In this document: positions 1 through 64,000 of the stretch, one piece after another
Layout of the letters: each line of letters starts with the position of its first letter
How positions within the stretch are numbered: the stretch's first letter is position 1
Assembly: GCF_025175675.1 (NCBI RefSeq)
Contig: NZ_JANIOA010000019.1
Coordinates: forward strand, 1-64,000
Direction of reading: 5' to 3'
Origin: Sedimenticola hydrogenitrophicus
Lineage (GTDB): Bacteria > Pseudomonadota > Gammaproteobacteria > Chromatiales > Chromatiaceae
DNA length: 64,000 nt
Position numbers and translations under genes: made by a program
Notes under the pieces: model-generated
Told to the model about the DNA's origin: nothing
The model's input: only the letters and a program-made list of their open reading frames with translations
The model's database searches: none

Positions 1-53
1 GACAGAAGTTCCAAAATCGTCAACCCATGATCAGCACGTCAAATCTACACACG

Positions 54-3000
54 CTATTTGCAGGTGTTTGCTCCAATAAGATAAACCCGGTCTCTAGCTT
101 TAGGCGGATCGCCGCTTTCATCGCTCATATTTCCCCAGGGAGAACTGTCAAAGACATCGTTGGGTGTAAATCCGATAAAACAGTTCCCGGTTACAATATC
201 CCTGGATCGCTCCACCCAACCTGGTGGTCGGGGCAAATATTTAAGCTTGGTGCTTCCCTTCTCGATCGCCGTGACCGGTGCAGTCCCTTTATTGGCGATA
301 ATTCTTAGATGCGTGTTCGACCCCCGTTCCCCAAACACGCGAATGGTATTGTTGGACCACTTGGCAATAAATAATTTCTTGTTGTTCAGTACCTCAGGCA
401 ATTCCACTCCACCCGCCACGACCTGTTTCCAAAACTCTGGATCGTTAAAGTCGTCTGACTTATAAGGTGGTTGATCACATCCATAGATATCATGTCGTGG
501 TTGTCTGGTTATGACTGTCCCACCAGTGCCACGCTCGGCGTTAAAACGGAATGTGATAGTGTTTCTCTCGAACCGCCCTTTTTGACAGGCTACCAGTGAC
601 ATGGGAGCACTGCCCAAATAGCCGACCAGGCGCTCATGGGTTGTCCAGTGGCTGGATTTATCCCAATCCCCCGCCAGGGTCCCATTCGAGATGTCACTAT
701 CGAATACATTGCATTCTATCGCCACGCATTTAAACGCATGCAACGTTTTCGGGGCATACACCTTTACATTTTTAAATTCAGCTTTCTTGATACGGTCAAT
801 ATAAACAGCATGGGTTAACCCGGAATGGTGAAATGAGCTGTTCTCGGCATATACCTCATTGTCCCACTTATTGGGTTTATCCCAACCATTCATCCATACA
901 TGGTGGCCACAGTGATGGATATTGACATTGTATAAACGTATAATTTGCTTGCCTGACCGACTGCCGGTATAAATACAGTTACTGCCAGCCCCGGATATCT
1001 CCAGGTTTCTGATCGTCAAATCCCCATTGGTTCCGCCCCAGGGTATGATAGCGTTGGGGGCATCTCCCTCAATACCCCTGAAATGAGGCGCATTACCAGA
1101 ATCATCCACAATGCCTGCTATGGTCAGCCATCGACGTTTGCTGAGCCATAAAGAACCCTTTTTGGAGACCGGATAAATGCCAGGCAGCACCACCAACGTC
1201 CCCCCGCTCAGAGGGATTTTTTTGATCGCCTGTTTAACGGCAAGCGGGTTTTCTGTTTCACGCAGCACCACGCAAGGACCTTTATACCGTCCACACTCCA
1301 CATCGCGGGGAACTGCTGATGACCGAAAACGATTTTTGATTGGCGGACTCTTCCCTGCGCTTGCTTTTTGAGGGGTAGCAATACTCTTTCCACTTTTTGA
1401 GGTTCTTTTATCCTCGACTTTATTGCTCAGTAGATTACCAGGGTTTTTTCCGCAATTTATGAATGTCACGTTGACCAAATCAATAGCCTGTTGGCGGAGT
1501 TTAGGTGTGGTGTAGACGCAATTATGCCCATCTCCCTCGATGACCAGGTTTTCAATAGTCAGGTCTCCATTTGTGGCATTCCATGGAATCAAGGCACTCG
1601 GCGGATTGTCTTTATCTATGACCAGTCTTGCTGGTATACGGCTATATGGGCCAAACCCGCCAATTATTTTCAATCGCTTCAAACCGGATAGCCATAAAAA
1701 GTTGTCCTTGGAGATCACATAACTCCCTGGTGAAAGAATGATCACACCACCTGCTTCGGGCAGTGCCGATAGCGCATTTCTCAAGGCGCTCCGATCCTGG
1801 CTGTCAACGATCAACCGGCACGCCATTTTAATCGTTTCACATGGATCACCACCTGAACCGAGGGTGTTTGCGCGGCCTTGAAATATGGTAGGACCTGTAC
1901 CTTTAAGAGGGCCAGTAAAATTGGCTTTGTATATCCACACCCCTGAAGAATAATTATTGTAACCGGCAAACACATCAAGTTCCGGTAGGTAAACCCACTT
2001 GTCGAAAACACGGTTTTGGGTGGAATCAGGCCCATCGGTACCATTCATCAATTCGACAAATTCCCCCGTCTTCGGATCCCAGCTCCAGGTCCTGGTACCA
2101 CCAGACCATAAAATAAATTTGTTCGATGGAGGATGATAGGCGAAACCGGCCATTCTTATTTGATTCCGAAGCGCGGCATTCGGATATTCTTGAACACGAA
2201 CCGTATCGGGCAGAACTTTACCGTCTAATCCCTGCAGGTAAATGCCATCAGGGCGTAGAATATACATTTCTCCTGTTTCAGGGTCGTAAGTCATATTACC
2301 GCCGCCCTGCCCCATGGCCTTATTGTTTCGACGATAGACCTTCGCTCCGGCACCGATTTCCATGGCCCCCGCAGCGGATTGGCCATATTCATAATTCCGC
2401 AACACGATTCTTTCTGTTACCGGATTCCAGGCGGTAGTGGCAAATCCCGGGTCCAAACCCGGTACAGGATATTTATTCCATTGAGCGATCCCGGGCACGA
2501 ATTCCCAGATAATCTCCAGGCGCCTGACGCGACCATTGCCACAATACCCTCGGGACTGAAACAACCACATGGATTCGGTTGCCGGATTCCAACTCAAGCC
2601 GTCATAGGTATGGGCCGGCGTGGGGCCAGTCCTTGGAACCAAACACTCATCCTTGCCAAGCTGTGCCTGGTTTTCACCGTTCAATGGCGATGGCGACGTA
2701 AGCCTGGTCCAGGCCAGGGAACGAAAATCGAACACGTATACTTCATTCCCTCCATAATCGGCGTGCCCTCCCCCAAAAAAGTACCACTGATGGCGTTTAC
2801 CATCAAAGGCTGCACTATTCCATGCATCGATAACTGACCGTGGCCCGGTTTTACCTATGATGGGCTGCCCTCCATGCTGTTGCTGTATCGCCTTTAACTC
2901 TTCACTGGATATTAATGGAATCCTGGTATTGGGTAATTCCAACCACTGCCCAGGCGCAAGGTTATGGGTCAATTCTGCCAGCAACACAAGTTGTGATTCA

Positions 3001-3068
3001 GCAGCCTGGCTAACCGGAACATATAACCAACTGATTATCATCATAATAATTAATATTCTTAGACCCAT
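54..3068 (-). CDS. Secreted kelch-like / right-handed beta-helix protein
   Basis: Predicted exported protein of about 1,004 residues. The start ATG at 3068 was chosen over an in-frame ATG 18 nt upstream because GGTGGGG lies just before it and a hydrophobic signal peptide (residues 1-22, ending SQAA) follows directly. Residues about 65-390 resemble a kelch or galactose-oxidase-type propeller, with the glycine-rich FFGGGHADYGGNEVYVFD and repeated WNP/W-D-P strands. Residues about 410-720 hold two related copies of a beta-helix module, each with a GG..VLPG.Y segment, IPW..TNGDLTI and a HNC/SNC-I/VYT turn, separated by a Lys/Ser-rich linker (about 541-591). The rest continues as beta-helix-like sequence. 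Such folds bind or cut polysaccharides, so a role in processing or anchoring the neighbouring exopolysaccharide is plausible. No catalytic residues were identified. Confidence 0.75.
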   Translation of the reverse strand: MGLRILIIMMIISWLYVPVSQAAESQLVLLAELTHNLAPGQWLELPNTRIPLISSEELKAIQQQHGGQPIIGKTGPRSVIDAWNSAAFDGKRHQWYFFGGGHADYGGNEVYVFDFRSLAWTRLTSPSPLNGENQAQLGKDECLVPRTGPTPAHTYDGLSWNPATESMWLFQSRGYCGNGRVRRLEIIWEFVPGIAQWNKYPVPGLDPGFATTAWNPVTERIVLRNYEYGQSAAGAMEIGAGAKVYRRNNKAMGQGGGNMTYDPETGEMYILRPDGIYLQGLDGKVLPDTVRVQEYPNAALRNQIRMAGFAYHPPSNKFILWSGGTRTWSWDPKTGEFVELMNGTDGPDSTQNRVFDKWVYLPELDVFAGYNNYSSGVWIYKANFTGPLKGTGPTIFQGRANTLGSGGDPCETIKMACRLIVDSQDRSALRNALSALPEAGGVIILSPGSYVISKDNFLWLSGLKRLKIIGGFGPYSRIPARLVIDKDNPPSALIPWNATNGDLTIENLVIEGDGHNCVYTTPKLRQQAIDLVNVTFINCGKNPGNLLSNKVEDKRTSKSGKSIATPQKASAGKSPPIKNRFRSSAVPRDVECGRYKGPCVVLRETENPLAVKQAIKKIPLSGGTLVVLPGIYPVSKKGSLWLSKRRWLTIAGIVDDSGNAPHFRGIEGDAPNAIIPWGGTNGDLTIRNLEISGAGSNCIYTGSRSGKQIIRLYNVNIHHCGHHVWMNGWDKPNKWDNEVYAENSSFHHSGLTHAVYIDRIKKAEFKNVKVYAPKTLHAFKCVAIECNVFDSDISNGTLAGDWDKSSHWTTHERLVGYLGSAPMSLVACQKGRFERNTITFRFNAERGTGGTVITRQPRHDIYGCDQPPYKSDDFNDPEFWKQVVAGGVELPEVLNNKKLFIAKWSNNTIRVFGERGSNTHLRIIANKGTAPVTAIEKGSTKLKYLPRPPGWVERSRDIVTGNCFIGFTPNDVFDSSPWGNMSDESGDPPKARDRVYLIGANTCK

Positions 3069-3102
3069 TACATCCCCACCAATCATTGGTTAAAACTTCG
3101 GT

Positions 3103-3118
3103 TGCTTGCCGGCAGCCA
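3103..3118 (-). promoter_or_regulatory. Candidate sigma-54 promoter for the beta-helix gene
   Basis: The minus strand reads TGGCTGCCGGCAAGCA. The GG (-24) and GC (-12) dinucleotides are spaced as in sigma-54 promoters, but several other consensus positions do not match. It would start transcription about 24 nt before the chosen ATG. XrtA systems are often controlled by the sigma-54 regulator PrsR, which makes this worth noting, but the match is weak. Confidence 0.25.
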
Positions 3119-3277
3119 ATTTTGTGTCACCCATGCATCATATTATATATTCGCCGTTACTACGAAATAGCTGATGATTCATCTATCGAAGGCCGCTAAC
3201 AATGTAATAAAATTACCAGTCAAACAGGCCAGTGGATCAAGCGGTCCAATTCCACACAATACTTGGTAAATAGCTGC

Positions 3278-4273
3278 ATGAAAAATATACTGATTACCGG
3301 CGCACTGGAGCGTTCAAATGGATTCGAACTGGGAGACGGGAAGTACTATGGTTGTGCCAAATTACTAAAACTGAATTTGGAAAGTGGTGCTGTAACAGAA
3401 CTGCTTTCGGTAGCCGAGGGTAATGAAAATTTCCCCAATGAGCACCCCAACCTTCAGTTTACTTCGGCATACGTGGAGAAGGCCACTCTTTGGCTCCCGA
3501 TGGATACTGAGATTCGCAAATACAACTATCCGGAGCTAAAGGTTCTACAGACAATCTCCCACCCCTGCTTTCAAAATATCCATTCGGTCACCGCTATCGA
3601 TGGCTTCCTCTACGCCACCTCGACAGGACTGGATACGGTAGCCGTCCTGAACAAGGAGGAAGGCAACATCGTGAAATTGATCAATGCAGAAGGCAAATCG
3701 ACCTGGCACAGGTTCTTGGCTGACACGGATTACCGTCAAGTACATTCAACACGCCCACACGAATGCCACCCCAACTATGTCTTTAAAGCCAATAGCAAGA
3801 TATGGGTTACCCGCTGTACTCAAGAAGACGCCATCTGCCTGGATGATTTCGCATCTGTTATTGATATAACGGGAGGTAGTGGTATAGCCGTTCATGACGG
3901 TGTGGTGCTGGACGACAAAATATTTTTTACTGCCGTTGATGGCTGCATAATGATTGCGGATGCTAATCAGAAAACAGTTATCGAAACACTGGAAATTAAC
4001 AAACTTACCGAATTTGACGGTGTCCGGGGGTGGTGCAGAGGGTTATTGATAGACGATGACATTCTGTATATTGGATTTTCCCGCTTAAGAAAAACGAGAG
4101 CAAAGGGAAAACTTGCGTGGGTTAAGAAACTGGCCAAGCGAAATAAAAACGATGTATTCACATATGCATCCATTCTGGCCTTTGACCTGAAGTCAGGAAA
4201 AATTGTGGCAGACTACCCGCTACCGGAAGAGTCAATTCATGCAATTTATTCTGTAATCAATGAACCATCCTAA
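3278..4273 (+). CDS. Beta-propeller-like protein of unknown function
   Basis: Protein of about 331 residues, predicted cytoplasmic because no signal peptide is visible. The frame opens with a TTG at 3263, but the ATG at 3278 gives the more natural start (MKNILITGALERSNG). Short repeated strands (GFLYATSTGLDTVAVLN, DKIFFTAVDGCIMIAD, DDILYIGFSRLR) suggest a beta-propeller. A conserved-looking cluster, HSTRPHECHPNYVF (near residues 157-170), has three His and one Arg and could form a metal or active site. It is the first of two plus-strand genes, with the flippase starting 41 nt downstream. The context suggests a part in polysaccharide assembly or modification. I do not recognise the family with certainty and propose no reaction. 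Confidence 0.7.
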   Translation: MKNILITGALERSNGFELGDGKYYGCAKLLKLNLESGAVTELLSVAEGNENFPNEHPNLQFTSAYVEKATLWLPMDTEIRKYNYPELKVLQTISHPCFQNIHSVTAIDGFLYATSTGLDTVAVLNKEEGNIVKLINAEGKSTWHRFLADTDYRQVHSTRPHECHPNYVFKANSKIWVTRCTQEDAICLDDFASVIDITGGSGIAVHDGVVLDDKIFFTAVDGCIMIADANQKTVIETLEINKLTEFDGVRGWCRGLLIDDDILYIGFSRLRKTRAKGKLAWVKKLAKRNKNDVFTYASILAFDLKSGKIVADYPLPEESIHAIYSVINEPS

Positions 4274-4314
4274 GCAATTCAAAATAGAGCACTAAAGGTA
4301 AGCAGCCAAACCTC

Positions 4315-5778
4315 ATGGTAGAGACAAAAATTGTTGGGGGAGTGATCTGGTCCATCATCATGAGATGGAGCATGAAGGCAATTGGACTGGTCAATACGGT
4401 TATTCTTGCCAGACTCCTCTCACCAGAAGATTTCGGCATTCTTGCCATGTCAGCGGTATTTATTGCCCTGATTGAAGAAATGTCCACAATCAATGTGTCT
4501 CTTTTACTCATAAGGACAAAGGAAAACTCGAAAGACCACAACAATTCAGCTTGGACTGTAAGCATATTGCAAGGAGTGATCATCGCCCTGCTCATGGTCT
4601 TGCTGGCACCTGCGGCAGCGGCCTACTTCAAGGAAGACAGAATCATAGACGTTATATATGTATTGGCGTTCTTGAAAATAGTCTTCAGCTTTAGAAACGT
4701 CGGTCTGATTATCGCCAGAAAAGAGCTGCAGTTTGCTTTTGATTTCCGCTTTATGATTTATGCAAGGTTGATACGCTTCGCCTGCGTAATCATGCTGGCA
4801 CTGTATTTAAAAAGCTATTGGGCTATGATATTTGGGTCTCTGGGTGCAGAAATCATCGCAGTTGTATTGAGCTATATCATGCATCCCTACCGACCCGGTA
4901 TCAGCTTTAGATATTTACGGGAGTACCTGAAATTTGCCATCGCAATGATCCCCATGGCTACCGCAAAACTACTGAACAACAAGTTCGATGTCATTGTGGT
5001 TGGAGGAAATTCGGGAACCAGCCTGATGGGTATCTATAATGTATCTAATGAGCTATCCTCGATTTTCACTAAAGAACTGGTAACGCCTGCCAGCCGAGGC
5101 CTTTTTCCAAACTTGTCCCGCCTGACAGAAGACAGAAAAATATTTACAGGCGTTTACAAAAAACTTATATATACCGCTACCGCCATCTGTATTCCTATAG
5201 GTGCCGGCATTTGGATGGTTTCCGACAACCTGGTATATGTGCTGCTTGGGCCAAAGTGGATCGAATCAATCATCTATTTGAAATGGCTCGGTGTGTATGG
5301 TGCGTTGGAGAGCATCACTTTCATTGTATCCGAGCATCCCCTCATCGCGCTTGGCCTGGAAAGAAAAGTTAACCTTCTGATGTGGTTTCGCCTCGCCATC
5401 AGAATGCTTTTCGTGGTCGCTGGTTACATGCTATTTGATATTATAGGCATTGCCATTGGCATGGCAGTATCTGCATTATTCAGCTTCTTGTCAGTCTCTT
5501 ATTTTGCATTGAAAGAATTGAATATCAGCTTCAAAGAAATCATCAAGTCACTAATGAGACCCAGCATCTCTACAACTATCATGGCATTATCGATTTATAT
5601 CATTAGTCCAGCGCTGGTCGATATGCCAAAAATCATAATGCTGCTCATTCAATCAGTCTCAGGCATGGCTATCTATACATCCGTACTTTTTCTAATGTGG
5701 AGACTCTTCGGAATGCCAGACGGTATAGAAAAAATGTTGATTGATATCATTAAAAAGAAGTTTTCCAGTGTTTCTTAA
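4315..5778 (+). CDS. Wzx-type oligosaccharide flippase
   Basis: Polytopic inner-membrane protein of 487 residues with about 12-14 hydrophobic segments, in the polysaccharide transporter (MOP/PST) superfamily. The N-terminus (GGVIWSIIMRWSMKAIGLVN, then ARLLSPEDFGILAMSAVF) is typical of these flippases, where a first helix is followed by an R-L-L-x-P-x-D/E-F-G loop. It would move undecaprenyl-linked repeat units across the inner membrane for polymerisation and export. It is the only flippase candidate in the locus. Like the upstream beta-propeller gene it is on the plus strand, facing the main operon, and it ends 33 nt from the convergent acyltransferase-like gene. Base composition is AT-rich like the neighbouring accessory genes. 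Confidence 0.9.
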   Translation: MVETKIVGGVIWSIIMRWSMKAIGLVNTVILARLLSPEDFGILAMSAVFIALIEEMSTINVSLLLIRTKENSKDHNNSAWTVSILQGVIIALLMVLLAPAAAAYFKEDRIIDVIYVLAFLKIVFSFRNVGLIIARKELQFAFDFRFMIYARLIRFACVIMLALYLKSYWAMIFGSLGAEIIAVVLSYIMHPYRPGISFRYLREYLKFAIAMIPMATAKLLNNKFDVIVVGGNSGTSLMGIYNVSNELSSIFTKELVTPASRGLFPNLSRLTEDRKIFTGVYKKLIYTATAICIPIGAGIWMVSDNLVYVLLGPKWIESIIYLKWLGVYGALESITFIVSEHPLIALGLERKVNLLMWFRLAIRMLFVVAGYMLFDIIGIAIGMAVSALFSFLSVSYFALKELNISFKEIIKSLMRPSISTTIMALSIYIISPALVDMPKIIMLLIQSVSGMAIYTSVLFLMWRLFGMPDGIEKMLIDIIKKKFSSVS

Positions 5779-5810
5779 TATCACCAACTGTCTATTTCTG
5801 GCGAATCCCC

Positions 5811-6488
5811 CTAATACAGTTTTCCAGTCTTGACGTCGATTATCGGAATAGACCCTGTGCCGAACGACAGGTGAAAGCGTCCTCTCCACTTTGCTATCTG
5901 CATCGCCCCAATTGATACAAACCAGGCGTGATCCACGATATATGCACCCATGCTGGAATGTGACTTGACCGAATCCAGATTCAACGCATCAACTCTGCTT
6001 GCCGACCAGCTAATCCCCTGACTGCGCATCCAAGCATTACTGGTATCCCATAATTGCAAAAAAAGCCTGCTAAAGCGGAATTCCGGTACTATATAAATAT
6101 CGAAATCCCAAACCGTATTTTCTTCCGGCCCAGGTTTAAAAATACATCTAACCTCATCTTCTATATAGGGACCTTTGATCAGCCACTGACAACCCACCGC
6201 CCGGTCTCCTTTAAAGGCAACCCAACACTCGGCCCCCTGTCTGTATCTTGACTTGATAATGTGTGCTGGACGAGGAAACCAGTCGCTGTTGTAGTCATCC
6301 TCCATGATCTTGTCTATCCGATAAGATGAAGCACGTTTTCGATTGAGCCAAGGAGTATCCGGAACCGGCTGCGCGGTGAGTAGATAGTGGTGATAGCCTA
6401 CGCCAATGACACTTAATCCACGTCTCAGAAGATATTCTACTGCCAGTGTGAACGGATATTCCCTGAAAAGATTTCTCAACTTGCGCAT
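5811..6488 (-). CDS. Putative GNAT-fold acyltransferase
   Basis: Protein of 225 residues, the last minus-strand gene of the polysaccharide operon, starting 30 nt after the stop of hydrolase 1. The central part (ECWVAFKGDRAVGCQWLIKG, then DFDIYIVPEFRFSRLFLQLW) resembles the beta-strand and acceptor helix of GNAT acyltransferases, with YIVPEFR in the place where acetyl-CoA-binding V/I-x-P-x-x-R-x sequences occur. It could acetylate or otherwise acylate a sugar or lipid intermediate. The classical R/Q-x-x-G-x-G/A loop is not clear, so the assignment rests on fold-like features and context. No transmembrane segment or signal peptide is evident. Confidence 0.6.
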   Translation of the reverse strand: MRKLRNLFREYPFTLAVEYLLRRGLSVIGVGYHHYLLTAQPVPDTPWLNRKRASSYRIDKIMEDDYNSDWFPRPAHIIKSRYRQGAECWVAFKGDRAVGCQWLIKGPYIEDEVRCIFKPGPEENTVWDFDIYIVPEFRFSRLFLQLWDTSNAWMRSQGISWSASRVDALNLDSVKSHSSMGAYIVDHAWFVSIGAMQIAKWRGRFHLSFGTGSIPIIDVKTGKLY

Positions 6489-6518
6489 AGAAATGGTAAT
6501 CTGAATAAAATCGGGTAA

Positions 6519-7427
6519 TTAATTTTGAGTTTCGTTCGGCTCAATTAACCATTCCAAGCTCAATTTTTCCATTTCCGCACTCCAGTGTCTTCTCGAAAAA
6601 GTATGATCCGCATCGGCTATATTAAGGATAGTGGTATTGGACCTGCCGAGGATACGCCTGTAACCTCTATTTTCCTTTAAAGTGTTTTTAAATTCTTCCG
6701 CCGTTAAATCGTTCCCACTGAGTATAATCAGCACCGATCCTTTAAAGTGCTGTAGCCCATAGAACAGTCGTTTATCAAGGGGGGGAGAAATATCTTTTTG
6801 CTGTCCTTGTTGAAAGCCGGATTTTTTGTTGCCTACCGGGTTATACTTCGCTCGATTCCCAGGTCCACCGAACACCTGTTTTATATGTCCGCCTAGGGAT
6901 TTAATCCCTTCCCGGATATCGAGATCACCCGTAACCAGCCGTTTCCATGTGTAAGTGCTCATGAGTTTGCCCAGATAGTAGGTCTTTAAATAGGCCTTAG
7001 CCAGGCCTGCCTCGGACCTCACCCAAGGATTCAACAGAACTAATTTTTTAACTCTACTATCCTTGTGTCCGTAGAAGGCAATCGCTGTCGCCGCATCACA
7101 CAGACCCCAAAGGCTTACATGGCGAAGATTTTCAGAATATTCATAAAATGTATCTATAGCGGCAAGAATATCATCTTCGACATTCTCAAAGCCGGCTAGA
7201 TTACCCTCGCTATCTCCCATCCCCCGATAATCAAACCGAAATACTGGAATTCCCATATTACATAGGTAACGTGCCAACAAGACAAACTGCCGATGACTGC
7301 CGACACGATACTGCGGCCCCCCCACCACGATCAAAACACCACTTCGCTGCGGCACTTCAGGACAATGTAATATCCCAAAAAGTTGTTGGTCATTACATTT
7401 AAAGCTGATTGGGGTCTCAGTGGACAT
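6519..7427 (-). CDS. Hydrolase 1, exosortase A system-associated (alpha/beta hydrolase)
   Basis: Alpha/beta-hydrolase of 302 residues matching the family usually called exosortase A system-associated hydrolase 1. Visible landmarks are the oxyanion-loop region GGPQYRVGSHRQ (residues 36-47), FDYRGMGDSEG (65-75), a nucleophile elbow GLCDA (108-112) with Cys110 where most relatives have Ser, and a C-terminal DADHTFS carrying the likely catalytic His. The start ATG overlaps the stop of hydrolase 2 (TAATG), so the two are probably translationally coupled. The substrate is unknown; in XrtA loci these enzymes accompany an acyl carrier protein and are thought to act on an acyl or peptide-like modification. 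Confidence 0.88.
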   Translation of the reverse strand: MSTETPISFKCNDQQLFGILHCPEVPQRSGVLIVVGGPQYRVGSHRQFVLLARYLCNMGIPVFRFDYRGMGDSEGNLAGFENVEDDILAAIDTFYEYSENLRHVSLWGLCDAATAIAFYGHKDSRVKKLVLLNPWVRSEAGLAKAYLKTYYLGKLMSTYTWKRLVTGDLDIREGIKSLGGHIKQVFGGPGNRAKYNPVGNKKSGFQQGQQKDISPPLDKRLFYGLQHFKGSVLIILSGNDLTAEEFKNTLKENRGYRRILGRSNTTILNIADADHTFSRRHWSAEMEKLSLEWLIEPNETQN

Positions 7428-8254
7428 TAATGTGTGAAATATTTAGATGTTGTATCGAGTAGTTGATGGGATAGCGATAGTTCTTGTGTAAACCAAAATG
7501 GAGCGCCTTGAATCATGCCTGATACCACTTCTAATCCGTTATCTGAAAGTTGATCCAATATGATCTGGTCCGACGGGCCGATGGATTTGCCGGGAAGGGT
7601 TGTCAATTGAAACCATGCCAGTTTTTTACAATTTTTTGAAACATCTTCAAATTTGGCGTTTGCTAGCGGTAGCGCCAGACCTGGAGATACCTGGTACCCG
7701 GCCACCTCAATGCCGCTCCCTTTTTCAAAAGCAGTCATATAGTCTTTAACCGACTGATTTTTATCGCTACTTTCCAGGTAAGCAGCGATACGCAACCTGA
7801 GAAATTGACCCAATAAATTTCTTCCATTAATGACAGGCTGCCAGCATACAATCCTGGAAGCATTCAATTGCCTAAGCCGTACCAGATCGGAAATCAACAA
7901 ACTGCCCATCCTGAGACTCCACCAGTTGATCGCTTCAAACTGCTGTTCCTCTGTCCATCTGTAAACGAATTCCAGGTCATCCAGCCAACGATCCCAGGTA
8001 GCTTCTTCAAACCCACCCTCGCTATCCCCCGTACCGAAAAGGTCAACCACCAACACATCATAGCCAAGCCCACAAAGCATTCTGGCTTGCTTCGCCACCA
8101 TATGTCTGGATTTGTTCATCTCTTCAGCCAGTGGAGGCACATGAATCACCACCTCGTTACGACTGTCCCCTTGTGGGAGAAAATGCATAACAAAAAGGTA
8201 CCCTGATGGTCCCTTGAGAAAAAAAGGCCGACAGGAAATGGACACAAAATTCAA
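7427..8254 (-). CDS. Hydrolase 2, exosortase A system-associated (alpha/beta hydrolase fold)
   Basis: Protein of 275 residues with an alpha/beta-hydrolase layout: IHVPPLAEEMNKSRHM (37-52), VVDLFGTGDSEGGF (69-82), and a would-be nucleophile elbow at residues 113-117 (SLRMG). In that elbow the nucleophile position is Arg115 rather than Ser or Cys, so it may be catalytically inactive or use another mechanism. From memory, Arg at this place is a feature of the exosortase-associated hydrolase 2 family. It overlaps the acyl carrier protein gene upstream by 4 nt (ATGA) and hydrolase 1 downstream by 1 nt (TAATG). It may partner hydrolase 1 or recognise acyl-carrier-bound substrates. Confidence 0.85.
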   Translation of the reverse strand: MNFVSISCRPFFLKGPSGYLFVMHFLPQGDSRNEVVIHVPPLAEEMNKSRHMVAKQARMLCGLGYDVLVVDLFGTGDSEGGFEEATWDRWLDDLEFVYRWTEEQQFEAINWWSLRMGSLLISDLVRLRQLNASRIVCWQPVINGRNLLGQFLRLRIAAYLESSDKNQSVKDYMTAFEKGSGIEVAGYQVSPGLALPLANAKFEDVSKNCKKLAWFQLTTLPGKSIGPSDQIILDQLSDNGLEVVSGMIQGAPFWFTQELSLSHQLLDTTSKYFTH

Positions 8255-8499
8255 ACCAGTTTCTGGTCCATAAACTTCGTTAAGGTACCAACCGTTTCAA
8301 ACATGGAAGCATCGATTTCATCATCTTCAATAAAGATATCGAAGGCATCTTCCAGACCCGTAATGATCGATACAACAGCCATCGAATCGAACTCTGGAAT
8401 AGCACCAAGCAGCTCGGTTGATTGATTCATATTCGAAACGCGTTCCGGAATTTGCAGAACTTCGCATACGACATGTATTACAGACTCTTCAGTATTCAT
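8251..8499 (-). CDS. Acyl carrier protein, exosortase-locus type
   Basis: Small acidic protein of 82 residues with the acyl/peptidyl-carrier fold. The motif PEFDSMAVVSII contains Ser39, the expected 4'-phosphopantetheine attachment site within D-S-M. Length and helix spacing fit a stand-alone carrier. The 4-nt overlap with hydrolase 2 ties it to the hydrolase pair. In related loci the carrier is loaded by a dedicated acyl-CoA ligase, but no ligase of that kind lies next to it; the PaaK-like enzyme at 14.3-15.7 kb is the only adenylate-forming candidate in the window. Confidence 0.88.
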   Translation of the reverse strand: MNTEESVIHVVCEVLQIPERVSNMNQSTELLGAIPEFDSMAVVSIITGLEDAFDIFIEDDEIDASMFETVGTLTKFMDQKLV

Positions 8500-8589
8500 A
8501 AACTTTAATATTCCAAATCAAATTTCTCAGATGATGTCACTGGTCATTAACCCTGATCCATTCGAGCGTAAATTATCCAAAGATTCAAT

Positions 8590-9555
8590 TTATCCTAAGC
8601 GTAATGGATTATCACTAAACAGTGCTTGATAATCCGGCTCAGGGTCGTCCTGATAAAAATCCATGTCAAAATGTTTTAAAACAATCAACATGCGCTCGAT
8701 TTGACCCTTACTCAGAATCTTGTGCCAACCGGGAGTCTTCCTCTGTCGTGCATAATCATGGCTGGCTTTGGCACTGGGCTTGTGAAAGAGTTGATCTATA
8801 TGTTCGGGCATATCTAAGCCCAGTCTCTCGAATACAGGAACCAAAGCATCCGGCCCGTGGTTAAGCAACTGCTCATACGACACAAGTTGAAAAGGATATG
8901 GCCTTTCCATAGATAGCGGCAGATAATAGTCTATACACCAGCGTGCCGTGAACACTTCCTCTACAGTAGTCAGACCGGCCAATACCGATCGAAATTCCGG
9001 ATACCTCTCCGTGAACGCTTGATCGGCCTGAATATACATCGATAAGCTGTCACCCCACCCGCGTTTAATGATGGAAGCCAGCACCGCGCACGGATGTCGT
9101 AGCAGAAGTAGTGGGGGACGTATTGGGAATTTCTCGATTATCCATTCCAGCATAGGATTGGTACAGATATCTTTCACGACCCAACGATCGATATTATATT
9201 TTATGCGCATCGGGATGTGTGATGTGGTCCAGGGCGTTAACACTTGCCCGGTTAATACCCGGTGTATGTATTCTTCACCTTCTGGCCAGTCTGCTTCAGG
9301 GAACACATAGTTTCTGGTTTTAAAGCCAATTTTTCTCGCCTCTTTCATATTCTGAACATGAAAGGGCTCGAATAAAATAGTTGACCCGGGCACAGCCGCA
9401 ATCAACTCAGCCAGCCATGTAGTGCCACTTCTATTACATCCGGAAATGAGTACAGTATTTGATATGTCGTACTCCGATGCATGCCAAAATTTAAACAAGA
9501 ATGGATTGACATAGCCCCTTGCCAACGCCTTGGCATTGTCTGTATTAATCTTCAT
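8590..9555 (-). CDS. Sulfotransferase family protein (first copy)
   Basis: Protein of 321 residues with the PAPS-dependent sulfotransferase signature. The 5'-phosphosulfate-binding loop GCNRSGTTW is at residues 39-47, and the 3'-phosphate-binding segment LLLRHPCAVLASIIKRG is near 153-170. It would transfer sulfate from PAPS to a hydroxyl or amine, here most likely on the polysaccharide. No signal peptide or membrane anchor is visible, so it should act in the cytoplasm on nucleotide-sugar- or lipid-linked intermediates. It lies between the acyl carrier protein and TPR genes. A second sulfotransferase is encoded at 13.3-14.3 kb. The physiological acceptor is inferred from context only. Confidence 0.88.
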   Translation of the reverse strand: MKINTDNAKALARGYVNPFLFKFWHASEYDISNTVLISGCNRSGTTWLAELIAAVPGSTILFEPFHVQNMKEARKIGFKTRNYVFPEADWPEGEEYIHRVLTGQVLTPWTTSHIPMRIKYNIDRWVVKDICTNPMLEWIIEKFPIRPPLLLLRHPCAVLASIIKRGWGDSLSMYIQADQAFTERYPEFRSVLAGLTTVEEVFTARWCIDYYLPLSMERPYPFQLVSYEQLLNHGPDALVPVFERLGLDMPEHIDQLFHKPSAKASHDYARQRKTPGWHKILSKGQIERMLIVLKHFDMDFYQDDPEPDYQALFSDNPLRLG

Positions 9556-9666
9556 TGAATAAAAGGTACTTTAAAAGCATTATTCACAATAATAAGACTA
9601 CGAGAATCTGACACAGTCATCACCTGATAAAATATCGGCACTGTCACAAGCAAAACACATATCTAT

Positions 9667-10395
9667 TCATTGAGCAGATTTCAATCCATCAATCTTTTGT
9701 TTTAATCCAGGTATCGTATATCCATGCGAATAGGCCTGATCGGAATGATACTTGGCCTGCTTATAATCATTCAGGTCATAATAGGCGTGCGCAAGAAACA
9801 CATGAATATTCATGCTGTGGTTTCCAACATTTTCCAACCCAAGCTGTAATACCTCCACTGCCTTTTTAGCTTCATTTTCATACCGAAGCAATTTCGCCTT
9901 TTCGGTATAGGCATATGGTTGCTCTGGTTTTACAGTCAACGCATGATCAAGGATATCATATGCTTTCTTTTCCTCACCGCTTTTGTAAAGTGCCCTGGCC
10001 AGATAAGAAGACAACTCTGAATAATATGGCGCATCACTGTTCCCCTTGTAGTAGCTAAAGGAAAATTCAGATATTGCCCTTTCGTATGCCCAGCTTTTTT
10101 CCTTTTCCGATCCAGCTATGGCGGCGCGTTGTAACCAAATACGACCTGTACAAAAGTGCTGTACACCACGGTAATTTTCCCACCCCAGTATTCTTATCCA
10201 TTTATCCTGTTTCGAAGAAGATGCATATTTTTTAAATCTTGGATTTTTTCCTGCACCCAGTTGTGCATAACGTGTCTTGCAGTACTCTGGCCAAGTTATC
10301 CACTCTGAATCAGTCATTTCAATATCAAAGGAATATACTGGTGCTCCGGTCATCAGGAATAATATAAATACTACAAATCGTAAACAATATTTCAT
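9667..10395 (-). CDS. Exported TPR-repeat protein
   Basis: Protein of 242 residues starting at the ATG at 10395, which is preceded by AAGGAG and overlaps the stop of the upstream deacetylase (TAATG). A signal peptide (KYCLRFVVFILFLMTGAPVYS) indicates export to the periplasm. Tetratricopeptide-type helix pairs occur in the C-terminal half (DHALTVKPEQPYAYTEKAKL and HVFLAHAYYDLNDYKQAKYH). Similar proteins act as scaffolds in alginate, cellulose and XrtA-type export machines, so a scaffolding role in polysaccharide export or deacetylation is likely. There is no lipobox, so it should be soluble. Confidence 0.78.
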   Translation of the reverse strand: MKYCLRFVVFILFLMTGAPVYSFDIEMTDSEWITWPEYCKTRYAQLGAGKNPRFKKYASSSKQDKWIRILGWENYRGVQHFCTGRIWLQRAAIAGSEKEKSWAYERAISEFSFSYYKGNSDAPYYSELSSYLARALYKSGEEKKAYDILDHALTVKPEQPYAYTEKAKLLRYENEAKKAVEVLQLGLENVGNHSMNIHVFLAHAYYDLNDYKQAKYHSDQAYSHGYTIPGLKQKIDGLKSAQ

Positions 10396-11372
10396 TATCT
10401 CTCCTTGAGATACATAAGCATCATTCTGGCGAGAAATTTCTCTTCGGTAGTATCCCACGCTCTAAATCTCGGTAATTGAAAAATATCTGATTTGTTACTG
10501 CCCACACCCATCTCTGTAGTAAATGCTGCAGAATACCCACAGTCCCTAACCATCTTCACATGATCATCGTTAAAATCATTCAAATATCTGCCGTTAGGAT
10601 ATGCAAACAGTGTTATATCCTGTTTTAGAATTTCCTCCAGCATTTCCTTTCCATTCGCTATTTCACTTAGCGGCGTATCTTTTTCAAGCTTTGACAATAT
10701 TGGATGCGAAACCGTATGGGCACCTATTTCCACCCCATTGTTATTTAATTCGATCAACTCATCCCTACTTATCATCAACCTGGCGTAGCTTGCTTTCGTT
10801 AGTGATGCAATATAGTCAGCTTTATTTTCTCGCTCACTCTGGGGAAGATGCTTCAAACTGAGAATTATCTCTTGAGTTGTATTTTTTCGTGATTTGTCGG
10901 TATCAACCTTATACATACTCAAGCCGATGGACGTTAAATCTATCGTGTCCGCTGAATGCAATCGTATCGATTCAATTATTTTGTCATTCCACATTGTATT
11001 GCCATCAAGATAGCCTGTGGAAACAAATACTGTAGCTGGAACAGAATATTTTTTAAGAATCGGTAAAGCGTTTGTCAAATTGTCTCTATATCCATCGTCA
11101 AACGTAATTGAAAGTGCCCTGGATGGAAGCTGAGATGAGCGTAACCTGTTTACGGCTTCAGATAATGGCATAATGTTGAAATACCGACTAACGAGATCCA
11201 TCTGCCATTCAAATTTTTCCATTGATACTTCTCCCGGTCGCATGAAGTCGGTTTTATCCAGTACCCGGTGATAAATCATTACCTGGAGTTTCTTCGCCGA
11301 GCCTACGCCTGAAGCCATATTACCAAATGCCTTCAATGCCGGAAAAATAATATTTTTATTAAGCTGCTTCAT
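10395..11372 (-). CDS. Polysaccharide deacetylase (NodB family)
   Basis: Protein of 325 residues with the carbohydrate esterase 4 fold. The catalytic TFDDGY motif is at residues 90-95, and the metal-binding H-x-x-x-H appears as GAHTVSHPILSKL in the second half. FAYPNGRY supplies another conserved CE4 strand. It should remove N- or O-acetyl groups from polymer or lipid-linked sugar. No signal peptide is clear, so it may act in the cytoplasm or by an unusual route. It is distinct from the DUF3473-type deacetylase at 24 kb, so the locus has two. The stop codon overlaps the start of the TPR gene, consistent with coupled translation. Confidence 0.88.
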   Translation of the reverse strand: MKQLNKNIIFPALKAFGNMASGVGSAKKLQVMIYHRVLDKTDFMRPGEVSMEKFEWQMDLVSRYFNIMPLSEAVNRLRSSQLPSRALSITFDDGYRDNLTNALPILKKYSVPATVFVSTGYLDGNTMWNDKIIESIRLHSADTIDLTSIGLSMYKVDTDKSRKNTTQEIILSLKHLPQSERENKADYIASLTKASYARLMISRDELIELNNNGVEIGAHTVSHPILSKLEKDTPLSEIANGKEMLEEILKQDITLFAYPNGRYLNDFNDDHVKMVRDCGYSAAFTTEMGVGSNKSDIFQLPRFRAWDTTEEKFLARMMLMYLKER

Positions 11373-11402
11373 AGAATCATGTTTTGAGTAAATAAATGTT
11401 CG

Positions 11403-13229
11403 TCATTCCCTTGTAGAAAACCATAGCTCAAGCATCATTAGTATCCAAATGAGCTCCCCATAATAAGAGGCGTGTATACTTTGATGCATCTTAATTGAAT
11501 GATCGAGAAATTTTTTATTAAAATAGGGTCGTTTTGATAAATCTGAAATATTGTCATATGCAAACTCCCGGAGCTCCGGCACTTCTCTTGTCCATATGCC
11601 AAAAGGCAGACCAAATCCGTGCTTGGATTTGTTAATCACTTCATCAGGCAAAAAGCCAGAGAATGTATACTTGTAGAACCATCGTAATTGATGGTCCTTC
11701 ATTTTAATTCGCGAGGGTATTTTTGTACTTAGGTTTATCACGTCATCGTCAAGCATTGGATACACAACTTCTATTCCGGCGAGTTTACACATGCTATTCA
11801 CTTTAACCAGGTCACAATCCTGCAGTGTAGTTTTCCAGTCCATGTATAGTATTCTGTTTAACGCCGTTGAATCATTTGGCCTGTTATAACTTTCTCGCAA
11901 TAATTCGAGAGGTTCACCGACATCAATATCTTCCAAAAATTCTTCTGAAAAAACATCGTATGCAGAGTGGCGATGTAAAAAATTGTAGTCCTGCAGACGA
12001 TCCGGTAAGGGTGTGCTCGCCTGCTCTATATAGCGCTTTATTTTGTGCGGCAGCCTATTGCCAAATATTTCTTCTGGGAAATTTTTCACCAACGAACCAA
12101 TGGCTGGTCTGAGTACATTGGGAACATATTGATAACGCTCGAAGACCAGTTGTTTTAAATATCTTGTATTACCGGAAAACAGTTCATCACCGCCATCGCC
12201 AGCCAGCAAACGTTGTATACCATTTTCTTTCGCCAGTTTAGCGCAGTAATAGGTTGGTATGGCTGAAGAATTTCCAAACGGTTCATCACAACTGGAAGCG
12301 ACCTTTCCAATCGTATTAAGGGTGTCTTCTGGAGTAAGTATGTATTCGTAATGAAGCGTGCCGAAATGCTTGGATGCTATTCTGGCAAATTTCGTCTCAT
12401 CATAACCATCCACTGGAAAGCCGATAGTAAAAGAATTGCACTCATTGGGAAAAGTCTTTTCCAATAAGCCGGTAACGGTAGAACTATCCAGTCCCCCACT
12501 TAGAAATGCGCCTGTAGTGTTTGGCTCCAACGCCAAACGACTTACCGATGAACCGAGAACTTCTCTGAGTTCGTCAGCCATCTTTTCCACGGAAATATTG
12601 CTATTCTCTGAAAACTCTGGAATCCAGTAAAATTCCGAAATTGACCGGCCTTCCGTATTGCATACGATAAATTCCCCACCCCTGACCTTATGAACTCCCT
12701 CATAGATCGTTCCAGGGCTTGGGCAATGATGAAAATAGATGTAATTGTATATCGCCTGACTGGATATACTTTTTTTGACTTCTGGATGTTTAACAACATC
12801 CGATAACTTGTTTCCAAAAGCGATGCCTGACCCGGTCATCGAATAATACAGGTTATCCTGTCCTATCCTATCCAGGGCCATTAATGTTATTTTTCTACTC
12901 CGGTCTACGACAACCAGTGAATACGCACCCCGCATATGTTTCAGGAATTTGTCACCAAACTTTGTATATGCTCTGTATATACCTTCGGCGGTTGGTTCCA
13001 GGGAGTGCTCTAAAGCGATCGATTCATCCCAATATATATGCCCGTTAAATACGGTGACAATGTCAGCTCTAATTGAGACGAATTCTGGGTAACTTGCTAT
13101 AGCGATATCATCCGAAACTGAAAATTCAGGTGTTCTGCCGGACCCTTGCCGATAATCCAGACTTTCAAGAACGTTTATGGATTCGTTCCTGTTCAATGAC
13201 GTGTTAAACCAGCCGACAAACCTGTTCAC
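11403..13229 (-). CDS. Asparagine-synthetase-like amidotransferase lacking the N-terminal catalytic Cys
   Basis: Protein of about 608 residues starting at a GTG (13229) with GGAG a few nt upstream; a TTG 21 nt further upstream is the alternative. The N-terminal glutaminase-like domain begins NRFVGWFN instead of MCGIVG, so the catalytic Cys2 of class II amidotransferases is missing. The synthetase domain is intact, with the ATP-pyrophosphatase loop SGGLDSS at 244-250 and LLAGDGGDELFSGNTRY further on. It could form an amide using free ammonia, or ammonia from another enzyme such as the complete amidotransferase at 18-19.9 kb. Related copies in XrtA loci probably modify sugar carboxylates. Its AT-rich composition matches its sulfotransferase neighbours. 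Confidence 0.82.
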   Translation of the reverse strand: MNRFVGWFNTSLNRNESINVLESLDYRQGSGRTPEFSVSDDIAIASYPEFVSIRADIVTVFNGHIYWDESIALEHSLEPTAEGIYRAYTKFGDKFLKHMRGAYSLVVVDRSRKITLMALDRIGQDNLYYSMTGSGIAFGNKLSDVVKHPEVKKSISSQAIYNYIYFHHCPSPGTIYEGVHKVRGGEFIVCNTEGRSISEFYWIPEFSENSNISVEKMADELREVLGSSVSRLALEPNTTGAFLSGGLDSSTVTGLLEKTFPNECNSFTIGFPVDGYDETKFARIASKHFGTLHYEYILTPEDTLNTIGKVASSCDEPFGNSSAIPTYYCAKLAKENGIQRLLAGDGGDELFSGNTRYLKQLVFERYQYVPNVLRPAIGSLVKNFPEEIFGNRLPHKIKRYIEQASTPLPDRLQDYNFLHRHSAYDVFSEEFLEDIDVGEPLELLRESYNRPNDSTALNRILYMDWKTTLQDCDLVKVNSMCKLAGIEVVYPMLDDDVINLSTKIPSRIKMKDHQLRWFYKYTFSGFLPDEVINKSKHGFGLPFGIWTREVPELREFAYDNISDLSKRPYFNKKFLDHSIKMHQSIHASYYGELIWILMMLELWFSTRE

Positions 13230-13290
13230 GGTACTCCAATATCCTTTCAAAATATTTTGTTATATTTAATATAACTCTCACAAACGAAAC

Positions 13291-14301
13291 TTACTGCGAT
13301 GAAGGATCCTGCTTTCCTTCCATACCAGAAAAATACCAACTACCTATTTCTGTTTTCTGAACGATCGATAGTATTCGATCAACTTCACTCTTTTCCAGTT
13401 CCTGTTTCCACTTGCCGGCACTATGCATCGGGTTTTTAAAGACACTGTAGTAGTTTGAACTATTACCCAAAATACTGGCATTCAAAAACTCTTCCGACTG
13501 GCAGTCCCATGACAGACCGGAAAATCGGAAAAGTTTTTTATATTCATCCAATGGGTTTTCGCACAGATCCTCATAACGGACCGGCATGCCATTTTCCAGA
13601 TTAAGAATATCGTTGTAAGCCTTTTCATTTACCAGCGCCCAGCGCCAAGCCAGCCTTTCATCTGGACGCATGTTTCTAAAAGATTCCATGCAAAGTTGAT
13701 ACTTTTCGGCGAGTGGACTATTCGATAACAATTCATAATAGCCCCAATCTGTTTCAGATTTGCTTTTTTCTGTGAACTTTCCTTTTGACTGCCCACGGAT
13801 CACCGAAGCGATATATCCACAGGGATGCCTTACGATTAAGATTCCTTTCGAATTCGGGATGCACCCTAGAAGCACCCCCATCCTGCCGGTTGACTCTATC
13901 GATTTCCATACGTAGGTTCGATTATTGTGAATATTTACATCGGATTTCCACACGCTTTCCTGTTTTAGCAGTCTATCAAGTGTCTTCCTGGCTAAAATGT
14001 ATGTTTTCTGGGTCTGATAGGAAAACTCTGTCTGCCCCTGCTTTCTGAAAATGGGGAATTTCCCACTTATTCTGACGGAATTTAGACGCAACATCTGCGC
14101 GACATATTGATTGACATCTAGTTCATATTCAGACTGCCTGGAAATATCAGGGAATAGCGGAATAATGTCATCCATTCGCTTCATAGAATCCGGCTCGTGT
14201 TTATAAATCACCTCTGTATGACTATCAAATACCTTACCAAACCACGTCGTTCCCGATCTTGGCATTCCAAACAGAAGTAAGAGTTTTTTGCTACCATCCA
14301 T
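13291..14301 (-). CDS. Sulfotransferase family protein (second copy)
   Basis: Protein of 336 residues. The 5'-phosphosulfate-binding loop FGMPRSGTTW is at residues 11-20, and the 3'-phosphate-binding segment ILIVRHPCGYIASVIRG is near 155-170. AGGAAAAACC upstream of the ATG is a good ribosome-binding site. It differs considerably from the first sulfotransferase (8.6 kb), so the two probably sulfate different positions or acceptors rather than being a recent duplication. It sits between the PaaK-like enzyme and the asparagine-synthetase-like gene in the AT-rich accessory segment. PAPS synthesis genes are not in the window. Confidence 0.87.
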   Translation of the reverse strand: MDGSKKLLLLFGMPRSGTTWFGKVFDSHTEVIYKHEPDSMKRMDDIIPLFPDISRQSEYELDVNQYVAQMLRLNSVRISGKFPIFRKQGQTEFSYQTQKTYILARKTLDRLLKQESVWKSDVNIHNNRTYVWKSIESTGRMGVLLGCIPNSKGILIVRHPCGYIASVIRGQSKGKFTEKSKSETDWGYYELLSNSPLAEKYQLCMESFRNMRPDERLAWRWALVNEKAYNDILNLENGMPVRYEDLCENPLDEYKKLFRFSGLSWDCQSEEFLNASILGNSSNYYSVFKNPMHSAGKWKQELEKSEVDRILSIVQKTEIGSWYFSGMEGKQDPSSQ

Positions 14302-14348
14302 TGGTTTTTCCTAACTTTTCAGAGTATTGAATAATGCAATTTCTCTGA

Positions 14349-15722
14349 TTATCCAAAATGATTTTCCAAACTCTTTATATAGCGATATTTTCCAGATCCT
14401 TCCGTTTCTATATTTTCCACCAGATTAACAATCACATTCACGCCCTGACCTAACCTCTGTTTAAACTGCCGAACAATTTCGATATTATTTTCATTATGAT
14501 ATTGATCCCCTGGCACAATGCTTACAGTCACCTTGTTTTTGCTTTCCTGAATCACCTGAAAAAGTTCGATGCCGGATGTATCCCGAAGAATGTAAATTAA
14601 GGACAACCCATGCATCACCGTCCCGTCTTGCGCCACTACAAAATCTGTTGTACGCCCCTGTAATTCACTCAACAAGGGCAGTCCTCGTCCGCATGCACAA
14701 GGCTGGTAGTCAATCGCCGCTACATCCCCGGTACGATATCGAATAAATGGAAATTCACTGGTGGCCAAATGAGTGACGACTACCTCTCCGACTTCACCTG
14801 CAGGGAGCACCTCATCATTTTTTCCGATAATTTCCAGAATAATGTCCTCTGCCGTAATATGCATGCCACCATGAGGACATTGATGGGCTATAAAACCGGC
14901 ATCCCGTCCACCATAGCCATTGGCGACAGGACATCCGAATGCCTGCTCTATTTTAGCCCTCTGTTCATCGTACAACCTCTCAGATGTAACAAATGCCACC
15001 TTGACACCCAGTTGATCCAGAGCCACACATTTTCTCTCTGCATGAGAAGCGATTAGAGAAAGAGAGGAAGGATACCCAAACAGCATTGCCGGTCTTATTC
15101 TGCGTATCTGCTCAATAAACTTATCAACATTTTCTTGCGACATCTCAAATGCCGGGATGAGGTGGGTTCTCAGAAAAAAGTCCCTGATTGCGCGGACATA
15201 ATCCTGAGACCCGAGTTCGACAGGTGATCCCCAAACCACAATTTCTGGGTCACCTATATCAACATCCCACCAGCGGGTAGCACGCCATTTTGCGGCTACA
15301 TCATGACTAATTCGCTCTTTTCCAATATAAAAGATTAACGGCTCACCCGATGAGCCACCTGTGTTGAATCGCTTAAGACTGCAAACTTTTTTCGATTTAA
15401 AACTATCTGTATCTGACTTTATAATGCTCTTTGTCAGGAACGGCAGATTCTGCACCCATTCCACCGAGTCAACATCCTCCGGGTTAAGCCCTCTCTCATT
15501 TATCAGAGTCGTATAATATGGAACATTTTTATAAACATCTGACATCATTGATCTGAGCTTTGATATCTGCAGACTCTTTAATTTGTCAGAACTCCACCAT
15601 TGACTCTGCTCCATTGAGTTTCTTACAGAAACGGAGGTATGCTGCTTAAGCCGTTCATGAAGCGGAAACAGAATATTGCTGACCATTTTTGTGTAACTAT
15701 ACATAGGCATACCTAGAATCAT
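14349..15722 (-). CDS. PaaK-like adenylate-forming enzyme (phenylacetate-CoA ligase / CoF synthetase family)
   Basis: Protein of 457 residues. The AMP-binding P-loop TGGSSGEP is at residues 121-128, followed by NGYGGRDAG and the adenylate-pocket region TEFPFIRYRTGDVAAID. A Cys-rich turn (CACGRG) follows, as in many PaaK/CapK relatives. It would activate a carboxylic acid as an acyl-adenylate for transfer to CoA or another thiol, or directly to a sugar amine. CapK-like members occur in many capsule loci. The start codon follows the stop of the double glycosyltransferase immediately (TAGATG). It might load the acyl carrier protein at 8.3 kb, but that is inference. Confidence 0.8.
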   Translation of the reverse strand: MILGMPMYSYTKMVSNILFPLHERLKQHTSVSVRNSMEQSQWWSSDKLKSLQISKLRSMMSDVYKNVPYYTTLINERGLNPEDVDSVEWVQNLPFLTKSIIKSDTDSFKSKKVCSLKRFNTGGSSGEPLIFYIGKERISHDVAAKWRATRWWDVDIGDPEIVVWGSPVELGSQDYVRAIRDFFLRTHLIPAFEMSQENVDKFIEQIRRIRPAMLFGYPSSLSLIASHAERKCVALDQLGVKVAFVTSERLYDEQRAKIEQAFGCPVANGYGGRDAGFIAHQCPHGGMHITAEDIILEIIGKNDEVLPAGEVGEVVVTHLATSEFPFIRYRTGDVAAIDYQPCACGRGLPLLSELQGRTTDFVVAQDGTVMHGLSLIYILRDTSGIELFQVIQESKNKVTVSIVPGDQYHNENNIEIVRQFKQRLGQGVNVIVNLVENIETEGSGKYRYIKSLENHFG

Positions 15723-18035
15723 CTAGTTCACACTTATAGAACCGGATACTTCCTTATAAGCGTTAATCCACGAGGGGCTTACTGTACTCCAGGTGTACAT
15801 TGCGACATCCTGCAAGCACTGTTGTGACATTAATCGATACTTTTCGTCGTTTTGAAGAAGGGATAAAGCAGCCCGCGCCATAGCTTGCCAGTCGTCAACA
15901 TCAACGAGTTCAGCTGTTACCCCGTCTTCCACCATAAAGGGTATGCCACCGGCTTTAGTGGTAACTGTCGGCAAGGCGCTCGCCATCGCTTCCAATAGTG
16001 CATTTGGCATATTGTCTACACGGCTTCCATTCAGCATCAAGTCGGCGCTTTTATACAGGCCTGCCATTTCATCAACCGTCAGGCTACCCAAAAAATCAAC
16101 ATTTTCTGAAACATTCAAATCCGCGGCGAGATTGATCAAATCCTGTCTTTCAGGCCCTTCACCGGCAATATAGAGACGGGCATTCGGCAATACCTTCACA
16201 ATTATCGAAAACGCCTTTATCACCGTATCAATACCGTATATTTCCTCAAGATTTCGACAGACAATGAGTCTGTAACTCTCGCCTTTCAATTCCCTGCCCG
16301 AGGGCACTAGAAACCGATCCAGATTAATAAAATTCGGAATGATCTCACTCTGCAGTGAGTATTCCTGAAATACCTGATGAAGAAAACCGGAAGGAACCAC
16401 TACCTTTGTTGCTCGCCTCATGGTTGGTTCTATCCACTTGAAGGATTTGTGAAAAAAATTTCCAGCTTCTCCGCCATGATAATTCACTATTACCGGCACT
16501 CTACGCATTGCGGATACCCAGATCGCCGGCGCAGAAAACAGATGCCACGACCAGCCCGAGTTGGCCATGATGTGCACCACATGTCCCTTGCCTATAAATT
16601 TCCAGAGCTTCCAGACATAAGGCGCAAGCCTGACCAGCGCTCTCACCCCTTTGATTCCAGACACCCAGGAAATCGCGTAAGGTTCATTGGTTTGGATGAC
16701 CTTGACATTGCATCCGTCTGCACTTAACAATTCACACAACTGTCGGGTTTGATTCGCCATCCCGCCAAAAGGTGGCGGCAACGGACCTACCAGAACTATT
16801 TGGCCAGGGTACAAGCTGTCCACTTTTTTTCCGAAGCTTACAAGCTGTGTATAAATTTTCCGGTAACGTGCGACGCTTGATGGCCAACTCCGCTCGTTTT
16901 CCACATACTCCCTGCCATGCTTTCTAAACAGCCTCCATGCATCCAGTTTTTGCAACAGATCGAGCGCGGTATGAACAAGTGAGTTCAAATCATCGGCTTT
17001 GAACAGTCGTCCATTATATCCATCTCTAATCAATTCCCTGTGGCCACCAACATCTGACGCAAGTACCAGCTTTCCCTGCGCCATCGCTTCCAGTGGTTTC
17101 AAGGGTGTTACGAGGTCGGTCAAACGCATGGTTTCTCTGGGGTAGACGAAGACATCCACCAGACTGTAGTAATCCGTCACTTCCGCATGGGGAACCCAAC
17201 CGGTAAAACATACACATTGGTCCAGCTCCAAATCAGTAACCAGTGCTCTGAGTCTCTCTTCCTGTGGGCCACCCCCAACCAGCAGCAGTCGGGTGTTTGG
17301 CTGTTTTTCGAGAATTCCCGGCAATGCCTGTATCAATAGAGACAATCCTTCATAGGCATAAAAAGAGCCGATAAAGCCTAAAACGACTTTACCGGATAAA
17401 CCCAGCTGAGACTCCAGGCCTGCATGTTTTTCTATGGAGTAGCTGAATTTTTCTACATCAACGGCATTCGGTATGACGGTAATCTTTTCCTCATCAATAC
17501 CCCGCTGGACAATGTCTTTTTTTAATCCCTCGCATATGGTGATCACCGCATCGGCATGCTTGAATGTGTAGGTTTCCATCGACCGTGTAATGCGGTATCT
17601 CAGACCCCACTCCTTGCTGGTGCCATGATCAACCGCGGCGTCCTCCCAGAATGCGCGACACTCATAGACCACCGGCAGATTATGTTTTCTACCCGCCTGC
17701 AAGGCCGCAATGCCATTGAGGCTGGGTGAATGGGCATGCAGAATATCCGGCTTTTCCAGGGCGATGACCTGATCCAGTCTCCTGCTCAGGGAAGTGATCA
17801 CATCCAACTGATTCAATAACGGCAGCCGCGAGAGCAGTGATCCGGTTGACCGGGTTCGGTAAAACTGCAGGCCATCGACCACCTCCGTGTCTGGCGCATC
17901 GGCGACATGCTTGCTGCTGGTGATATGGGCCGTCTCCCAGCCCAACTTTTGTTGCTGTTCCAGAATCGCGCGGGTGCGGAAGGTATAACCACTATGCAGC
18001 GGTATGGAATGGTCAAGTATGTGCAGGATTTTCAT
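15723..18035 (-). CDS. Tandem-fused double glycosyltransferase (GT4-type)
   Basis: Protein of 770 residues holding two complete glycosyltransferase modules. Module 1 (residues 1-402) starts MKILHILDHSIPLHSGYTFR, typical of the exosortase A-associated glycosyltransferase family, with the donor-site segment TPLKPLEAMAQGK near 310-322. Module 2 (about 411-770) starts IVLVGPLPPPFGGMANQTRQ and has its own donor-site motif NMPNALLEAMASALPT (675-690). A short linker (FGKKVDSLYP) joins them with no sign of an internal start. The ATG at 18035 overlaps the amidotransferase stop (TAATG). The open frame extends another 345 nt upstream but there runs across the amidotransferase gene. It probably adds two successive sugars to the repeat unit. 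Confidence 0.88.
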   Translation of the reverse strand: MKILHILDHSIPLHSGYTFRTRAILEQQQKLGWETAHITSSKHVADAPDTEVVDGLQFYRTRSTGSLLSRLPLLNQLDVITSLSRRLDQVIALEKPDILHAHSPSLNGIAALQAGRKHNLPVVYECRAFWEDAAVDHGTSKEWGLRYRITRSMETYTFKHADAVITICEGLKKDIVQRGIDEEKITVIPNAVDVEKFSYSIEKHAGLESQLGLSGKVVLGFIGSFYAYEGLSLLIQALPGILEKQPNTRLLLVGGGPQEERLRALVTDLELDQCVCFTGWVPHAEVTDYYSLVDVFVYPRETMRLTDLVTPLKPLEAMAQGKLVLASDVGGHRELIRDGYNGRLFKADDLNSLVHTALDLLQKLDAWRLFRKHGREYVENERSWPSSVARYRKIYTQLVSFGKKVDSLYPGQIVLVGPLPPPFGGMANQTRQLCELLSADGCNVKVIQTNEPYAISWVSGIKGVRALVRLAPYVWKLWKFIGKGHVVHIMANSGWSWHLFSAPAIWVSAMRRVPVIVNYHGGEAGNFFHKSFKWIEPTMRRATKVVVPSGFLHQVFQEYSLQSEIIPNFINLDRFLVPSGRELKGESYRLIVCRNLEEIYGIDTVIKAFSIIVKVLPNARLYIAGEGPERQDLINLAADLNVSENVDFLGSLTVDEMAGLYKSADLMLNGSRVDNMPNALLEAMASALPTVTTKAGGIPFMVEDGVTAELVDVDDWQAMARAALSLLQNDEKYRLMSQQCLQDVAMYTWSTVSPSWINAYKEVSGSISVN

Positions 18036-19942
18036 TAGGCAGCCACCCGCTGCGTCATCTCTCTCTTCAGGAACGAGTGAAACATCATCAACGTCCATAT
18101 ACTCGCACTGTAGTCCCGAGCGCCTGACTGGTGTTGATTTACCAATGCTTCCAGAAAGCTTTGATTGAACAGGCCGGATTCCAGCAGCTCGCTGCTTAAT
18201 AGACTGGCGCGTACCTTGTCCCGTAACGGTCCCCTGAACCAGCTGGCCAGCGGAACGGCAAAGCCCATCTTCTGCCGATAGAGAATATCGTTCGGCAGCA
18301 GGGGCTGCAGGGCTTTCTTGAACAGATATTTTCCTTCCCGTCCCCTGAGTTTCAAGTCGGGTGACAAGCCGGATACCCAATCTACCAACTGATGATCCAG
18401 GATCGGCACACGCACTTCCAGGGCATGGGCCATGCTGGCCCGGTCCACTTTTGTGAGAATATCCCCTACCAGATAGGTCTTCAGGTCCAGATACTGGACC
18501 AGTGAAAGGGGATGATCCGTCGGTGCCTGGCGCGCATGGCGTCGAAACACCTCAATGGCCTGGTATCCCTGCAGGTCACGTTTCAGTTTGTCGCTGAACA
18601 GTTGGCTGCGCATCTGGTTGGAAAGAATCGATACACTGTGCATGTAACCCTGCAAGGTGTCGCGTGCCATTGATTCAAATGTTGATTTTGCCCTGAATAC
18701 CCGGGGCGCCCAATCCGCCTTGGGGTATATCGATCCCAGAGTACCAAACAGGGGCTGCCGGATGGCCGCGGGTAGCATGGAGCGCATACGTTCCTCATAG
18801 GTATGCCAGCGATAACGCCGGTAACCCGCCAGGTTTTCATCCCCGCCATCACCAGACAGAACAACGGTAACCTCCTTCTTCGCCAACGCACAGACACGAT
18901 AGGTCGGCAATGCCGAACTGTCGGCATAAGGCTCGTCATAAAGACCGGCCAGATGGTCGATGAGGTCAAAATCATCCGGGTCCACCTGTTCCACCCGGTG
19001 GGCAGTATGAAATCTTTCCGCCACCATGGCGGCATATTGGGACTCGTTGAATTTTGGATCACCAAAGGAGATGGAACAGGTATTCACCGGCTTGTCCGAG
19101 AGTCCTGCCATCAATCCAACCACGGCGCTGGAATCGACTCCGCCGGAAAGGAATGCCCCCAACGGCACCTCGGCAATCATCCGAATCTTTACCGCCTCTT
19201 CAAGACGCGAGATCAACTCTTCCCCGGCCTGCTGTTCGCTTTGAGGAGCATGAGGTTTGAAACCGACGTCCCAATATTGTCTGGGTTCGGGTATAGACCG
19301 GTTACGATGCAGGGTCAGTGAAAATCCCGGCGAAAGCTTATAAACGTGTTTGAAGATGGTTCTCGGTTCCGGGATATAACCAAAGGTGAAATACTCCTCA
19401 ACTGCCGCGGGATCTATCTCCCGGGATAATTCCGGATGGACCTTTAACGATTTCAGTTCTGAACCAAAAATAAAATGACCATTGGGCAGCACAGTATAGA
19501 ATAACGGTTTGATACCGAGGCGATCCCGGGCAAGAAACAGGGTCTCCCGGTTTCTGTCCCACACGGCAAAGGCAAACATGCCCCTGAATCGATTAACGCA
19601 GGACTCCCCCCACGCTTCCCAGGCATGCACTATCACCTCGGTATCCGAATGGGTACGGAACTGATGTCCCAAGGCCTTCAGTTCAGCGGAAAGCTCCGGA
19701 AAATTGTAAATCTCGCCGTTGTAGGTGACGACTACGGTGTGATCTTCGTTGAACAGCGGCTGCTGCCCGCTGGCCAGATCGATAATGGAGAGCCTGCGAT
19801 GGCCAAACCCGAGTCCGGGTTCGGTATGCGTACCCTCTTCATCCGGCCCACGATGAAACTGGCTCTGATTCATCCGGGACAGCAGGCCGGCGGGAATCTC
19901 CCGTTGGCCCGTGGTATCAAATATTCCAACTATCCCGCACAT
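18035..19942 (-). CDS. Amidotransferase 1, exosortase A system-associated (asparagine synthetase B type)
   Basis: Complete class II glutamine amidotransferase of 635 residues. It starts MCGIVGIF with catalytic Cys2, followed by RGPDEEG and YNGEIYN of the glutaminase domain. The ATP-pyrophosphatase loop SGGVDSS is at 266-272, and VVLSGDGGDENLAGY follows. It would transfer glutamine-derived ammonia to an activated carboxylate, probably a uronic-acid-type sugar of the polymer. It is almost always found beside exosortase A in XrtA loci, as here. The gap upstream to the exosortase is 94 nt, and its stop overlaps the double-glycosyltransferase start. Confidence 0.93.
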   Translation of the reverse strand: MCGIVGIFDTTGQREIPAGLLSRMNQSQFHRGPDEEGTHTEPGLGFGHRRLSIIDLASGQQPLFNEDHTVVVTYNGEIYNFPELSAELKALGHQFRTHSDTEVIVHAWEAWGESCVNRFRGMFAFAVWDRNRETLFLARDRLGIKPLFYTVLPNGHFIFGSELKSLKVHPELSREIDPAAVEEYFTFGYIPEPRTIFKHVYKLSPGFSLTLHRNRSIPEPRQYWDVGFKPHAPQSEQQAGEELISRLEEAVKIRMIAEVPLGAFLSGGVDSSAVVGLMAGLSDKPVNTCSISFGDPKFNESQYAAMVAERFHTAHRVEQVDPDDFDLIDHLAGLYDEPYADSSALPTYRVCALAKKEVTVVLSGDGGDENLAGYRRYRWHTYEERMRSMLPAAIRQPLFGTLGSIYPKADWAPRVFRAKSTFESMARDTLQGYMHSVSILSNQMRSQLFSDKLKRDLQGYQAIEVFRRHARQAPTDHPLSLVQYLDLKTYLVGDILTKVDRASMAHALEVRVPILDHQLVDWVSGLSPDLKLRGREGKYLFKKALQPLLPNDILYRQKMGFAVPLASWFRGPLRDKVRASLLSSELLESGLFNQSFLEALVNQHQSGARDYSASIWTLMMFHSFLKREMTQRVAA

Positions 19943-20036
19943 AAATTCTGTTTCTTTCTTTGTTGTTAACTACTGTGTCCGGTAACACCGTTAAGCATCC
20001 AACAGGGAGACACGATTTTCACCAATGACGGTCCTG

Positions 20037-21578
20037 TTAGTTACTTACCAACTGATCCAGGGTCGTTTCCAACGCCGGAAGCATCTGGTCCAGAAATTTT
20101 TGCTCGGAATCCATCACCTCATTGCGCGCCAAATCCCTCGGAATGGCTATCACCACCCTGGCGCTATCCTGCCGTCCAAAGGTCAATCGGTAATAGGCGT
20201 CAAGCAACTTTCCTTCATAACGACTTGAAGTGTAGGTATCCCCTATCCGATACCATGTCAGTACCTGGTAAAGTTGATCTCCTCCCTTGACCGTGAACTG
20301 ATCTATTTCCAGCGGCTCACCCTTGATCTGCAGAATGACTTTACCGGTATCGGTTATACGCCACTTTTTTTCATCCTTCCCCAACAGCAGATTCTGACTA
20401 TTGATCAGCTCATTACCTTTTTTACGCTGTGCATAGTGACCAATGGATACGCCGATCTGTCGTTGCTCAAGGTAATACTGGCGGTGAACAACCTGACTGG
20501 CGCCATTGAATTGCGGTAACCACGCGTCTCCGGAAACGGACCCACCTTCCCAGCCCGCAATCCGGCCCGGTAACGCCAGCGGATGATTGTCAATCAGCGA
20601 TTGTCGGTTATCCATGGCATACGCCATGATTGGCCAGACCGCGGCGCTCAGCAGGACGATGGTCGATGACGCGACCAGTCGGCGGTAGTCCATTCCGTTT
20701 GGCGGATCGGCCTGGTCGGTGTCCTGCGCCGGCGCCCGATGCGGGTCGCGCCAGATTGCCCCGACCGAAAAAAGAATCAGCATTACCAGGCCGAAAAACA
20801 GCCAGCCGTAAACCAGATGGTCAACACCGGTTGCAATCTTCATGTTACTGAGATGGCCAAGCATAACAATCATGTAGGCACGAAGACTATTGGCAACTAT
20901 CGGCACAATCACTGCCGCCAGTATGAACAGCACCCGTTTCGACAGACGGGTATATGTCAAATGGGCATACAGTGCACCAAGAGTGACAGAGGCGATCAGG
21001 TAGCGCACACCACTGCAGGCCTCTACCACCGACCAGTCTCCTGAGGGGAGAGAAAAGAACAGTCCTTCCCGATAAACCGGAACCCCGGTCAGTTTAATCA
21101 GATAGACTGTGGCCGTTGCGGTAATCTCCATCAGGGGCGGCACGAGATCCTCGCCCATCGGAACCGCAAAAAACAGGAAGGCCAGCGGGAAGGCCAGCAA
21201 CCAGGCTATCCGATTGCCCAGCAGTGTCCATATGCCGCAGATCAGCATCGAAACCAGGGCCAACTGCTGTATCACCAGGGCATCGGCAAGATATCCAGCT
21301 AACCAGAGAAATCCCCCACTCAGCAACAATATCGACACCCGGTATTCGGGCTGAGGGACCAGTTGCTGCAAGGCAGTTCGTTTCCCCCAGATCAACCACA
21401 GGGAAATGGGTGCGATAATAAAACCGTGGGCAAAGGTTTCCGATCGATACCAGATCGAGACCATAGACCAGGCTGTGTCATAAAACAGGCCGATGATAGC
21501 CGCGATCAGGAGGATAGTCAGCGCCAATGCGGCAGACCAGGAGGATACTTCCGAATACACTTCCCTTTGCGAACTCAT
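20037..21578 (-). CDS. xrtA: Exosortase A with C-terminal EpsI domain
   Basis: Polytopic inner-membrane protein of 513 residues. The ATG at 21578 was chosen because GGAGGA lies 8 nt upstream; the longer frame has no such site. Residues 1-285 form the exosortase with about eight membrane segments and the triad Cys188 (VVEACSGVRYL), Arg233 (ANSLRAYM) and His254 (GVDHLVYGW). Residues about 315-513 match the EpsI domain often fused to XrtA. Exosortases cleave PEP-CTERM sorting signals and are thought to transfer the protein to a lipid or polysaccharide acceptor. No PEP-CTERM protein is encoded in this window, so its substrates must lie elsewhere. Confidence 0.95.
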   Translation of the reverse strand: MSSQREVYSEVSSWSAALALTILLIAAIIGLFYDTAWSMVSIWYRSETFAHGFIIAPISLWLIWGKRTALQQLVPQPEYRVSILLLSGGFLWLAGYLADALVIQQLALVSMLICGIWTLLGNRIAWLLAFPLAFLFFAVPMGEDLVPPLMEITATATVYLIKLTGVPVYREGLFFSLPSGDWSVVEACSGVRYLIASVTLGALYAHLTYTRLSKRVLFILAAVIVPIVANSLRAYMIVMLGHLSNMKIATGVDHLVYGWLFFGLVMLILFSVGAIWRDPHRAPAQDTDQADPPNGMDYRRLVASSTIVLLSAAVWPIMAYAMDNRQSLIDNHPLALPGRIAGWEGGSVSGDAWLPQFNGASQVVHRQYYLEQRQIGVSIGHYAQRKKGNELINSQNLLLGKDEKKWRITDTGKVILQIKGEPLEIDQFTVKGGDQLYQVLTWYRIGDTYTSSRYEGKLLDAYYRLTFGRQDSARVVIAIPRDLARNEVMDSEQKFLDQMLPALETTLDQLVSN

Positions 21579-21582
21579 TGAT

Positions 21583-22800
21583 TCATCCTCCAATCCCTTT
21601 TTCCGCCTCCAGCCACTGGTACACAATAGGCAGGTTCGCTTCCCAACTGAAATCTCTTTTCACTCGGATACGGGCATCCTTACCAAGGCCATCATACGCA
21701 CCCGAAACCAACCTGGGAATATAGGAGACAAACTCTTTTGTCGTGTTGGCCAGCAGTAGCTCTTTGCCCGGTTCGGCAGTAATTCCCTCAAAACCCTGAT
21801 CACTCACGATGACCGGTTTCTCCATCGCCATGGCTTCAAGAACTTTATTCTGTATCCCCCGTGCAATCCGCATTGGCACCACCGCGGCCCTGGCAAATTG
21901 CAGATAGGGCCGCATATCTTCCACCCTGCCGACGACCTCAATCCGGTCATGTTTAGCCAGTTGTTTCACCGAGTCGGAGGGATTGCTGCCAACGATATAA
22001 AAACGCACCTTGGGGGCAAGCCGTGTGATTTCCGGCAGAACCTCCTTTGCAAACCAGCTGACCGCATCGATGTTTGGCCAGTAGTCCATTGCACCGGTGA
22101 ACACCAGGACTTCATCACCATCCCGGTAGGGATTAACAAAATCCCGGGAAGGGGAAAAATAGTCGGTATCAACTCCATTATTATAGTAGGCGATCTTTTC
22201 ATGATCGGTCGGAATCAGGCTGCGAAACATGGTCGCCTCGGCGGACGAGACAAACAAGCTGGCATCGAAAATCGCAGCAAGGGACCGCTCATAGGCAAGC
22301 AGTTTGTTCGCCTCACGCCGGTACACCCAGTTCATCGGCCACTGTTTCCTCAGGGCATACTGGCGCCATTTATCTGAATCGATATCGACGAAGTCGATCA
22401 CCCGTCGCTCCAGTCTGGCGAGTTGCCCGGTGACATATTGAGCCATGGCCGAAGAGTAGACCATGGCGCGGGCGATCTGTTGCTCCGCCACGATACTGTC
22501 TACCCACTGGCTCATTTGCACATCGGCATAATAGGGCAACGTCAGGGGTTGCCCCCTCAGCAGGCCGGAGATACTTTTTATCCGCGCCTTTCCGGGATTC
22601 AGATCCACAAAACAGCAGCCGTCACACAGGCTTTCCAGCTGCGCTGTATACGCCCAATCCTGCTGGTCATCGATGAACGCGCCCAGGTATACCCGGTAGT
22701 GTTCACGAAGATAACGCAACAGATGATAGGAGCGGATCTTGTCTCCCTTGTTGGGGGGATAAGGGATCCGATGGCAGAGATAAAGCAGCGCCGGCTTCAT
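21583..22800 (-). CDS. Glycosyltransferase, PEP-CTERM/XrtA system-associated
   Basis: Glycosyltransferase family-4-type protein of 405 residues. The start at 22800 gives MKPALLYLCHRIPYPPNKGD, the usual N-terminus of the XrtA-associated sugar transferase family, whereas the longer frame overlaps the FemAB gene. Characteristic features are FTGAMDYWPNIDAVSWFA, PKVRFYIVGSNPSDSVK and VVPMRIARGIQNKVLEAMAM, the last being the donor-binding E-rich motif. It is cytosolic or peripheral membrane and should add one sugar to the lipid-linked repeat unit. It ends 5 nt before the exosortase start and begins 9 nt after the FemAB stop. Confidence 0.92.
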   Translation of the reverse strand: MKPALLYLCHRIPYPPNKGDKIRSYHLLRYLREHYRVYLGAFIDDQQDWAYTAQLESLCDGCCFVDLNPGKARIKSISGLLRGQPLTLPYYADVQMSQWVDSIVAEQQIARAMVYSSAMAQYVTGQLARLERRVIDFVDIDSDKWRQYALRKQWPMNWVYRREANKLLAYERSLAAIFDASLFVSSAEATMFRSLIPTDHEKIAYYNNGVDTDYFSPSRDFVNPYRDGDEVLVFTGAMDYWPNIDAVSWFAKEVLPEITRLAPKVRFYIVGSNPSDSVKQLAKHDRIEVVGRVEDMRPYLQFARAAVVPMRIARGIQNKVLEAMAMEKPVIVSDQGFEGITAEPGKELLLANTTKEFVSYIPRLVSGAYDGLGKDARIRVKRDFSWEANLPIVYQWLEAEKGIGG

Positions 22801-22808
22801 TGGCACAA

Positions 22809-23861
22809 TCAGCCCAGTTTCCTGGCTAAAAACGGGCCTATCCTGTTGGCCACAGGGAGCGGTAGTTTTTGCCACGCCTTGATAAGCAACTGATATTTGG
22901 GATTGTTTGGATTGATTTCCGGAACAGCCGTGGATTTCACCAGATAGTATTCATAATGCAGCGGTTCCGGACTAAAACCCCAGTTTTTCTTGAAGCTGTA
23001 GGAACCTGCATCCAGTTTGCTGCGGCCATAATCAAAGACCCTGATTCCACGCTCTCCGCAACGCCGCATCAACTCCCAATACATGAAATCATTGCCCTTC
23101 AGATTACGGGCCAGGGGAATGCTGCCCCCATAGTAAGGCAATACTTCATCCCTGAAATAGAAACTCATGACGCCGGCAATATCCTTGCCCTCATGGGTCA
23201 CCATCAGTACTTCACAATCGTTACCGAAAACCTCCCTGAGCAGTTGGAAGTAATTCAGCGGCATGACCGGCGTACCGAGATTCCGGACGCTCTCGGAATA
23301 GATGTGGAAAAATCTGTCGCAACCTTCGACACTTTCGCTGGAGAGTCCGGCGTTGATGCCTTTCCTAACCATCGCTCGCTGTTTTCTGGGTATGGCCTTG
23401 AGATTCTCTTCCGGATCTTGCGAGATCTCTTTCCTGAACGTGACATACAGCTCCTTGACCGGCCAACCCTGATTGGACGGTGCCCGGTTTTTCAGTTCCA
23501 GAGCATCCACACCCAGGGTGTCTGCCAGCCGACAGGCAGCCCTCCTCAGCGCCACCGCGGATTCATCATCTGCGGCGATCACGCCGCCATAGACACAGAA
23601 GGGGAGCGAAATCAGTGAATTACCAAAAAGGACACTTTTCACATGCCCCAGCGGCAGGACTCCGGTGATTTGCCCGGACCGTTCGGTGTAGAAAAAGTAT
23701 ACCTTGAATCCGAAAGCCTGCTCGATCACTTCCTTCCAGCCGGAAAGATGAAAAAAAGTACCGTCCGCCGCATCCTTTACAAACCGATCCCAGCGCGCAT
23801 AGTCCACCCTGTCGAGTTCGTGGAGTGTGATCGCTTCTCTCGAAGTTTTTGTCGATTCCAT
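22809..23861 (-). CDS. FemAB-like protein, XrtA/PEP-CTERM system-associated
   Basis: Protein of 350 residues of the FemAB/GNAT superfamily. Features include FFHLSGWKEVIEQAFG near the N-terminus, IPRKQRAMVRKGINAGL in the middle, and FMYWELMRRCGERGIRVFDYGRSK with SYSFKKNWGF near the C-terminus, the usual landmarks of the XrtA-associated family. FemAB relatives transfer amino acids from aminoacyl-tRNA, which fits an aminoacyl-type decoration of the polymer or its lipid carrier; the actual reaction in XrtA loci is not established. The start overlaps the deacetylase stop (TAATG). Confidence 0.93.
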   Translation of the reverse strand: MESTKTSREAITLHELDRVDYARWDRFVKDAADGTFFHLSGWKEVIEQAFGFKVYFFYTERSGQITGVLPLGHVKSVLFGNSLISLPFCVYGGVIAADDESAVALRRAACRLADTLGVDALELKNRAPSNQGWPVKELYVTFRKEISQDPEENLKAIPRKQRAMVRKGINAGLSSESVEGCDRFFHIYSESVRNLGTPVMPLNYFQLLREVFGNDCEVLMVTHEGKDIAGVMSFYFRDEVLPYYGGSIPLARNLKGNDFMYWELMRRCGERGIRVFDYGRSKLDAGSYSFKKNWGFSPEPLHYEYYLVKSTAVPEINPNNPKYQLLIKAWQKLPLPVANRIGPFLARKLG

Positions 23862-24721
23862 TACGATAAAAATACCCGGTCCATCCTGCCCCAGTGAAAA
23901 TCGGAGAACAGGCGGTTCAGCCGTTTTTCCGTGTGATGAAGATTCAGATAATGCCTGAATCTCGTTTTAAAGCCGATACCGTGTTGTCTAGGTTGCCCGG
24001 GATCGATCTCCCAGGGATGGAAATAGAATATCCCCGGTTGCTGTTCCTTATTGTTCACCTTACGCAACATGGCCCTGGAAAAAGCGTAGGGAAAAAAGCG
24101 GAAATAGCCACCACCGCCCGCCGGCAGACGCCGGTTGAGTACATAGGATGTGGTGATCGGGATCTCGAGAAATTCCGAATCGGCTATCGGGCGATAAGCA
24201 AACCTGGGCGCCGACGGCATACCATAGTGATCATGGCTTATGGGATAGATGCTCGAGCTGTAGCGATAACCGGCACGTTGCAGCTCCTCATGTGCCCAGA
24301 GATTGTCGGCGCCTATCGAGTAACTGGGGGCGCGATAGCCCAGCACCGCGATGCCTCCAATATCTTCCAGCAGTTTTTTCGTATCGATTATCTCTTCCAT
24401 GAACTCTGTTCTGTTCTGATTACTCGCGCGTCTATGCCAGTAACTGTGGCAGGCCAGTTCATGTCCGGCGTCAACCAGGGCACGAATCAACCCGGGATAG
24501 CGTTCGGCAACCCAACCGAGAGTAAAAAATGTAGCCTCTATCCGATGATGTGCCAGTAATTCAAGAATAATTCCCATATTCCGTTCAAGCCGGCACTCCT
24601 GCTCATCCCATCGGAACCTGTCGAAATGGTGTTCAAATGCGGAGACATGAAAATAGTCCTCCACATCTATAGTCATGGCGTTGGTGATGGCACTCCCGGA
24701 TGTTACCGAATCACCGGACAC
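23861..24721 (-). CDS. XrtA-associated polysaccharide deacetylase (DUF3473 type)
   Basis: Carbohydrate esterase 4-like protein of 286 residues. The GTG at 24721 is the best start because AGAGGTG lies 8 nt upstream; a TTG two codons earlier is too close to that site. It begins with AMTIDVEDYFHVSAF, where the usual TFDDG is replaced by TIDVED, characteristic of this family. The metal-binding HSYWH, the strand LGYRAPSYS and a C-terminal PGIFYFHPWEIDPGQP typical of the DUF3473 tail are all present. It should deacetylate the nascent or lipid-linked polymer. The wecB stop is 7 nt upstream. Confidence 0.94.
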   Translation of the reverse strand: MSGDSVTSGSAITNAMTIDVEDYFHVSAFEHHFDRFRWDEQECRLERNMGIILELLAHHRIEATFFTLGWVAERYPGLIRALVDAGHELACHSYWHRRASNQNRTEFMEEIIDTKKLLEDIGGIAVLGYRAPSYSIGADNLWAHEELQRAGYRYSSSIYPISHDHYGMPSAPRFAYRPIADSEFLEIPITTSYVLNRRLPAGGGGYFRFFPYAFSRAMLRKVNNKEQQPGIFYFHPWEIDPGQPRQHGIGFKTRFRHYLNLHHTEKRLNRLFSDFHWGRMDRVFLS

Positions 24722-24728
24722 GATCAAT

Positions 24729-25865
24729 TCACCTCTGTTGGGCCCAATTGATGATCACCTCGGCAATCCGCTCGGCCGCGCGCCCATCCCAGTATTCCGG
24801 TACCCTTCCCTGCTTGCCGCCGCTGCCAAGCACCTCACCGACACATGTCCGGATTTTTTCGGGATCGGTACCCACAACCGTGTTGGTCCCTTCATCCACT
24901 GTAATGGGTCGCTCCGTATTCTCCCGCAGGGTGATACAGGGAACCCCCAGCGCGGTCGTCTCTTCCTGTATACCTCCGGAGTCGGTCAGGATCAGCTTTG
25001 CATGCCGCATCAAACCCAGCATTTCCAGGTAACCCTGCGGTGGCAGACGTAGTATGCGTGGTGAGTTGAGGAGGTTCTCCAGGGCGTACTCTTTGATGCG
25101 TTGGGCGGTTCTCGGATGTACCGGAAAAGCTAGCGGCAGCCGGTCACTGATTGATCTCAACTCGGTAAGCAGGCACTTCAGGTTTGCCGGGTTATCGACA
25201 TTGGATGGCCGGTGCAGGGTCACCAGCCCATAACCGGCGCTAAAGTTTTCAGGCTCTATTTCACCGCCCGCGGACGAGAACAAGGCCATCGGCTCAATTG
25301 CTCGGTCAAGATTGTAACGCAGGGTGTCGATCATGACGTTCCCCACAAAGTGTATCCGCTCGGCCGCGATGCCCTCGCGCAGCAGGTTGGCTTCGGCGCC
25401 TCTTTCCGTTGTGAACAGCAAGTCCGATATCTGATCCGTGAGTACCCGGTTCACCTCTTCCGGCATACCCCGATCATAACTGCGCAGACCGGCCTCCACA
25501 TGGATTACGGGAATACCCTTCTTGACCGCTACCAGGGCGCAGGAGATTGTCGAGTTGACATCCCCCAGCACCAGCACCGCCGTTGGCTTCAAGTCGTCCA
25601 GCACCGGTTCGAACCGTCGCATGATCTCCGCGGTCTGAAGGGCATGGCTGCCGGAGCCCACACCCAGGTCGATATCCGGTTCAGGAATATGCAGCTGGTC
25701 AAAAAAGGATTTTTTCATGGCCGCATCGTAGTGCTGCCCGGTATGCAACAGGGTTGCGGCCAGGGTGGTTTCATGACGTTTGAACACCCGCATGATGGGG
25801 GCGATCTTCATGAAGTTTGGCCGTGCACCCACGACACAGAGTATATTGGTGATAATTGCAGACAT
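24729..25865 (-). CDS. wecB: UDP-N-acetylglucosamine 2-epimerase (non-hydrolysing)
   Basis: Protein of 378 residues. It interconverts UDP-GlcNAc and UDP-ManNAc, supplying an aminosugar for the polysaccharide. The start at 25865 gives MSAIITNILCVVGARPNFMK with the family's N-terminal GARPNFMKIAP motif. HTGQHYD, VLGDVNST, HVEAGLRSYDRGMPEE and LTDSGGIQEE are the classical active-site and UDP-binding segments. Length is normal for the family, which rules against the longer frame starting at 25943. The ribosome-binding site is weak. It lies between the outer-membrane barrel and deacetylase genes, where the XrtA-associated ATPase is usually found. Confidence 0.95.
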   Translation of the reverse strand: MSAIITNILCVVGARPNFMKIAPIMRVFKRHETTLAATLLHTGQHYDAAMKKSFFDQLHIPEPDIDLGVGSGSHALQTAEIMRRFEPVLDDLKPTAVLVLGDVNSTISCALVAVKKGIPVIHVEAGLRSYDRGMPEEVNRVLTDQISDLLFTTERGAEANLLREGIAAERIHFVGNVMIDTLRYNLDRAIEPMALFSSAGGEIEPENFSAGYGLVTLHRPSNVDNPANLKCLLTELRSISDRLPLAFPVHPRTAQRIKEYALENLLNSPRILRLPPQGYLEMLGLMRHAKLILTDSGGIQEETTALGVPCITLRENTERPITVDEGTNTVVGTDPEKIRTCVGEVLGSGGKQGRVPEYWDGRAAERIAEVIINWAQQR

Positions 25866-26030
25866 GGTCAGTGGCGTCCCACTAACCCGCTCCCCATACT
25901 GGGGAGAAGAGACTCGGTTTTTGTGGCATTCACGTCTCGACACCTTTGTGTTTTTTCAATGCACCACCGGCGGCAGTGGGTAGTCATGGCTTGGATCCTG
26001 CCAATGCGACAGGAGCATCCAGTCGGATTT

Positions 26031-27470
26031 CTACAAGGTGTGTATCAGGGTCAGGGCCAGTTTATTCTCTTCGTAGCTCTGCCCTGCCTGGTTTGAACTG
26101 CGATCGGTATAGCTGTAATTTAAGCGGAGATTGGTCTTCTGGCCCAGCCGCTGATTCAGCCCGGCCTGCAATCGCCAGGTGTCCGACTCCCGGTTGCCGG
26201 TGCCGCTCTCCTCCTGCTGATTCCAGTTCAGGCCGACATCCGCGGACACCTTCCCGGACAGGGTTCGACTGAGGGACGCGCCAAGCCCCGTTAAGGATAC
26301 TTTGCGTGTGGAATCCTGAAAGGTCTGGTCCGACGTATCGGCGTTCAGGGTCAATCGGGTACGGCGCCCCCTGAGGGTATAGGAGAGCGCTAGCCGTTCA
26401 TCAACAAAGGTACTGGTGCCGATGGTCGCCAAATTGCCGGAAATTAGGAACGGGTCGCCCGTAACCGAGTTAATAATGGGCTGACCAAATGGATCTGTCG
26501 CGGGAAACACCACCTGGTTACTCAACAGGGAGGTGGAATCGGTCAGTTCGTGGGTATAACTTGCCGTCAAGATCGAACGCCTTGAGGTGTGACTCAGACT
26601 CAGCCGCCGGGTGCTGCCGAAAAACCGTTCGCCGATGCCGAAATCAAGCACGGTCCTGGCACTGGGCGTCCACGTGGCGCCGATATCCCAGAGAGATCCG
26701 TCACGGCTCGACTGGGTGGAGGTGAATTCATTGGACTCATCGCCCACCAATCCGTTGAGGCGCCATTGGCGGTTGATCCGATAGCCGAGTCGCAGAGCCA
26801 GTGAACTCAACCGGCTCACCTCGCCCTGGTCAGTGTCGGTGGTGCGGCGGCTGGCGTCGAACCCCCAGGTTACCCGGGTAAAGTCGCTGCCACTGTCGAT
26901 GGATAGATTGAACATCTCGCTACTGGTGTCGGTAACGTTATCTTCCGAGTGGCTCAATTCATTGTAGGTATAACGCAGTTCCATCTCCGCCAGCCCCTTG
27001 TAGCGATGCTTCAGATAGGGGCTGAACTTGTAGCTGTAGGTGGTTGTCTTGTTGCCACGATTACTCAGGTTGTCCGTGCCCGTAACGGCCAGGGGATCGA
27101 TGGCATTCTGGGTCGCCGTGGCATTGAAATCGAGGAAAGCCACCCGTTCGTAAAGTTCCGCATTGGCGTCCGCCTGCAGGCGTGGATTGACGGAATCGTT
27201 ATTGCCGCTCTGGCTGTTGATTTCAAGGGCGCCGACCAGATCGAGATTGGCGCGTGCACCCTCGCCGTGCAGCGCGATACTCGGCGTCAGTATCCCGTTG
27301 ATTTCGCTCTCCTTACCAGTACTGACCAGATTGATATTATCGCTATAGACGGCACTGGCATTAATACTTGCCGACCGGGTCCATTCAGCCGCGGATACCG
27401 TCATCGACAGCAGCAGCAAGCCGGATCCGACTATACAAGTTGAAAAATACGATCTCCCCATACTGACCAT
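26031..27470 (-). CDS. Outer-membrane beta-barrel protein, PEP-CTERM/XrtA system-associated
   Basis: Protein of 479 residues with a signal peptide (SGLLLLSMTVSA, cleavage before AEW). Alternating hydrophobic strands with aromatic residues run through to the C-terminal KLALTLIHTL, typical of an outer-membrane beta-barrel. It matches the barrel family found next to the chain-length determinant and autokinase in XrtA loci. It is a good candidate for the outer-membrane channel or a channel partner for polymer export. GGGG lies 9 nt before the ATG. The gene is 16 nt downstream of the autokinase gene. Confidence 0.9.
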   Translation of the reverse strand: MVSMGRSYFSTCIVGSGLLLLSMTVSAAEWTRSASINASAVYSDNINLVSTGKESEINGILTPSIALHGEGARANLDLVGALEINSQSGNNDSVNPRLQADANAELYERVAFLDFNATATQNAIDPLAVTGTDNLSNRGNKTTTYSYKFSPYLKHRYKGLAEMELRYTYNELSHSEDNVTDTSSEMFNLSIDSGSDFTRVTWGFDASRRTTDTDQGEVSRLSSLALRLGYRINRQWRLNGLVGDESNEFTSTQSSRDGSLWDIGATWTPSARTVLDFGIGERFFGSTRRLSLSHTSRRSILTASYTHELTDSTSLLSNQVVFPATDPFGQPIINSVTGDPFLISGNLATIGTSTFVDERLALSYTLRGRRTRLTLNADTSDQTFQDSTRKVSLTGLGASLSRTLSGKVSADVGLNWNQQEESGTGNRESDTWRLQAGLNQRLGQKTNLRLNYSYTDRSSNQAGQSYEENKLALTLIHTL

Positions 27471-27485
27471 TAAATTAAGCCCCTG

Positions 27486-28463
27486 TTAATTATTTTTTCG
27501 ATCACGATTGTAGCCGTACCCATATCCGTATCCGTAGCCATAACCAAAACCATAGCCATCCGCTCCATTTCCCTTATTGGTCGATTTATTGAGCAGGAGC
27601 CCGATGATTTTTTCCGACCCAAGATAACTGAGCGCCTCAACAACCTTCCCCTGTGGGGTCTGGGTTTCAGCTACCACAAAGACTATCTGCCCCATAAGAC
27701 TGGCCAACACCCCTGCTTCAGTTGTGAAAAGGATGGGAGGGGAATCAAATATAATTACCCGATCCGGATACCGTTGTGCCAATTCCTTCATCAACTGCTG
27801 CATGTCCGCACTGGCGAGCAATTCGGTGGATCGCTCATGAGCATGTCCCGCCGGCAAAATACGCAGATTGGGAATGCTGGTATGAAGGAGTACATCGCTG
27901 ATCCTGGTCCCCTTGTCCATCAATAGATCGATAAGACCCGGGCAGTCATCGGATATACCCAGCAGTGCTGCCGCCGAAGCCTTGGCAACATCGGCATCGA
28001 CAAACAACACCGTTTTGTCCTGCTCCATGGCGATACTGATAGCCAGATTGAGCGCGGTAAAGGTCTTGCCTTCACCCGGCTGTGCGCTGGTCACCATAAT
28101 CAAGTTGGGATTGTCGACCGTGGTGGCACCTTTGCCGGCAATATTCATCAGCAACGGTCTCTTGATGATCCGGTTCTCTTCAGCCACTCTACTGCGCGGA
28201 TCATCCGGCGTCACCATGCCGAGTGACTTGAGATAGGCGATGGGCAGATCCACGATTTTGCCATTCCTTTGTACCGCACCAGCGTCCTGCAGCTGATCAA
28301 ATGCAGGGGGAACCGATTTTTCCCGTACCTCCACATGAGATTGTTCAGCTGCATGCGAAGCGACCGTGTGGTCCAGCACCTTGTTGGGGTCATTTGACAG
28401 TACATCGTCTTTACCGGCCTGTTCGGCATTAAGCTTTTCTATGGCTTTTTCGATAATACTCAT
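27486..28463 (-). CDS. XrtA-associated tyrosine autokinase (CpsD/Wzc-C type)
   Basis: BY-kinase-like protein of 325 residues. Walker A (SAQPGEGKT, 126-134), Walker A' (VLFVDADV, 152-159) and Walker B (VIIFDSPP, 236-243) are all visible. The C-terminus is a Gly/Tyr repeat (GYGFGYGYGYGYGYGY) followed by NRDRKNN, which would be the autophosphorylated tyrosine cluster. It should regulate chain length together with the separate membrane protein encoded upstream, whose stop overlaps this start by 4 nt (ATGA). Phosphorylation would tune assembly of the polymer-export complex in the inner membrane. Confidence 0.94.
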   Translation of the reverse strand: MSIIEKAIEKLNAEQAGKDDVLSNDPNKVLDHTVASHAAEQSHVEVREKSVPPAFDQLQDAGAVQRNGKIVDLPIAYLKSLGMVTPDDPRSRVAEENRIIKRPLLMNIAGKGATTVDNPNLIMVTSAQPGEGKTFTALNLAISIAMEQDKTVLFVDADVAKASAAALLGISDDCPGLIDLLMDKGTRISDVLLHTSIPNLRILPAGHAHERSTELLASADMQQLMKELAQRYPDRVIIFDSPPILFTTEAGVLASLMGQIVFVVAETQTPQGKVVEALSYLGSEKIIGLLLNKSTNKGNGADGYGFGYGYGYGYGYGYNRDRKNN

Positions 28464-30043
28464 AAGATCTTGGCCCCCAGACTTTGTACTTTCCCTATCA
28501 GATCAAAGCCCAGGTCATGCATCAGGTTGACCCCGATAAAAAGCGTTCCCAGCAACAGAATCAGGGAAACAAACATGGCCCCCGCAAGCCGATCCCGCCG
28601 TATTTGTGCCTTGGAAGGAACAAACGCAACTGAGCCCAGTACCGGTAATCCGGTTATTCGATTCAGGGCGCCACGGCTGTAAAAAACCGGACGCACCAGC
28701 GAAGTAAGCAGCGCAAAGCCTATTCCCGCTGTCAGGCTACCCAGAAAAACCGCCGCATTCAGCAACAATTTGTTGGGTTGGGACGGCTTGAGTGGAACAA
28801 ACGGGGGATCAATGACGCGGAATTTCACCTCGGATGCATCCTGCTCGGCTTTTCCCGATAGATGTGCGGACTCACGCCGTTTCAATAAGGCATTATGTTG
28901 TTGAGAAACGGCTTCGTAGTCACGATTGAGTTGCTGCAGTTCCGCTTCAATCAGTGGAATTTGATCCACCTTTTCCTCCAGCGCCTTGGCCCGCCTTTCA
29001 TACTCCGCGGCCCGCACTTTGAGCTCTGCCACCCGTGCCTCCGCTTCCGAAAGCATACTGCGCATCTGCTGATAGACCGGACTGGTCTGCAGGCCGGCCT
29101 GTGGCGCCAACGGTTCGGACTGGCGTGACTCGAAATCCTTCTTTTTCTCTTCTTCCAGATTGGCAATAATGGTTTTGAGTTCCGCCACATCGGGATGACG
29201 TTCGGTGTACCTCAATAACAGTTCATCCAGACGCGACTGGAGATTCTGAATGCGTTGATCCAGGTGAGAGGGCGTCCCAAATTCATCTTGTCCGCTGGGG
29301 AGAAACACGGGTTCCTCACCAGACAGTTGACGTTGCAGTTCAGCACGCCGGTTTTCAGCTTCGCGCAGTTCCAGTTGTGCGGAACCCAGCAATCCCTTGG
29401 CCATCTCCAGACGCTGATAATAGCCACCCTGTTCCCCCGGCATGGTGCCCACGTAGCGCCGCTTGAAGTCGGCCAGCCTGGCTTCAGACTCCGCCAGCCT
29501 GACCTCATATTCGGCAATCTGCTTGTCCAGGAATTCCTGGGCGCCCGCGCTGTCCTTGCGCTTGTCGCCCAAGGCGCTCTCAATGAAAATCGAGATCAGC
29601 GATTGCACCACCCGTTGGGCAACCAGTCGATCGGAATGCGTGTAAGAGATCGAATAGAGGGAGGCATTGGTACGCTGACCCTCCAATTCAATATTATCAC
29701 GCAGCTCCGTTATCAGGGTCTCTTTATCCTGATCGTTTCTGACCCTGAGGTCGAGATCGACCATACGCATCAGTTTTTCCATGTTTGGCCTGCTGAGCAG
29801 CGTCTTGCTCATCAAGGCAACCCGCTGTCCCACATTCGGCTGGATTGCCAGGCCACGCAACAGCGGCCCGAGAATGGAATTACTGTCTACGTGCAATCGG
29901 GCGGTGGCTTCATATTTATCCGGAAGCTGTGCTACGCCGATCCATCCGGCAATGGCGATGCCCCATGCCGCCGCCAGCGCTACCCAGCGAAATCGCCAGA
30001 CACCATGAAGATATTCTGTAAGCTGCTCAAGGAGTTCTCGCAT
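28460..30043 (-). CDS. XrtA system polysaccharide chain-length determinant (Wzz/Wzc-N type)
   Basis: Inner-membrane co-polymerase of 527 residues. A first membrane segment is near residues 20-37, a long periplasmic coiled-coil region rich in Glu/Arg/Leu spans about 160-410, and further hydrophobic segments lie near 440-460 and 495-515. PSQPNKLLLNAAVFLGSL, just before the second membrane segment, is the Wzz-type proline-rich signature. It lacks a kinase domain, which is carried by the next gene. TAGGGA precedes the ATG. It would set polymer length and form the periplasmic bridge to the Wza-like protein. Confidence 0.94.
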   Translation of the reverse strand: MRELLEQLTEYLHGVWRFRWVALAAAWGIAIAGWIGVAQLPDKYEATARLHVDSNSILGPLLRGLAIQPNVGQRVALMSKTLLSRPNMEKLMRMVDLDLRVRNDQDKETLITELRDNIELEGQRTNASLYSISYTHSDRLVAQRVVQSLISIFIESALGDKRKDSAGAQEFLDKQIAEYEVRLAESEARLADFKRRYVGTMPGEQGGYYQRLEMAKGLLGSAQLELREAENRRAELQRQLSGEEPVFLPSGQDEFGTPSHLDQRIQNLQSRLDELLLRYTERHPDVAELKTIIANLEEEKKKDFESRQSEPLAPQAGLQTSPVYQQMRSMLSEAEARVAELKVRAAEYERRAKALEEKVDQIPLIEAELQQLNRDYEAVSQQHNALLKRRESAHLSGKAEQDASEVKFRVIDPPFVPLKPSQPNKLLLNAAVFLGSLTAGIGFALLTSLVRPVFYSRGALNRITGLPVLGSVAFVPSKAQIRRDRLAGAMFVSLILLLGTLFIGVNLMHDLGFDLIGKVQSLGAKIL

Positions 30044-30165
30044 ATATCCCTACGCCCGTGATTGTTGAGATTTAAACCTCAAGGTCCCTGTTGGTTTTTA
30101 GTTAAATATCTTTTTGCGATCTTGGCCAGTTCAAGAATTAGGACTGCCGGCTGGATGAACGACTT

Positions 30166-30210
30166 GTCAGATCGGGTTTTGGTCGACCAGCGACCGTGAC
30201 CCGATCTGAC
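30166..30210 (-). promoter_or_regulatory. Hairpin between the export lipoprotein and chain-length genes
   Basis: A perfect 12-bp inverted repeat, GTCAGATCGGGT / ACCCGATCTGAC, encloses a second 5-bp stem, GGTCG / CGACC, in the 208-nt gap between the two genes. No T-run follows on the minus strand, so it is not a standard intrinsic terminator. It could be an attenuator, an RNA processing site or an mRNA stabiliser that sets different expression for wza-like and downstream genes. Confidence 0.45.
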
Positions 30211-30251
30211 TCATGCACATACCAATCCGCCAGAAGGTCCGTATAGCCGGT

Positions 30252-30896
30252 CTAGAACCAGGCCTCGGGGATGATCATGATATCGCCGGGCATCAGCGCA
30301 AGATTTGCGGAGATATCACCGTCTTTTACCAGATCTTCCAGCCGGACATTATAGACCTGCTGCTCACCGCCAACGCTTCTGATCAGCACCGACTTGTTTC
30401 CATCGGCAAAGTCCGTCAAACCGCCGACGGCAATCATCAGATCAAGCAGGGTCATGTGTTTTCTGAACGGTACCGAAAGCGGTTCCGCCGCCTCCCCCAC
30501 AACCCGAACCTGTTGGGTGGGGACACCGACAAACTCATCGACAATGACCGTGACAACGGCATTCTTCACATATTCGGAATAGGCCTTCTCAACATCCCTG
30601 GCCAATTGGGTGGGCGTCTTGCCACTGGCCGGGATATCCTCCACCAGACGGGTCGTGATCTTGCCATCCGGACGCACGGGAACCGTCACCGTCAGCTCCT
30701 CATTTCCCCAGACGAAGATATTCAATTCGTCTCCAGGCCCGATGACGTAGTCGAAGTCCTGTTCCGCATTCAGCTGATCGCTGGTGACCTGGGGATATTT
30801 CGATGCGCAACCGGCAAGCAGAAGAGCCAGGAGAATCAAAAGACCTGGGGTTAACAATCGACGATATGGTAGTGATTTATTGATAGGCACGAGCAT
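30252..30896 (-). CDS. Wza-like polysaccharide export lipoprotein, XrtA system-associated
   Basis: Outer-membrane export lipoprotein of 214 residues. The ATG at 30896 follows AAGGGAGAAC, a good ribosome-binding site, and is preferred over an ATG 42 nt upstream. A signal peptide ends in the lipobox LLAGC with Cys30. Next come the polysaccharide export domain (FDYVIGPGDELNIFVWGNEE) and a SLBB-like region (VRVVGEAAEPLSVPFRKHMT). It would form the outer-membrane or periplasmic part of the export channel. It is the first gene of the long minus-strand operon; the promoter should lie in the 545 nt upstream. Confidence 0.94.
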   Translation of the reverse strand: MLVPINKSLPYRRLLTPGLLILLALLLAGCASKYPQVTSDQLNAEQDFDYVIGPGDELNIFVWGNEELTVTVPVRPDGKITTRLVEDIPASGKTPTQLARDVEKAYSEYVKNAVVTVIVDEFVGVPTQQVRVVGEAAEPLSVPFRKHMTLLDLMIAVGGLTDFADGNKSVLIRSVGGEQQVYNVRLEDLVKDGDISANLALMPGDIMIIPEAWF

Positions 30897-31441
30897 GTTC
30901 TCCCTTATGCTATTGTTGTATAACCGTTCATCCAGCACCTTGCCAAGACAAGGAATGGCCTGACAGTCCCGTCACAGACTCACGCTACTCCCCGGTTCTG
31001 ATTACATTCCTAACAGACCACCAAATTGATGGAAGATTGACCGGCTCCAGCCGGTACAGATTCAATCAAAACCTGAAGATGACAATCCAACCCTCTGGGT
31101 TTATTAACAAAACTGTGGTTTATATTACCCTAGTGCTATCCGTTGGGCCAATTATAAATGGACTGATCCTAACATGTGAACTGCAAAATCCAATACCATT
31201 CTCATCACCGGCCCAGGGTTAAGCGCTGCAAATCAAGTTTAGATCCTATTTACGCTCTAAAACAGTCGCTTAAACAGATTAATTCCATCACGAAATATAG
31301 GTTTGTCGATTACCTGGTGGAGAATGCCCCTGCAGGAGGCGCAGTGGCAAACGGACGAAGGCGTTGCCGCCCGTTGATCCCCGAACACGGGCACATCCAG
31401 CCTCAGCCCTCACCGTTCCCGCCTCTCTCTCCGGCACCCCA
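30897..31441. other. Intergenic region upstream of the polysaccharide operon
   Basis: 545 nt without a convincing gene. It must contain the promoter of the wza-like operon and the 3' end of the exporter transcript. A perfect 6-bp hairpin ACCGGC-TGGA-GCCGGT (minus-strand sense, 31040-31055) lies about 145 nt before the wza-like start. No clear -35/-10 or sigma-54 site was recognised. Confidence 0.5.
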
Positions 31442-34099
31442 TCATTTCATGAACAGCGCGTCCCGCGTTATAGCGGACGGACGCCGGGCGTATATCAGGA
31501 CCAGTAGCGCGGGCAGGAGTAGCAGGTCAAAAAACAGGGCGGTGACCAGACCGATACTGGTCAGAAGCCCGAAATGGGTCGTCGGCACAAATTCCGAGAG
31601 TGTCAGCACGATGAATTGGGCACTCAGGATTATCGTCGTGGTCATGACCGCCCTGCCCGCCTGCTTATAGGTCTTGACCAGGGCGGCGATCGGACTGATA
31701 CCCTTACGCACACGACTGATGAAACCGTGATAGATATGGATGGTGTCATCCACGGCGATGCCGACCGCGACACTGGCAATCATGGCGGTTGCCATATCGA
31801 GCCACAGACCAAACATCCCCATGATGATAAAAATCAACAGGATAGGAGACAGGTTCGGTATCATGCAGAGCAGTGCACCGCCGATCGAACGCCACTGTAT
31901 CAGCATCAGCAGGAATATCAGCCCCAGCGCCCCGAACAGACTCTTCACCTGCCCCTCTATCAGCAGATCCTCCTGATCCGCAAACAGCCGCCCGAAACCC
32001 GCTATCTCCCATTCGACACCGTTTGAGGGGTGTTCGCCGAGATAGATTCTGATTCGCTCCATCAGTTCGGAAAGCGCATTGGCACCGTGCACATTCACAT
32101 TAAGGCTCACATGGGCGATGCGGTAATCTCGATCGACAAAATCAAACAGATCCTCCCCGTCATAGACCAGCAGATACTGGCTGATCAATTCCATATTATC
32201 CGGGATACGCCGGTACGCGGGATCCTCAGCATTGAAGCCCCAGTGCATCTCCTCGACAAAATCGGCCATGGAGATACTCTTATCCACCTCGGGTTGCGCC
32301 TCCGCCCAGCGCTGAAACGCCCGCATGTCATTCAGCACCCGGGGCTGCTTCAACCCACCCCGCTGTTTTGCCGTGAAAACAATATCCAGGGAGGCAGTGC
32401 CTACCAGCTTCTCCTCTATATGTTGCGTGGCCTGGCGAAGCGGGTGCTGGGGATAAAAAAACTCCTGGATATTGGTCTCGACAACAATATTGCCAATCTG
32501 AGGCAAGAGTAGCCCAAGCCCTACACCGACCACACCGACCACATAGAGCGGATAACGGACACCGATACGAAGCAGTCTGCTGACCAGTCGGTCCAGGCTG
32601 GCCAGTCCCGATTTCCGGCTGGGCCAGGGTGCATAGTCAAACCGGGCAAAGATATTCGGCACCAGGTGGATCACTACAAAATAGATCAGCACCACCCCGG
32701 CGGCCGATATCAGCCCGAACACCTTGATCGGCGGGATCGGGCTCAGACCGAGCGATGAGAGGCCGGCCACCGTGGTCAGGGCGGTGTACAGCGCCGGTCG
32801 TTGCACTTCGTTGAGTGCACTGCGTACCCGGCGTGGTCCTGTCAATCCGCGTTTTGAAGCAAAATGGAGGGCGTTGAACAGATGCACCAGCGCAGCCACT
32901 GTCAAAGCCGACAGCAGCGGTGGAATGATACTGGATATCAGGTTGAACGGTTGATTGAAAACCACATAAAACGCCACCGTGGAGCTGACTACCACCCCGA
33001 TAACCACACCGGCTACTATCACCGCAAGCCAGCGATGGAACAGCCACCAGATCAGGAACAGACCGATCACCGTGGTGGCGGGTATGAAGATCATATTATC
33101 CCGCAACATCGATCTCATCTGCGCCACATCGGTGGTGATCTGCCCAGCCATACTGGTCAGATAGCCAGCCAGGCGAGCCTTGCGGACCTCCTCGAGCATG
33201 GCATCCTCCAGGGCCAACCGTTCGAGGCTCGAGTCGATCTTGACCGGTATTACCAGCATCGCAACCGCACTGCCGTCCGCTGCCACCAGGGCGTTTCTGG
33301 CAAAGCGGTCTGAGAGTGCACGCTCCAGCCTCTGCGGTGGCCTGGTCTTCTCCAGATTCCGGACACTGAGCAGCGGCTCAACCAGAAAGCCCTCTTCGGT
33401 CCCGTGAATATGATCCTGCGTGGTCATATTCACCACGTCATCAATCAGTGGATGGTCAGCCAGCGACTCGGCCAGGGCATTCAATGACCTGGCGAATCCG
33501 TCCGAATAGAGCGCCACTCCCTCGAACAGCAGTAGGACGACCTGATCGCTGGGAAAATGGCGCCGCAGTTCATCATCAATGATCACCGAAGGCGCGTCCG
33601 CCGGCAGGTAGACCTTGGGGGCGTTGTTGATGTTGAGATTCAGCAGCAGCCCATTGGGCAGTACCGTGAATAAAAACAGGAACAGCACACTGAAGTAGTA
33701 TTTCCAGGGCAGATGCAGAAAAATATACTTCAACTGCGTGTCCGCTTCGGTGGTGAGCGAAAACTCGATCGACTCCTCGCCATCGGCCAGGATAGAGCAG
33801 GAATTCATGATGGCCACCAGACGGTCGCCGTCATTTTTCAGTAAGGTGACTTTGGCCCGGGGATATTCCCTGGCGTTCCGGAGCACCCTCCCCGCCTCGG
33901 AAAAGTGCTCCCGCAGCCGATCCTTGTGACGGTCAATCACCAGGTCGAGAACCGGTACTGCCTCAAGCTCACTGAAAGATTGATAGCCCAGAAGGCTGAG
34001 AAAGGCCGGATTGGCATAGACAAACATGCCATCATGCTGAATCGCTATCGGTTTGCGATCGTGATCATAGCGGGCGTATAGGGTGGTGTCAGCTTGCAT
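31442..34099 (-). CDS. RND/MMPL-family exporter with N-terminal PAS domain
   Basis: Protein of 885 residues. Residues about 12-118 form a PAS-like domain (GMFVYANPAFLSLLGYQSFSE) before the first membrane helix (about 131-153), so it would lie in the cytoplasm. The remainder is an RND superfamily transporter of the MMPL/HpnN type, with two repeats of a large periplasmic loop followed by a bundle of membrane helices. The motif SVAVGIAVDDTIHI near the C-terminus contains the proton-relay Asp pair seen in such proteins. Related exporters move lipids such as hopanoids to the outer membrane. The LolA-like and porin-like genes upstream on the same strand fit a lipid or hydrophobic-compound trafficking role. 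The PAS fusion is unusual and suggests ligand or redox gating. Confidence 0.85.
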   Translation of the reverse strand: MQADTTLYARYDHDRKPIAIQHDGMFVYANPAFLSLLGYQSFSELEAVPVLDLVIDRHKDRLREHFSEAGRVLRNAREYPRAKVTLLKNDGDRLVAIMNSCSILADGEESIEFSLTTEADTQLKYIFLHLPWKYYFSVLFLFLFTVLPNGLLLNLNINNAPKVYLPADAPSVIIDDELRRHFPSDQVVLLLFEGVALYSDGFARSLNALAESLADHPLIDDVVNMTTQDHIHGTEEGFLVEPLLSVRNLEKTRPPQRLERALSDRFARNALVAADGSAVAMLVIPVKIDSSLERLALEDAMLEEVRKARLAGYLTSMAGQITTDVAQMRSMLRDNMIFIPATTVIGLFLIWWLFHRWLAVIVAGVVIGVVVSSTVAFYVVFNQPFNLISSIIPPLLSALTVAALVHLFNALHFASKRGLTGPRRVRSALNEVQRPALYTALTTVAGLSSLGLSPIPPIKVFGLISAAGVVLIYFVVIHLVPNIFARFDYAPWPSRKSGLASLDRLVSRLLRIGVRYPLYVVGVVGVGLGLLLPQIGNIVVETNIQEFFYPQHPLRQATQHIEEKLVGTASLDIVFTAKQRGGLKQPRVLNDMRAFQRWAEAQPEVDKSISMADFVEEMHWGFNAEDPAYRRIPDNMELISQYLLVYDGEDLFDFVDRDYRIAHVSLNVNVHGANALSELMERIRIYLGEHPSNGVEWEIAGFGRLFADQEDLLIEGQVKSLFGALGLIFLLMLIQWRSIGGALLCMIPNLSPILLIFIIMGMFGLWLDMATAMIASVAVGIAVDDTIHIYHGFISRVRKGISPIAALVKTYKQAGRAVMTTTIILSAQFIVLTLSEFVPTTHFGLLTSIGLVTALFFDLLLLPALLVLIYARRPSAITRDALFMK

Positions 34100-34222
34100 G
34101 CGAAGTCAGATGTGAGCCCAGGTCATTGGAATACACTCCTGCAATATTGATTCAAATTCGGCACGACCTCTGCCCAAATTTACCTTATTACCCATCTAAC
34201 TCAACCATCATCAGGAACAACC

Positions 34223-34438
34223 TTAGCCGCCAATAGACGCAAATGAACACGAATAAGCCCGTTCTTCGGGGTAGGATGCCGGTGAGGCACGAACCGCATC
34301 AAGCCCTACCGTGAACGATGCGGTTCGCAAGCTCACCGGCATCCTACGTCACCGGCAAGCACCGTGGTCTGGATGAAGCGGCCATTCCCCAACAGGATTA
34401 ACCGCGTTATTTGCGTTTATTCGCTTTTATTCGCGGCT
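34223..34438. repeat. Palindromic intergenic repeat (nested inverted repeats)
   Basis: A perfect 16-bp inverted repeat, GTAGGATGCCGGTGAG (34271-34286) / CTCACCGGCATCCTAC (34332-34347), contains an inner perfect 11-bp pair, CGAACCGCATC / GATGCGGTTCG. Outside it, imperfect arms (34223-34256 and 34403-34438) made of GCAAATGAACACGAATAA-like units face each other. It fills the 406-nt gap between the exporter and the porin-like gene. It looks like a REP/BIME-type or MITE-like repeat. Confidence 0.7.
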
Positions 34439-34505
34439 TTGTAAACGGTATCTGACTTTAGCAGTAGTCTGTTGGGTAATCAGGCAAATTCATAAAATCT
34501 TCGGG

Positions 34506-35972
34506 TCAGAACTTTGCGCGCCACCCGACCGCGACCAGTGAATTGTCCTGATGGAAGGCGCCGGGCGTACCGGCGGCACCCTCAAAGTAGTGCGCCTCCA
34601 GATACACCTCCTGGGAGTCCCAGCCGATGTAGGCGAGCTCGGGATTGAGATAGAGATCATGGGTATCCAGCCCCTTATAAAAGCGCCCCTTCACCCGCCA
34701 TTGATCACGGGCAAAAGGAACCTCAAACGAGCCGCCAAACAGATAGACCTCGGTCCGGTCTATCACCGCTGGCGCGTCAATATGATTGAACCCGGTCAAC
34801 TGCAGATTGACCCGGGCATCGCCATCCCCCGGAAAGAACTCCACACCGGCTCCCCAGTTCAGGCTCTTGACCGTGTCGAATGTGCCATCGGCGCGGGTAA
34901 TCGGGGCATCACTCAGCCAGCCTGCCTCAAGGCGCCAGATCGCGCCCAGCGCCTCCACACCGAGATCACCGCCGAGTAACCAACTACGTGGATATCTTGC
35001 CTCGAGCACTCCACGGGAACTGTTGTAGCTGAAATAGGGGATCGATTGGCGAACCTTCTGCACGGTCAGGGCGTAGTCCAACCCCTCCCCCGTGCCGCTG
35101 TAACGAATGCCGAACCCACCATCCGAATCCGAAGCATTGACATCCACCGGGGCACTCTGGATCAGTGCCGTGCTGGCCGGGGTGGATTTCAAACCAAATA
35201 TCTGCCCGGATTCCCGGTTAACCGGGAACCAGACACTGTCAACGCCTGGCAACTCAGCTTCCCTGAAATAGGGCAGAAAGACCACATCCAGCTTTTTCTC
35301 CCCGAAGAAGTGTTCATAGCGGATCGCCGGCGATGCGCGCCTGCGATCGGCCAGGTCATCCAGGATATAGCGGGTCAGGTCATGGGTGCTGAGGCGGTCG
35401 GTAGGGGGAAATTCATCAATCCGTCCCCAAACTATTTTTTGCGCCCCAACGGTCAACCTGAAGTTATCCGCACGATAACGGATGAAGGTCTCATCATAAT
35501 CAAGCGTGGCATGTTCCCAATCCTGACTGCCGTGCTGGAAATAGCCGTCCAGCCGTACGGAGGCCTGCAGGTCCCAGCGACTGGAGGGGCTCCAGAGCGC
35601 CGTTGCCTGGCCATGCAGATAACCCTGGCCGCTGGCATTTGAAGCGGATCGGTTGAACACCCCGTACTCCGCCCACAAATCATCCAGCTTGAGGGAGAGA
35701 TCGCTACGCCCGGCAATCGCCTGGTCGCTCCCCGGAGTGGACTTTTGCTCCTCCGGCTCAAGCAGTATCTCGTCACTCCCCGGTTCTTCAATGATCAACA
35801 ACTCTTCCGTCGATAAGGCAGGCCGCCCTTGATCAATCACCGGCTCCTCTTCAATGATCAACAGCTCCTCATCCGGCGCCGGTTCCGCGGCCGACGCGGG
35901 CAGTGGCGACAATGCGATACAGAACCAGGCTAATAGTGTGGTGCTGTCAAATTTATTGTTCAAGTGCGCCAT
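34506..35972 (-). CDS. Porin-like outer-membrane protein (DUF1302-like) with acidic repeats
   Basis: Protein of 488 residues. A signal peptide ends at PLPASAAEP. A mature acidic segment then carries two EELLIIEE repeats and a related EILLEPEE. The remainder reads as a beta-barrel: alternating aromatic strands, VGAQKIVWGRIDEFPPTDRL as in DUF1302-type proteins, and a terminal strand ending WRAKF. It is flanked by the LolA-like gene upstream and the RND exporter downstream, a combination seen in envelope-lipid or hydrophobic-compound export loci. The acidic repeat arm probably sits in the periplasm and may bind a partner such as the exporter. Confidence 0.75.
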   Translation of the reverse strand: MAHLNNKFDSTTLLAWFCIALSPLPASAAEPAPDEELLIIEEEPVIDQGRPALSTEELLIIEEPGSDEILLEPEEQKSTPGSDQAIAGRSDLSLKLDDLWAEYGVFNRSASNASGQGYLHGQATALWSPSSRWDLQASVRLDGYFQHGSQDWEHATLDYDETFIRYRADNFRLTVGAQKIVWGRIDEFPPTDRLSTHDLTRYILDDLADRRRASPAIRYEHFFGEKKLDVVFLPYFREAELPGVDSVWFPVNRESGQIFGLKSTPASTALIQSAPVDVNASDSDGGFGIRYSGTGEGLDYALTVQKVRQSIPYFSYNSSRGVLEARYPRSWLLGGDLGVEALGAIWRLEAGWLSDAPITRADGTFDTVKSLNWGAGVEFFPGDGDARVNLQLTGFNHIDAPAVIDRTEVYLFGGSFEVPFARDQWRVKGRFYKGLDTHDLYLNPELAYIGWDSQEVYLEAHYFEGAAGTPGAFHQDNSLVAVGWRAKF

Positions 35973-36009
35973 ATGGCTATGTTCCCCTGTTCAGGTTGCC
36001 TGCCCCGAC

Positions 36010-36831
36010 TCAGGGGCGATAGGCCTTCTCATTGGTATCGTCGGTAAGATCACGCCGGGTGAAGAGCCGGTCGGGCAGATCCTGGTCGTACTTTATATTT
36101 TCGGTCAGCAACTGGGTACGGTGCCCGGATTCCAGGTCATACATGGTGCTTTCCAGGATGCTCCAGTAGCCCTGGATTTTCTTGATTCTTCTGGCGGTAA
36201 GCATTTTGCTCGGCTTCTCCCTGCCCCGCTCGAACAGCTCCACTTTCAACGGGATCAGGATCTTGCGGTAGATACAGCTGACACGCTTGGAATAGACCGA
36301 GTTATCCGGATCCCTGGGGGTACTGACCAGGATCTCGCAGGGCACCTTTCCCACACTGCCCGTGCCCCGCAGGTAGTGATGATCCATGTCGACCTCCCGG
36401 TCGAGCAGGTCTTCATAAAAAAAGTCGGAACCGACGAAACGGCCGCCTTTTCTTGAAGATGAAATTCGCCGGACCTTATTCAGCGCCGGCAGATAGAGCC
36501 ATTGGTCACTCGCGTCCCCGGGGTGATCCTGGGTCAGCAGCCCGGTTCCCGCGATATCATCCGGCTGAATGAAGCGCATCAGGGTCCAGCGCTCTCCGGC
36601 GCCCTTCTCCTTGGCGTAGCTGTAGAGCACACGCTGCCTGGATTGACTCGCCTTTCCCTGAAGCGTCATCACCACCAGGGCACTGAAATCATTACCATTG
36701 GGTCGATCGTACACCGCCTGGGCCAACGCCGTCCCCGCGGGATTGCTCAGAGGCTCACTCCCAAGAACGGCGACAGGCGACATCAGCAAACAGGCTGCAA
36801 TCATCCGTCGGGCTAAGCCTTGTGTGACCAT
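36010..36831 (-). CDS. LolA-like outer-membrane lipoprotein-sorting protein
   Basis: Protein of 273 residues, starting at the ATG at 36831 so that a signal peptide (RMIAACLLMSPVAVLG) is N-terminal; the longer frame has an unlikely extension. The sequence SDQWLYLPALNKVRRISSSR followed by GSDFFYEDLL is characteristic of the LolA-like family that accompanies MMPL exporters. It should be periplasmic and shuttle a lipid or lipoprotein between the RND protein and the outer membrane. It is the first gene of the three-gene set, ending 37 nt before the porin-like gene. Confidence 0.85.
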   Translation of the reverse strand: MVTQGLARRMIAACLLMSPVAVLGSEPLSNPAGTALAQAVYDRPNGNDFSALVVMTLQGKASQSRQRVLYSYAKEKGAGERWTLMRFIQPDDIAGTGLLTQDHPGDASDQWLYLPALNKVRRISSSRKGGRFVGSDFFYEDLLDREVDMDHHYLRGTGSVGKVPCEILVSTPRDPDNSVYSKRVSCIYRKILIPLKVELFERGREKPSKMLTARRIKKIQGYWSILESTMYDLESGHRTQLLTENIKYDQDLPDRLFTRRDLTDDTNEKAYRP

Positions 36832-37756
36832 GGTTTCGCTTCTACCTTGACGAGAACAGACCGGCTCTCTTAATAATCCATATTTGAAACATTCTATAAC
36901 TAGTTGAATATATTGCAAGTTAATTTAATTAACTGCCATTTTTTCATCAGGTATCCCACGCCTGAGCCGAGCCCCACTCTCTCCATTCACATTATCCAAG
37001 CCGGCGAATCCATTTCAGAAATCAGGTATCTCATTGATTATGCGAGCATTAATAATAAGACGTTGAGAAAGCTATCGCAGTTCGGTAACAACCAGAACCA
37101 CAGGTACCGAAACCACACGCCAACCGAAGGTCAATGGGGATCCGCTCATCCAGCCACCCGACCACCACTCCCCGGCGTTTTTAACCGGTTGTAAAAATCA
37201 TTTATAGTTTAGCCCCGGATGGCGGCAACACCCTGAAAGGTTTAGCCAGACCGACGCGAAACCTGGCCCATATCACCATGCCCTACACCTGTCGATTTTT
37301 TTTACACGGTACATTTAACCCGCAAATAATTATTCATCAACTTATTGATAATATTGACTATAAATCTAGTGGCTTGATATTTGCATCGATAGTGACAGAT
37401 CACGCAGACGCCTTATACTGATAGATGTGGCGGGATATTTCCGACTTCGGTGCTTAAAGTCAGCTAATAGAACTTGCCATGCCTTAACCGCACAACTATT
37501 TGCCTGGTGTCGCTAACCACCGGATAATTAGGGGATTATTATGATCGTGGGCGAACACCCTACTCCGAGCCATAGAAACCGGTAAGGGATTATTTGATAT
37601 CTATCGGATATTTTTACACTTATTCTGCGAACATTTTCCAAGCGTTGAATAAGTGCTACCTTTCTACAATATGAGGGACAATCCTGAGGCCAGATCAGGA
37701 ACAGGCTCGAGAAGCCACTCGATTTTAAGCTCAGATAACCTATAGAGTAACAAGTA
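36832..37756. other. Long intergenic region between divergent genes
   Basis: 925 nt without a supported gene. It lies between the LolA-like gene (minus) and the Tat-exported protein (plus), so it should hold two divergent promoters. The middle is AT-rich with runs such as TTTTTTTACACGG. Open frames of 96 and 135 codons on the two strands lack recognisable protein features. No riboswitch motif that I know was recognised. Confidence 0.5.
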
Positions 37757-38353
37757 ATGTCGAAGAATCGAGAGACAAACAAGGATTTAAAGCTGGATGG
37801 TCCGATTGAGAAAGGCATCTCATCGAGTCGTAGGCAATTTACCAAGGCGAGCCTGCTCGCCTCCCCTGTATTGATGTCGGTGGTATCACGCCCCGTGTTT
37901 GGCGTGGGTTGCCTCTCGAACATGCTCTCTGGCAACCTGTCCGACCCGAATCGTGGTGAATGTAACCTGGGCCTTAGCCCCGGCTACTGGAAGGAACACC
38001 CGGAAGCTTGGCCGATGGCGTCCACTTATCGACAAGACGGTACGTTGCCCACCGGCCAAAACGACTGCCTCTCGGGCGGTGGCCCCTTCGCGCAGTGGGA
38101 GTGCGGTGGCGGTGCGCTATTCAACAGCTATTTCACGTCCGGTCCGCTGGACGCAAACAACCGTACGATGTATGAAATCCTGTGCACGGAAGCGGGTAGT
38201 GACGAGTTCCATATCATCGCCGCGCTCCTGAATGCGATGACCGATCCCAACTATGTTCTGAGTGTGGATCAAGTGAAGACGTTGTGGGCCGATCCGACGC
38301 TGGGCGGTCAAGTGACCAACTTCAAGTCATTCCTGAACAGCACCTGGACCTGA
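37757..38353 (+). CDS. Tat-exported protein with GYWKEHPEAWP motif
   Basis: Protein of 198 residues. A 24-residue polar leader precedes the twin-arginine motif SRRQFTK (24-30) and a hydrophobic stretch (ASLLASPVLMSVVSRPVFG). The mature part contains LGLSPGYWKEHPEAWP (71-86), a motif seen in many secreted proteins of unknown role, and five Cys (52, 69, 104, 116, 143). No PEP-CTERM tail is present. Tat export implies folding, or cofactor or modification attachment, before export. It ends 56 nt from the convergent nucleotidyltransferase gene of the HprK/PqqD-like operon and could be the modified target of that operon. Function unknown. Confidence 0.75.
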   Translation: MSKNRETNKDLKLDGPIEKGISSSRRQFTKASLLASPVLMSVVSRPVFGVGCLSNMLSGNLSDPNRGECNLGLSPGYWKEHPEAWPMASTYRQDGTLPTGQNDCLSGGGPFAQWECGGGALFNSYFTSGPLDANNRTMYEILCTEAGSDEFHIIAALLNAMTDPNYVLSVDQVKTLWADPTLGGQVTNFKSFLNSTWT

Positions 38354-38408
38354 CGACCAGGCACACTCATCATTTTGTCTGACCGCAAACCGCCGGATAA
38401 GGGTCAAA

Positions 38409-39542
38409 TCAGCCGGGATCCCGGTGTCGCGGATTGTTGGCGATAAAGCGCTGTACTTCCCCCGGCAGCTCTCCCTCATTTTCCCCCGTCAGCGCCTTCC
38501 TCACCAGGTGGGGAATGAGCAGTTTCATCGGCATGCGCAGATAGTGCGAACGCACATAGAGCGCCCAGCGCGCCTGCCCGGTGCCCCACATCCCGCAACT
38601 TGCATGATCCGGTCGCAAGGCGCGGAGAAACAGACGATCCATGGTTGAACCGAGCAGGCTCCCGGGGAGCTGATCACGCATCCACAATGTCACATCTTCG
38701 GGAATGTCCACTGCCAACAGGAGCTGGACATAACGTAACCCATAAATCAGTGGACGCACCAAGTCCATCTCCACCGCCCGGTCACACAGCGCCGGCCAGA
38801 AACCGGCGCGCCCCGCAAAGTGCCGCAGCAGTTCGGCGATATCCACCAGATCCCGCAGCCCATGCTCCAGTTCGCCATCATGGAACAGGTGCGTTGCACT
38901 GTGCAGGATCAGGTCCAGGTCACACAACCAGTAGAGATCCCCCTGCCCCCCATCGTTGGTTGCCTGCGCCAGGAGTTTTTGCGGGTCGGGCTTGAGTCTC
39001 GCCGTCAGCGGCAGGATTGAGTGGTGGATATCCAGCACCGTCTGGCGCTTGATATGTCTCATCGGGGGGATTTCATGCATCCAGGTACGATAGTAGCGTT
39101 GATCGTATGCACTGCTATGGGTAGTACGCCACCCCCACGTCAACAGTCGCTTCTCTACATCCTCGACCGCTGACCTGGGCACCAGGATATCGATATCATG
39201 AAACAGCCGCCCGCGGCTGATCGGCAGATCCGCCAGGACATAGGCGGCCCCCTTGAGCAGGACAATGGGGATGGCGAGGCTGTACAGCGCTTCCTGCAGC
39301 TGCGAGATCTCCCAGCGGACCGCCAGCACGCTGCGCTGGGTAATCAGGTTCGCGGCCCTCAGATGATGGGCCGGCCCTTCCGGTATCGCGTCCCCCAGCC
39401 CCCGTTCCTGTAACACCCGGTGAAGATGGGCAAGCAGGTTTGCCGCCTTTGCCTGGCGCATCAGGAGATCCCAGTCGGCCGCGGAGAACCGGGTTATCCT
39501 ATCCGGTGATACCAGGACCTGTATGATAAGCGGCTCAACCAT
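38409..39542 (-). CDS. Nucleotidyltransferase-fold protein (NTP_transf_5-like)
   Basis: Protein of 377 residues. Residues about 105-145 contain IPIVLLKGAAYVLADLPISR followed by LFHDIDILVPRSAVEDVEKRL, which carries the nucleotidyltransferase-fold D-x-D pair (D-I-D). LDIHHSILP and ILHSATHLFHDGE further on fit the uncharacterised pfam14907-like family. It might transfer a nucleotide or act on a nucleotide-linked substrate. It is the last gene of a three-gene operon, starting 2 nt after the HprK-like kinase stop. Such proteins recur with HprK-related kinase A and a PqqD-like protein, often near XrtA loci. Confidence 0.85.
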   Translation of the reverse strand: MVEPLIIQVLVSPDRITRFSAADWDLLMRQAKAANLLAHLHRVLQERGLGDAIPEGPAHHLRAANLITQRSVLAVRWEISQLQEALYSLAIPIVLLKGAAYVLADLPISRGRLFHDIDILVPRSAVEDVEKRLLTWGWRTTHSSAYDQRYYRTWMHEIPPMRHIKRQTVLDIHHSILPLTARLKPDPQKLLAQATNDGGQGDLYWLCDLDLILHSATHLFHDGELEHGLRDLVDIAELLRHFAGRAGFWPALCDRAVEMDLVRPLIYGLRYVQLLLAVDIPEDVTLWMRDQLPGSLLGSTMDRLFLRALRPDHASCGMWGTGQARWALYVRSHYLRMPMKLLIPHLVRKALTGENEGELPGEVQRFIANNPRHRDPG

Positions 39543-39544
39543 AA

Positions 39545-40468
39545 TCAGGCGGGGACCTCCGAATCCGCAATCAGCCGCTCCATGATCGGCAGCGCCTCCT
39601 CCAGTTGCGAATACTCCAGCGAGAAGACCGGACAGCTGTTGATCAGTGATGTTGCCGACTCAAATCCGACCTTACCCAGGATATGGGTGTTGAACGCGTT
39701 CTCCTGTATCTCCAGTAGCGCGCTGTTTTTGGCTTTCTCGGTCAGACGGGTACGGCTGCCCGCTCTAAATTTCGGGAAGACGATCGCATGCGGCCGGCTG
39801 GTTACGCCGGCCAGCCGGATGCTCGTTGCCGATGGTTTCAGATGAGCCACCGTTCCCTTCGCCGTGTCTTTCGCCGCCAGCCCGATTTCCGCCATAGCCG
39901 AGAAATCTCGAATAATCCCTATCGATTCATTTTTCAGGCTGACGGGCCTCGGCACCGGGGTGATCGCCCGTGTCGCCGGATCCAGCAATACCATCTCATC
40001 CGACAACAGGCGCCAGCCACGCAGCGCCATGGCCGCGCACAGCGTGCTCTTTCCGGAGCCGGGCACGCCCGGCATGATGATCCCGCGGCCCGCTTTCTCG
40101 AGCACCGCGGCATGGATAATCAGATAGCGATGCGCGGTGGTGGCGATGCACCAGTTGAGACCCCACTCGAACATGGCGAAGGCATGGATATAGGGCAGCG
40201 GCTTGAACGGGGCGTATTCGTCCAGGAGGAAATGTACCTGGGGTTTTACCCAGCGCCGCAGACCGCCGGCATTTTTCAGCGTGATATGAAAATCAAAGAA
40301 CCGCGCGGATTCCGTGGTCTCGTACTCGGAGTAAAAAAAGGCGACGTGTCGCAGGAGATCGGGAATGGTGGAGCGCAGATTGATCCAGAAAGGCCCGATC
40401 TGTATCGGCAACCCCTTTCCGGTCAATTGGCCGGCCATGTCACGCTGGCTGAGATCGGCTACTTTCAC
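39545..40468 (-). CDS. HprK-related kinase A
   Basis: Protein of 307 residues starting at GTG, overlapping the PqqD-like gene by 4 nt (GTGA). The P-loop GVPGSGKSTLCAAMALRGW and the following LLSDEMVLLD resemble the catalytic core of HPr kinase/phosphorylase, but the protein lacks that enzyme's N-terminal domain. It should phosphorylate a protein or peptide. The family name is from memory and the true substrate is unknown. The genes on either side (PqqD-like and nucleotidyltransferase) form its conserved unit. Confidence 0.9.
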   Translation of the reverse strand: MKVADLSQRDMAGQLTGKGLPIQIGPFWINLRSTIPDLLRHVAFFYSEYETTESARFFDFHITLKNAGGLRRWVKPQVHFLLDEYAPFKPLPYIHAFAMFEWGLNWCIATTAHRYLIIHAAVLEKAGRGIIMPGVPGSGKSTLCAAMALRGWRLLSDEMVLLDPATRAITPVPRPVSLKNESIGIIRDFSAMAEIGLAAKDTAKGTVAHLKPSATSIRLAGVTSRPHAIVFPKFRAGSRTRLTEKAKNSALLEIQENAFNTHILGKVGFESATSLINSCPVFSLEYSQLEEALPIMERLIADSEVPA

Positions 40469-40794
40469 AGCGAGTCTGAGATAACCAGGCCCAGGGAGCG
40501 GAAGGTAAGCAGCGAGAGGTGCACGGCATCCGCCAACTCGCTGTTGGCGTCAATCTCAAAGAAATCGGCGGCGGATCGCGTCAGCTCTGAGGGTGTCTGC
40601 CGTTCCAGCTGCAGCCGTTTGAGCAGAAACTCACCCAGCGGATTCAGCATCAGGGTATCGCCGGACCCCTGATGAAAAAGCACCGCCTCCTCCTCATCCG
40701 GCCAGATGCTCCAGCAAAACTGATCCGGGGCATTGGCAAACCATCTCCTCTCCATTTTTTCGGCTCTATCCATCCCACTCATAGCGCTGATCAC
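40465..40794 (-). CDS. PqqD-like peptide chaperone of the HprK-related kinase A system
   Basis: Protein of 109 residues starting at GTG, with AGGT 4 nt upstream; in-frame ATGs at 40782 and 40773 are alternatives. The core EEEAVLFHQGSGDTLMLNPLGEFLLKRL matches the PqqD winged-helix fold, which in peptide-modification pathways binds the leader of the precursor peptide. It is the first gene of the operon with the HprK-like kinase and nucleotidyltransferase. By analogy it could present a peptide or protein to the kinase. No short RiPP-like precursor was found next to it; the nearest exported candidate is the Tat protein at 37.8 kb. Confidence 0.87.
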   Translation of the reverse strand: MISAMSGMDRAEKMERRWFANAPDQFCWSIWPDEEEAVLFHQGSGDTLMLNPLGEFLLKRLQLERQTPSELTRSAADFFEIDANSELADAVHLSLLTFRSLGLVISDSL

Positions 40795-41027
40795 TGTTAC
40801 CTGTTACTTGTAATATCAAGTAGTTATATACAAACAGGGGTAGCTGTTAGCATACCCGGTTTTTATCGTTCTGTCCCGTCGAACGGCGATCCCGGGAGGC
40901 ATGCTGTGCGGCATGTGCCGGGAGTCTGCAGGGCTTGACCGACAAACTCCTAGGCAGCCTTACGCAAGCTGCCTATGATTACGCTTAGGGCTCGCGTCTG
41001 TCTTCCGGGGCCATGCAGGGGAGCGAG
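40795..41027. other. Intergenic region with hairpin
   Basis: 233 nt between the divergent PqqD-like and small membrane protein genes, expected to hold both promoters. It contains a perfect 7-bp stem AGGCAGC / GCTGCCT (40951-40973) with a 9-nt loop and no T-run. The string TTAGGGCTCGCG near 40987 resembles the end of the MITE-like element found elsewhere, but no matching second end is present. Confidence 0.4.
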
Positions 41028-41237
41028 ATGAATATACTATTGGCAAACATTGGAACGATCGCGGGAATAATCGGTATCTTGGTCTGCCTGACAGCGGGGC
41101 TGGCCAGACTCGGGGGGTTCTATTACCTGGCCGGTTTCGAATCGGTGACCCTGCTCAATACTGGAGTCGCCCTCATGGTGCTGGCAATACTGATGAAGGT
41201 TGAGCTGATCTACCGGAAATCAAATTCGGCACCGTAA
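41028..41237 (+). CDS. Small membrane protein of unknown function
   Basis: Protein of 69 residues. GGGGAG just upstream favours the ATG at 41028; an ATG 15 nt earlier is in frame. Two hydrophobic helices (IGTIAGIIGILVCLTAGLA and LLNTGVALMVLAILM) and a basic C-terminus (LIYRKSNSAP) are visible, giving a two-pass inner-membrane topology. It is alone between the HprK-like operon and the convergent galE gene, whose stop is 13 nt away. I do not recognise a family. Confidence 0.65.
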   Translation: MNILLANIGTIAGIIGILVCLTAGLARLGGFYYLAGFESVTLLNTGVALMVLAILMKVELIYRKSNSAP

Positions 41238-41249
41238 GCGGAAATCGGA

Positions 41250-42260
41250 TCACTGGAAGCCATCCGGATTGGCGCGCTGCCATCGCCAGCTGTCCCGGCA
41301 CATCTGCTCCAATTCACGTTCCGCTCGCCAGCCAAGTTCGACCGATGCTCGCGCCGGGTCCGCATAGCAGGCGGCTATATCGCCAGGCCGGCGACTGTCG
41401 ATCCGGTAGGGGACCATCCTGCCGCTTGCCTGCTCAAAGGCACGCACCATCTCCAGCACCGAGTAGCCGCGACCGGTTCCGAGATTATGGGTGATCACCC
41501 CGGGGTGCCCGGACAGTTTGTCCAGCGCCGCGAGATGCCCCCGGGCAAGATCGACCACATGAATATAGTCCCGCACCCCGGTACCATCGGCAGTCGGATA
41601 ATCACCGCCAAAAATCGACAACCGTTCCAGCCGGCCCGCGGCCACCTGTGAGATATAAGGCATCAGGTTATTCGGGATACCGCCCGGGTCTTCCCCGATC
41701 AACCCGCTCTCATGGGCACCCACCGGGTTGAAATAACGCAGGATGGAGATATCCCAGGCATCATCGGCGGCATGGAGATCCCGCAGCATCTCCTCGATCA
41801 TCAACTTCGACCGACCGTAGGGATTGGATGCCGACAGGGCGAAATCCTCTCCGATGGGCAGGGAGACCGGATCACCATAGACCGTCGCGGAAGAGCTGAA
41901 TACCAGGCGCTTTACGCCCGCCGCCGCCATCGATTCCAGCAGCGTCAGGCTACCGGTGATATTGTTCTGGTAATAGGCCAACGGCAATCTGACGGACTCT
42001 CCGACCGCCTTCAGTCCGGCGAAATGGATCACGGCATCGATACCGTCCCGGGAGAAGATCCGGGTCACTGTATCCCGGTCCCTGATATCCCCCTCGACAA
42101 AAGAGACGCGCCGGCCGGTGATGTCGGCAATCCGGTCCAGGGAGATCCGGCTGCTGTTGCAGAGGTTATCGATGACCACCACCTGATGACCGGCCTCCAG
42201 GAGCTCCACACAGGTGTGAGATCCGATGTAGCCGGCGCCGCCGGTAACCAGTACTTTCAT
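41250..42260 (-). CDS. galE: UDP-glucose 4-epimerase
   Basis: Protein of 336 residues interconverting UDP-glucose and UDP-galactose (and perhaps the N-acetyl forms) with bound NAD. The ATG at 42260 follows AGGA at 7 nt and gives the normal [21 protein letters not shown]-terminus. The catalytic triad region is SSSATVYG with the Y-x-x-x-K of [12 protein letters not shown], and the substrate-binding RYFNPVGAH is present. It supplies galactose-type precursors that the polysaccharide locus could use, although it is about 10 kb away and separately transcribed. Confidence 0.95.
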
Positions 42261-42300
42261 TGGATTATCCTGACTTCCATTGAGCACTTATTGAGATGGG

Positions 42301-42528
42301 CTATTCTGCAACAGGGTGGTGTGGTTTGACACCTGGGATCACCGTAGCCTGGATGCAGCCGCCACTCTCAAACGGAAACAACCACATGAACAGCGCGGCG
42401 CAATCCGGGAACCAGGCCGCCCCGCCACAATCCCGGATTCCGCCCGCGAAGAGCGCAGATGTCTCAAATCCCATGCGGCGGGCTACATCCAGGCTACCAA
42501 TCTGTGTGACTCGTCTATTCTGCAACAG
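42301..42528. repeat. Palindromic intergenic repeat with direct-repeat ends
   Basis: The 443-nt gap between galE and the hydrolase holds a direct repeat CTATTCTGCAACAG (42301-42314 and 42515-42528) flanking perfect inverted pairs: GTAGCCTGGATG (42344-42355) / CATCCAGGCTAC (42486-42497) and AATCCGGGA / TCCCGGATT. It resembles the widespread gTAGCCTGGATG...AATCCGGGA family of intergenic repeats. No coding function seen. Confidence 0.6.
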
Positions 42529-42703
42529 CGAAGTGTGATTTAACAGCCTCGCGGCAGCACGAAGCGGAGCGGGTGAATGATATGGGGCGTGGCGATCCGA
42601 CGGGTACGCCGCACGACTTGACATGGCCGTGGATTTTTCTCGGTTGCAATAGCGCGTCCGCGGGGTATCATCCGTTGTTTTTCCTGGTACGGGATCAAGA
42701 TCG

Positions 42704-43453
42704 GTGACTACCGCTACGCTCCGGCTCCTCCATCTGCCCGACGGCAAACGGATCGCCTACCACAAAACGGAGGGCACCGGGCCCGGCGTGCTCTTCCTTG
42801 GCGGGTTCAAATCGGACATGACCGGCACCAAGGCGGTCACCCTGGAGCAGTGGTGCCGGGAACAGGGGCGCGCCTTTATCCGTTTCGACTATTCCGGACA
42901 TGGCCAATCCAGCGGCGAATTCGAAACCGGGACCATCGGCGAGTGGCTGGCTGACGCCCTGGCGGTCATCGACCGGCTGACCGAAGGGCCGCAGCTCATC
43001 GTCGGCTCCAGCCTGGGCGGCTGGCTCGCGCTGCTGGCCACCCTCGTCCGGCCGCAACGGGTACACGCCCTGATTACCCTCGCCTGCGCCACCGATTTCA
43101 CCCGGCGACTGCTGTTGCCGATGTTCACGGATGAGCAGAAACAGCAGTTGAGCCGCGAGGGGCGCGTGTTGATCCCCTGCGACTATGATAATCAACAGCC
43201 CTATCCGATCACCCGGGAACTGATCGAAGAGGGAGAGAACCACTGCCTGCTGGACAGGCCCATCCCCATTCACTGTCCGGTGCGGATGTTTCACGGCATG
43301 CGGGACCCGGATGTACCCTGGGAGTTCAGCCGCCAGACCTGCGAGCGGCTGGAGAGCGGGGACGCCACCCTCACCCTGATCAAACAGGGGGATCACCGGC
43401 TGTCCGAGGCGGCCGATCTGCGCCTGATCCTCAACACCCTGGAACAGCTTTGA
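42704..43453 (+). CDS. Alpha/beta hydrolase (ABHD10-like esterase or thioesterase)
   Basis: Protein of 249 residues starting at GTG. The serine-hydrolase elbow GSSLGG contains nucleophile Ser103, and FDYSGHGQSSGEF (61-73) is a typical loop in this family. The acid and His are probably Asp in MRDPDVP and His in GDHRLS. It resembles small bacterial relatives of ABHD10, which cleave thioesters or esters, but the substrate is not defined. The ribosome-binding site is weak and no better downstream start was found. An EamA transporter starts 47 nt downstream. Confidence 0.82.
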   Translation: MTTATLRLLHLPDGKRIAYHKTEGTGPGVLFLGGFKSDMTGTKAVTLEQWCREQGRAFIRFDYSGHGQSSGEFETGTIGEWLADALAVIDRLTEGPQLIVGSSLGGWLALLATLVRPQRVHALITLACATDFTRRLLLPMFTDEQKQQLSREGRVLIPCDYDNQQPYPITRELIEEGENHCLLDRPIPIHCPVRMFHGMRDPDVPWEFSRQTCERLESGDATLTLIKQGDHRLSEAADLRLILNTLEQL

Positions 43454-43500
43454 TGGCTGCCGGCGTCACAATCCGGTCCGACGGTCGGGTTCGGTAGCGG

Positions 43501-44424
43501 ATGACCCGGCAAGCCAAAGCCTACCTCTTTGGGGGCAGCGCCGTGCTGCTCTGGTCCACGGTGGCCACCGCCTTCAAACTGTCGCTGCGCCACCTGGAAC
43601 CGATACAGCTGCTGTTTTACGCCAGCATCGCCTCGTTGCTGGTACTGCTCATGGTATTGCTATGGCAGGGCCATTTGCGGCTGCTGCTGCAGACCTCGCG
43701 CCGCGACCTGCTACTGTGCGCCACGCTGGGCCTGCTCAATCCCTGCCTCTACTACTGGGTGCTGTTCAAGGCCTATGACCTGCTGCCGGCCCAGGAGGCG
43801 CAGCCGCTCAACTACACCTGGGCCATCACCCTCTCCATCCTGGCGGTCCCCCTGCTCAAGCAGCATCTGCGCCGGCTCGACCTGCTGGCCATCGGCATCA
43901 GTTATTTCGGCATCCTGGTGATTGCCACCCACGGCACCCCCCTGGAACTCCGCTTCAGCAACGGTTACGGGGTCCTGCTGGCCCTTGGCAGCACCCTGAT
44001 CTGGTCGCTGTTCTGGATCTTCAACACCCGCGGCCGCATGGAACCGGTGGTCGGGCTGTTCCTCAATTTTCTGTTCGCCATTCCGGTGATTGCCCTGATT
44101 ACCTGGCTTACCGCCGGGTTCGAATTTGATTCTATCAACGGACTGTACGGCGCCGCCTATGTGGGTCTGTTCGAGATGGGTATCACCTTCGTACTCTGGC
44201 TCAAGGCGTTGCGCCTGACCGAGAGCACCGCCAAGGTGGCCAATCTGATCTTTCTCTCGCCGATCCTCTCCCTGTTCCTGATCCATTTCATCGTCGGCGA
44301 GGAGATCCACTGGTCCAGCGGCGCCGGGCTGTTGCTGATAATTGCCGGTAATGTGCTGCAACAGTTGGGAAAACCGCCCGTCCCACCCCGGGATGGGAAG
44401 CAGCCGATACGGGAAAGCGCCTGA
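43501..44424 (+). CDS. EamA-family (DMT) transporter
   Basis: Inner-membrane protein of 307 residues with about ten hydrophobic helices in two EamA repeats. The first starts YLFGGSAVLLWSTVATAFKL and the second is near VLLALGSTLIWSLFWIFNTR. Drug/metabolite transporters of this type move small metabolites or amino acids, usually outward. The C-terminal tail is polar (GKPPVPPRDGKQPI). It may be co-transcribed with the upstream hydrolase. A second, unrelated-position EamA gene lies at 49.9 kb. Confidence 0.87.
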   Translation: MTRQAKAYLFGGSAVLLWSTVATAFKLSLRHLEPIQLLFYASIASLLVLLMVLLWQGHLRLLLQTSRRDLLLCATLGLLNPCLYYWVLFKAYDLLPAQEAQPLNYTWAITLSILAVPLLKQHLRRLDLLAIGISYFGILVIATHGTPLELRFSNGYGVLLALGSTLIWSLFWIFNTRGRMEPVVGLFLNFLFAIPVIALITWLTAGFEFDSINGLYGAAYVGLFEMGITFVLWLKALRLTESTAKVANLIFLSPILSLFLIHFIVGEEIHWSSGAGLLLIIAGNVLQQLGKPPVPPRDGKQPIRESA

Positions 44425-44514
44425 AAATGGTTGCCTTCGCCGGCCGGCCCAAACTATTCTCGCGGGGATGCAACACACGCCCCCGCAATAACCCGGCACA
44501 TAGAACCCTTCCTA

Positions 44515-45084
44515 ATGAGTGATAAATACTACATAACCGCCCAGCAGCTCCTGACCGATTCCTTCCGCCTGGGACTGGAGATACTGCAGAGCGGCTTCCG
44601 GCCCGACTTTATCGTCGGCGTCTGGCGCGGCGGTACGCCGGTCGGCATCGCGGTACAGGAGATCCTGGACTACTTTGGCGTACCCTCGGATCATATCGCC
44701 ATCCGCACCTCCTCCTACACCGGCATCGGCGAGCGCAACAAGGAGGTGCGGGTACACGGCCTCGGTTATCTGATACGCAACATGGACTGGGACAGCTCCC
44801 TGCTGATCGTCGACGATGTGTTCGATTCCGGCCTGAGCCTGCAGGCGATCCTGGACTCCCTGCGGGAGAAGAGCCGGCGCAACATGCCGGAACAGATCCG
44901 CATCGCCACCCCCTGGTACAAACCCGGCAACAACCGGACCGCGCTGACGCCCGATTACTATGTCCATGAGACGGATCAGTGGCTGGTCTTTCCCCATGAG
45001 ATGAAGGGCCTGGACCAGCAGGAGATACTGGCCAACAAACCGGAGATGGAAGCGCTATTTCGCAGCAAGGGGCTGATCGAGTAG
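44515..45084 (+). CDS. Phosphoribosyltransferase family protein
   Basis: Protein of 189 residues starting at the ATG at 44515 (MSDKYYITAQQLLTDSFRLG); the longer frame adds an unlikely Pro-rich leader. The PRPP-binding motif LLIVDDVFDSGLSL and the upstream VGVWRGGTPVG loop identify a type I phosphoribosyltransferase of the hypoxanthine/xanthine class. It should convert a purine base and PRPP to a nucleotide for salvage. Exact base specificity cannot be read from the sequence. Confidence 0.85.
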   Translation: MSDKYYITAQQLLTDSFRLGLEILQSGFRPDFIVGVWRGGTPVGIAVQEILDYFGVPSDHIAIRTSSYTGIGERNKEVRVHGLGYLIRNMDWDSSLLIVDDVFDSGLSLQAILDSLREKSRRNMPEQIRIATPWYKPGNNRTALTPDYYVHETDQWLVFPHEMKGLDQQEILANKPEMEALFRSKGLIE

Positions 45085-45136
45085 ATTTGCAGGGGGTGCC
45101 CTGCGCCCACCAGGATTCGGCCCGGGGCCTGCCCCA

Positions 45137-46024
45137 TCAGTCGGGCAGGCCGGGCTTAACCAGCGAAGGCTGGGGCGCCGGGGCATGCCGCATCAGAATG
45201 GCGTAGAGTTCACGGACCTCGTCGCCCATTTCAGAGACCGCCCGCTCACACTCCACGGGAGTGAGCCCGGTGATCTGCCAGCTGCCGGGAAGCACCCGCT
45301 CCAGCTCCACTCCCGGCTCGCTGTCCCACACCAGGGAATCGGCAAGGATGTTGGCAATATAGACAAGCGTGCACTCGATGAGATCGGTGGTCGCCTGTTC
45401 CGGCAGATGGTGCCAACGGATCGCCGAGCAGATGGGCGCCGGCAGTCGCCAGTCGCAGGCCAGTTCGTAACCCACATCGCCATGGGTAAATCCGAACACC
45501 TCCCGCTCCGCGGCGACAATCAGATCATCACGCCCCTTGCTGATGAGCAGAATATCCCGCGACGCTACCGGCAGTTGCTGAAAAAGAACCAGACGACCAA
45601 TATCATGCAGCACCCCCATGACAAACAGTCTGTCCGGGTGCAGCACCCGACAGGACCTGGCCAGGCGCCTGGCCAACACGCCACATGTCAATGAACTGTG
45701 CCAGAACCGCTCCATGTCGATAAGATTGGCCGGTACGCCGGTGAACAGCTCGCAGGCGGCCGTCATCAGGGCCAGATCCCGCAGATCCCTGGTGCCGATG
45801 ACGGTAATGGCCCGGGCGATGGTGTCGATCCGTCCGGGAAAACCGTAGAAGGCGCTATTGACAATCTTCAGCAGCCGCGCGGTCAGGCTGGCGTCCTGAC
45901 TGATCACCTGCGCCATTTCCTCTGCGGAACTGGTCGGATCATCGACCAACTGATTGATGCGAACACAGATCTCCGGGAGGGATACGAGATCACCGGCGTT
46001 GCGGATCAGTTGCCGTGGTGTCAT
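45137..46024 (-). CDS. HDOD-domain signalling protein
   Basis: Protein of 295 residues. The ATG at 46024 was chosen because the longer frame runs into a MITE-like repeat and gains only repeat-encoded residues. The HDOD domain spans roughly 10-210: PEICVRINQLVDDPTSSAEE, DASLTARLLKIVNSAFYGFP and FVMGVLHDIGRLVLFQQ. HDOD proteins are regulatory relatives of HD phosphohydrolases linked to c-di-GMP, chemotaxis or stress signalling, usually non-catalytic. The repeat lies directly upstream, so promoter or leader sequences probably come from, or are interrupted by, the element. Confidence 0.87.
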   Translation of the reverse strand: MTPRQLIRNAGDLVSLPEICVRINQLVDDPTSSAEEMAQVISQDASLTARLLKIVNSAFYGFPGRIDTIARAITVIGTRDLRDLALMTAACELFTGVPANLIDMERFWHSSLTCGVLARRLARSCRVLHPDRLFVMGVLHDIGRLVLFQQLPVASRDILLISKGRDDLIVAAEREVFGFTHGDVGYELACDWRLPAPICSAIRWHHLPEQATTDLIECTLVYIANILADSLVWDSEPGVELERVLPGSWQITGLTPVECERAVSEMGDEVRELYAILMRHAPAPQPSLVKPGLPD

Positions 46025-46045
46025 GGAGTGCAGTATGGTTATTAA

Positions 46046-46256
46046 GGGCTCGCGCAAAAATAAGTTCCGGTATTCGGTCGCCACTGCCCCCCGCCGCCGG
46101 CGTTACGCTTTTTGGCAAGGGAACAGGTTTGTCCATGGATGGACTTATGCCGCGAAGGCCATGGATGGCCGGGAGCGGCCATTGCCTGCAAAGTGTGCCT
46201 TGCCGGCGTGGCCCAGTGACGCCCTCGGTACTACGGAATTATTCTTGCGCGGGCCC
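46046..46256. mobile_element. MITE-like element, long copy (with 3-bp target duplication)
   Basis: 211-bp non-coding element with terminal inverted repeats GGGCTCGCGCAAAAATAA at the left and, on the opposite strand, GGGCCCGCGCAAGAATAA at the right. TAA is duplicated on both sides (46043-46045 and 46257-46259). It is nearly identical, in opposite orientation, to the element at 63121-63279 except for about 52 bp of extra central sequence. It encodes no transposase. A 3-bp TNA-type duplication resembles that of some IS5-group elements, so mobilisation by such a transposase is an inference. Confidence 0.8.
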
Positions 46257-46331
46257 TAAGTTGTATGAACAATGGTCGATAACTTAATTTCAACTATATA
46301 ACAAAAACATAAAAACACGAGGCTTTACTCG

Positions 46332-47015
46332 ATGGCGAAGACAAAAATTGTCACCACGGATGATATCCTGATCATGCTCTGCAAGTCGGTCACTTCGGTA
46401 CTCACCACCGCCACGCAAAACGAGATCAACTACTCGGCCATGGTACAGAAGATCAACCGCACCTGCCTGAAACCGGACATCGGCTGTTTTGTCCTGTTCG
46501 ATGGCGGCTTCTCCGGACTGGTGGTGATCAATTTTACTGCCGCCGCCGCCCTTGAGCTCTATCAGGCTTACCTCTCGAACATGGGCATACCCCGCGAGGA
46601 GTTGGCGGTCAGCCACACTTCGGATGAGGTCGGCAACGTGCTGGGCGAACTCATGAACCAGATGATCGGCGATTTCATCAGCAATGTGGGCAAACAGTTG
46701 CTGACGCCGATCAATCAGAATCAGCCCAAGATGCTGACCATCAACAAGGAAGTGCTGCTCTCCATCAACACCAATCTGGACCGGCCTCAGGCGCGCCGGG
46801 TCACCTTTACCACCCAGCGCAACAATATTTTTTATCTTGAGCTTGCCATGGATAAAACCGAGTTTATCCAGCTGCATGAATTCGAGCAGCTGGGCGATGT
46901 AGATCCCGACGACATCCTGGAAGGCGAGGCGAATAAAAGGGCCGCCGCCGCCCGGGCCGGTTCCGGTGATGATCGAAACGACTCGGACAGCCTGCTGGAT
47001 GAACTGGGGATATAG
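46332..47015 (+). CDS. DUF3334-type protein
   Basis: Protein of 227 residues. Sequences such as TTDDILIMLCKSVTSVLTTA, CLKPDIGCFVLFDGGFSGLV, DEVGNVLGELMNQMIGDFI and NNIFYLELAMD fit the DUF3334 family as I remember it, and the layout is reminiscent of CheC/CheX-type folds with an E-x-x-N-x-x-x-like helix (DEVGNVLGE). That would suggest a chemotaxis-like or signalling phosphatase, but this is inference. The C-terminus is polar and acidic. It starts about 75 nt after the MITE-like element. Confidence 0.75.
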   Translation: MAKTKIVTTDDILIMLCKSVTSVLTTATQNEINYSAMVQKINRTCLKPDIGCFVLFDGGFSGLVVINFTAAAALELYQAYLSNMGIPREELAVSHTSDEVGNVLGELMNQMIGDFISNVGKQLLTPINQNQPKMLTINKEVLLSINTNLDRPQARRVTFTTQRNNIFYLELAMDKTEFIQLHEFEQLGDVDPDDILEGEANKRAAAARAGSGDDRNDSDSLLDELGI

Positions 47016-47094
47016 TATCCTGTCAAGATCAGTTTGACCGGTTCCTGGCCCTGCCCTTCACCCATAAGCGGGTCGGGCCGCATCCAGGCATCGT

Positions 47095-47204
47095 GCACCT
47101 GCTTCCGCATCCGAAGATGGGTACGGCACGCCCGACCGCTGCGAATAGCCGTCAACAAGGGTGCTGCGCCTCCACCCATCCTCGCGTGTTCAATGGCTTT
47201 TGTG
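47095..47204. repeat. Intergenic repeat shared with 50924-51037
   Basis: About 110 bp strongly similar to the right part of the palindromic element at 50.9-51.0 kb: both share GCATCCGAAGATGGGT, AGCCGTCAACAAGGGTGC and GCGCCTCCACCCATCCT in the same order and orientation. This copy lacks the left GTAGGATGGGTGGAG arm and appears truncated. It lies between the convergent DUF3334-type gene and the unknown gene at 47.2 kb. Confidence 0.65.
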
Positions 47205-47245
47205 AGGGTAACAGGTAGTCCTGGCCCCGGACAACGCGGCCGCTT

Positions 47246-47917
47246 TCAGAGGGTGGCCGCCAGTTCATTGGCACTCGCCAGCACGAACTCCAGGTAGGCA
47301 AGGCGCTTGACTGAAACATCGATTTTGTCCCGCAGATCCTCGCCGGGATCATCGATTATATAGAGCAGGTCCTCGTGAAAAAACACCTCGAAGCTGTCCA
47401 GATAGCGGACCTCCTTGTTTTTGTCCAGCACCAGGTTATCCAGACCGTATAGATCTATCACCTTCTGCTGTTCACGACGGATCTCCTTGGCTGTCTGAAT
47501 GAACAGCCCAAGTTGCAGCCTCGCCTTGTGCAGCTTCGCCATCAATGGGATAGCGTCGTCGGCGATGGCCGGATTGGCCAGATTGAACCAGGGGGTGAAA
47601 GCTTGCGCCAGCACCAGCATATTCTCCTCGCCATCGATGCGGGTGCGCACAAAAATGGCCTCGGGGATAATATCGTGCAGCTTTTTTTTCAGCATCCCAT
47701 AGTCACGCCGATAGATCATCACTTCGAGGGAATGGCAGGTCAGGGTGTGGCGTTTTATCACCATATCGAAGGTGCGATTCTTCTCCCGCTCAAAGTGATA
47801 ACCGGCCGTTTGCCAGACGTCACAGTGTGCCCCCTGGGTCGAAATCAAGGTGACCCGCAGGTTCTCGGTATCAAGACAACCAATCTCCGCCGGAATACGT
47901 GCATCTTCTTTCGCCAT
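47246..47917 (-). CDS. Conserved-looking hypothetical protein, kinase-like C-terminal motif
   Basis: Protein of 223 residues with no signal peptide or membrane segment. The segment YGLDNLVLDKNKEVRYLDSF, followed by VFFHEDLLYIIDD (about 160-193), loosely recalls the N-x-x-L-D and D-S-F/D-F-G pieces of sugar- or LPS-kinase-like folds, but a full set of kinase motifs is not visible. A Cys/His pair (TLTCHSLEV) occurs near 60. It is convergent with the DUF3334-type gene. I do not recognise a family. Confidence 0.6.
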   Translation of the reverse strand: MAKEDARIPAEIGCLDTENLRVTLISTQGAHCDVWQTAGYHFEREKNRTFDMVIKRHTLTCHSLEVMIYRRDYGMLKKKLHDIIPEAIFVRTRIDGEENMLVLAQAFTPWFNLANPAIADDAIPLMAKLHKARLQLGLFIQTAKEIRREQQKVIDLYGLDNLVLDKNKEVRYLDSFEVFFHEDLLYIIDDPGEDLRDKIDVSVKRLAYLEFVLASANELAATL

Positions 47918-48000
47918 CGACTACCGCCCTTAATCAGGAATACCACTTAATTCAACGTTGTCAGATCGATTCGGGTCGGCTTCCTCAGTGCTTTCGGGTG

Positions 48001-48085
48001 GGGGGATTCCAAGACTGTCGGTGGCAGGGATGCCACCGCCGAGCCCCCAGGGATGGGTTTACGGCGTGTCTTGGGATCCTTCCAC
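48001..48085. repeat. Palindromic intergenic repeat
   Basis: Near-palindromic element with outer arms GATTCCAAGAC (48005-48015) / GTCTTGGGATC (48068-48078) and an inner perfect stem CGGTGGC / GCCACCG. It lies in the 210-nt gap between the divergent unknown gene (47.2 kb) and the MocR gene's 3' end. It is probably a REP-like repeat. Confidence 0.5.
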
Positions 48086-48127
48086 ACGGAAGCTCTCCGC
48101 ACAGCGCTGGACTCTGACAAAATAGCA

Positions 48128-49555
48128 TCAAACAGTATCACAAATAAAATTAATAGTATTCGCTATCTTCTTGAATATTTTAGTATATTTTTCACGATCA
48201 TTAATACACGAATAGTTGATCCTGAGAAAATGGTCGAACTGTCCCCGGGTCCCAAACAGTGACCCCGGGGTGGCATTGATCCCCTGCTGCATCAACTCGC
48301 TATAGAGCCGGGTCGAATTGACCGCCGCCGGCAACTCGACCCAGCAGTGGAATCCGCCAAGGGGCATATTTACATGGGTCGGATCGGGGAAAAAGCGGTT
48401 AATCGCCTCCAGGGTGAAATCCCGTCGCTCCCGGTAACAGCGGGTGACCGTCCTGATATGCCGGCCGAAACGGCTGCCGGAGAGGAACTCCGCGGCGGCG
48501 GCCTGGATCTGACCGCGACAGGCCATGGTCGTCACATATTTTCGATAACAGAGCTGTTCGCTGTAACGCCCGGCGGCAACCCAACCCAACCTGAGATCGG
48601 AATCCAGGCTTTTCGACAAGGATGAACAGAGCAGCACCCGCCCCTGGGTATCCCAGGAGCGCACCGTGCGCGGCCGCCCCTTCTCATAACTCAGGTCGCC
48701 GAAGACGTCGTCCTCAATTATTGGCAGATCATACCGCTCGGCCAGCGACAACAGCCGCCTCGCCCCGTTTTCGGGCATCACATGCCCCTGCGGGTTGCTG
48801 AACAGCGGGTTGACCAGGATCACCCGTACCGGCCAGCGCTCCAGCGCCTTGGACAGCAGGTCCAGATTGATGCCGTGCAGCGGATCGGAGGGAATCTCCA
48901 GGATTCGCATCCCCAGCACCTCCAGGCACTGCAGGGTGCCATAGAAGCCGGGCGACTCGACCGCCACGATATCGCCCGCGGCGGCCACGGTCTGCAGCGC
49001 CAGGCTCAGTGCCTCCTGACAGCCGTTGGTGATGACAATCTCCTCCGCGTCGACAAGTGCCCCCGATCGCGCCATGTGGCGCACCAACTGCCGGCGCAGC
49101 CCCGCATGGCCGGGCGGTACCTCATACTGCGTGAGTCGCACCTCCTCTCGGCGGGCAATCCGCTGCTGGCGATTGTAGATTCGCCGAAAGGACTGGAGCG
49201 CCGGGAATTCCCCACTCGGATGGGCACTGCCCAGCGGCGCCAGCAGGCTGGAACCGGCGGAACGGACCACCGAAAACGCCAGGTGATCCAGGCCCGGGGT
49301 CGACGGCATCAGTTCATCGATGGCGGTGGCCGACTCCGTTCTGACAGGGGGGCAGAGGACATAGAAACCGGACCGATCCCGGGGCGCGATCAGCCCCCTC
49401 TCGGCCAGCCGGTCATAGGCCTGGATCACCGTGTTACGGCTGACCGAGCGCTGCAGCGCCAGTTCGCGGATCGACGGCAGTGTCTGCCCCGGTCTGAGCA
49501 CACCCGTCTCTATCTGATCCGCTATCTGGGTCATGAGACGCCGGTAGAGGTACAT
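48128..49555 (-). CDS. MocR-type transcriptional regulator (GntR winged helix fused to aminotransferase)
   Basis: Protein of 475 residues. The winged-helix domain occupies residues 1-68 (TLPSIRELALQRSVSRNTVIQAYDRL). A fold-type I aminotransferase domain follows (about 115-475), with the PLP Lys315 in SSLSKSLDSDLRLGW, Asn249 (VNP) and Asp282 (IEDDVFGD). MocR proteins sense amino acids or PLP-linked metabolites and usually control a divergent gene, here the EamA transporter at 49.9 kb. GGGGGG lies just upstream of the ATG. Confidence 0.9.
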   Translation of the reverse strand: MYLYRRLMTQIADQIETGVLRPGQTLPSIRELALQRSVSRNTVIQAYDRLAERGLIAPRDRSGFYVLCPPVRTESATAIDELMPSTPGLDHLAFSVVRSAGSSLLAPLGSAHPSGEFPALQSFRRIYNRQQRIARREEVRLTQYEVPPGHAGLRRQLVRHMARSGALVDAEEIVITNGCQEALSLALQTVAAAGDIVAVESPGFYGTLQCLEVLGMRILEIPSDPLHGINLDLLSKALERWPVRVILVNPLFSNPQGHVMPENGARRLLSLAERYDLPIIEDDVFGDLSYEKGRPRTVRSWDTQGRVLLCSSLSKSLDSDLRLGWVAAGRYSEQLCYRKYVTTMACRGQIQAAAAEFLSGSRFGRHIRTVTRCYRERRDFTLEAINRFFPDPTHVNMPLGGFHCWVELPAAVNSTRLYSELMQQGINATPGSLFGTRGQFDHFLRINYSCINDREKYTKIFKKIANTINFICDTV

Positions 49556-49593
49556 CGGCCCCCCGGGCGAGAATTAATCGGTCCTTCAGGATA

Positions 49594-49644
49594 GGTACAA
49601 ATAATTCAACACGCAAATTATTTATCTTATGGCAAATCTGTACC
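49594..49644. promoter_or_regulatory. Candidate operator in the MocR-EamA divergent region
   Basis: GGTACA (49594-49599) and TGTACC (49639-49644) form an inverted pair 45 bp apart (about four helical turns), 39-89 bp upstream of the MocR start codon. Widely spaced half-sites are common for MocR regulators, but this assignment rests only on the symmetry. Confidence 0.25.
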
Positions 49645-49716
49645 CACTGTTTTTGGCCCGATCTGCCCCTATAACCACCGTTACGGGCCCTATATATTCA
49701 TGCCTGACTTAAGGGC

Positions 49717-49867
49717 CGCGAAAAAAATAAATTATCCCATCTCGCTTCGCCCTCGGCCTGCTCACGGCGTTGTGCAAAGGGTTACATAGGCCCGCTATGC
49801 GCCCCTTTGCACGCCTTGTGAGCAAACCGATGGCTGTGCGATCTTGGAATACTTTATTTTTACCGCG
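49717..49867. repeat. Large imperfect palindromic element
   Basis: About 151 bp with long imperfect arms. CGCGAAAAAAATAAATTAT at the left pairs with CGCGGTAAAAATAAAGTAT on the opposite strand at the right. Nearer the centre, TGCTCACGGCG and GCAAAGGG pair with CGCCTTGTGAGCA-like and CCCTTTGC sequences. It occupies most of the divergent region between the MocR and EamA genes and ends about 20 nt before the EamA start, so it must include or displace the promoter. Confidence 0.55.
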
Positions 49868-49888
49868 ACCCTAACCTGGAAGCCGACT

Positions 49889-50803
49889 ATGCCCTCACCC
49901 CAACTGCTGCGCTGGATCCCTATTCTGTTTGTCCTGTTGTGGGCCACCGGGTTTATCGGCGCCAAGTATGCGCTGCCCTTCGCCGAACCCTTTACGGTGC
50001 TCGCCATCCGCATGTACATCACCCTGGGGGTGTTCCTGATCCTGATCCGCCTCTACCGGCCGCAATGGCCCACGCGCCAAGGGGCGCTGCACTCCATGCT
50101 GGTGGGGTCGCTGGTCCACGCCGCCTACCTCGGCGGTGTGTTTGCCGCGATCAACGCCGGCATGGCGGCCGGGATGGCCTCGCTGCTGGTGGGGCTGCAG
50201 CCGATACTGACCGCCCTGATCGCCTGGCTCTGGATGGGTGCCCGTATCAGCGGCAAACAGCTCACCGGGCTGCTGCTGGGCATCCTCGGTGTGGCCATGG
50301 TATTGCTGCTGGGAAAGGCCAACAGTCATACCCTGCAGTTCAGTTACCTCTCCCTGTTGTTTGCCCTGATGGCGCTGTGTGGCATCACCTTCGGCACCCT
50401 GTTGCAGAAACGTTACTGCGCCAGGATCGATCTCCTGACCGGTACCTTTTATCAGTATCTGGCCAACGCCCTCATCATGAGCCTGCTGGCACTGCTGTTT
50501 GAAACCCGGGAGATCGACTGGCAACCGCAGTTCGTCGCGGCGCTGCTATGGCTGGTTTTCGGCCTTTCGCTCAGCGCCATCCTGCTGCTGATGCTGATGA
50601 TCCGGGAGGGTGAGGCCACCAAGGTGGCGGCCTATTTCTACCTGACGCCCCCGGTGACGGCCCTGATCGCCTGGATCCTGTTCGATGAACGGCTTACCGT
50701 CTGGGGTATCGCCGGGATCAGCCTGACCGCCTACGGGGTCTTTCTGGTGATCCGCAATCAGGGCAGGACGCCCGTGAAAGCCACAAAAGCCGGGGAGCGG
50801 TAG
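49889..50803 (+). CDS. EamA-family (DMT) transporter, MocR-linked
   Basis: Inner-membrane protein of 304 residues with about ten helices in two EamA repeats (WIPILFVLLWATGFIGAKYA at the start, LSAILLLMLMIREGEATKVA and YFYLTPPVTALIAWILFDE in the second half). The ATG at 49889 follows GGAAG at 6 nt. It is divergent from the MocR regulator, which suggests amino-acid or related-metabolite export under MocR control. It is distinct from the EamA gene at 43.5 kb. Confidence 0.9.
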   Translation: MPSPQLLRWIPILFVLLWATGFIGAKYALPFAEPFTVLAIRMYITLGVFLILIRLYRPQWPTRQGALHSMLVGSLVHAAYLGGVFAAINAGMAAGMASLLVGLQPILTALIAWLWMGARISGKQLTGLLLGILGVAMVLLLGKANSHTLQFSYLSLLFALMALCGITFGTLLQKRYCARIDLLTGTFYQYLANALIMSLLALLFETREIDWQPQFVAALLWLVFGLSLSAILLLMLMIREGEATKVAAYFYLTPPVTALIAWILFDERLTVWGIAGISLTAYGVFLVIRNQGRTPVKATKAGER

Positions 50804-50858
50804 TACGAGGGCTAGCGCTGCCCTTTATCCACATAGGTGGGCAGGACTGCATCCGGGC

Positions 50859-51037
50859 GTAGGATGGGTGGAGCACTCCCATGAACTCTCCGCCGGCTCC
50901 CACTCCGGCGCGCAACCCATCGCGCACCTGTATCCGCATCCGAAGATGGGTTACGGCGCGCCCAACCGCCGCGAACAGCCGTCAACAAGGGTGCCGCGCC
51001 TCCACCCATCCTACACGCGTGTTCATCGGTATTTGTG
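50859..51037. repeat. Palindromic intergenic repeat with perfect 15-bp ends
   Basis: A perfect 15-bp inverted repeat, GTAGGATGGGTGGAG (50859-50873) / CTCCACCCATCCTAC (51000-51014), bounds about 156 bp. The right portion (50924-51037) is repeated at 47095-47204. It sits between the EamA gene and the convergent ppk2 gene. Its ends resemble those of the element near 34.3 kb (GTAGGATGCCGG), suggesting a wider repeat family. Confidence 0.7.
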
Positions 51038-51095
51038 GGAAAGGGTAGGACTGGGCGGGTCCGCGCTTGTCGACTGTTCGGTTCGCTGTTTCTCG

Positions 51096-51974
51096 TCAGG
51101 GATAGATCTCCGGCACGAAGGTCTGGTCCGACATTGGCGGACGCACATAACCCAGACTCTCCTTGCGTTCCGGCAGGACGATCTCACGCGGCGTCAGGTC
51201 CTCAAAAGGGATCATACTCAGCAGATGGGCAATACAGTTGAGCCGGGCATGCTTCTTGATATCGGACTTGACCACGTACCAGGGCGCCTGCTTGATGTCG
51301 GTATGGGCGAACATCATATCCTTGGCGCGGGAGTACTCCACCCAGCGGGAGCGCGACTCCAGATCCATCGGGCTCAGTTTCCAGCGTTTGTGCGGCTCTT
51401 CCAGACGGCTCTGGAAACGCCGCTCCTGCTCCTCGTCCGATACCGAGAACCAGTACTTGATCAGGATAATGCCGGAGCGCACCAGCATGCGCTCGAACTC
51501 GGGACAGGAGCGGAGAAATTCGCTGTACTCCTCGTTGTCGCAGAATCCCATCACCCGCTCGACACCCGCGCGGTTGTACCAGCTGCGATCGAGCAGCACC
51601 ATCTCGCCACCGGCGGGCAGATGGGCGGCATAGCGCTGGAAATACCACTGGGTGGTCTCCCGCTCGGTCGGTGCCGGCAGCGCCACCACCCGGCAGACGC
51701 GCGGGTTGAGGTGTTGGGTGATGCGCTTGATCACCCCGCCCTTTCCGGCCGCGTCTCGGCCCTCGAAGATGACCACCACCTTGAGTTTCTCCTGGGCGAT
51801 CCAGGCCTGCAGTTTGACCAGTTCCAGCTGCAGTCGGAACAGCTCCTCCTCATACACCGAATTCTTGATTTTCCGGATCGGCGCATCGGCCACTTCATCC
51901 AGTGACTCTTCCACGTAGGGAATTCGCTCCTTGCCGCGCCCGCTCCTGTTGTTCGATTTCTTTTTATTGCCCAT
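51096..51974 (-). CDS. ppk2: Polyphosphate kinase 2
   Basis: Protein of 292 residues. The ATG at 51974 follows AGGGGG and gives MGNKKKSNN; longer frames lack support. Walker A FEGRDAAGKGGVIKRI, the lid-region LLDRSWYNRAGVERVMGFC and YWFSVSDEEQERRF identify a class I PPK2, which uses polyphosphate to phosphorylate nucleoside diphosphates (or the reverse). It is cytoplasmic. It is probably in one minus-strand run with arfB, whose stop lies 118 nt upstream. Confidence 0.93.
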   Translation of the reverse strand: MGNKKKSNNRSGRGKERIPYVEESLDEVADAPIRKIKNSVYEEELFRLQLELVKLQAWIAQEKLKVVVIFEGRDAAGKGGVIKRITQHLNPRVCRVVALPAPTERETTQWYFQRYAAHLPAGGEMVLLDRSWYNRAGVERVMGFCDNEEYSEFLRSCPEFERMLVRSGIILIKYWFSVSDEEQERRFQSRLEEPHKRWKLSPMDLESRSRWVEYSRAKDMMFAHTDIKQAPWYVVKSDIKKHARLNCIAHLLSMIPFEDLTPREIVLPERKESLGYVRPPMSDQTFVPEIYP

Positions 51975-52091
51975 CCGTCCCCCTGATGCTTTATCTCTCG
52001 GCTGAGCTTGCATGATGCCCCGAACCGGACCGCCACAACAACCGTCAATGGCCAGGGCTTGCGCTAAATCAACCCGTGCCGGCAAATCGCC

Positions 52092-52505
52092 TCACTCATC
52101 CACCCGCCCGCGCAGCGCCTTGATCCTGCCCCGTTTATCCTTGCTCTCCAGGCGCCTTTTCTGCGAACTGCGGGTGGGCCGGGTCGGTTTACGCGGTTTC
52201 TGTATCCGCGTCGCCGACAGGATCAGCTCTCTGAGACGCGACAGCGCCTCCTCGCGGTTTTTCTCCTGGCTGCGGAAACGCTGTGCCTTGATGATCACCA
52301 CCCCCTCCTTGGAGATGCGCTGATCCTTGAAGTGCAGCAGCCGCTCCTTGTAGAAGGGTGGCAGGGAGGAGGCATTGATATCGAAACGCAGATGAACGGC
52401 GGTGGATACCTTGTTGACGTTCTGGCCGCCCGCGCCCTGGGCACGGATGGCGCTGAATTCAATCTCGTTCTCGGAGATGGTTATGCTATTGATGATATGC
52501 AGCAT
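52092..52505 (-). CDS. arfB: Alternative ribosome-rescue factor (peptidyl-tRNA hydrolase)
   Basis: Protein of 137 residues. The catalytic GGQ loop lies in RAQGAGGQNVNKVSTAVHLR, and the basic C-terminal tail (KPRKPTRPTRSSQKRRLESK) is the mRNA-channel-inserting helix of ArfB/YaeJ. It releases peptides from ribosomes stalled on mRNA without a stop codon. Length matches E. coli ArfB. The SpmAB-like gene ends 9 nt upstream of its start. Confidence 0.94.
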   Translation of the reverse strand: MLHIINSITISENEIEFSAIRAQGAGGQNVNKVSTAVHLRFDINASSLPPFYKERLLHFKDQRISKEGVVIIKAQRFRSQEKNREEALSRLRELILSATRIQKPRKPTRPTRSSQKRRLESKDKRGRIKALRGRVDE

Positions 52506-52514
52506 GGGATCAGT

Positions 52515-53813
52515 TTAGCCATAGAGAAACGACACCGCCACCACCGCCGCGATCACCCCTACGATATCCGCCGTCAGACCGGCCGCCAGGGCATGGCGGA
52601 TGCGTCTCACCTGGACCGCACCGAAGTAGACGGCCAGCACATAGAAGGTGGTCTCGGTCGAACCCTGCAGGGTGGAAACCAGGTAGCCGATGTAGCTGTC
52701 CGGTCCGATGGCGGGGTCGTTGATGATCGAGGCCATCACCCCGTAGGCACCCGATCCGGAGAGCGGCCGCAACAGTGCCATCGGCAGCGCCTCGGCGGGC
52801 AGTCCGAACAGGCTGGTGAGCTGGCCGATCTGCCCCACCAGCCACTCCATGGCGCCGCTGGCCCGGAACATGCCGACCGCCACCAGAATGGCCACCAGAT
52901 AAGGGATAATCTTTAACGCCACCTGGAAGCCGTCCTTCGCCCCCTCGACAAAACTTTCGTAGATCGGCACCTTGCGCAGCACACCGAACAGCAGGAAACC
53001 GAGCATCAACCCCGGCAGGATCCAGGGCGAGACGACCTGGCCATAGAGTACCGTCAGCGGTATCAGCAGCAGAAAACCGATCAGTGCGGTCAGGGAGACC
53101 CAGGTCGGGTAACCGCTGCCCTCATCCTCCGCCAGCGCAATGTCTGGCTGCGCGTTGTCCTGCCCGGCTTCATCCGGATCTGCCGCTTGCCGCGCTACCG
53201 CTTCCCGGGTTAGCGGAAAAAACCGCCGATAGCCTTTAACCGCCAGTATCGCGGCCAGGGTCGAGCAGAGTGTGGCGAACAGGGTGGTCGGCAGAATACC
53301 GGCCGGGTCGGCAGAACCGGCCGAGGCCCGCAGGGCGATTACGCCGGTGGGCAGCAGGGTAATGCTTGAGGTGTTGATGGCGAGGAACAGCACCATCGAA
53401 TCAGTTGCACTCCCCTTGCAAGGGTTCAGGCGGTCAAGCTCCTGCATCGCCTTGATGCCGAATGGCGTGGCGGCATTCCCCAGCCCCAGCATGTTCGCCG
53501 ACATGTTCAGTATCATCGCCCCCATGGCGGGGTGATCTGCCGGCACATCGGGAAACAGCCTGACCATCAACGGCCGGATCAGGCGGGCCAGTATCTTCAG
53601 CAGGCCGCCCTGTTCGGCGATCTTCATCAGGCCGAGGAACAGCGCCATCACGCCCACCAGGCCCAACGCCAGCTCCACCGCGCCGGTGGCCGAATCGATC
53701 ATCGCCCGGGAGAGCGCATCCATAGGAGTGATATCGGCCGCGGGGAGGCTGAACTGCCGCCAGGCAGCGGTCAGAAAGGCTATAAGTACCAGCAGGAAAA
53801 AGACGACATTCAT
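52515..53813 (-). CDS. Nucleoside-recognition / spore-maturation-like membrane protein (SpmA-SpmB fusion)
   Basis: Polytopic inner-membrane protein of 432 residues. The ATG at 53813 (MNVVFFLLVLIAFLTAAWRQ) is taken because it opens directly on the first helix. The first half (NMSANMLGLGNAATPFGIKA) and second half (GSGAYGVMASIINDPAIGPD, then GSTETTFYVLAVYFGAV) correspond to SpmA- and SpmB-type domains carrying the Gate/nucleoside-recognition fold. In non-sporulating bacteria these fused proteins are of unknown transport function. The ribosome-binding site is poor. Confidence 0.87.
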   Translation of the reverse strand: MNVVFFLLVLIAFLTAAWRQFSLPAADITPMDALSRAMIDSATGAVELALGLVGVMALFLGLMKIAEQGGLLKILARLIRPLMVRLFPDVPADHPAMGAMILNMSANMLGLGNAATPFGIKAMQELDRLNPCKGSATDSMVLFLAINTSSITLLPTGVIALRASAGSADPAGILPTTLFATLCSTLAAILAVKGYRRFFPLTREAVARQAADPDEAGQDNAQPDIALAEDEGSGYPTWVSLTALIGFLLLIPLTVLYGQVVSPWILPGLMLGFLLFGVLRKVPIYESFVEGAKDGFQVALKIIPYLVAILVAVGMFRASGAMEWLVGQIGQLTSLFGLPAEALPMALLRPLSGSGAYGVMASIINDPAIGPDSYIGYLVSTLQGSTETTFYVLAVYFGAVQVRRIRHALAAGLTADIVGVIAAVVAVSFLYG

Positions 53814-53949
53814 GGGGACAGGGGCGATTATTGTTAGGCTGCTACCGCTTATACGCGATCTGTATAGCGGGGGCAACCAGGCGGGTGCGTAGGGTGATCT
53901 TCGCGAACTCGCTCATAGCGCCGGGTCATGTGGTTGACCACAGGGCGAG

Positions 53950-54125
53950 TTATAATTCAAATTTCGGAGTTCAGTTCCAGACGCCGGGCGGGCCACCCCC
54001 TTTCCGGGACGCGCTGTGAATACATCCCTGTACGCTCGGCGTCGGCATCCATGCCTCCGACGGTCCCGGAAAGGGGGTAGCCCGCCCTGAACGACGCCTT
54101 GTGAACTCCGAAACTTGAGTTATAA
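53950..54125. repeat. Large palindromic element with TTATAA ends
   Basis: 176 bp with inverted arms: TTATAA followed by TTTCGGAGTTCA at the left is mirrored on the opposite strand at the right. An inner perfect pair, CCCCTTTCCGGGAC / GTCCCGGAAAGGGG, is also present. No coding potential. It lies between the divergent SpmAB-like gene and the 3' end of yebG. MITE-like architecture is possible. Confidence 0.65.
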
Positions 54126-54265
54126 ACCATCCCGATGATCGGTGGCCACGGATACTGGCGTGTCTTATTTTGGCGTCATTATACCGTGGATAGGACCGCG
54201 GATAGGTGGAAGCCGGTAGCGAGTGGGTATGGGGAAGGTCGCGGTGCCACCGGCTTCCGAAACCG

Positions 54266-54547
54266 TCAACGGGCGGCGTTCAACCGGGTGACCTTCTCAT
54301 CCTGCAACTCTATTTCAGACATCGCCTCCGGCCTTCCCCTGCAGGCCTGGATGACCAACTCCTTGTTTCTTGCCAACACCAGCCCGAACGCTTCGGCAGC
54401 CTTCTCATCGACCCCTGGAATCACCTGTTCCAGCAGGAGGGCGAACTGCTCGCCCAGTCCCAGCATCCGGTCATGGGCATCCGCCGCCTTTTTGTCTTCG
54501 AACATGCTGTTGTCCCGGTCACATTTCCACATTGCAATAACGGCCAT
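54266..54547 (-). CDS. yebG: YebG-family protein
   Basis: Protein of 93 residues starting at the ATG at 54547 (MAVIAMWKCDRDNSMFEDKK), preceded by GGGTGAAGAG; an ATG 39 nt upstream is in frame but less likely. The pattern SMFEDKKAADAHDRMLGLGE and a C-terminal helix-rich part match E. coli YebG, a small DNA-damage-inducible protein of unknown biochemical role. In E. coli it is controlled by LexA, but no canonical CTGT-N8-ACAG box was found upstream here. Confidence 0.8.
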   Translation of the reverse strand: MAVIAMWKCDRDNSMFEDKKAADAHDRMLGLGEQFALLLEQVIPGVDEKAAEAFGLVLARNKELVIQACRGRPEAMSEIELQDEKVTRLNAAR

Positions 54548-54835
54548 AGTCTCTTCACCCTGCGCTGAACCTTTATGAAATCCCACCCAACGAGTGTTGC
54601 GGAAGAACGGGTGGAATTAGCGACCTTTAAATCCCGACCGGTTCTGATCGACCCAGCTCGATCGGGTTTCGTTGAAGTCGGGGACATCATACGTAGAACA
54701 TGTATAGAACGTCAAGCGAAATGTGCGCTGGGAGCCTGTCGGGTTTAGCCAATCGGCACCCGCCGCTTTTATTTCAATTGCAACGAGTTTGTTGGAGAAT
54801 AGCGCAATTACCTGGCGGAGTACTCGGAAACCGAT
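54548..54835. other. Divergent intergenic region (yebG / MoxR ATPase)
   Basis: 288 nt holding the promoters of two divergent genes. A tandem TAGAAC (TAGAACATGTATAGAAC, about 54693-54709) is the only repeated motif noted; whether it is an SOS-type operator is unclear. No gene is apparent. Confidence 0.4.
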
Positions 54836-55681
54836 ATGCGATTTAACGGAACAGATACCTACGTGGCCACCGACGACCTGATGCTCGCCGTCAATGCCGC
54901 GATCCAGCTGGAGCGTCCGCTGCTGATCAAGGGTGAGCCGGGAACCGGCAAGACCATGCTGGCCGAAGAGGTGGCCAAGGCACTCGACCAGCCGCTGTTT
55001 CAGTGGCACATCAAATCCACCACCAAGGCACAGCACGGGCTGTACGAATACGATGCGGTCTCCCGGCTGCGCGATTCGCAGCTGGGTGACGACCGGGTGC
55101 ACGATATCGGCAACTACATCGTGCGCGGTCGTCTATGGGATGCCTTTGCCCATGACGGCCGTTCCGTGGTGCTGATCGATGAGGTGGACAAGGCGGATAT
55201 CGAATTTCCCAATGACCTGCTACGGGAACTCGACCGCATGGAGTTTTATGTCTATGAAACCCAGCAGCTGGTCAAGGCGAAACAGCGGCCGCTGATCATC
55301 ATCACCAGCAACAATGAGAAAGAGTTGCCTGACGCCTTCCTGCGTCGCTGCTTCTTCCACTACATCCGTTTCCCCGACAGGACGACCATGGAACAGATCG
55401 TCGCGGTGCACTACCCGGACCTGAAAAAACAGCTGTTGCAACAGGCGCTGGAGGTGTTCTTCGAGCTGCGTGAAGTGCCCGGTCTGAAAAAGAAGCCCTC
55501 CACTTCGGAACTGCTCGACTGGCTGAAGCTGCTGATGGCCGAGGATATCCCTCCGGAGGCGTTGCACAGCGGCGACCCACGCCAGGCCATCCCGCCGCTG
55601 CACGGGGCGCTGCTGAAAAACGAGCAGGATGTCCATCTGTTCGAGCGCCTCGCCTTCATGCACCGTCGCAGCCGCTCCTGA
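54836..55681 (+). CDS. MoxR-family AAA+ ATPase
   Basis: Protein of 281 residues. Walker A GEPGTGKT is at 33-40, Walker B VVLIDEVDKAD is near 111-120, and sensor-type ITSNNEKELPDAFLRRC follows. MoxR ATPases act as chaperones that insert cofactors or activate a VWA-domain partner. The VWA gene starts 7 nt downstream, giving the usual MoxR-VWA pair. No TM segment is present, so it is cytoplasmic. The client complex is not encoded nearby. Confidence 0.93.
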   Translation: MRFNGTDTYVATDDLMLAVNAAIQLERPLLIKGEPGTGKTMLAEEVAKALDQPLFQWHIKSTTKAQHGLYEYDAVSRLRDSQLGDDRVHDIGNYIVRGRLWDAFAHDGRSVVLIDEVDKADIEFPNDLLRELDRMEFYVYETQQLVKAKQRPLIIITSNNEKELPDAFLRRCFFHYIRFPDRTTMEQIVAVHYPDLKKQLLQQALEVFFELREVPGLKKKPSTSELLDWLKLLMAEDIPPEALHSGDPRQAIPPLHGALLKNEQDVHLFERLAFMHRRSRS

Positions 55682-55687
55682 TCCACC

Positions 55688-56863
55688 ATGCTGGTTGAGT
55701 TCTTCTATCACCTGAAGGAGGCCGGACTGCCCGTCAGCATCCGCGAGTTCCTGGATCTGCTGGCAGCCATGCAGGCGCGGGTCATCTTCTCCAGCGTGGA
55801 CGATTTCTACTATCTCTCCCGCACCTGCCTGATCAAGGATGAACGGCTGTTCGATCGCTTTGACCAGGCCTTCGGTGGTTATTTCAAGGGGATTACCGAG
55901 AGCGGGGAGCATATCACCACCGAGATTCCCGAGGAGTGGCTGCGCAAGCAGCTGGAGAAGTATCTCAGTGAAGAGGAGAAGCAAAAGCTCGATGCCATGG
56001 GCTGGCAGAAGCTGATGGAGACCCTGAAAAAACGCCTCGAGGAGCAGAAGGAACGCCATCAGGGCGGCAGCAAATGGATCGGCACCGGCGGCACCTCCCC
56101 GTTTGGCGCCTACGGCTACAATCCGGAAGGGGTGCGGATCGGCCAGGAGCGCTCACGTCATCGCAAGGCGGTGAAGGTGTGGGACAGACGGGAGTTCCGC
56201 AACCTGGACGATTCGGTGGAACTAGGCACGCGCAATATCAAGGTGGCGCTGAAACGGCTGCGCCGCTTCGCCCGCAGCGGCGCGCCGGAGGAGCTGGACC
56301 TGGAGGCTACCATCCGCTCCACCGCCCATCACGGCGGCCTGCTGGACCTGAAGATGGTGCCGGAGCGCCACAACAAGGCCAAGGTGCTGCTGTTTCTCGA
56401 TGTCGGCGGGTCCATGGACGACCATGTGCAGGTCTGCGAGGAGCTGTTCTCGGCGGCCCACTCGGAGTTCAAGCACCTGGAGCACTTCTATTTCCATAAC
56501 TGCGTCTATGAGGCGGTCTGGAAAGACAGCCGCACCCGCCGCGCGGAACCCCTCTCCACCTGGGAAGTGATCCACACCTACGGCTCGGACTATCAGCTGA
56601 TCTTCGTCGGCGACGCCACCATGAGTCCCTACGAGATCACCTATGCCGGCGGCTCGGTGGAGCACTGGAACCAGGAGACCGGTATGCTCTGGATGGGCCG
56701 GCTGCTCGGGACCTATCCCAACGCCATCTGGATCAATCCGCAACCGGAACATCAATGGCCCTACATCGATTCGATCCAGTTGCTGCGCGAGATCATGATG
56801 AACCGCATGTTTCCGCTGACCCTGGAGGGGTTGGAACGGGGCATGAAACTGCTGAGCCAGTAA
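55688..56863 (+). CDS. VWA-domain protein, MoxR partner (CoxE-like)
   Basis: Protein of 391 residues. The N-terminal half is charged and helical, and the C-terminal half is a von Willebrand A domain with the metal-site motif FLDVGGSMDDH (D-x-G/S-x-S-x form; here D-V-G-G-S). It belongs to the CoxE/YehP-like partners of MoxR ATPases. The pair likely remodels or activates a metalloenzyme or other protein. The region WDRREFRNLDDSVELGTRN precedes the VWA domain and is usual for the family. Confidence 0.9.
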   Translation: MLVEFFYHLKEAGLPVSIREFLDLLAAMQARVIFSSVDDFYYLSRTCLIKDERLFDRFDQAFGGYFKGITESGEHITTEIPEEWLRKQLEKYLSEEEKQKLDAMGWQKLMETLKKRLEEQKERHQGGSKWIGTGGTSPFGAYGYNPEGVRIGQERSRHRKAVKVWDRREFRNLDDSVELGTRNIKVALKRLRRFARSGAPEELDLEATIRSTAHHGGLLDLKMVPERHNKAKVLLFLDVGGSMDDHVQVCEELFSAAHSEFKHLEHFYFHNCVYEAVWKDSRTRRAEPLSTWEVIHTYGSDYQLIFVGDATMSPYEITYAGGSVEHWNQETGMLWMGRLLGTYPNAIWINPQPEHQWPYIDSIQLLREIMMNRMFPLTLEGLERGMKLLSQ

Positions 56864-57124
56864 CAACGCCAGGGATCCGGGGAAGTCAATTCATAAAAAT
56901 GCAAATAATCGGCGGTAAGCTTCGGACACCGGTAGCCCAAGGATTCGGGACGATTGCGCCGTAATCGGCTATGCTTAAACCATTACAGAAAAACAAGGGG
57001 ATCGCGGGGATCCGACCGTTGGCAAACGTCTCACACCGACCCGTCCCGAGCAGTTGTCCCATCCCTGTATCCACCTAAAACCATTTTTTAGTGGCTGGGT
57101 AATGCCGGCCCGTCAGGAAGTCCC
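56864..57124. other. Intergenic region upstream of ppnN
   Basis: 261 nt without a gene. It should hold the ppnN promoter. An A/T-rich imperfect hairpin of the form CCAC-TAAAA / TTTTA-GTGG lies about 40-60 nt before the ATG and could affect leader folding. Confidence 0.4.
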
Positions 57125-58555
57125 ATGTTAAAAAAACGAGTAATTCACAAAGTAGTCAATAGCACCATCCGCCCCGCCTCCCACATGGCCGTCCTCTCCC
57201 GGCGGGAGATCGAACAACTGCGAGACGTCACCGGCACCGGCCTGCACCGGCTGTTCCGCAAATGCGCCCTGGCGGTACTCAGTTCCGGCTCCCAGGTGGA
57301 CAACTGCGAGGAGCTGATGTCCATGTACCCTGATTTCGATATCCAGGTCAGGGAGCGGCATCAGGGCATTGTGCTGGAGGTTTCCAACGCACCGGCGGAG
57401 GCCTTTGTTGACGATCAACTGATTGAAGGTATCCGCTACCACCTGTTCTCGGTGCTGCGGGATATTCTCTATTTGCGCGATACCGCCAGCAATCACAAGC
57501 ACCTGGCGCCCAACATGCAGATCAGTCACGAGATCTTCTACCGGCTGCGCCACGCCGGCGCCTTCCATCCCGGCAAGAAACCCAATACCGTGGTCTGCTG
57601 GGGCGGTCACGCCATTCCGGTGGAGGAGTACGACTACACCAAGGAGATCGGCTACTACCTCGGGCTGCGCGGGATCGACATCTGCACCGGCTGCGGCGCC
57701 GGCGCCATGAAGGGTCCGATGAAAGGTGCGGCGATCGCCCATGCCAAGCAGCGGCACACCAAGGGGCGGCATATCGGCCTGACCGAACCCGGCATCATCG
57801 CTGCGGAGGCACCCAACGCCATAGTCAATGAGCTGATCGTGATGCCCGATATTGAAAAGCGCCTGGAGGCCTTCATTCGCCTGGGGCATGTGCTCATCAT
57901 CTTCCCCGGCGGGGTGGGCACCATGGAGGAGCTGCTGTTCGTCCTCGGCGTGCTTTCGCATCCGGACAACCTCGACATCGAACTGCCTATTTTTCTCACC
58001 GGCCCGGAATCGTCCAGCGGATATTTCGATTCGGTGATCCGCTTCATTGAGATGACCCTGGGCAGCACGGCACTGAACCTGGTGAGAAAGGTGATCGGCA
58101 ACCCCGGCCTGGTCGCCAAGCTGGTCAATGACGCCCTGCTGCATGTCACCAAGGAGCGACGCCAGCGCGATGACTCCTTCCACTACAACTGGTCGCTGCA
58201 TATAGAACCGGAGTTTCAGGAACCCTTCGTGCCGGATCATGAATCCATGGCGAAACTGCAATTGTCCCGGGATCTGCCGACCCAGGAACTGGCGGCCAAC
58301 CTGCGCCGCGCCCTCTCCGGCATCGTCACCGGCAATGTCAAGGAGCCGGGTATCAACGCCATTCGCGAACGCGGTCCGTTCCAGATCACCGGCGAGCCGG
58401 AACTAATGAATGCCATGGACGAGCTGCTGACCTCATTCACCCGGGAGGGACGGATGAAGGTCATGGGCGACTATCTGCCCTGCTATGAGATTGTGAAGTC
58501 GGCCGAAACGGCAACCACCCAACCCAGGGTTATTGAACCGGAGACCACGCTCTAG
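57125..58555 (+). CDS. ppnN: Nucleotide 5'-monophosphate nucleosidase PpnN (LOG family)
   Basis: Protein of 476 residues. It hydrolyses nucleotide monophosphates to base and ribose 5-phosphate and in E. coli is tuned by (p)ppGpp. The LOG-family motif IIFPGGVGTMEELLFVLG lies in the centre, with CTGCGAGAMKGPMKGAAI upstream. Length and the flanking N- and C-terminal domains match E. coli PpnN (YgdH) rather than short LOG proteins. AGGAAG precedes the ATG. Confidence 0.93.
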   Translation: MLKKRVIHKVVNSTIRPASHMAVLSRREIEQLRDVTGTGLHRLFRKCALAVLSSGSQVDNCEELMSMYPDFDIQVRERHQGIVLEVSNAPAEAFVDDQLIEGIRYHLFSVLRDILYLRDTASNHKHLAPNMQISHEIFYRLRHAGAFHPGKKPNTVVCWGGHAIPVEEYDYTKEIGYYLGLRGIDICTGCGAGAMKGPMKGAAIAHAKQRHTKGRHIGLTEPGIIAAEAPNAIVNELIVMPDIEKRLEAFIRLGHVLIIFPGGVGTMEELLFVLGVLSHPDNLDIELPIFLTGPESSSGYFDSVIRFIEMTLGSTALNLVRKVIGNPGLVAKLVNDALLHVTKERRQRDDSFHYNWSLHIEPEFQEPFVPDHESMAKLQLSRDLPTQELAANLRRALSGIVTGNVKEPGINAIRERGPFQITGEPELMNAMDELLTSFTREGRMKVMGDYLPCYEIVKSAETATTQPRVIEPETTL

Positions 58556-58564
58556 TATTGCCTC

Positions 58565-58822
58565 AATTTGTTGTAACTACTCAAGGGGTGAGGGTATAAG
58601 GCGCATCCACAAATGCTCACGGTGTGATTGGCCTGCCTTGTTGGCCGATCTTGGTGGCGCCTCGAATCCGGCCCCTTTTTCAGATTCAAGCCTGCCCTTG
58701 TTTGAGCGAAGCGAGTTTGGGCAGGCGCTGAAAATGGGGCCGGATTCGAGGAGACAAGCCATCGTGTGAGGCCGGCAAGGCAGGCCAATCACTTACAGAC
58801 CGGGTGAGTAGTTACAATTTGA
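58565..58822. repeat. Large nested palindromic element
   Basis: About 258 bp. Perfect inverted pairs occur at three levels: TGTAACTACTC (58572-58582) / GAGTAGTTACA (58806-58816), GTGATTGGCCTGCCTTG (58624-58640) / CAAGGCAGGCCAATCAC (58776-58792) and CTCGAATCCGGCCCC (58661-58675) / GGGGCCGGATTCGAG (58736-58750). A fourth stem with GCCTGCCC / GGGCAGGC is inside. No transposase or gene. It directly follows ppnN. Confidence 0.75.
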
Positions 58823-58929
58823 TAAAGTACTTTTGCAGGGTGAGGCGTGGTACAAGGATGTACCGTTTAGGAACCTGAGGATGGCATGCGCTGTCGCTTA
58901 TCCGCCCTACAAAAGTACTCTATTAAATT
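58816..58929. repeat. Second palindromic element adjoining the first
   Basis: Arms of about 25 nt: AATTTGATAAAGTACTTTTG at the left and, on the opposite strand at the right, AATTTAATAGAGTACTTTTG, each followed by CAGGG/TAGGG. It abuts the larger palindrome at 58565-58822, separating ppnN from the diguanylate cyclase gene. Confidence 0.6.
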
Positions 58930-58950
58930 AAAGTAGTGCTCGCGGTCTTC

Positions 58951-60318
58951 TCACAAAACACCGATCAGATTCCGGCCACCCCGCTTGGCCTCGTATAACG
59001 CCTTGTCCGCGCGACGCAACAATGTATGCACCGATTCACCGTCATGCACCCGGTTCCGGAAGGTGGCCAAGCCGATGCTGATGGTCATTTGCGAAGAGTG
59101 TATGTCATTTCTGATCATCAACCTGCTGACCTTATCCTTCAACCGCTGCGCCAGTACCAGCGCCTCCGCATCACCGGTATCCGGCAGGGCTATGGCAAAC
59201 TCATCCCCCCCCAAGCGGCCGAATATATCGACGACACGGATCGTCTCCTTGGATATTTCGGTGAATTTCAGGATCGCCTCATCACCCAACGCATGTCCAC
59301 CCTGGTCATTGAGCAGTTTGAAATGATCGATATCGATAATCATGAACGACAGCGGTGTGCCATAGCGTTTTGAATAGGCCAGCTGGGAATCCACCTCCTC
59401 CATGAAATGACGCCGGTTGAAAATACCCGTCAACGGGTCGGTGGAGGCCAACTCCTTGAGCTGCTGTTCCATCTGTTTGCGTTCCGAGATATCCATGCTG
59501 ATACCGACAAACGCAACCAGCTCGTCCCGCTCATTCAGCACCGGGGCGATGGAGATGCTTTCCCAGTAATATTCACCGTTCTTGCGCCGATTCTCCAGCT
59601 CGCCCTGCCACGCCCGCTTGTCCTTGATGGCGCTCCAGAGTTCACGATAAAGCTTGCTGTCGGTTCTGCCGGACTTGAACATACTGGGAGTCTTACCGAT
59701 CACCTCTTCCGGGCGATAGCCGGTGATCTTCTCAACGATCGGACTGACATACTCGATAATGCCGTTCGGGTCGGTGATCACGGTCAATACCGGACTGTGG
59801 GTAATGGCCAGTGAGAGCTTCTGCAGTGCATCCCGCTGATTGAAGCGGCGGCATTCCGCACCCATCCGTTGACTCAGCAGTTCAAAAAAGAAACGCACTT
59901 CGGGTCGTTCGGCCTGCGGTTTGTCATCCAGGGCAAAAATATGCCCGATCACCTGCCGATCTTCGCCATAGAACGCCTGTCCCCGATAACTCTCGACGCC
60001 CAGTTGGTGCAGCAGATCACAGCCGCTGAAGGTATTTTGAAGATCTTTAGCATAGAAGACATGCGCATTCGCAGGGGCCACCTGATAGACCCGTTCACAA
60101 GGGGAGCCGGCGATATCGAACCGAAAGCCCTGGCCTAGGCCATTGCCATCCCAGAACGCCACCACTTCAAGTTCGCCGGATTCCGGCTTACTGAACCCGA
60201 CCCCGGCCCAACGGCATTCGCAGGCCACGGCAATCGCCTGAACGGCACGCCTGAAAAACTCACCGGCGCTATCCGCCGGCCCGGCCAGCAGGATGTGCGC
60301 TTGATTAAACTGATCCAT
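58951..60318 (-). CDS. GAF-PAS-GGDEF diguanylate cyclase
   Basis: Protein of 455 residues. A GAF-like sensor is at about 12-160, a PAS domain at about 165-280 (VLTVITDPNGIIEYVSPIVE, with the PAC end AFVGISMDISERKQ), and a GGDEF domain at about 285-455. The active-site GGDEF is intact (370-374) and the inhibitory-site Arg361/Asp364 (RVVD) is in place, so it should make c-di-GMP with product feedback. No membrane helix is visible. c-di-GMP could control the exopolysaccharide or the HDOD protein, but no direct link is seen in sequence. Confidence 0.92.
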   Translation of the reverse strand: MDQFNQAHILLAGPADSAGEFFRRAVQAIAVACECRWAGVGFSKPESGELEVVAFWDGNGLGQGFRFDIAGSPCERVYQVAPANAHVFYAKDLQNTFSGCDLLHQLGVESYRGQAFYGEDRQVIGHIFALDDKPQAERPEVRFFFELLSQRMGAECRRFNQRDALQKLSLAITHSPVLTVITDPNGIIEYVSPIVEKITGYRPEEVIGKTPSMFKSGRTDSKLYRELWSAIKDKRAWQGELENRRKNGEYYWESISIAPVLNERDELVAFVGISMDISERKQMEQQLKELASTDPLTGIFNRRHFMEEVDSQLAYSKRYGTPLSFMIIDIDHFKLLNDQGGHALGDEAILKFTEISKETIRVVDIFGRLGGDEFAIALPDTGDAEALVLAQRLKDKVSRLMIRNDIHSSQMTISIGLATFRNRVHDGESVHTLLRRADKALYEAKRGGRNLIGVL

Positions 60319-60585
60319 CGGAAGGTATCGCTACGGGGTTATGCATAAAGTTGGCATACTCTAGATAGGGTTTTTCCTGTACGCAACTCAAAACAGTAAA
60401 AAACCGGACTCTGGTGAAAAAAAACCGGGAACACCCTTCTTTATTGTAAGAAACGCCCTTGCTTTATTGACCTGCCTCAATTTTTTCGGCACTGCACACC
60501 ACCTAAAGTAAATACCCTCACCAGCATTTTACAAGGTAAAATGCTGGGTAATTATGACAGTCACCCCGGGAGCACGGGCCTGCTT

Positions 60586-60945
60586 ATGAAATTCAGCGAT
60601 CTGAATATTGGCCAGCGATTTAGTTACAAAGGTATCGAATTGGAGAAGAGCGGGCCGCTTCAGGCCACCGAGACAACGACGGGCAAGCTGAGGCCGATCA
60701 TGCGCGCGGCGACTGTCGATCTGGTGAACAGTCGGAGTGAAGGCCGTCAAAATGAGGGCGGAAGCCTGGATGCGCTCAGACGGGCGCTCGCTGCCTATCA
60801 TCAGACCTGTCTCTCCCTGCTGCAGGCACAAGGAGAAGATCGTCTACCGGATGTCGAAGCAGCTTACCGGAAGATTCAGCGGGCCGTCGAAACTTGTTCA
60901 CAAACAGTGGAACAACATACAACCGCGAAAGGACGTTCTTCATGA
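60586..60945 (+). CDS. Hypothetical protein with helical C-terminus
   Basis: Protein of 119 residues starting at the ATG at 60586 (MKFSDLNIGQRFSYKGIELE); an upstream ATG at 60541 is in frame with AAGG 4 nt before it and cannot be excluded. The N-terminal beta-rich segment (QRFSYKGIELEKSGPLQATE) resembles small proteins of unknown role. The C-terminal half is helical (SLDALRRALAAYHQTCLSLL). It is divergent from the diguanylate cyclase gene. Function unknown. Confidence 0.6.
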   Translation: MKFSDLNIGQRFSYKGIELEKSGPLQATETTTGKLRPIMRAATVDLVNSRSEGRQNEGGSLDALRRALAAYHQTCLSLLQAQGEDRLPDVEAAYRKIQRAVETCSQTVEQHTTAKGRSS

Positions 60946-60999
60946 GTACATTCCCCCCGCTACGCGGCCCTGGATAAAGGAAGAACGGGGGACAGTTTT

Positions 61000-61164
61000 G
61001 TAGGTTGAATTAGGCGCGCCCTGCGCGGGGGGTGGCCGTTTGCATTGGCCCCCGCGCGCGCCGTAACCCACCGTTTGGCGGTCGGGAAGTCGGTGGGTTA
61101 CACGGCGCCCGGGTATTGCCCTGATCTGAAAGTGTGGTGCCTGTGCGCGGCTAACCCACCCTAC
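61000..61164. repeat. Palindromic intergenic repeat
   Basis: About 165 bp bounded by imperfect inverted ends GTAGGTTGAATTAG / CTAACCCACCCTAC. Inside is a perfect 11-bp pair, GTAACCCACCG / CGGTGGGTTAC, and a G/C-rich stem GCGCGGGGGG / CCCCCGCGC. Between the hypothetical gene and the dadA 3' end. The end sequences resemble those of the elements at 34.3 and 50.9 kb. Confidence 0.6.
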
Positions 61165-61194
61165 GAAACAAACGCCCTCGATACCGCGGAATTA

Positions 61195-62451
61195 TTAGGC
61201 TGCATAGCGGTCGATGGAGAGCCCTTCGGTATCGATCTCGGGTATCTTGTGGCTGATCAGATCGTTCAACAGACGCCCCGAGCCGCAGGCCATGGTCCAG
61301 CCGAGGGTGCCGTGTCCGGTGTTGAGGTAGAGATTGGGGACGCGCGTGGCGCCGACACAGGGTGTGCCGTCCGGCGTCATGGGGCGCAATCCGCACCAGA
61401 ACTCGGTCCTGGAGAGATCGCCTCCGCGCGGAAACAGATCGGAGACGACAAACTTCACCGTCTCCCCGCGGCGCTCGTCCAGACCCAGGTCATAACCGGC
61501 CAGTTCCGCCGTGCCCGCCACCCGGATCCGCTCACCCAGACGGGTGATCGCCACCTTGTGGGTCTCATCCATCAGGGTGGAGACCGGGGCCGCCTCGGCA
61601 TCCACGATGGGCAGGGTGATGGAATAACCCTTGACCGGGTAGATCGGCACCTTGATGCCGACCGCCTTCAGCAACAGCGGCGAGTAGCTCCCCAGCGCCA
61701 TCACATAATTGTCGCCGGTAAAGGTCCCGGCATCGGTCTCCACCCCGCTGATATTGCCCTGCTCCATCAGCAGGCGGCGAATATTAACCCCCATACGGAA
61801 CTCCACGCCGAGCCGCTCGGCCTCCCTGGCCAGACGCTGGGTAAACAGGAAACAGTCACCGGTCTCATCATTCACCAGCCGCAGCCCCCCCGCCACCTTC
61901 TCTTTTACATGCACCAGGCCCGGTTCCACCGCCAGGCACCCTTCCCGGTCCAGCAGCTCGTAGGGAACACCATAGCGGTCGAGAATGGCCATGTCGGTCT
62001 GTGCGGCATCCAGCTGTTTCTGATTGCGGAACATCTGCAGCGTGCCACGACTGCGTTCATCGTACTGAATCCCCGTTTCGGCGCGCAGCTGCCTGATGGC
62101 GTCGCGGCTGTATTCAGCCAGGCGTACCATGCGACCCTTGTTCTGTTCATAGCGTGCCGTGGTGCAGTTGCGCAGCATCCGCAGGCTCCAGGACCACAGA
62201 GCCGGGTCCAGTTGCGGGCGGATCACCAGCGGACTGTGTTTCATCATCAGCCACTTGATCGCCTTCAGCGGAATGCCCGGGGCGGCCCAGGGTGCCGAAT
62301 AGCCGGGAGAGACCTCGCCGGCATTGGCAAAGCTGGTTTCCAGGGCCGCTTCCGGCTGTCGGTCGATCACCGTCACCTCGTGACCTTCCCGAGCCAGATA
62401 ATAGGCGCTGGTTACGCCGATGACGCCACTGCCAAGAATTATCACCTTCAT
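61195..62451 (-). CDS. dadA: D-amino-acid dehydrogenase small subunit
   Basis: FAD-dependent enzyme of 418 residues that oxidises D-amino acids, mainly D-alanine, to keto acids. The ATG at 62451 follows GGAG at 8 nt and gives [20 protein letters not shown] with the FAD-binding G-x-G-x-x-G. [20 protein letters not shown] and GFWCG-type [14 protein letters not shown] near the C-terminus are typical. It is divergent from an Lrp/AsnC regulator as in DadR-DadA pairs of other gammaproteobacteria. Confidence 0.95.
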
Positions 62452-62599
62452 GGGTTTCCGCTCCGTTATCAAGTGCCTGAAAACAGCCAAAATCATACGT
62501 GAAAGCGGTTGGCAAGTGCTTGCAAAAACAGTTGCCCAGAGGAGGTAAAGCACAACTTTATTCTTCAAATTATCTAATTATTAGCATAATATTCTGTAT
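62452..62599. promoter_or_regulatory. dadA / lrp divergent control region
   Basis: 148 nt, strongly AT-rich near the regulator end (TTATTAGCATAATATTC), holding both promoters. Lrp/AsnC proteins bind such AT-rich sites, so autoregulation and dadA control from here is likely, but no half-site was assigned. Confidence 0.45.
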
Positions 62600-63061
62600 A
62601 TGAAACTTGACACGCTAGATCGGAAGATCCTGAATACGCTCCAGCTCGACGGACGGCTGACCAATGCCGAACTGGCGGAACGGATCAATCTCTCCCCCTC
62701 CGCCTGCCTCAGACGGGTCCGGCAGCTGGAAGAGCGCGGGGTCATTGCAGGTTATGTGATGCTGGTGGATCCGCTGGCCATCGGTCGGCCCACCACCATC
62801 TTTGTCGAGATCACCTTGAACAGCCAGAGCGTCGAATGCCAGGAAGCCTTCGAGGCGGCGGTACGCAAGAACCCCGAGATCATGGAGTGTTACTTGATGA
62901 CCGGGGAGGCGGATTATCTGCTACGGGTTGCCGCGGCCGGTACCACCGATTATGAACGGCTGCACAGGCATCACCTCTCCCGTCTTCCCGGTGTTGCCCG
63001 GATCAAAACGGCCTTCGGCATTCGTACCGTCTGCAAGAGCACTGCCTATCCACTGGAGTAG
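62600..63061 (+). CDS. Lrp/AsnC-family transcriptional regulator (DadR-like)
   Basis: Protein of 153 residues. The N-terminal helix-turn-helix is LDRKILNTLQLDGRLTNAEL with LSPSACLRRVRQLEERGVI. The C-terminal RAM domain contains IMECYLMTGEADYLLRV, which has the ligand-binding G-x-x-D-Y-L core. It is likely to control dadA in response to alanine, by its divergent position. Length is typical. Confidence 0.92.
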   Translation: MKLDTLDRKILNTLQLDGRLTNAELAERINLSPSACLRRVRQLEERGVIAGYVMLVDPLAIGRPTTIFVEITLNSQSVECQEAFEAAVRKNPEIMECYLMTGEADYLLRVAAAGTTDYERLHRHHLSRLPGVARIKTAFGIRTVCKSTAYPLE

Positions 63062-63120
63062 CCAAACGCACCAGCGCTTCCTCGCCGTGGCGACCCTGAA
63101 GGCCGCCACGGCGGGGGTTA

Positions 63121-63279
63121 GGGCTCGCGCAAGAATAATTTCGTAGTACCGAGGGCGTCACTGGGCCACGCCGGCAAGGCACGTTTTGCAGGCAATGGTT
63201 GTACCCTTGCCAAAAAGCGTAACGCCGGCGGCGGGGTCCAGTGGCGACCGAATACCGGAACTTATTTTTGCGCGAGCCC
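63121..63279. mobile_element. MITE-like element, short copy (with 3-bp target duplication)
   Basis: 159-bp copy of the element at 46046-46256 in opposite orientation, lacking about 52 bp of its centre. Ends are GGGCTCGCGC / GCGCGAGCCC, flanked by TTA on both sides (63118-63120 and 63280-63282). The right-hand TTA is the reverse complement of the stop codon of the adjacent small lipoprotein gene, so the element inserted exactly at that gene's end. Confidence 0.8.
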
Positions 63280-63459
63280 TTATTTAAGGATGCAGTGCTT
63301 GGCAAAATCGGCAGCCTCGTTGGCTGTCCAGTCGCCCTTCGGCTTTTCCTGCATGGCCAGACACCACTCTTCGCTGCCCACTTCCGGCGCACAGCCGGCG
63401 ACCAGCAGCACCAGCAATCCGGCCAACCCCATCAGAACGATTTTTTTTGCTTTTGGCAT
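63280..63459 (-). CDS. Small DUF3012-type lipoprotein
   Basis: Lipoprotein of 59 residues. The ATG at 63459 follows GGGAG at 7 nt. A Lys-rich start and hydrophobic helix end in the lipobox LVAGC with Cys23. The mature part APEVGSEEWCLAMQEKPKGD, then WTANEAADFAKHCILK, matches the DUF3012 family as I remember it, with two further Cys (33, 56). Envelope location is expected; function unknown. Its TAA stop lies in the target duplication of the MITE-like element, so the element forms its immediate 3' flank. Confidence 0.85.
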   Translation of the reverse strand: MPKAKKIVLMGLAGLLVLLVAGCAPEVGSEEWCLAMQEKPKGDWTANEAADFAKHCILK

Positions 63460-63642
63460 CGATGTACTCCCTTATCAGGTCATTTTTTCCGTTCGAACTA
63501 TAGCACAACCCCCATCGCGACCCGGGCGACGCCAGGCTGAACCGCGCCCACAGAGACCAGGCAGATCGCCCGCCGGGCTGAACAGGAAGCTTCAAATGCC
63601 CGGCATTTATTTTGTCCTCTAAATATTATTTTTTACCCATGT

Positions 63643-63648
63643 TATGAT
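63643..63648 (+). promoter_or_regulatory. Candidate extended -10 promoter for the KamA-type gene
   Basis: TATGAT preceded by TG at the extended -10 position (TGTTATGAT), 65 nt upstream of the ATG. No good -35 hexamer is present, which is usual for extended -10 promoters. The remaining gap (63460-63712) shows no gene. Confidence 0.3.
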
Positions 63649-63712
63649 GGCCGCTGTTTTTTCTATTATTTTCAACAGATAGATTGAAAAAGAAGCCTAA
63701 TCATGGAGCATC

Positions 63713-64000
63713 ATGACTTTAGTACACGAACCTATTAATCCACCCCACGAAATCAGCAATCCGCTCTCCTGGACCAACCGGGACTGGAAACAGGAACTGC
63801 AGAACAATATTCGCACTGTCGACGACCTGAAGGAATTTATCGACCTCTCTGCGGAGGAGCAGCGCGATATCGAACAGGTAGTTGAGGCGCATCCGATGAA
63901 TATCCCGCGTTACTACCTCAACCTGATCAACCGGAATGATCCGAACGACCCGATCCGCAAGCTCGCGGTGCCGACGGGCGACGAACTGGTGGTGGCGGGC
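63713..64000 (+). CDS. KamA-family radical SAM aminomutase, N-terminal part (cut by the window end)
   Basis: Only the first 96 residues are visible. They run MTLVHEPINPPHEISNPLSW, then WKQELQNNIRTVDDLKEFID, HPMNIPRYYLNLINRNDPND and PIRKLAVPT. That is the N-terminal region of lysine 2,3-aminomutase-like proteins, including EpmB-type enzymes; the radical SAM CxxxCxxC motif would lie beyond the window. Probable product: beta-lysine from lysine, perhaps for EF-P modification or osmoprotection. An ATG 10 nt upstream opens a short frame and was not used. Confidence 0.8.
   Translation, partial: MTLVHEPINPPHEISNPLSWTNRDWKQELQNNIRTVDDLKEFIDLSAEEQRDIEQVVEAHPMNIPRYYLNLINRNDPNDPIRKLAVPTGDELVVAG

Follow-up and report, generated by a model that had tools for sequence, protein, structure and literature searches.

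Does the three-gene operon of Sedimenticola hydrogenitrophicus that encodes a PqqD-like protein, an HprK-like kinase and an NTP_transf_5-type transferase modify the exported protein encoded next to it? The question arose from a 64,000-nucleotide stretch of contig NZ_JANIOA010000019.1 (hereafter the window), in which the operon faces a gene for a protein with a twin-arginine (Tat) leader. The original prediction had described both units correctly: all four ORFs are present in the window sequence, and 24 residues precede the R25-R26 pair of the Tat protein, which also has five cysteines and the string GYWKEHPEAWP. The features are as follows.

37757..38353, + strand: Tat-exported precursor (a "type b" partner, see below), 198 aa, putative substrate, based on ORF, linkage and alignment
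37829..37834, + strand: twin-arginine R25-R26 in the leader of the Tat protein (in 69 aligned partners R26 never varies and R25 is kept in at least 90%)
37916..37942, + strand: S54-S62 (SNMLSGNLS), candidate modification site (neither S54 nor S58 varies in 69 rows)
37982..38014, + strand: GYWKEHPEAWP, start of a body domain also found in proteins not beside a kinase
38409..39542, - strand: NTP_transf_5 (PF14907) protein with a nucleotidyltransferase fold, 377 aa, from profile match and predicted fold
39545..40468, - strand: HprK-related kinase A (TIGR04352), 307 aa, from profile match
40043..40063, - strand: kinase P-loop PGSGKST (K140 invariant in 35 rows)
40465..40794, - strand: PqqD_rel_X (TIGR04353), 109 aa, from profile match; RRE-type leader-binding protein, with binding inferred

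Within the operon, the PqqD and HprK genes overlap by 4 nt and a 2-nt gap separates the HprK gene from that of the transferase. The Tat gene, whose stop codon lies 55 nt from that of the transferase, is convergent and thus not co-transcribed with the operon in the window; a promoter and terminator scan gave no more signals than shuffled sequences did. A Pfam scan limited to 8 flanking ORFs (about 31.4 to 46.1 kb, with the remaining genome outside its scope) placed an alpha/beta hydrolase (PF12146) ~2 kb from the operon.

The three operon products make up the set that NCBIfam names 'HPr-rel-A'. Both the window kinase and its PqqD-like protein pass the curated cut-offs (373.2 bits against 200 for TIGR04352 HprK_rel_A, and 41.2 against 35 for TIGR04353 PqqD_rel_X), the latter also matching PF05402 PqqD (25.2 bits, cut-off 23.4), and the adjoining transferase matches PF14907 NTP_transf_5 (184.6 bits, cut-off 31.2). 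The ScmC/ScmD proteins of SynChlorMet (TIGR04249, TIGR04248) likewise pair an HprK-like with a PqqD-like protein, but the window matches are weak and fall far short of the curated thresholds (24.2 bits for a cut-off of 125 and 17.7 bits for one of 100). Searched against PDB sequences, the kinase profile gave only weak matches, the best being an HprK (E 0.0063); K140 was assessed in alignment A1, which holds 35 kinases drawn from 73 listed loci plus the window. The transferase model (pLDDT 91.1) has a Pol-beta-type nucleotidyltransferase fold, with a best Z of 13.2 to MenT1 and a Z of about 11 to ANT(2''); Foldseek with the same model returned nothing at E<=0.001. Its D116 and D118 are invariant in the 47 rows of alignment A5 (the window plus 46 of 74 transferases). 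The fold likeness of this model leaves both donor and acceptor unsettled. The source genome also carries a second kinase (C86, L131), a PqqD-HprK fusion that scores 101.7 bits, below the cut-off, and for which we saw by eye no Tat partner among neighbors of at least 90 aa.

A link between the operon and the Tat protein facing it had been offered as inference, together with a count of adjacency and co-occurrence as one way to check it; we ran that count, and the linkage holds far beyond chance. A relative of the Tat protein (a "partner") adjoins the operon in 141 of 148 kinase loci, 128 of them with the partner upstream on the same strand. These loci are what remained of 156 after removal of 7 identical duplicates and L131, and clustering at 95% DNA identity leaves 147 groups, 140 of which have a partner; in one of the 141 (L124) only a partner fragment is present, at a contig end. 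Six of the 7 partnerless loci are themselves cut by a contig end <700 nt upstream. Among 15,827 ORFs, 150 match a partner profile (E<1e-4), and none of these lies away from the operon edges. A profile made from the window transferase matches 147 of the 148 loci.

A sample of 299 Pseudomonadota genomes, independent except for the window's own genome (one of the 51 with the kinase) and with kinases sharing at most 83.5% DNA identity with those behind the profiles, gave the same answer: partner profiles match 43/51 kinase-positive genomes vs 2/248 kinase-negative ones (Fisher p 3e-41). At the level of loci, the partner was present at 42 of 48 that could be evaluated (37 by HMM, 5 by eye), and the window-derived transferase profile recovered only 38 of 50. 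The 43/51 rises to 49/51 only if the five by-eye partners and that of L291, found with a profile of our own, are counted; two genomes are still partnerless, one (G398) with its kinase at a contig end and the other (G423) with kinase, PqqD and transferase all present but no partner found. In the order sample the partner occurs in 72 of 74 kinase-positive vs 7 of 136 kinase-negative genomes, a count that is not independent because order and named loci supplied the sequences for profiles A2 and A3; in one of its genomes (G027) the partner lies inside another contig, apart from the kinase. As the genome searches scored at most 10 to 17 candidates per genome, matches may have been missed with or without the kinase. 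Taken with the linkage, these counts rule out the reading of the Tat gene as a chance neighbor.

The PqqD gene travels with the partner. Intact partnerless loci lack a detectable PqqD in 6 of 7 cases, vs 2 of 183 partnered loci (Fisher p 3e-9), and in the five phylum-sample genomes among these, which have the partner on a separate contig from the kinase, PqqD sits beside the partner in four. The kinases, in turn, split by the type of partner, of which there are two: partner type requires a single change on the kinase tree over 141 rows, against a mean of 41.9 after shuffling (0 of 500 shuffles as low).

In partners of the window's type, type b, the residues kept most strictly constant outside the leader are serines. 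In alignment A2 (69 of 90 type b proteins), S54 and S58 are the sole invariant residues outside the leader, with N159 invariant as well in an overlapping 60-row alignment. The exact SGNxS string is found in 65 of 91 proteins, a looser serine pattern in 3 of 6 divergent type b proteins from the phylum sample, and a P[VIL] pair in only 51 of 91 leaders. In type a, the invariant columns of alignment A3 (40 of 52 proteins) are R, R, P, T, A, a serine at +3 and a C-terminal serine. AxxS is present in 52 of 52 rows (the cleavage site is presumed only), with a proline-to-serine spacing of 15 in 48 of 52. The C-terminal serine motif, which sits a few residues from the end of the protein, recurs in 30 of 31 type a proteins from the phylum sample (against a mean of 0.13 and at most 2 in shuffles). 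As the positions that never vary beyond the leader are serines, modification of the Tat protein, as originally proposed, is the best reading, although the modification itself remains an inference. The original prediction had also stated that no short precursor is present; we would instead regard the Tat protein itself as the putative precursor.

Tat export is likewise inferred: a twin-arginine pair followed by a hydrophobic stretch is present, and RR is invariant in the 40 type a rows; the Tat-signal model PF10518 matches none of the 69 type b and only 1 of the 40 type a proteins. The co-travel of PqqD with a protein of strongly conserved leader could also mean that the cassette performs Tat quality control, PqqD being a signal-peptide chaperone and phosphorylation holding back or releasing export. 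We regard this as very improbable, since the serine sites fall after the presumed cleavage site and since known Tat chaperones, to our knowledge, have cofactor enzymes as clients and need neither a kinase nor a transferase.

P-loop kinases of the HprK-like sort are not restricted to protein substrates, and in fold the transferase is similar to nucleotidylyltransferases for small molecules, ANT(2'') among them. The kinase's substrate might thus be a small molecule or whatever the transferase makes, with the Tat protein as carrier or receptor and PqqD merely delivering that protein. The invariant serines make this quite doubtful, as does the finding that HprK-like kinases of sister systems phosphorylate serines of the precursor (PMC9266682, PMC13381572, in the portions of these papers available to us).

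The GYWK motif, which had been put forward as a marker of the system, did not survive as one: leaderless proteins that do not adjoin the kinase have the body as well. At six such loci (a seventh, G493, is outside the count) there is no SGNxS or SxxxS[GA] within the 40 residues before GYW/GFW, and 3 of the 6 genomes have a kinase elsewhere. Type a partners are recognized by their leader and serine sites rather than by GYWK. No Pfam or NCBIfam family matched the window Tat protein at E<=1, and none covers the partners: with a threshold of E<=0.01, Pfam had no match among the 69 type b proteins and, among 40 of type a, matched ZipA_C and TAT_signal in one member each, while NCBIfam gave two families among the 69 and one among the 40, again in single members. 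Two plasmid records annotate such partners as hypothetical protein. The model of the Tat protein has a mean pLDDT of 68.8, with low confidence across most of the N-terminal quarter, and its best PDB match has an E of 3.3, so we make no claim about its fold.

One of the closest known systems is that of the linear polyphosphorylated peptides (LPP) found in Bacillota. According to the accessible part of PMC13381572, an LPP set comprises a discrete RRE, an HprK-like kinase that phosphorylates Ser3 of LppA (with a proline at -13), an NTP transferase and a 35-200 aa precursor with a conserved N-terminus and variable C-terminus, whose YxxP leader is cut by the SpI-like LppS; the product, processed to a 45-residue core, has the MsbA-like exporter LppD. 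On that description the window shares the RRE, the kinase, the transferase and a precursor with a conserved N-terminus, and type a has its proline and serine placed as in the Pro(-13)/Ser(+3) arrangement. In place of the YxxP leader, however, the window has a twin-arginine signal, and its type differs further in its cysteine-containing body and in its serine positions (about +5 and +9 from the presumed cleavage site, not +3). Precursors of type a reach 365 aa (with script-chosen start codons). The aromatic of the [Y/W]xxP motif of lasso and LPP leaders is missing, with neither Tyr nor Trp occurring at P-3 across the 52 type a rows and a Leu at that position before P37 in the window protein, and the 8 flanking ORFs scanned include no LPP-like SpI-type peptidase or MsbA-like exporter.

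A rival possibility is that the partner is a strict RiPP precursor, its modified part being excised as a small peptide and its middle a mere spacer. Partners do have a variable middle between fixed ends, that of L275 consists of a leader and some 20 further residues, which hold both serine sites, and LPP precursors are processed as described above. Conversely, the scan of 8 flanking ORFs turned up no gene resembling a signal peptidase or transglutaminase, and type b bodies keep conserved Cys and Trp and are partly folded in the model. We consider excision unlikely, though not to be dismissed.

The trio of PqqD/B1, HPr-kinase homologue and nucleotidyltransferase is also shared with the tailoring of the lasso peptides paeninodin and pseudomycoidin, in which, as far as the available parts of the papers report, the C-terminal serine is phosphorylated and then, with PsmN present, hexosylated (PMC9266682, PMC8498205, PMC7533575). 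Here, the C-terminal serine motif is a feature of type a and lies slightly before the end, and the same scan of 8 flanking ORFs showed neither a macrolactam cyclase nor a B2 peptidase. The suggestion that the system is largely undescribed therefore needs qualifying: the trio has a name in NCBIfam and relatives under study (lasso phospho-tailoring and, in what we could access of PMC13381572, LPP), but we found no family model for the partner. We found no literature on HprK-related kinase A, HPr-rel-A or PqqD_rel_X, nor on GYWKxHP strings or NTP_transf_5/PF14907, a weak absence since subscription literature was mostly not covered. Judged by title and the start of the abstract, none of the matches listed concerned a Tat-exported target, and a term search within the available text of two RRE surveys (PMC7470986, PMC12710340) found neither HPr nor kinase.

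Our data suggest that the cassette tags its partner before export, with phosphorylation, its site and the transferase step all inferred. In the proposed pathway, the PqqD-like RRE would bind the leader of the Tat precursor in the cytoplasm, the leader doubling as Tat signal peptide, and would present the precursor to the HprK-like kinase. The kinase would then phosphorylate, possibly polyphosphorylate, a fixed serine: S54 and/or S58 in type b, the +3 serine after the presumed cleavage site and/or the serine of the C-terminal motif in type a. NTP_transf_5 may next attach a nucleotidyl, sugar or sugar-phosphate group to that phosphate, and the decorated, possibly folded protein would leave through Tat and be cut by signal peptidase. 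With the chemistry inferred, we think it probable, though well short of certain, that this is an RRE-guided kinase/NTP-transferase pathway that modifies Tat-exported proteins and resembles the tailoring of LPP and paeninodin. By its setting alone, the partner could be a cell-surface or extracellular protein; its role is open.

This three-gene, presumably protein-modifying cassette is carried by many kinds of bacteria and nearly always accompanied by a small, otherwise unnamed exported protein. For a set that NCBIfam only names, we supply a candidate substrate family with predicted modified residues and tie it to the polyphosphorylated peptide and lasso pathways. Three questions thereby become testable: what HprK-related kinase A targets, how NTP_transf_5 proteins alter phosphoserine, and if the role of RiPP leader can be filled by a Tat signal. 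We hold the chances to be about even that the cassettes form a widespread undescribed class in Pseudomonadota, in which the Tat signal is a RiPP-type leader for a PqqD-like RRE and a kinase and nucleotidyltransferase decorate proteins of ~100-300 residues at fixed serines before export. If true, RiPP logic would reach folded, Tat-exported proteins, and the products would be exported phosphoproteins or phosphoglycoproteins.

All four open reading frames of the original prediction are present as it gave them. The kinase clears the NCBIfam cut-off of HprK-related kinase A, the PqqD-like protein clears that of the "HPr-rel-A system PqqD family peptide chaperone", and the third gene of the operon encodes a PF14907 (NTP_transf_5) protein. 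Because of these matches, the enzyme trio is an already named system, and the operon belongs to HPr-rel-A. The window's Tat protein has no family match in Pfam or NCBIfam. The genome containing the window is 4.71 Mb in size; its kinase is 94% identical to the closest one from a named genome, that of S. hydrogenitrophicus, from which membership of Sedimenticola is inferred. Two neighbors were noted within the window:

31442-36918, minus strand: a single run adjoining the Tat gene, encoding an MMPL transporter that carries a PAS domain at its N-terminus, a 488-residue protein for which Pfam gave no significant match, and a lipoprotein-sorting protein resembling LolA.
41250-42287, minus strand: an NAD-dependent epimerase/dehydratase gene adjoining the operon, GalE-like by eye. 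Its product is a sugar-nucleotide enzyme that perhaps lies beside the operon by chance.

The check proposed in the original prediction, a count of co-occurrence and adjacency across genomes, was run on two sets of genomes and supports the link between operon and Tat protein. In our order sample of 210 genomes, 74 passed the TIGR04352 kinase cut-off; relatives of the Tat protein (E ≤ 0.01) occurred at 21 places in 20 of the 210 genomes, 18 of those places within 2 kb of the kinase. Our first locus set consisted of the order's kinase loci with their flanks plus 80 loci from named genomes, and in most of these a small-protein gene lies directly upstream of PqqD, its product combining a polar N-terminus, a leader motif (RRxLxKxA...APVIxTLxSGxAxA or ...LASRPVxA/G) and a variable body. 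Profiles for these Tat-signal partners were built from ORFs picked by motif, without use of position. Of 15,827 ORFs, 150 matched (E < 1e-4), all of them in the interval from -2191 to +3596 relative to the kinase start, but never inside the operon itself. After 7 identical loci and a fusion below the cut-off were dropped, a partner was present in 141 of 148 loci: upstream on the same strand in 128, downstream on the same strand in 7 (two of which have two copies), and convergent downstream, as in the window, in 6. In L186, L198 and L066, a single operon has two partner genes next to it. Six of the seven partner-less loci end at a contig edge less than 700 nt upstream, leaving a Nitrosospira MAG locus (L216) as the only intact locus without a partner.

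The separate sample comprised 299 Pseudomonadota genomes, 51 of them with a kinase above the cut-off; none of its 50 new kinase loci exceeds 83.5% DNA identity to the first-set kinases, and both partner profiles were built without its genomes, the window's own excepted. A profile match (E ≤ 1e-4) was found in 43 of the 51 kinase genomes, versus 2 of the 248 others (Fisher p 3e-41). One of those two (G493) matches only in the body, the domain that begins at GYWKEHPEAWP in the window's Tat protein, and the other (G237) reads by eye like a signal sequence from a binding protein of the ABC-transporter type. Among the eight kinase genomes missed, five carry a further partner variant recognized by eye, with the C-terminus GFTCFASLQMPRG; the partner at locus L291 was detected only with an additional profile of our own; in G398 the kinase sits at a contig end, with no partner-profile match; and in G423 no partner was found. 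Of the 48 loci that could be evaluated, 42 show a partner within the stretches taken, 37 by profile (one, at L265, on the opposite strand) and 5 by eye. The corresponding order-sample figures, 72 of 74 kinase genomes versus 7 of 136 others, are not independent of the profiles; the seven are three body-only matches (G053, G137, G139), two that adjoin a kinase-like match below the cut-off (G047, G111) and two that are leader-like without a kinase-like neighbor (G112, G118).

With both sets pooled, 7 of 190 evaluable loci lack a partner. PqqD went undetected by its own profile in 6 of these 7, versus 2 of the 183 with a partner (Fisher p 3e-9). In all five phylum genomes whose kinase lacks both an adjacent partner and PqqD, a partner lies on another contig, immediately adjoined by PqqD in four; the transferase was detected at four of the five kinase loci. 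As far as sequence can tell, such co-travel is the behavior expected of a leader-binding adaptor. The partners fall into two types: a, at 51 first-set loci, and b, to which the window's partner belongs, at 90. On a tree built from 141 kinases, partner type changes only once (SH-aLRT 98), even though the window's own family contains both types; the mean after shuffling is 41.9 changes, with none of 500 shuffles as low. We read this pattern from the sequences as common descent of kinase and partner.

Invariance in the partners, as judged from MAFFT alignments, is confined to a few residues. Across the 69 aligned type b rows, whose mean column identity is 16%, just three columns never vary: S54, S58 and R26 from the twin-arginine pair. 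A second, overlapping alignment with 60 rows adds N159. Of 91 type b proteins, 65 contain the exact motif SGNxS, and a looser serine pattern matched 3 of 6 divergent ones from the phylum sample. In six control loci where the body is not beside a kinase, neither SGNxS nor SxxxS[GA] was found in the 40 residues preceding it. At L310-L315, the GYWKxHP body occurs in larger proteins without leader or serine motif, some of them adhesin-like with repeats by eye. For type a (40 rows), the invariant residues are RR, a proline, a threonine, the alanine of the presumed cleavage site, a serine three residues later and a serine near the C-terminus. The C-terminal motif [ST]CxxS[FLIVMW] is present in 33 of 52 first-set proteins, and another 12 of these have SxAxxS. 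In the separate set, 30 of 31 carry the C-terminal motif (shuffled sequences average 0.13, with 2 at most). A minimal type a partner (L275, 5188-5517, minus strand) is little more than a leader plus about 20 residues, and holds both conserved serine sites.

These features recall two known tailoring systems. HPr-kinase homologs of lasso clusters phosphorylate the precursor's C-terminal serine, and the one or two hexoses carried by this phosphate are linked to PsmN, which has a nucleotidyltransferase annotation (PMC9266682, PMC8498205); lasso clusters from rumen bacteria reportedly come with HPr kinase, PqqD and a nucleotidyltransferase that is uncharacterized (PMC7533575). Bacillota clusters for linear polyphosphorylated peptides (LPP) hold the same trio without a cyclase; their kinase, LppK, places up to four phosphates on core Ser3, and the precursor LppA places this acceptor at +3, with a Pro at -13 and a Val at -11 (PMC13381572). 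The type a distance from proline to serine is 15 residues in 48 of 52, equal to the LppA spacing, and 14 in the other four; Ile or Val stands at P+2 in 47 of 52, and Ala three before Ser in all 52. The layout fits exactly in 20 of 31 separate-set type a proteins, and the spacing by itself, at any position within the N-terminal part, in 21 of 31 (shuffles average 2.1, at most 6). However, type a lacks the aromatic of [Y/W]xxP, the YxxP leader feature of LPP is missing, and neither an LPP peptidase/exporter nor a lasso cyclase/B2 was found among the 8 flanking ORFs scanned. By analogy, the operon's working principle nevertheless appears close to LPP and lasso phospho-tailoring.

Since lasso and LPP kinases phosphorylate precursor serines, and type a matches the LppA layout, we propose that PqqD would read the partner's Tat leader and that the kinase would phosphorylate its fixed serines before Tat export; PqqD binding, phosphorylation, its sites and export are all inferred. 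The transferase, with a Pol-beta-type fold in its structure model and an invariant D116-x-D118, would probably extend the phosphate. This step is the least certain, because deletion of lppN made no visible change in its host (PMC13381572).

A second cassette in the window's own genome (L131, C86:6000-20827, at 9359-10609) begins with a gene that looks NTP_transf_5-like by eye; next comes a PqqD-HprK fusion, which scores 101.7 bits to TIGR04352, below the cut-off. Fur and type IV pilus genes, also named by eye, are neighbors, and no Tat partner was visible nearby by eye. On a Vibrio alfacsensis plasmid (L316, NZ_CP140104.1), an unannotated frame at about 4687-4974, between partner and kinase, reads by eye as a short PqqD-like protein. 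At L300 and L303, in other genomes, kinases below the cut-off (72 and 86 bits to our own kinase profile) adjoin a gene that is PqqD-like by eye as well as a small Tat protein with SRRxFLKKAxYVPPxLLSF...; the arrangement of cassette plus Tat protein may therefore extend beyond HprK_rel_A.

The original prediction held that a kinase-modified exported protein would be a "largely undescribed system"; the enzymes are already named in NCBIfam. None of 69 type b partners has a Pfam match, the two records checked (Vibrio alfacsensis and Sphingomonas plasmids) label the partners as hypothetical, and we found no description of the family in the open-access library searched. What is new is the candidate substrate: a broad family of Tat-signal proteins, unnamed in the two libraries searched.
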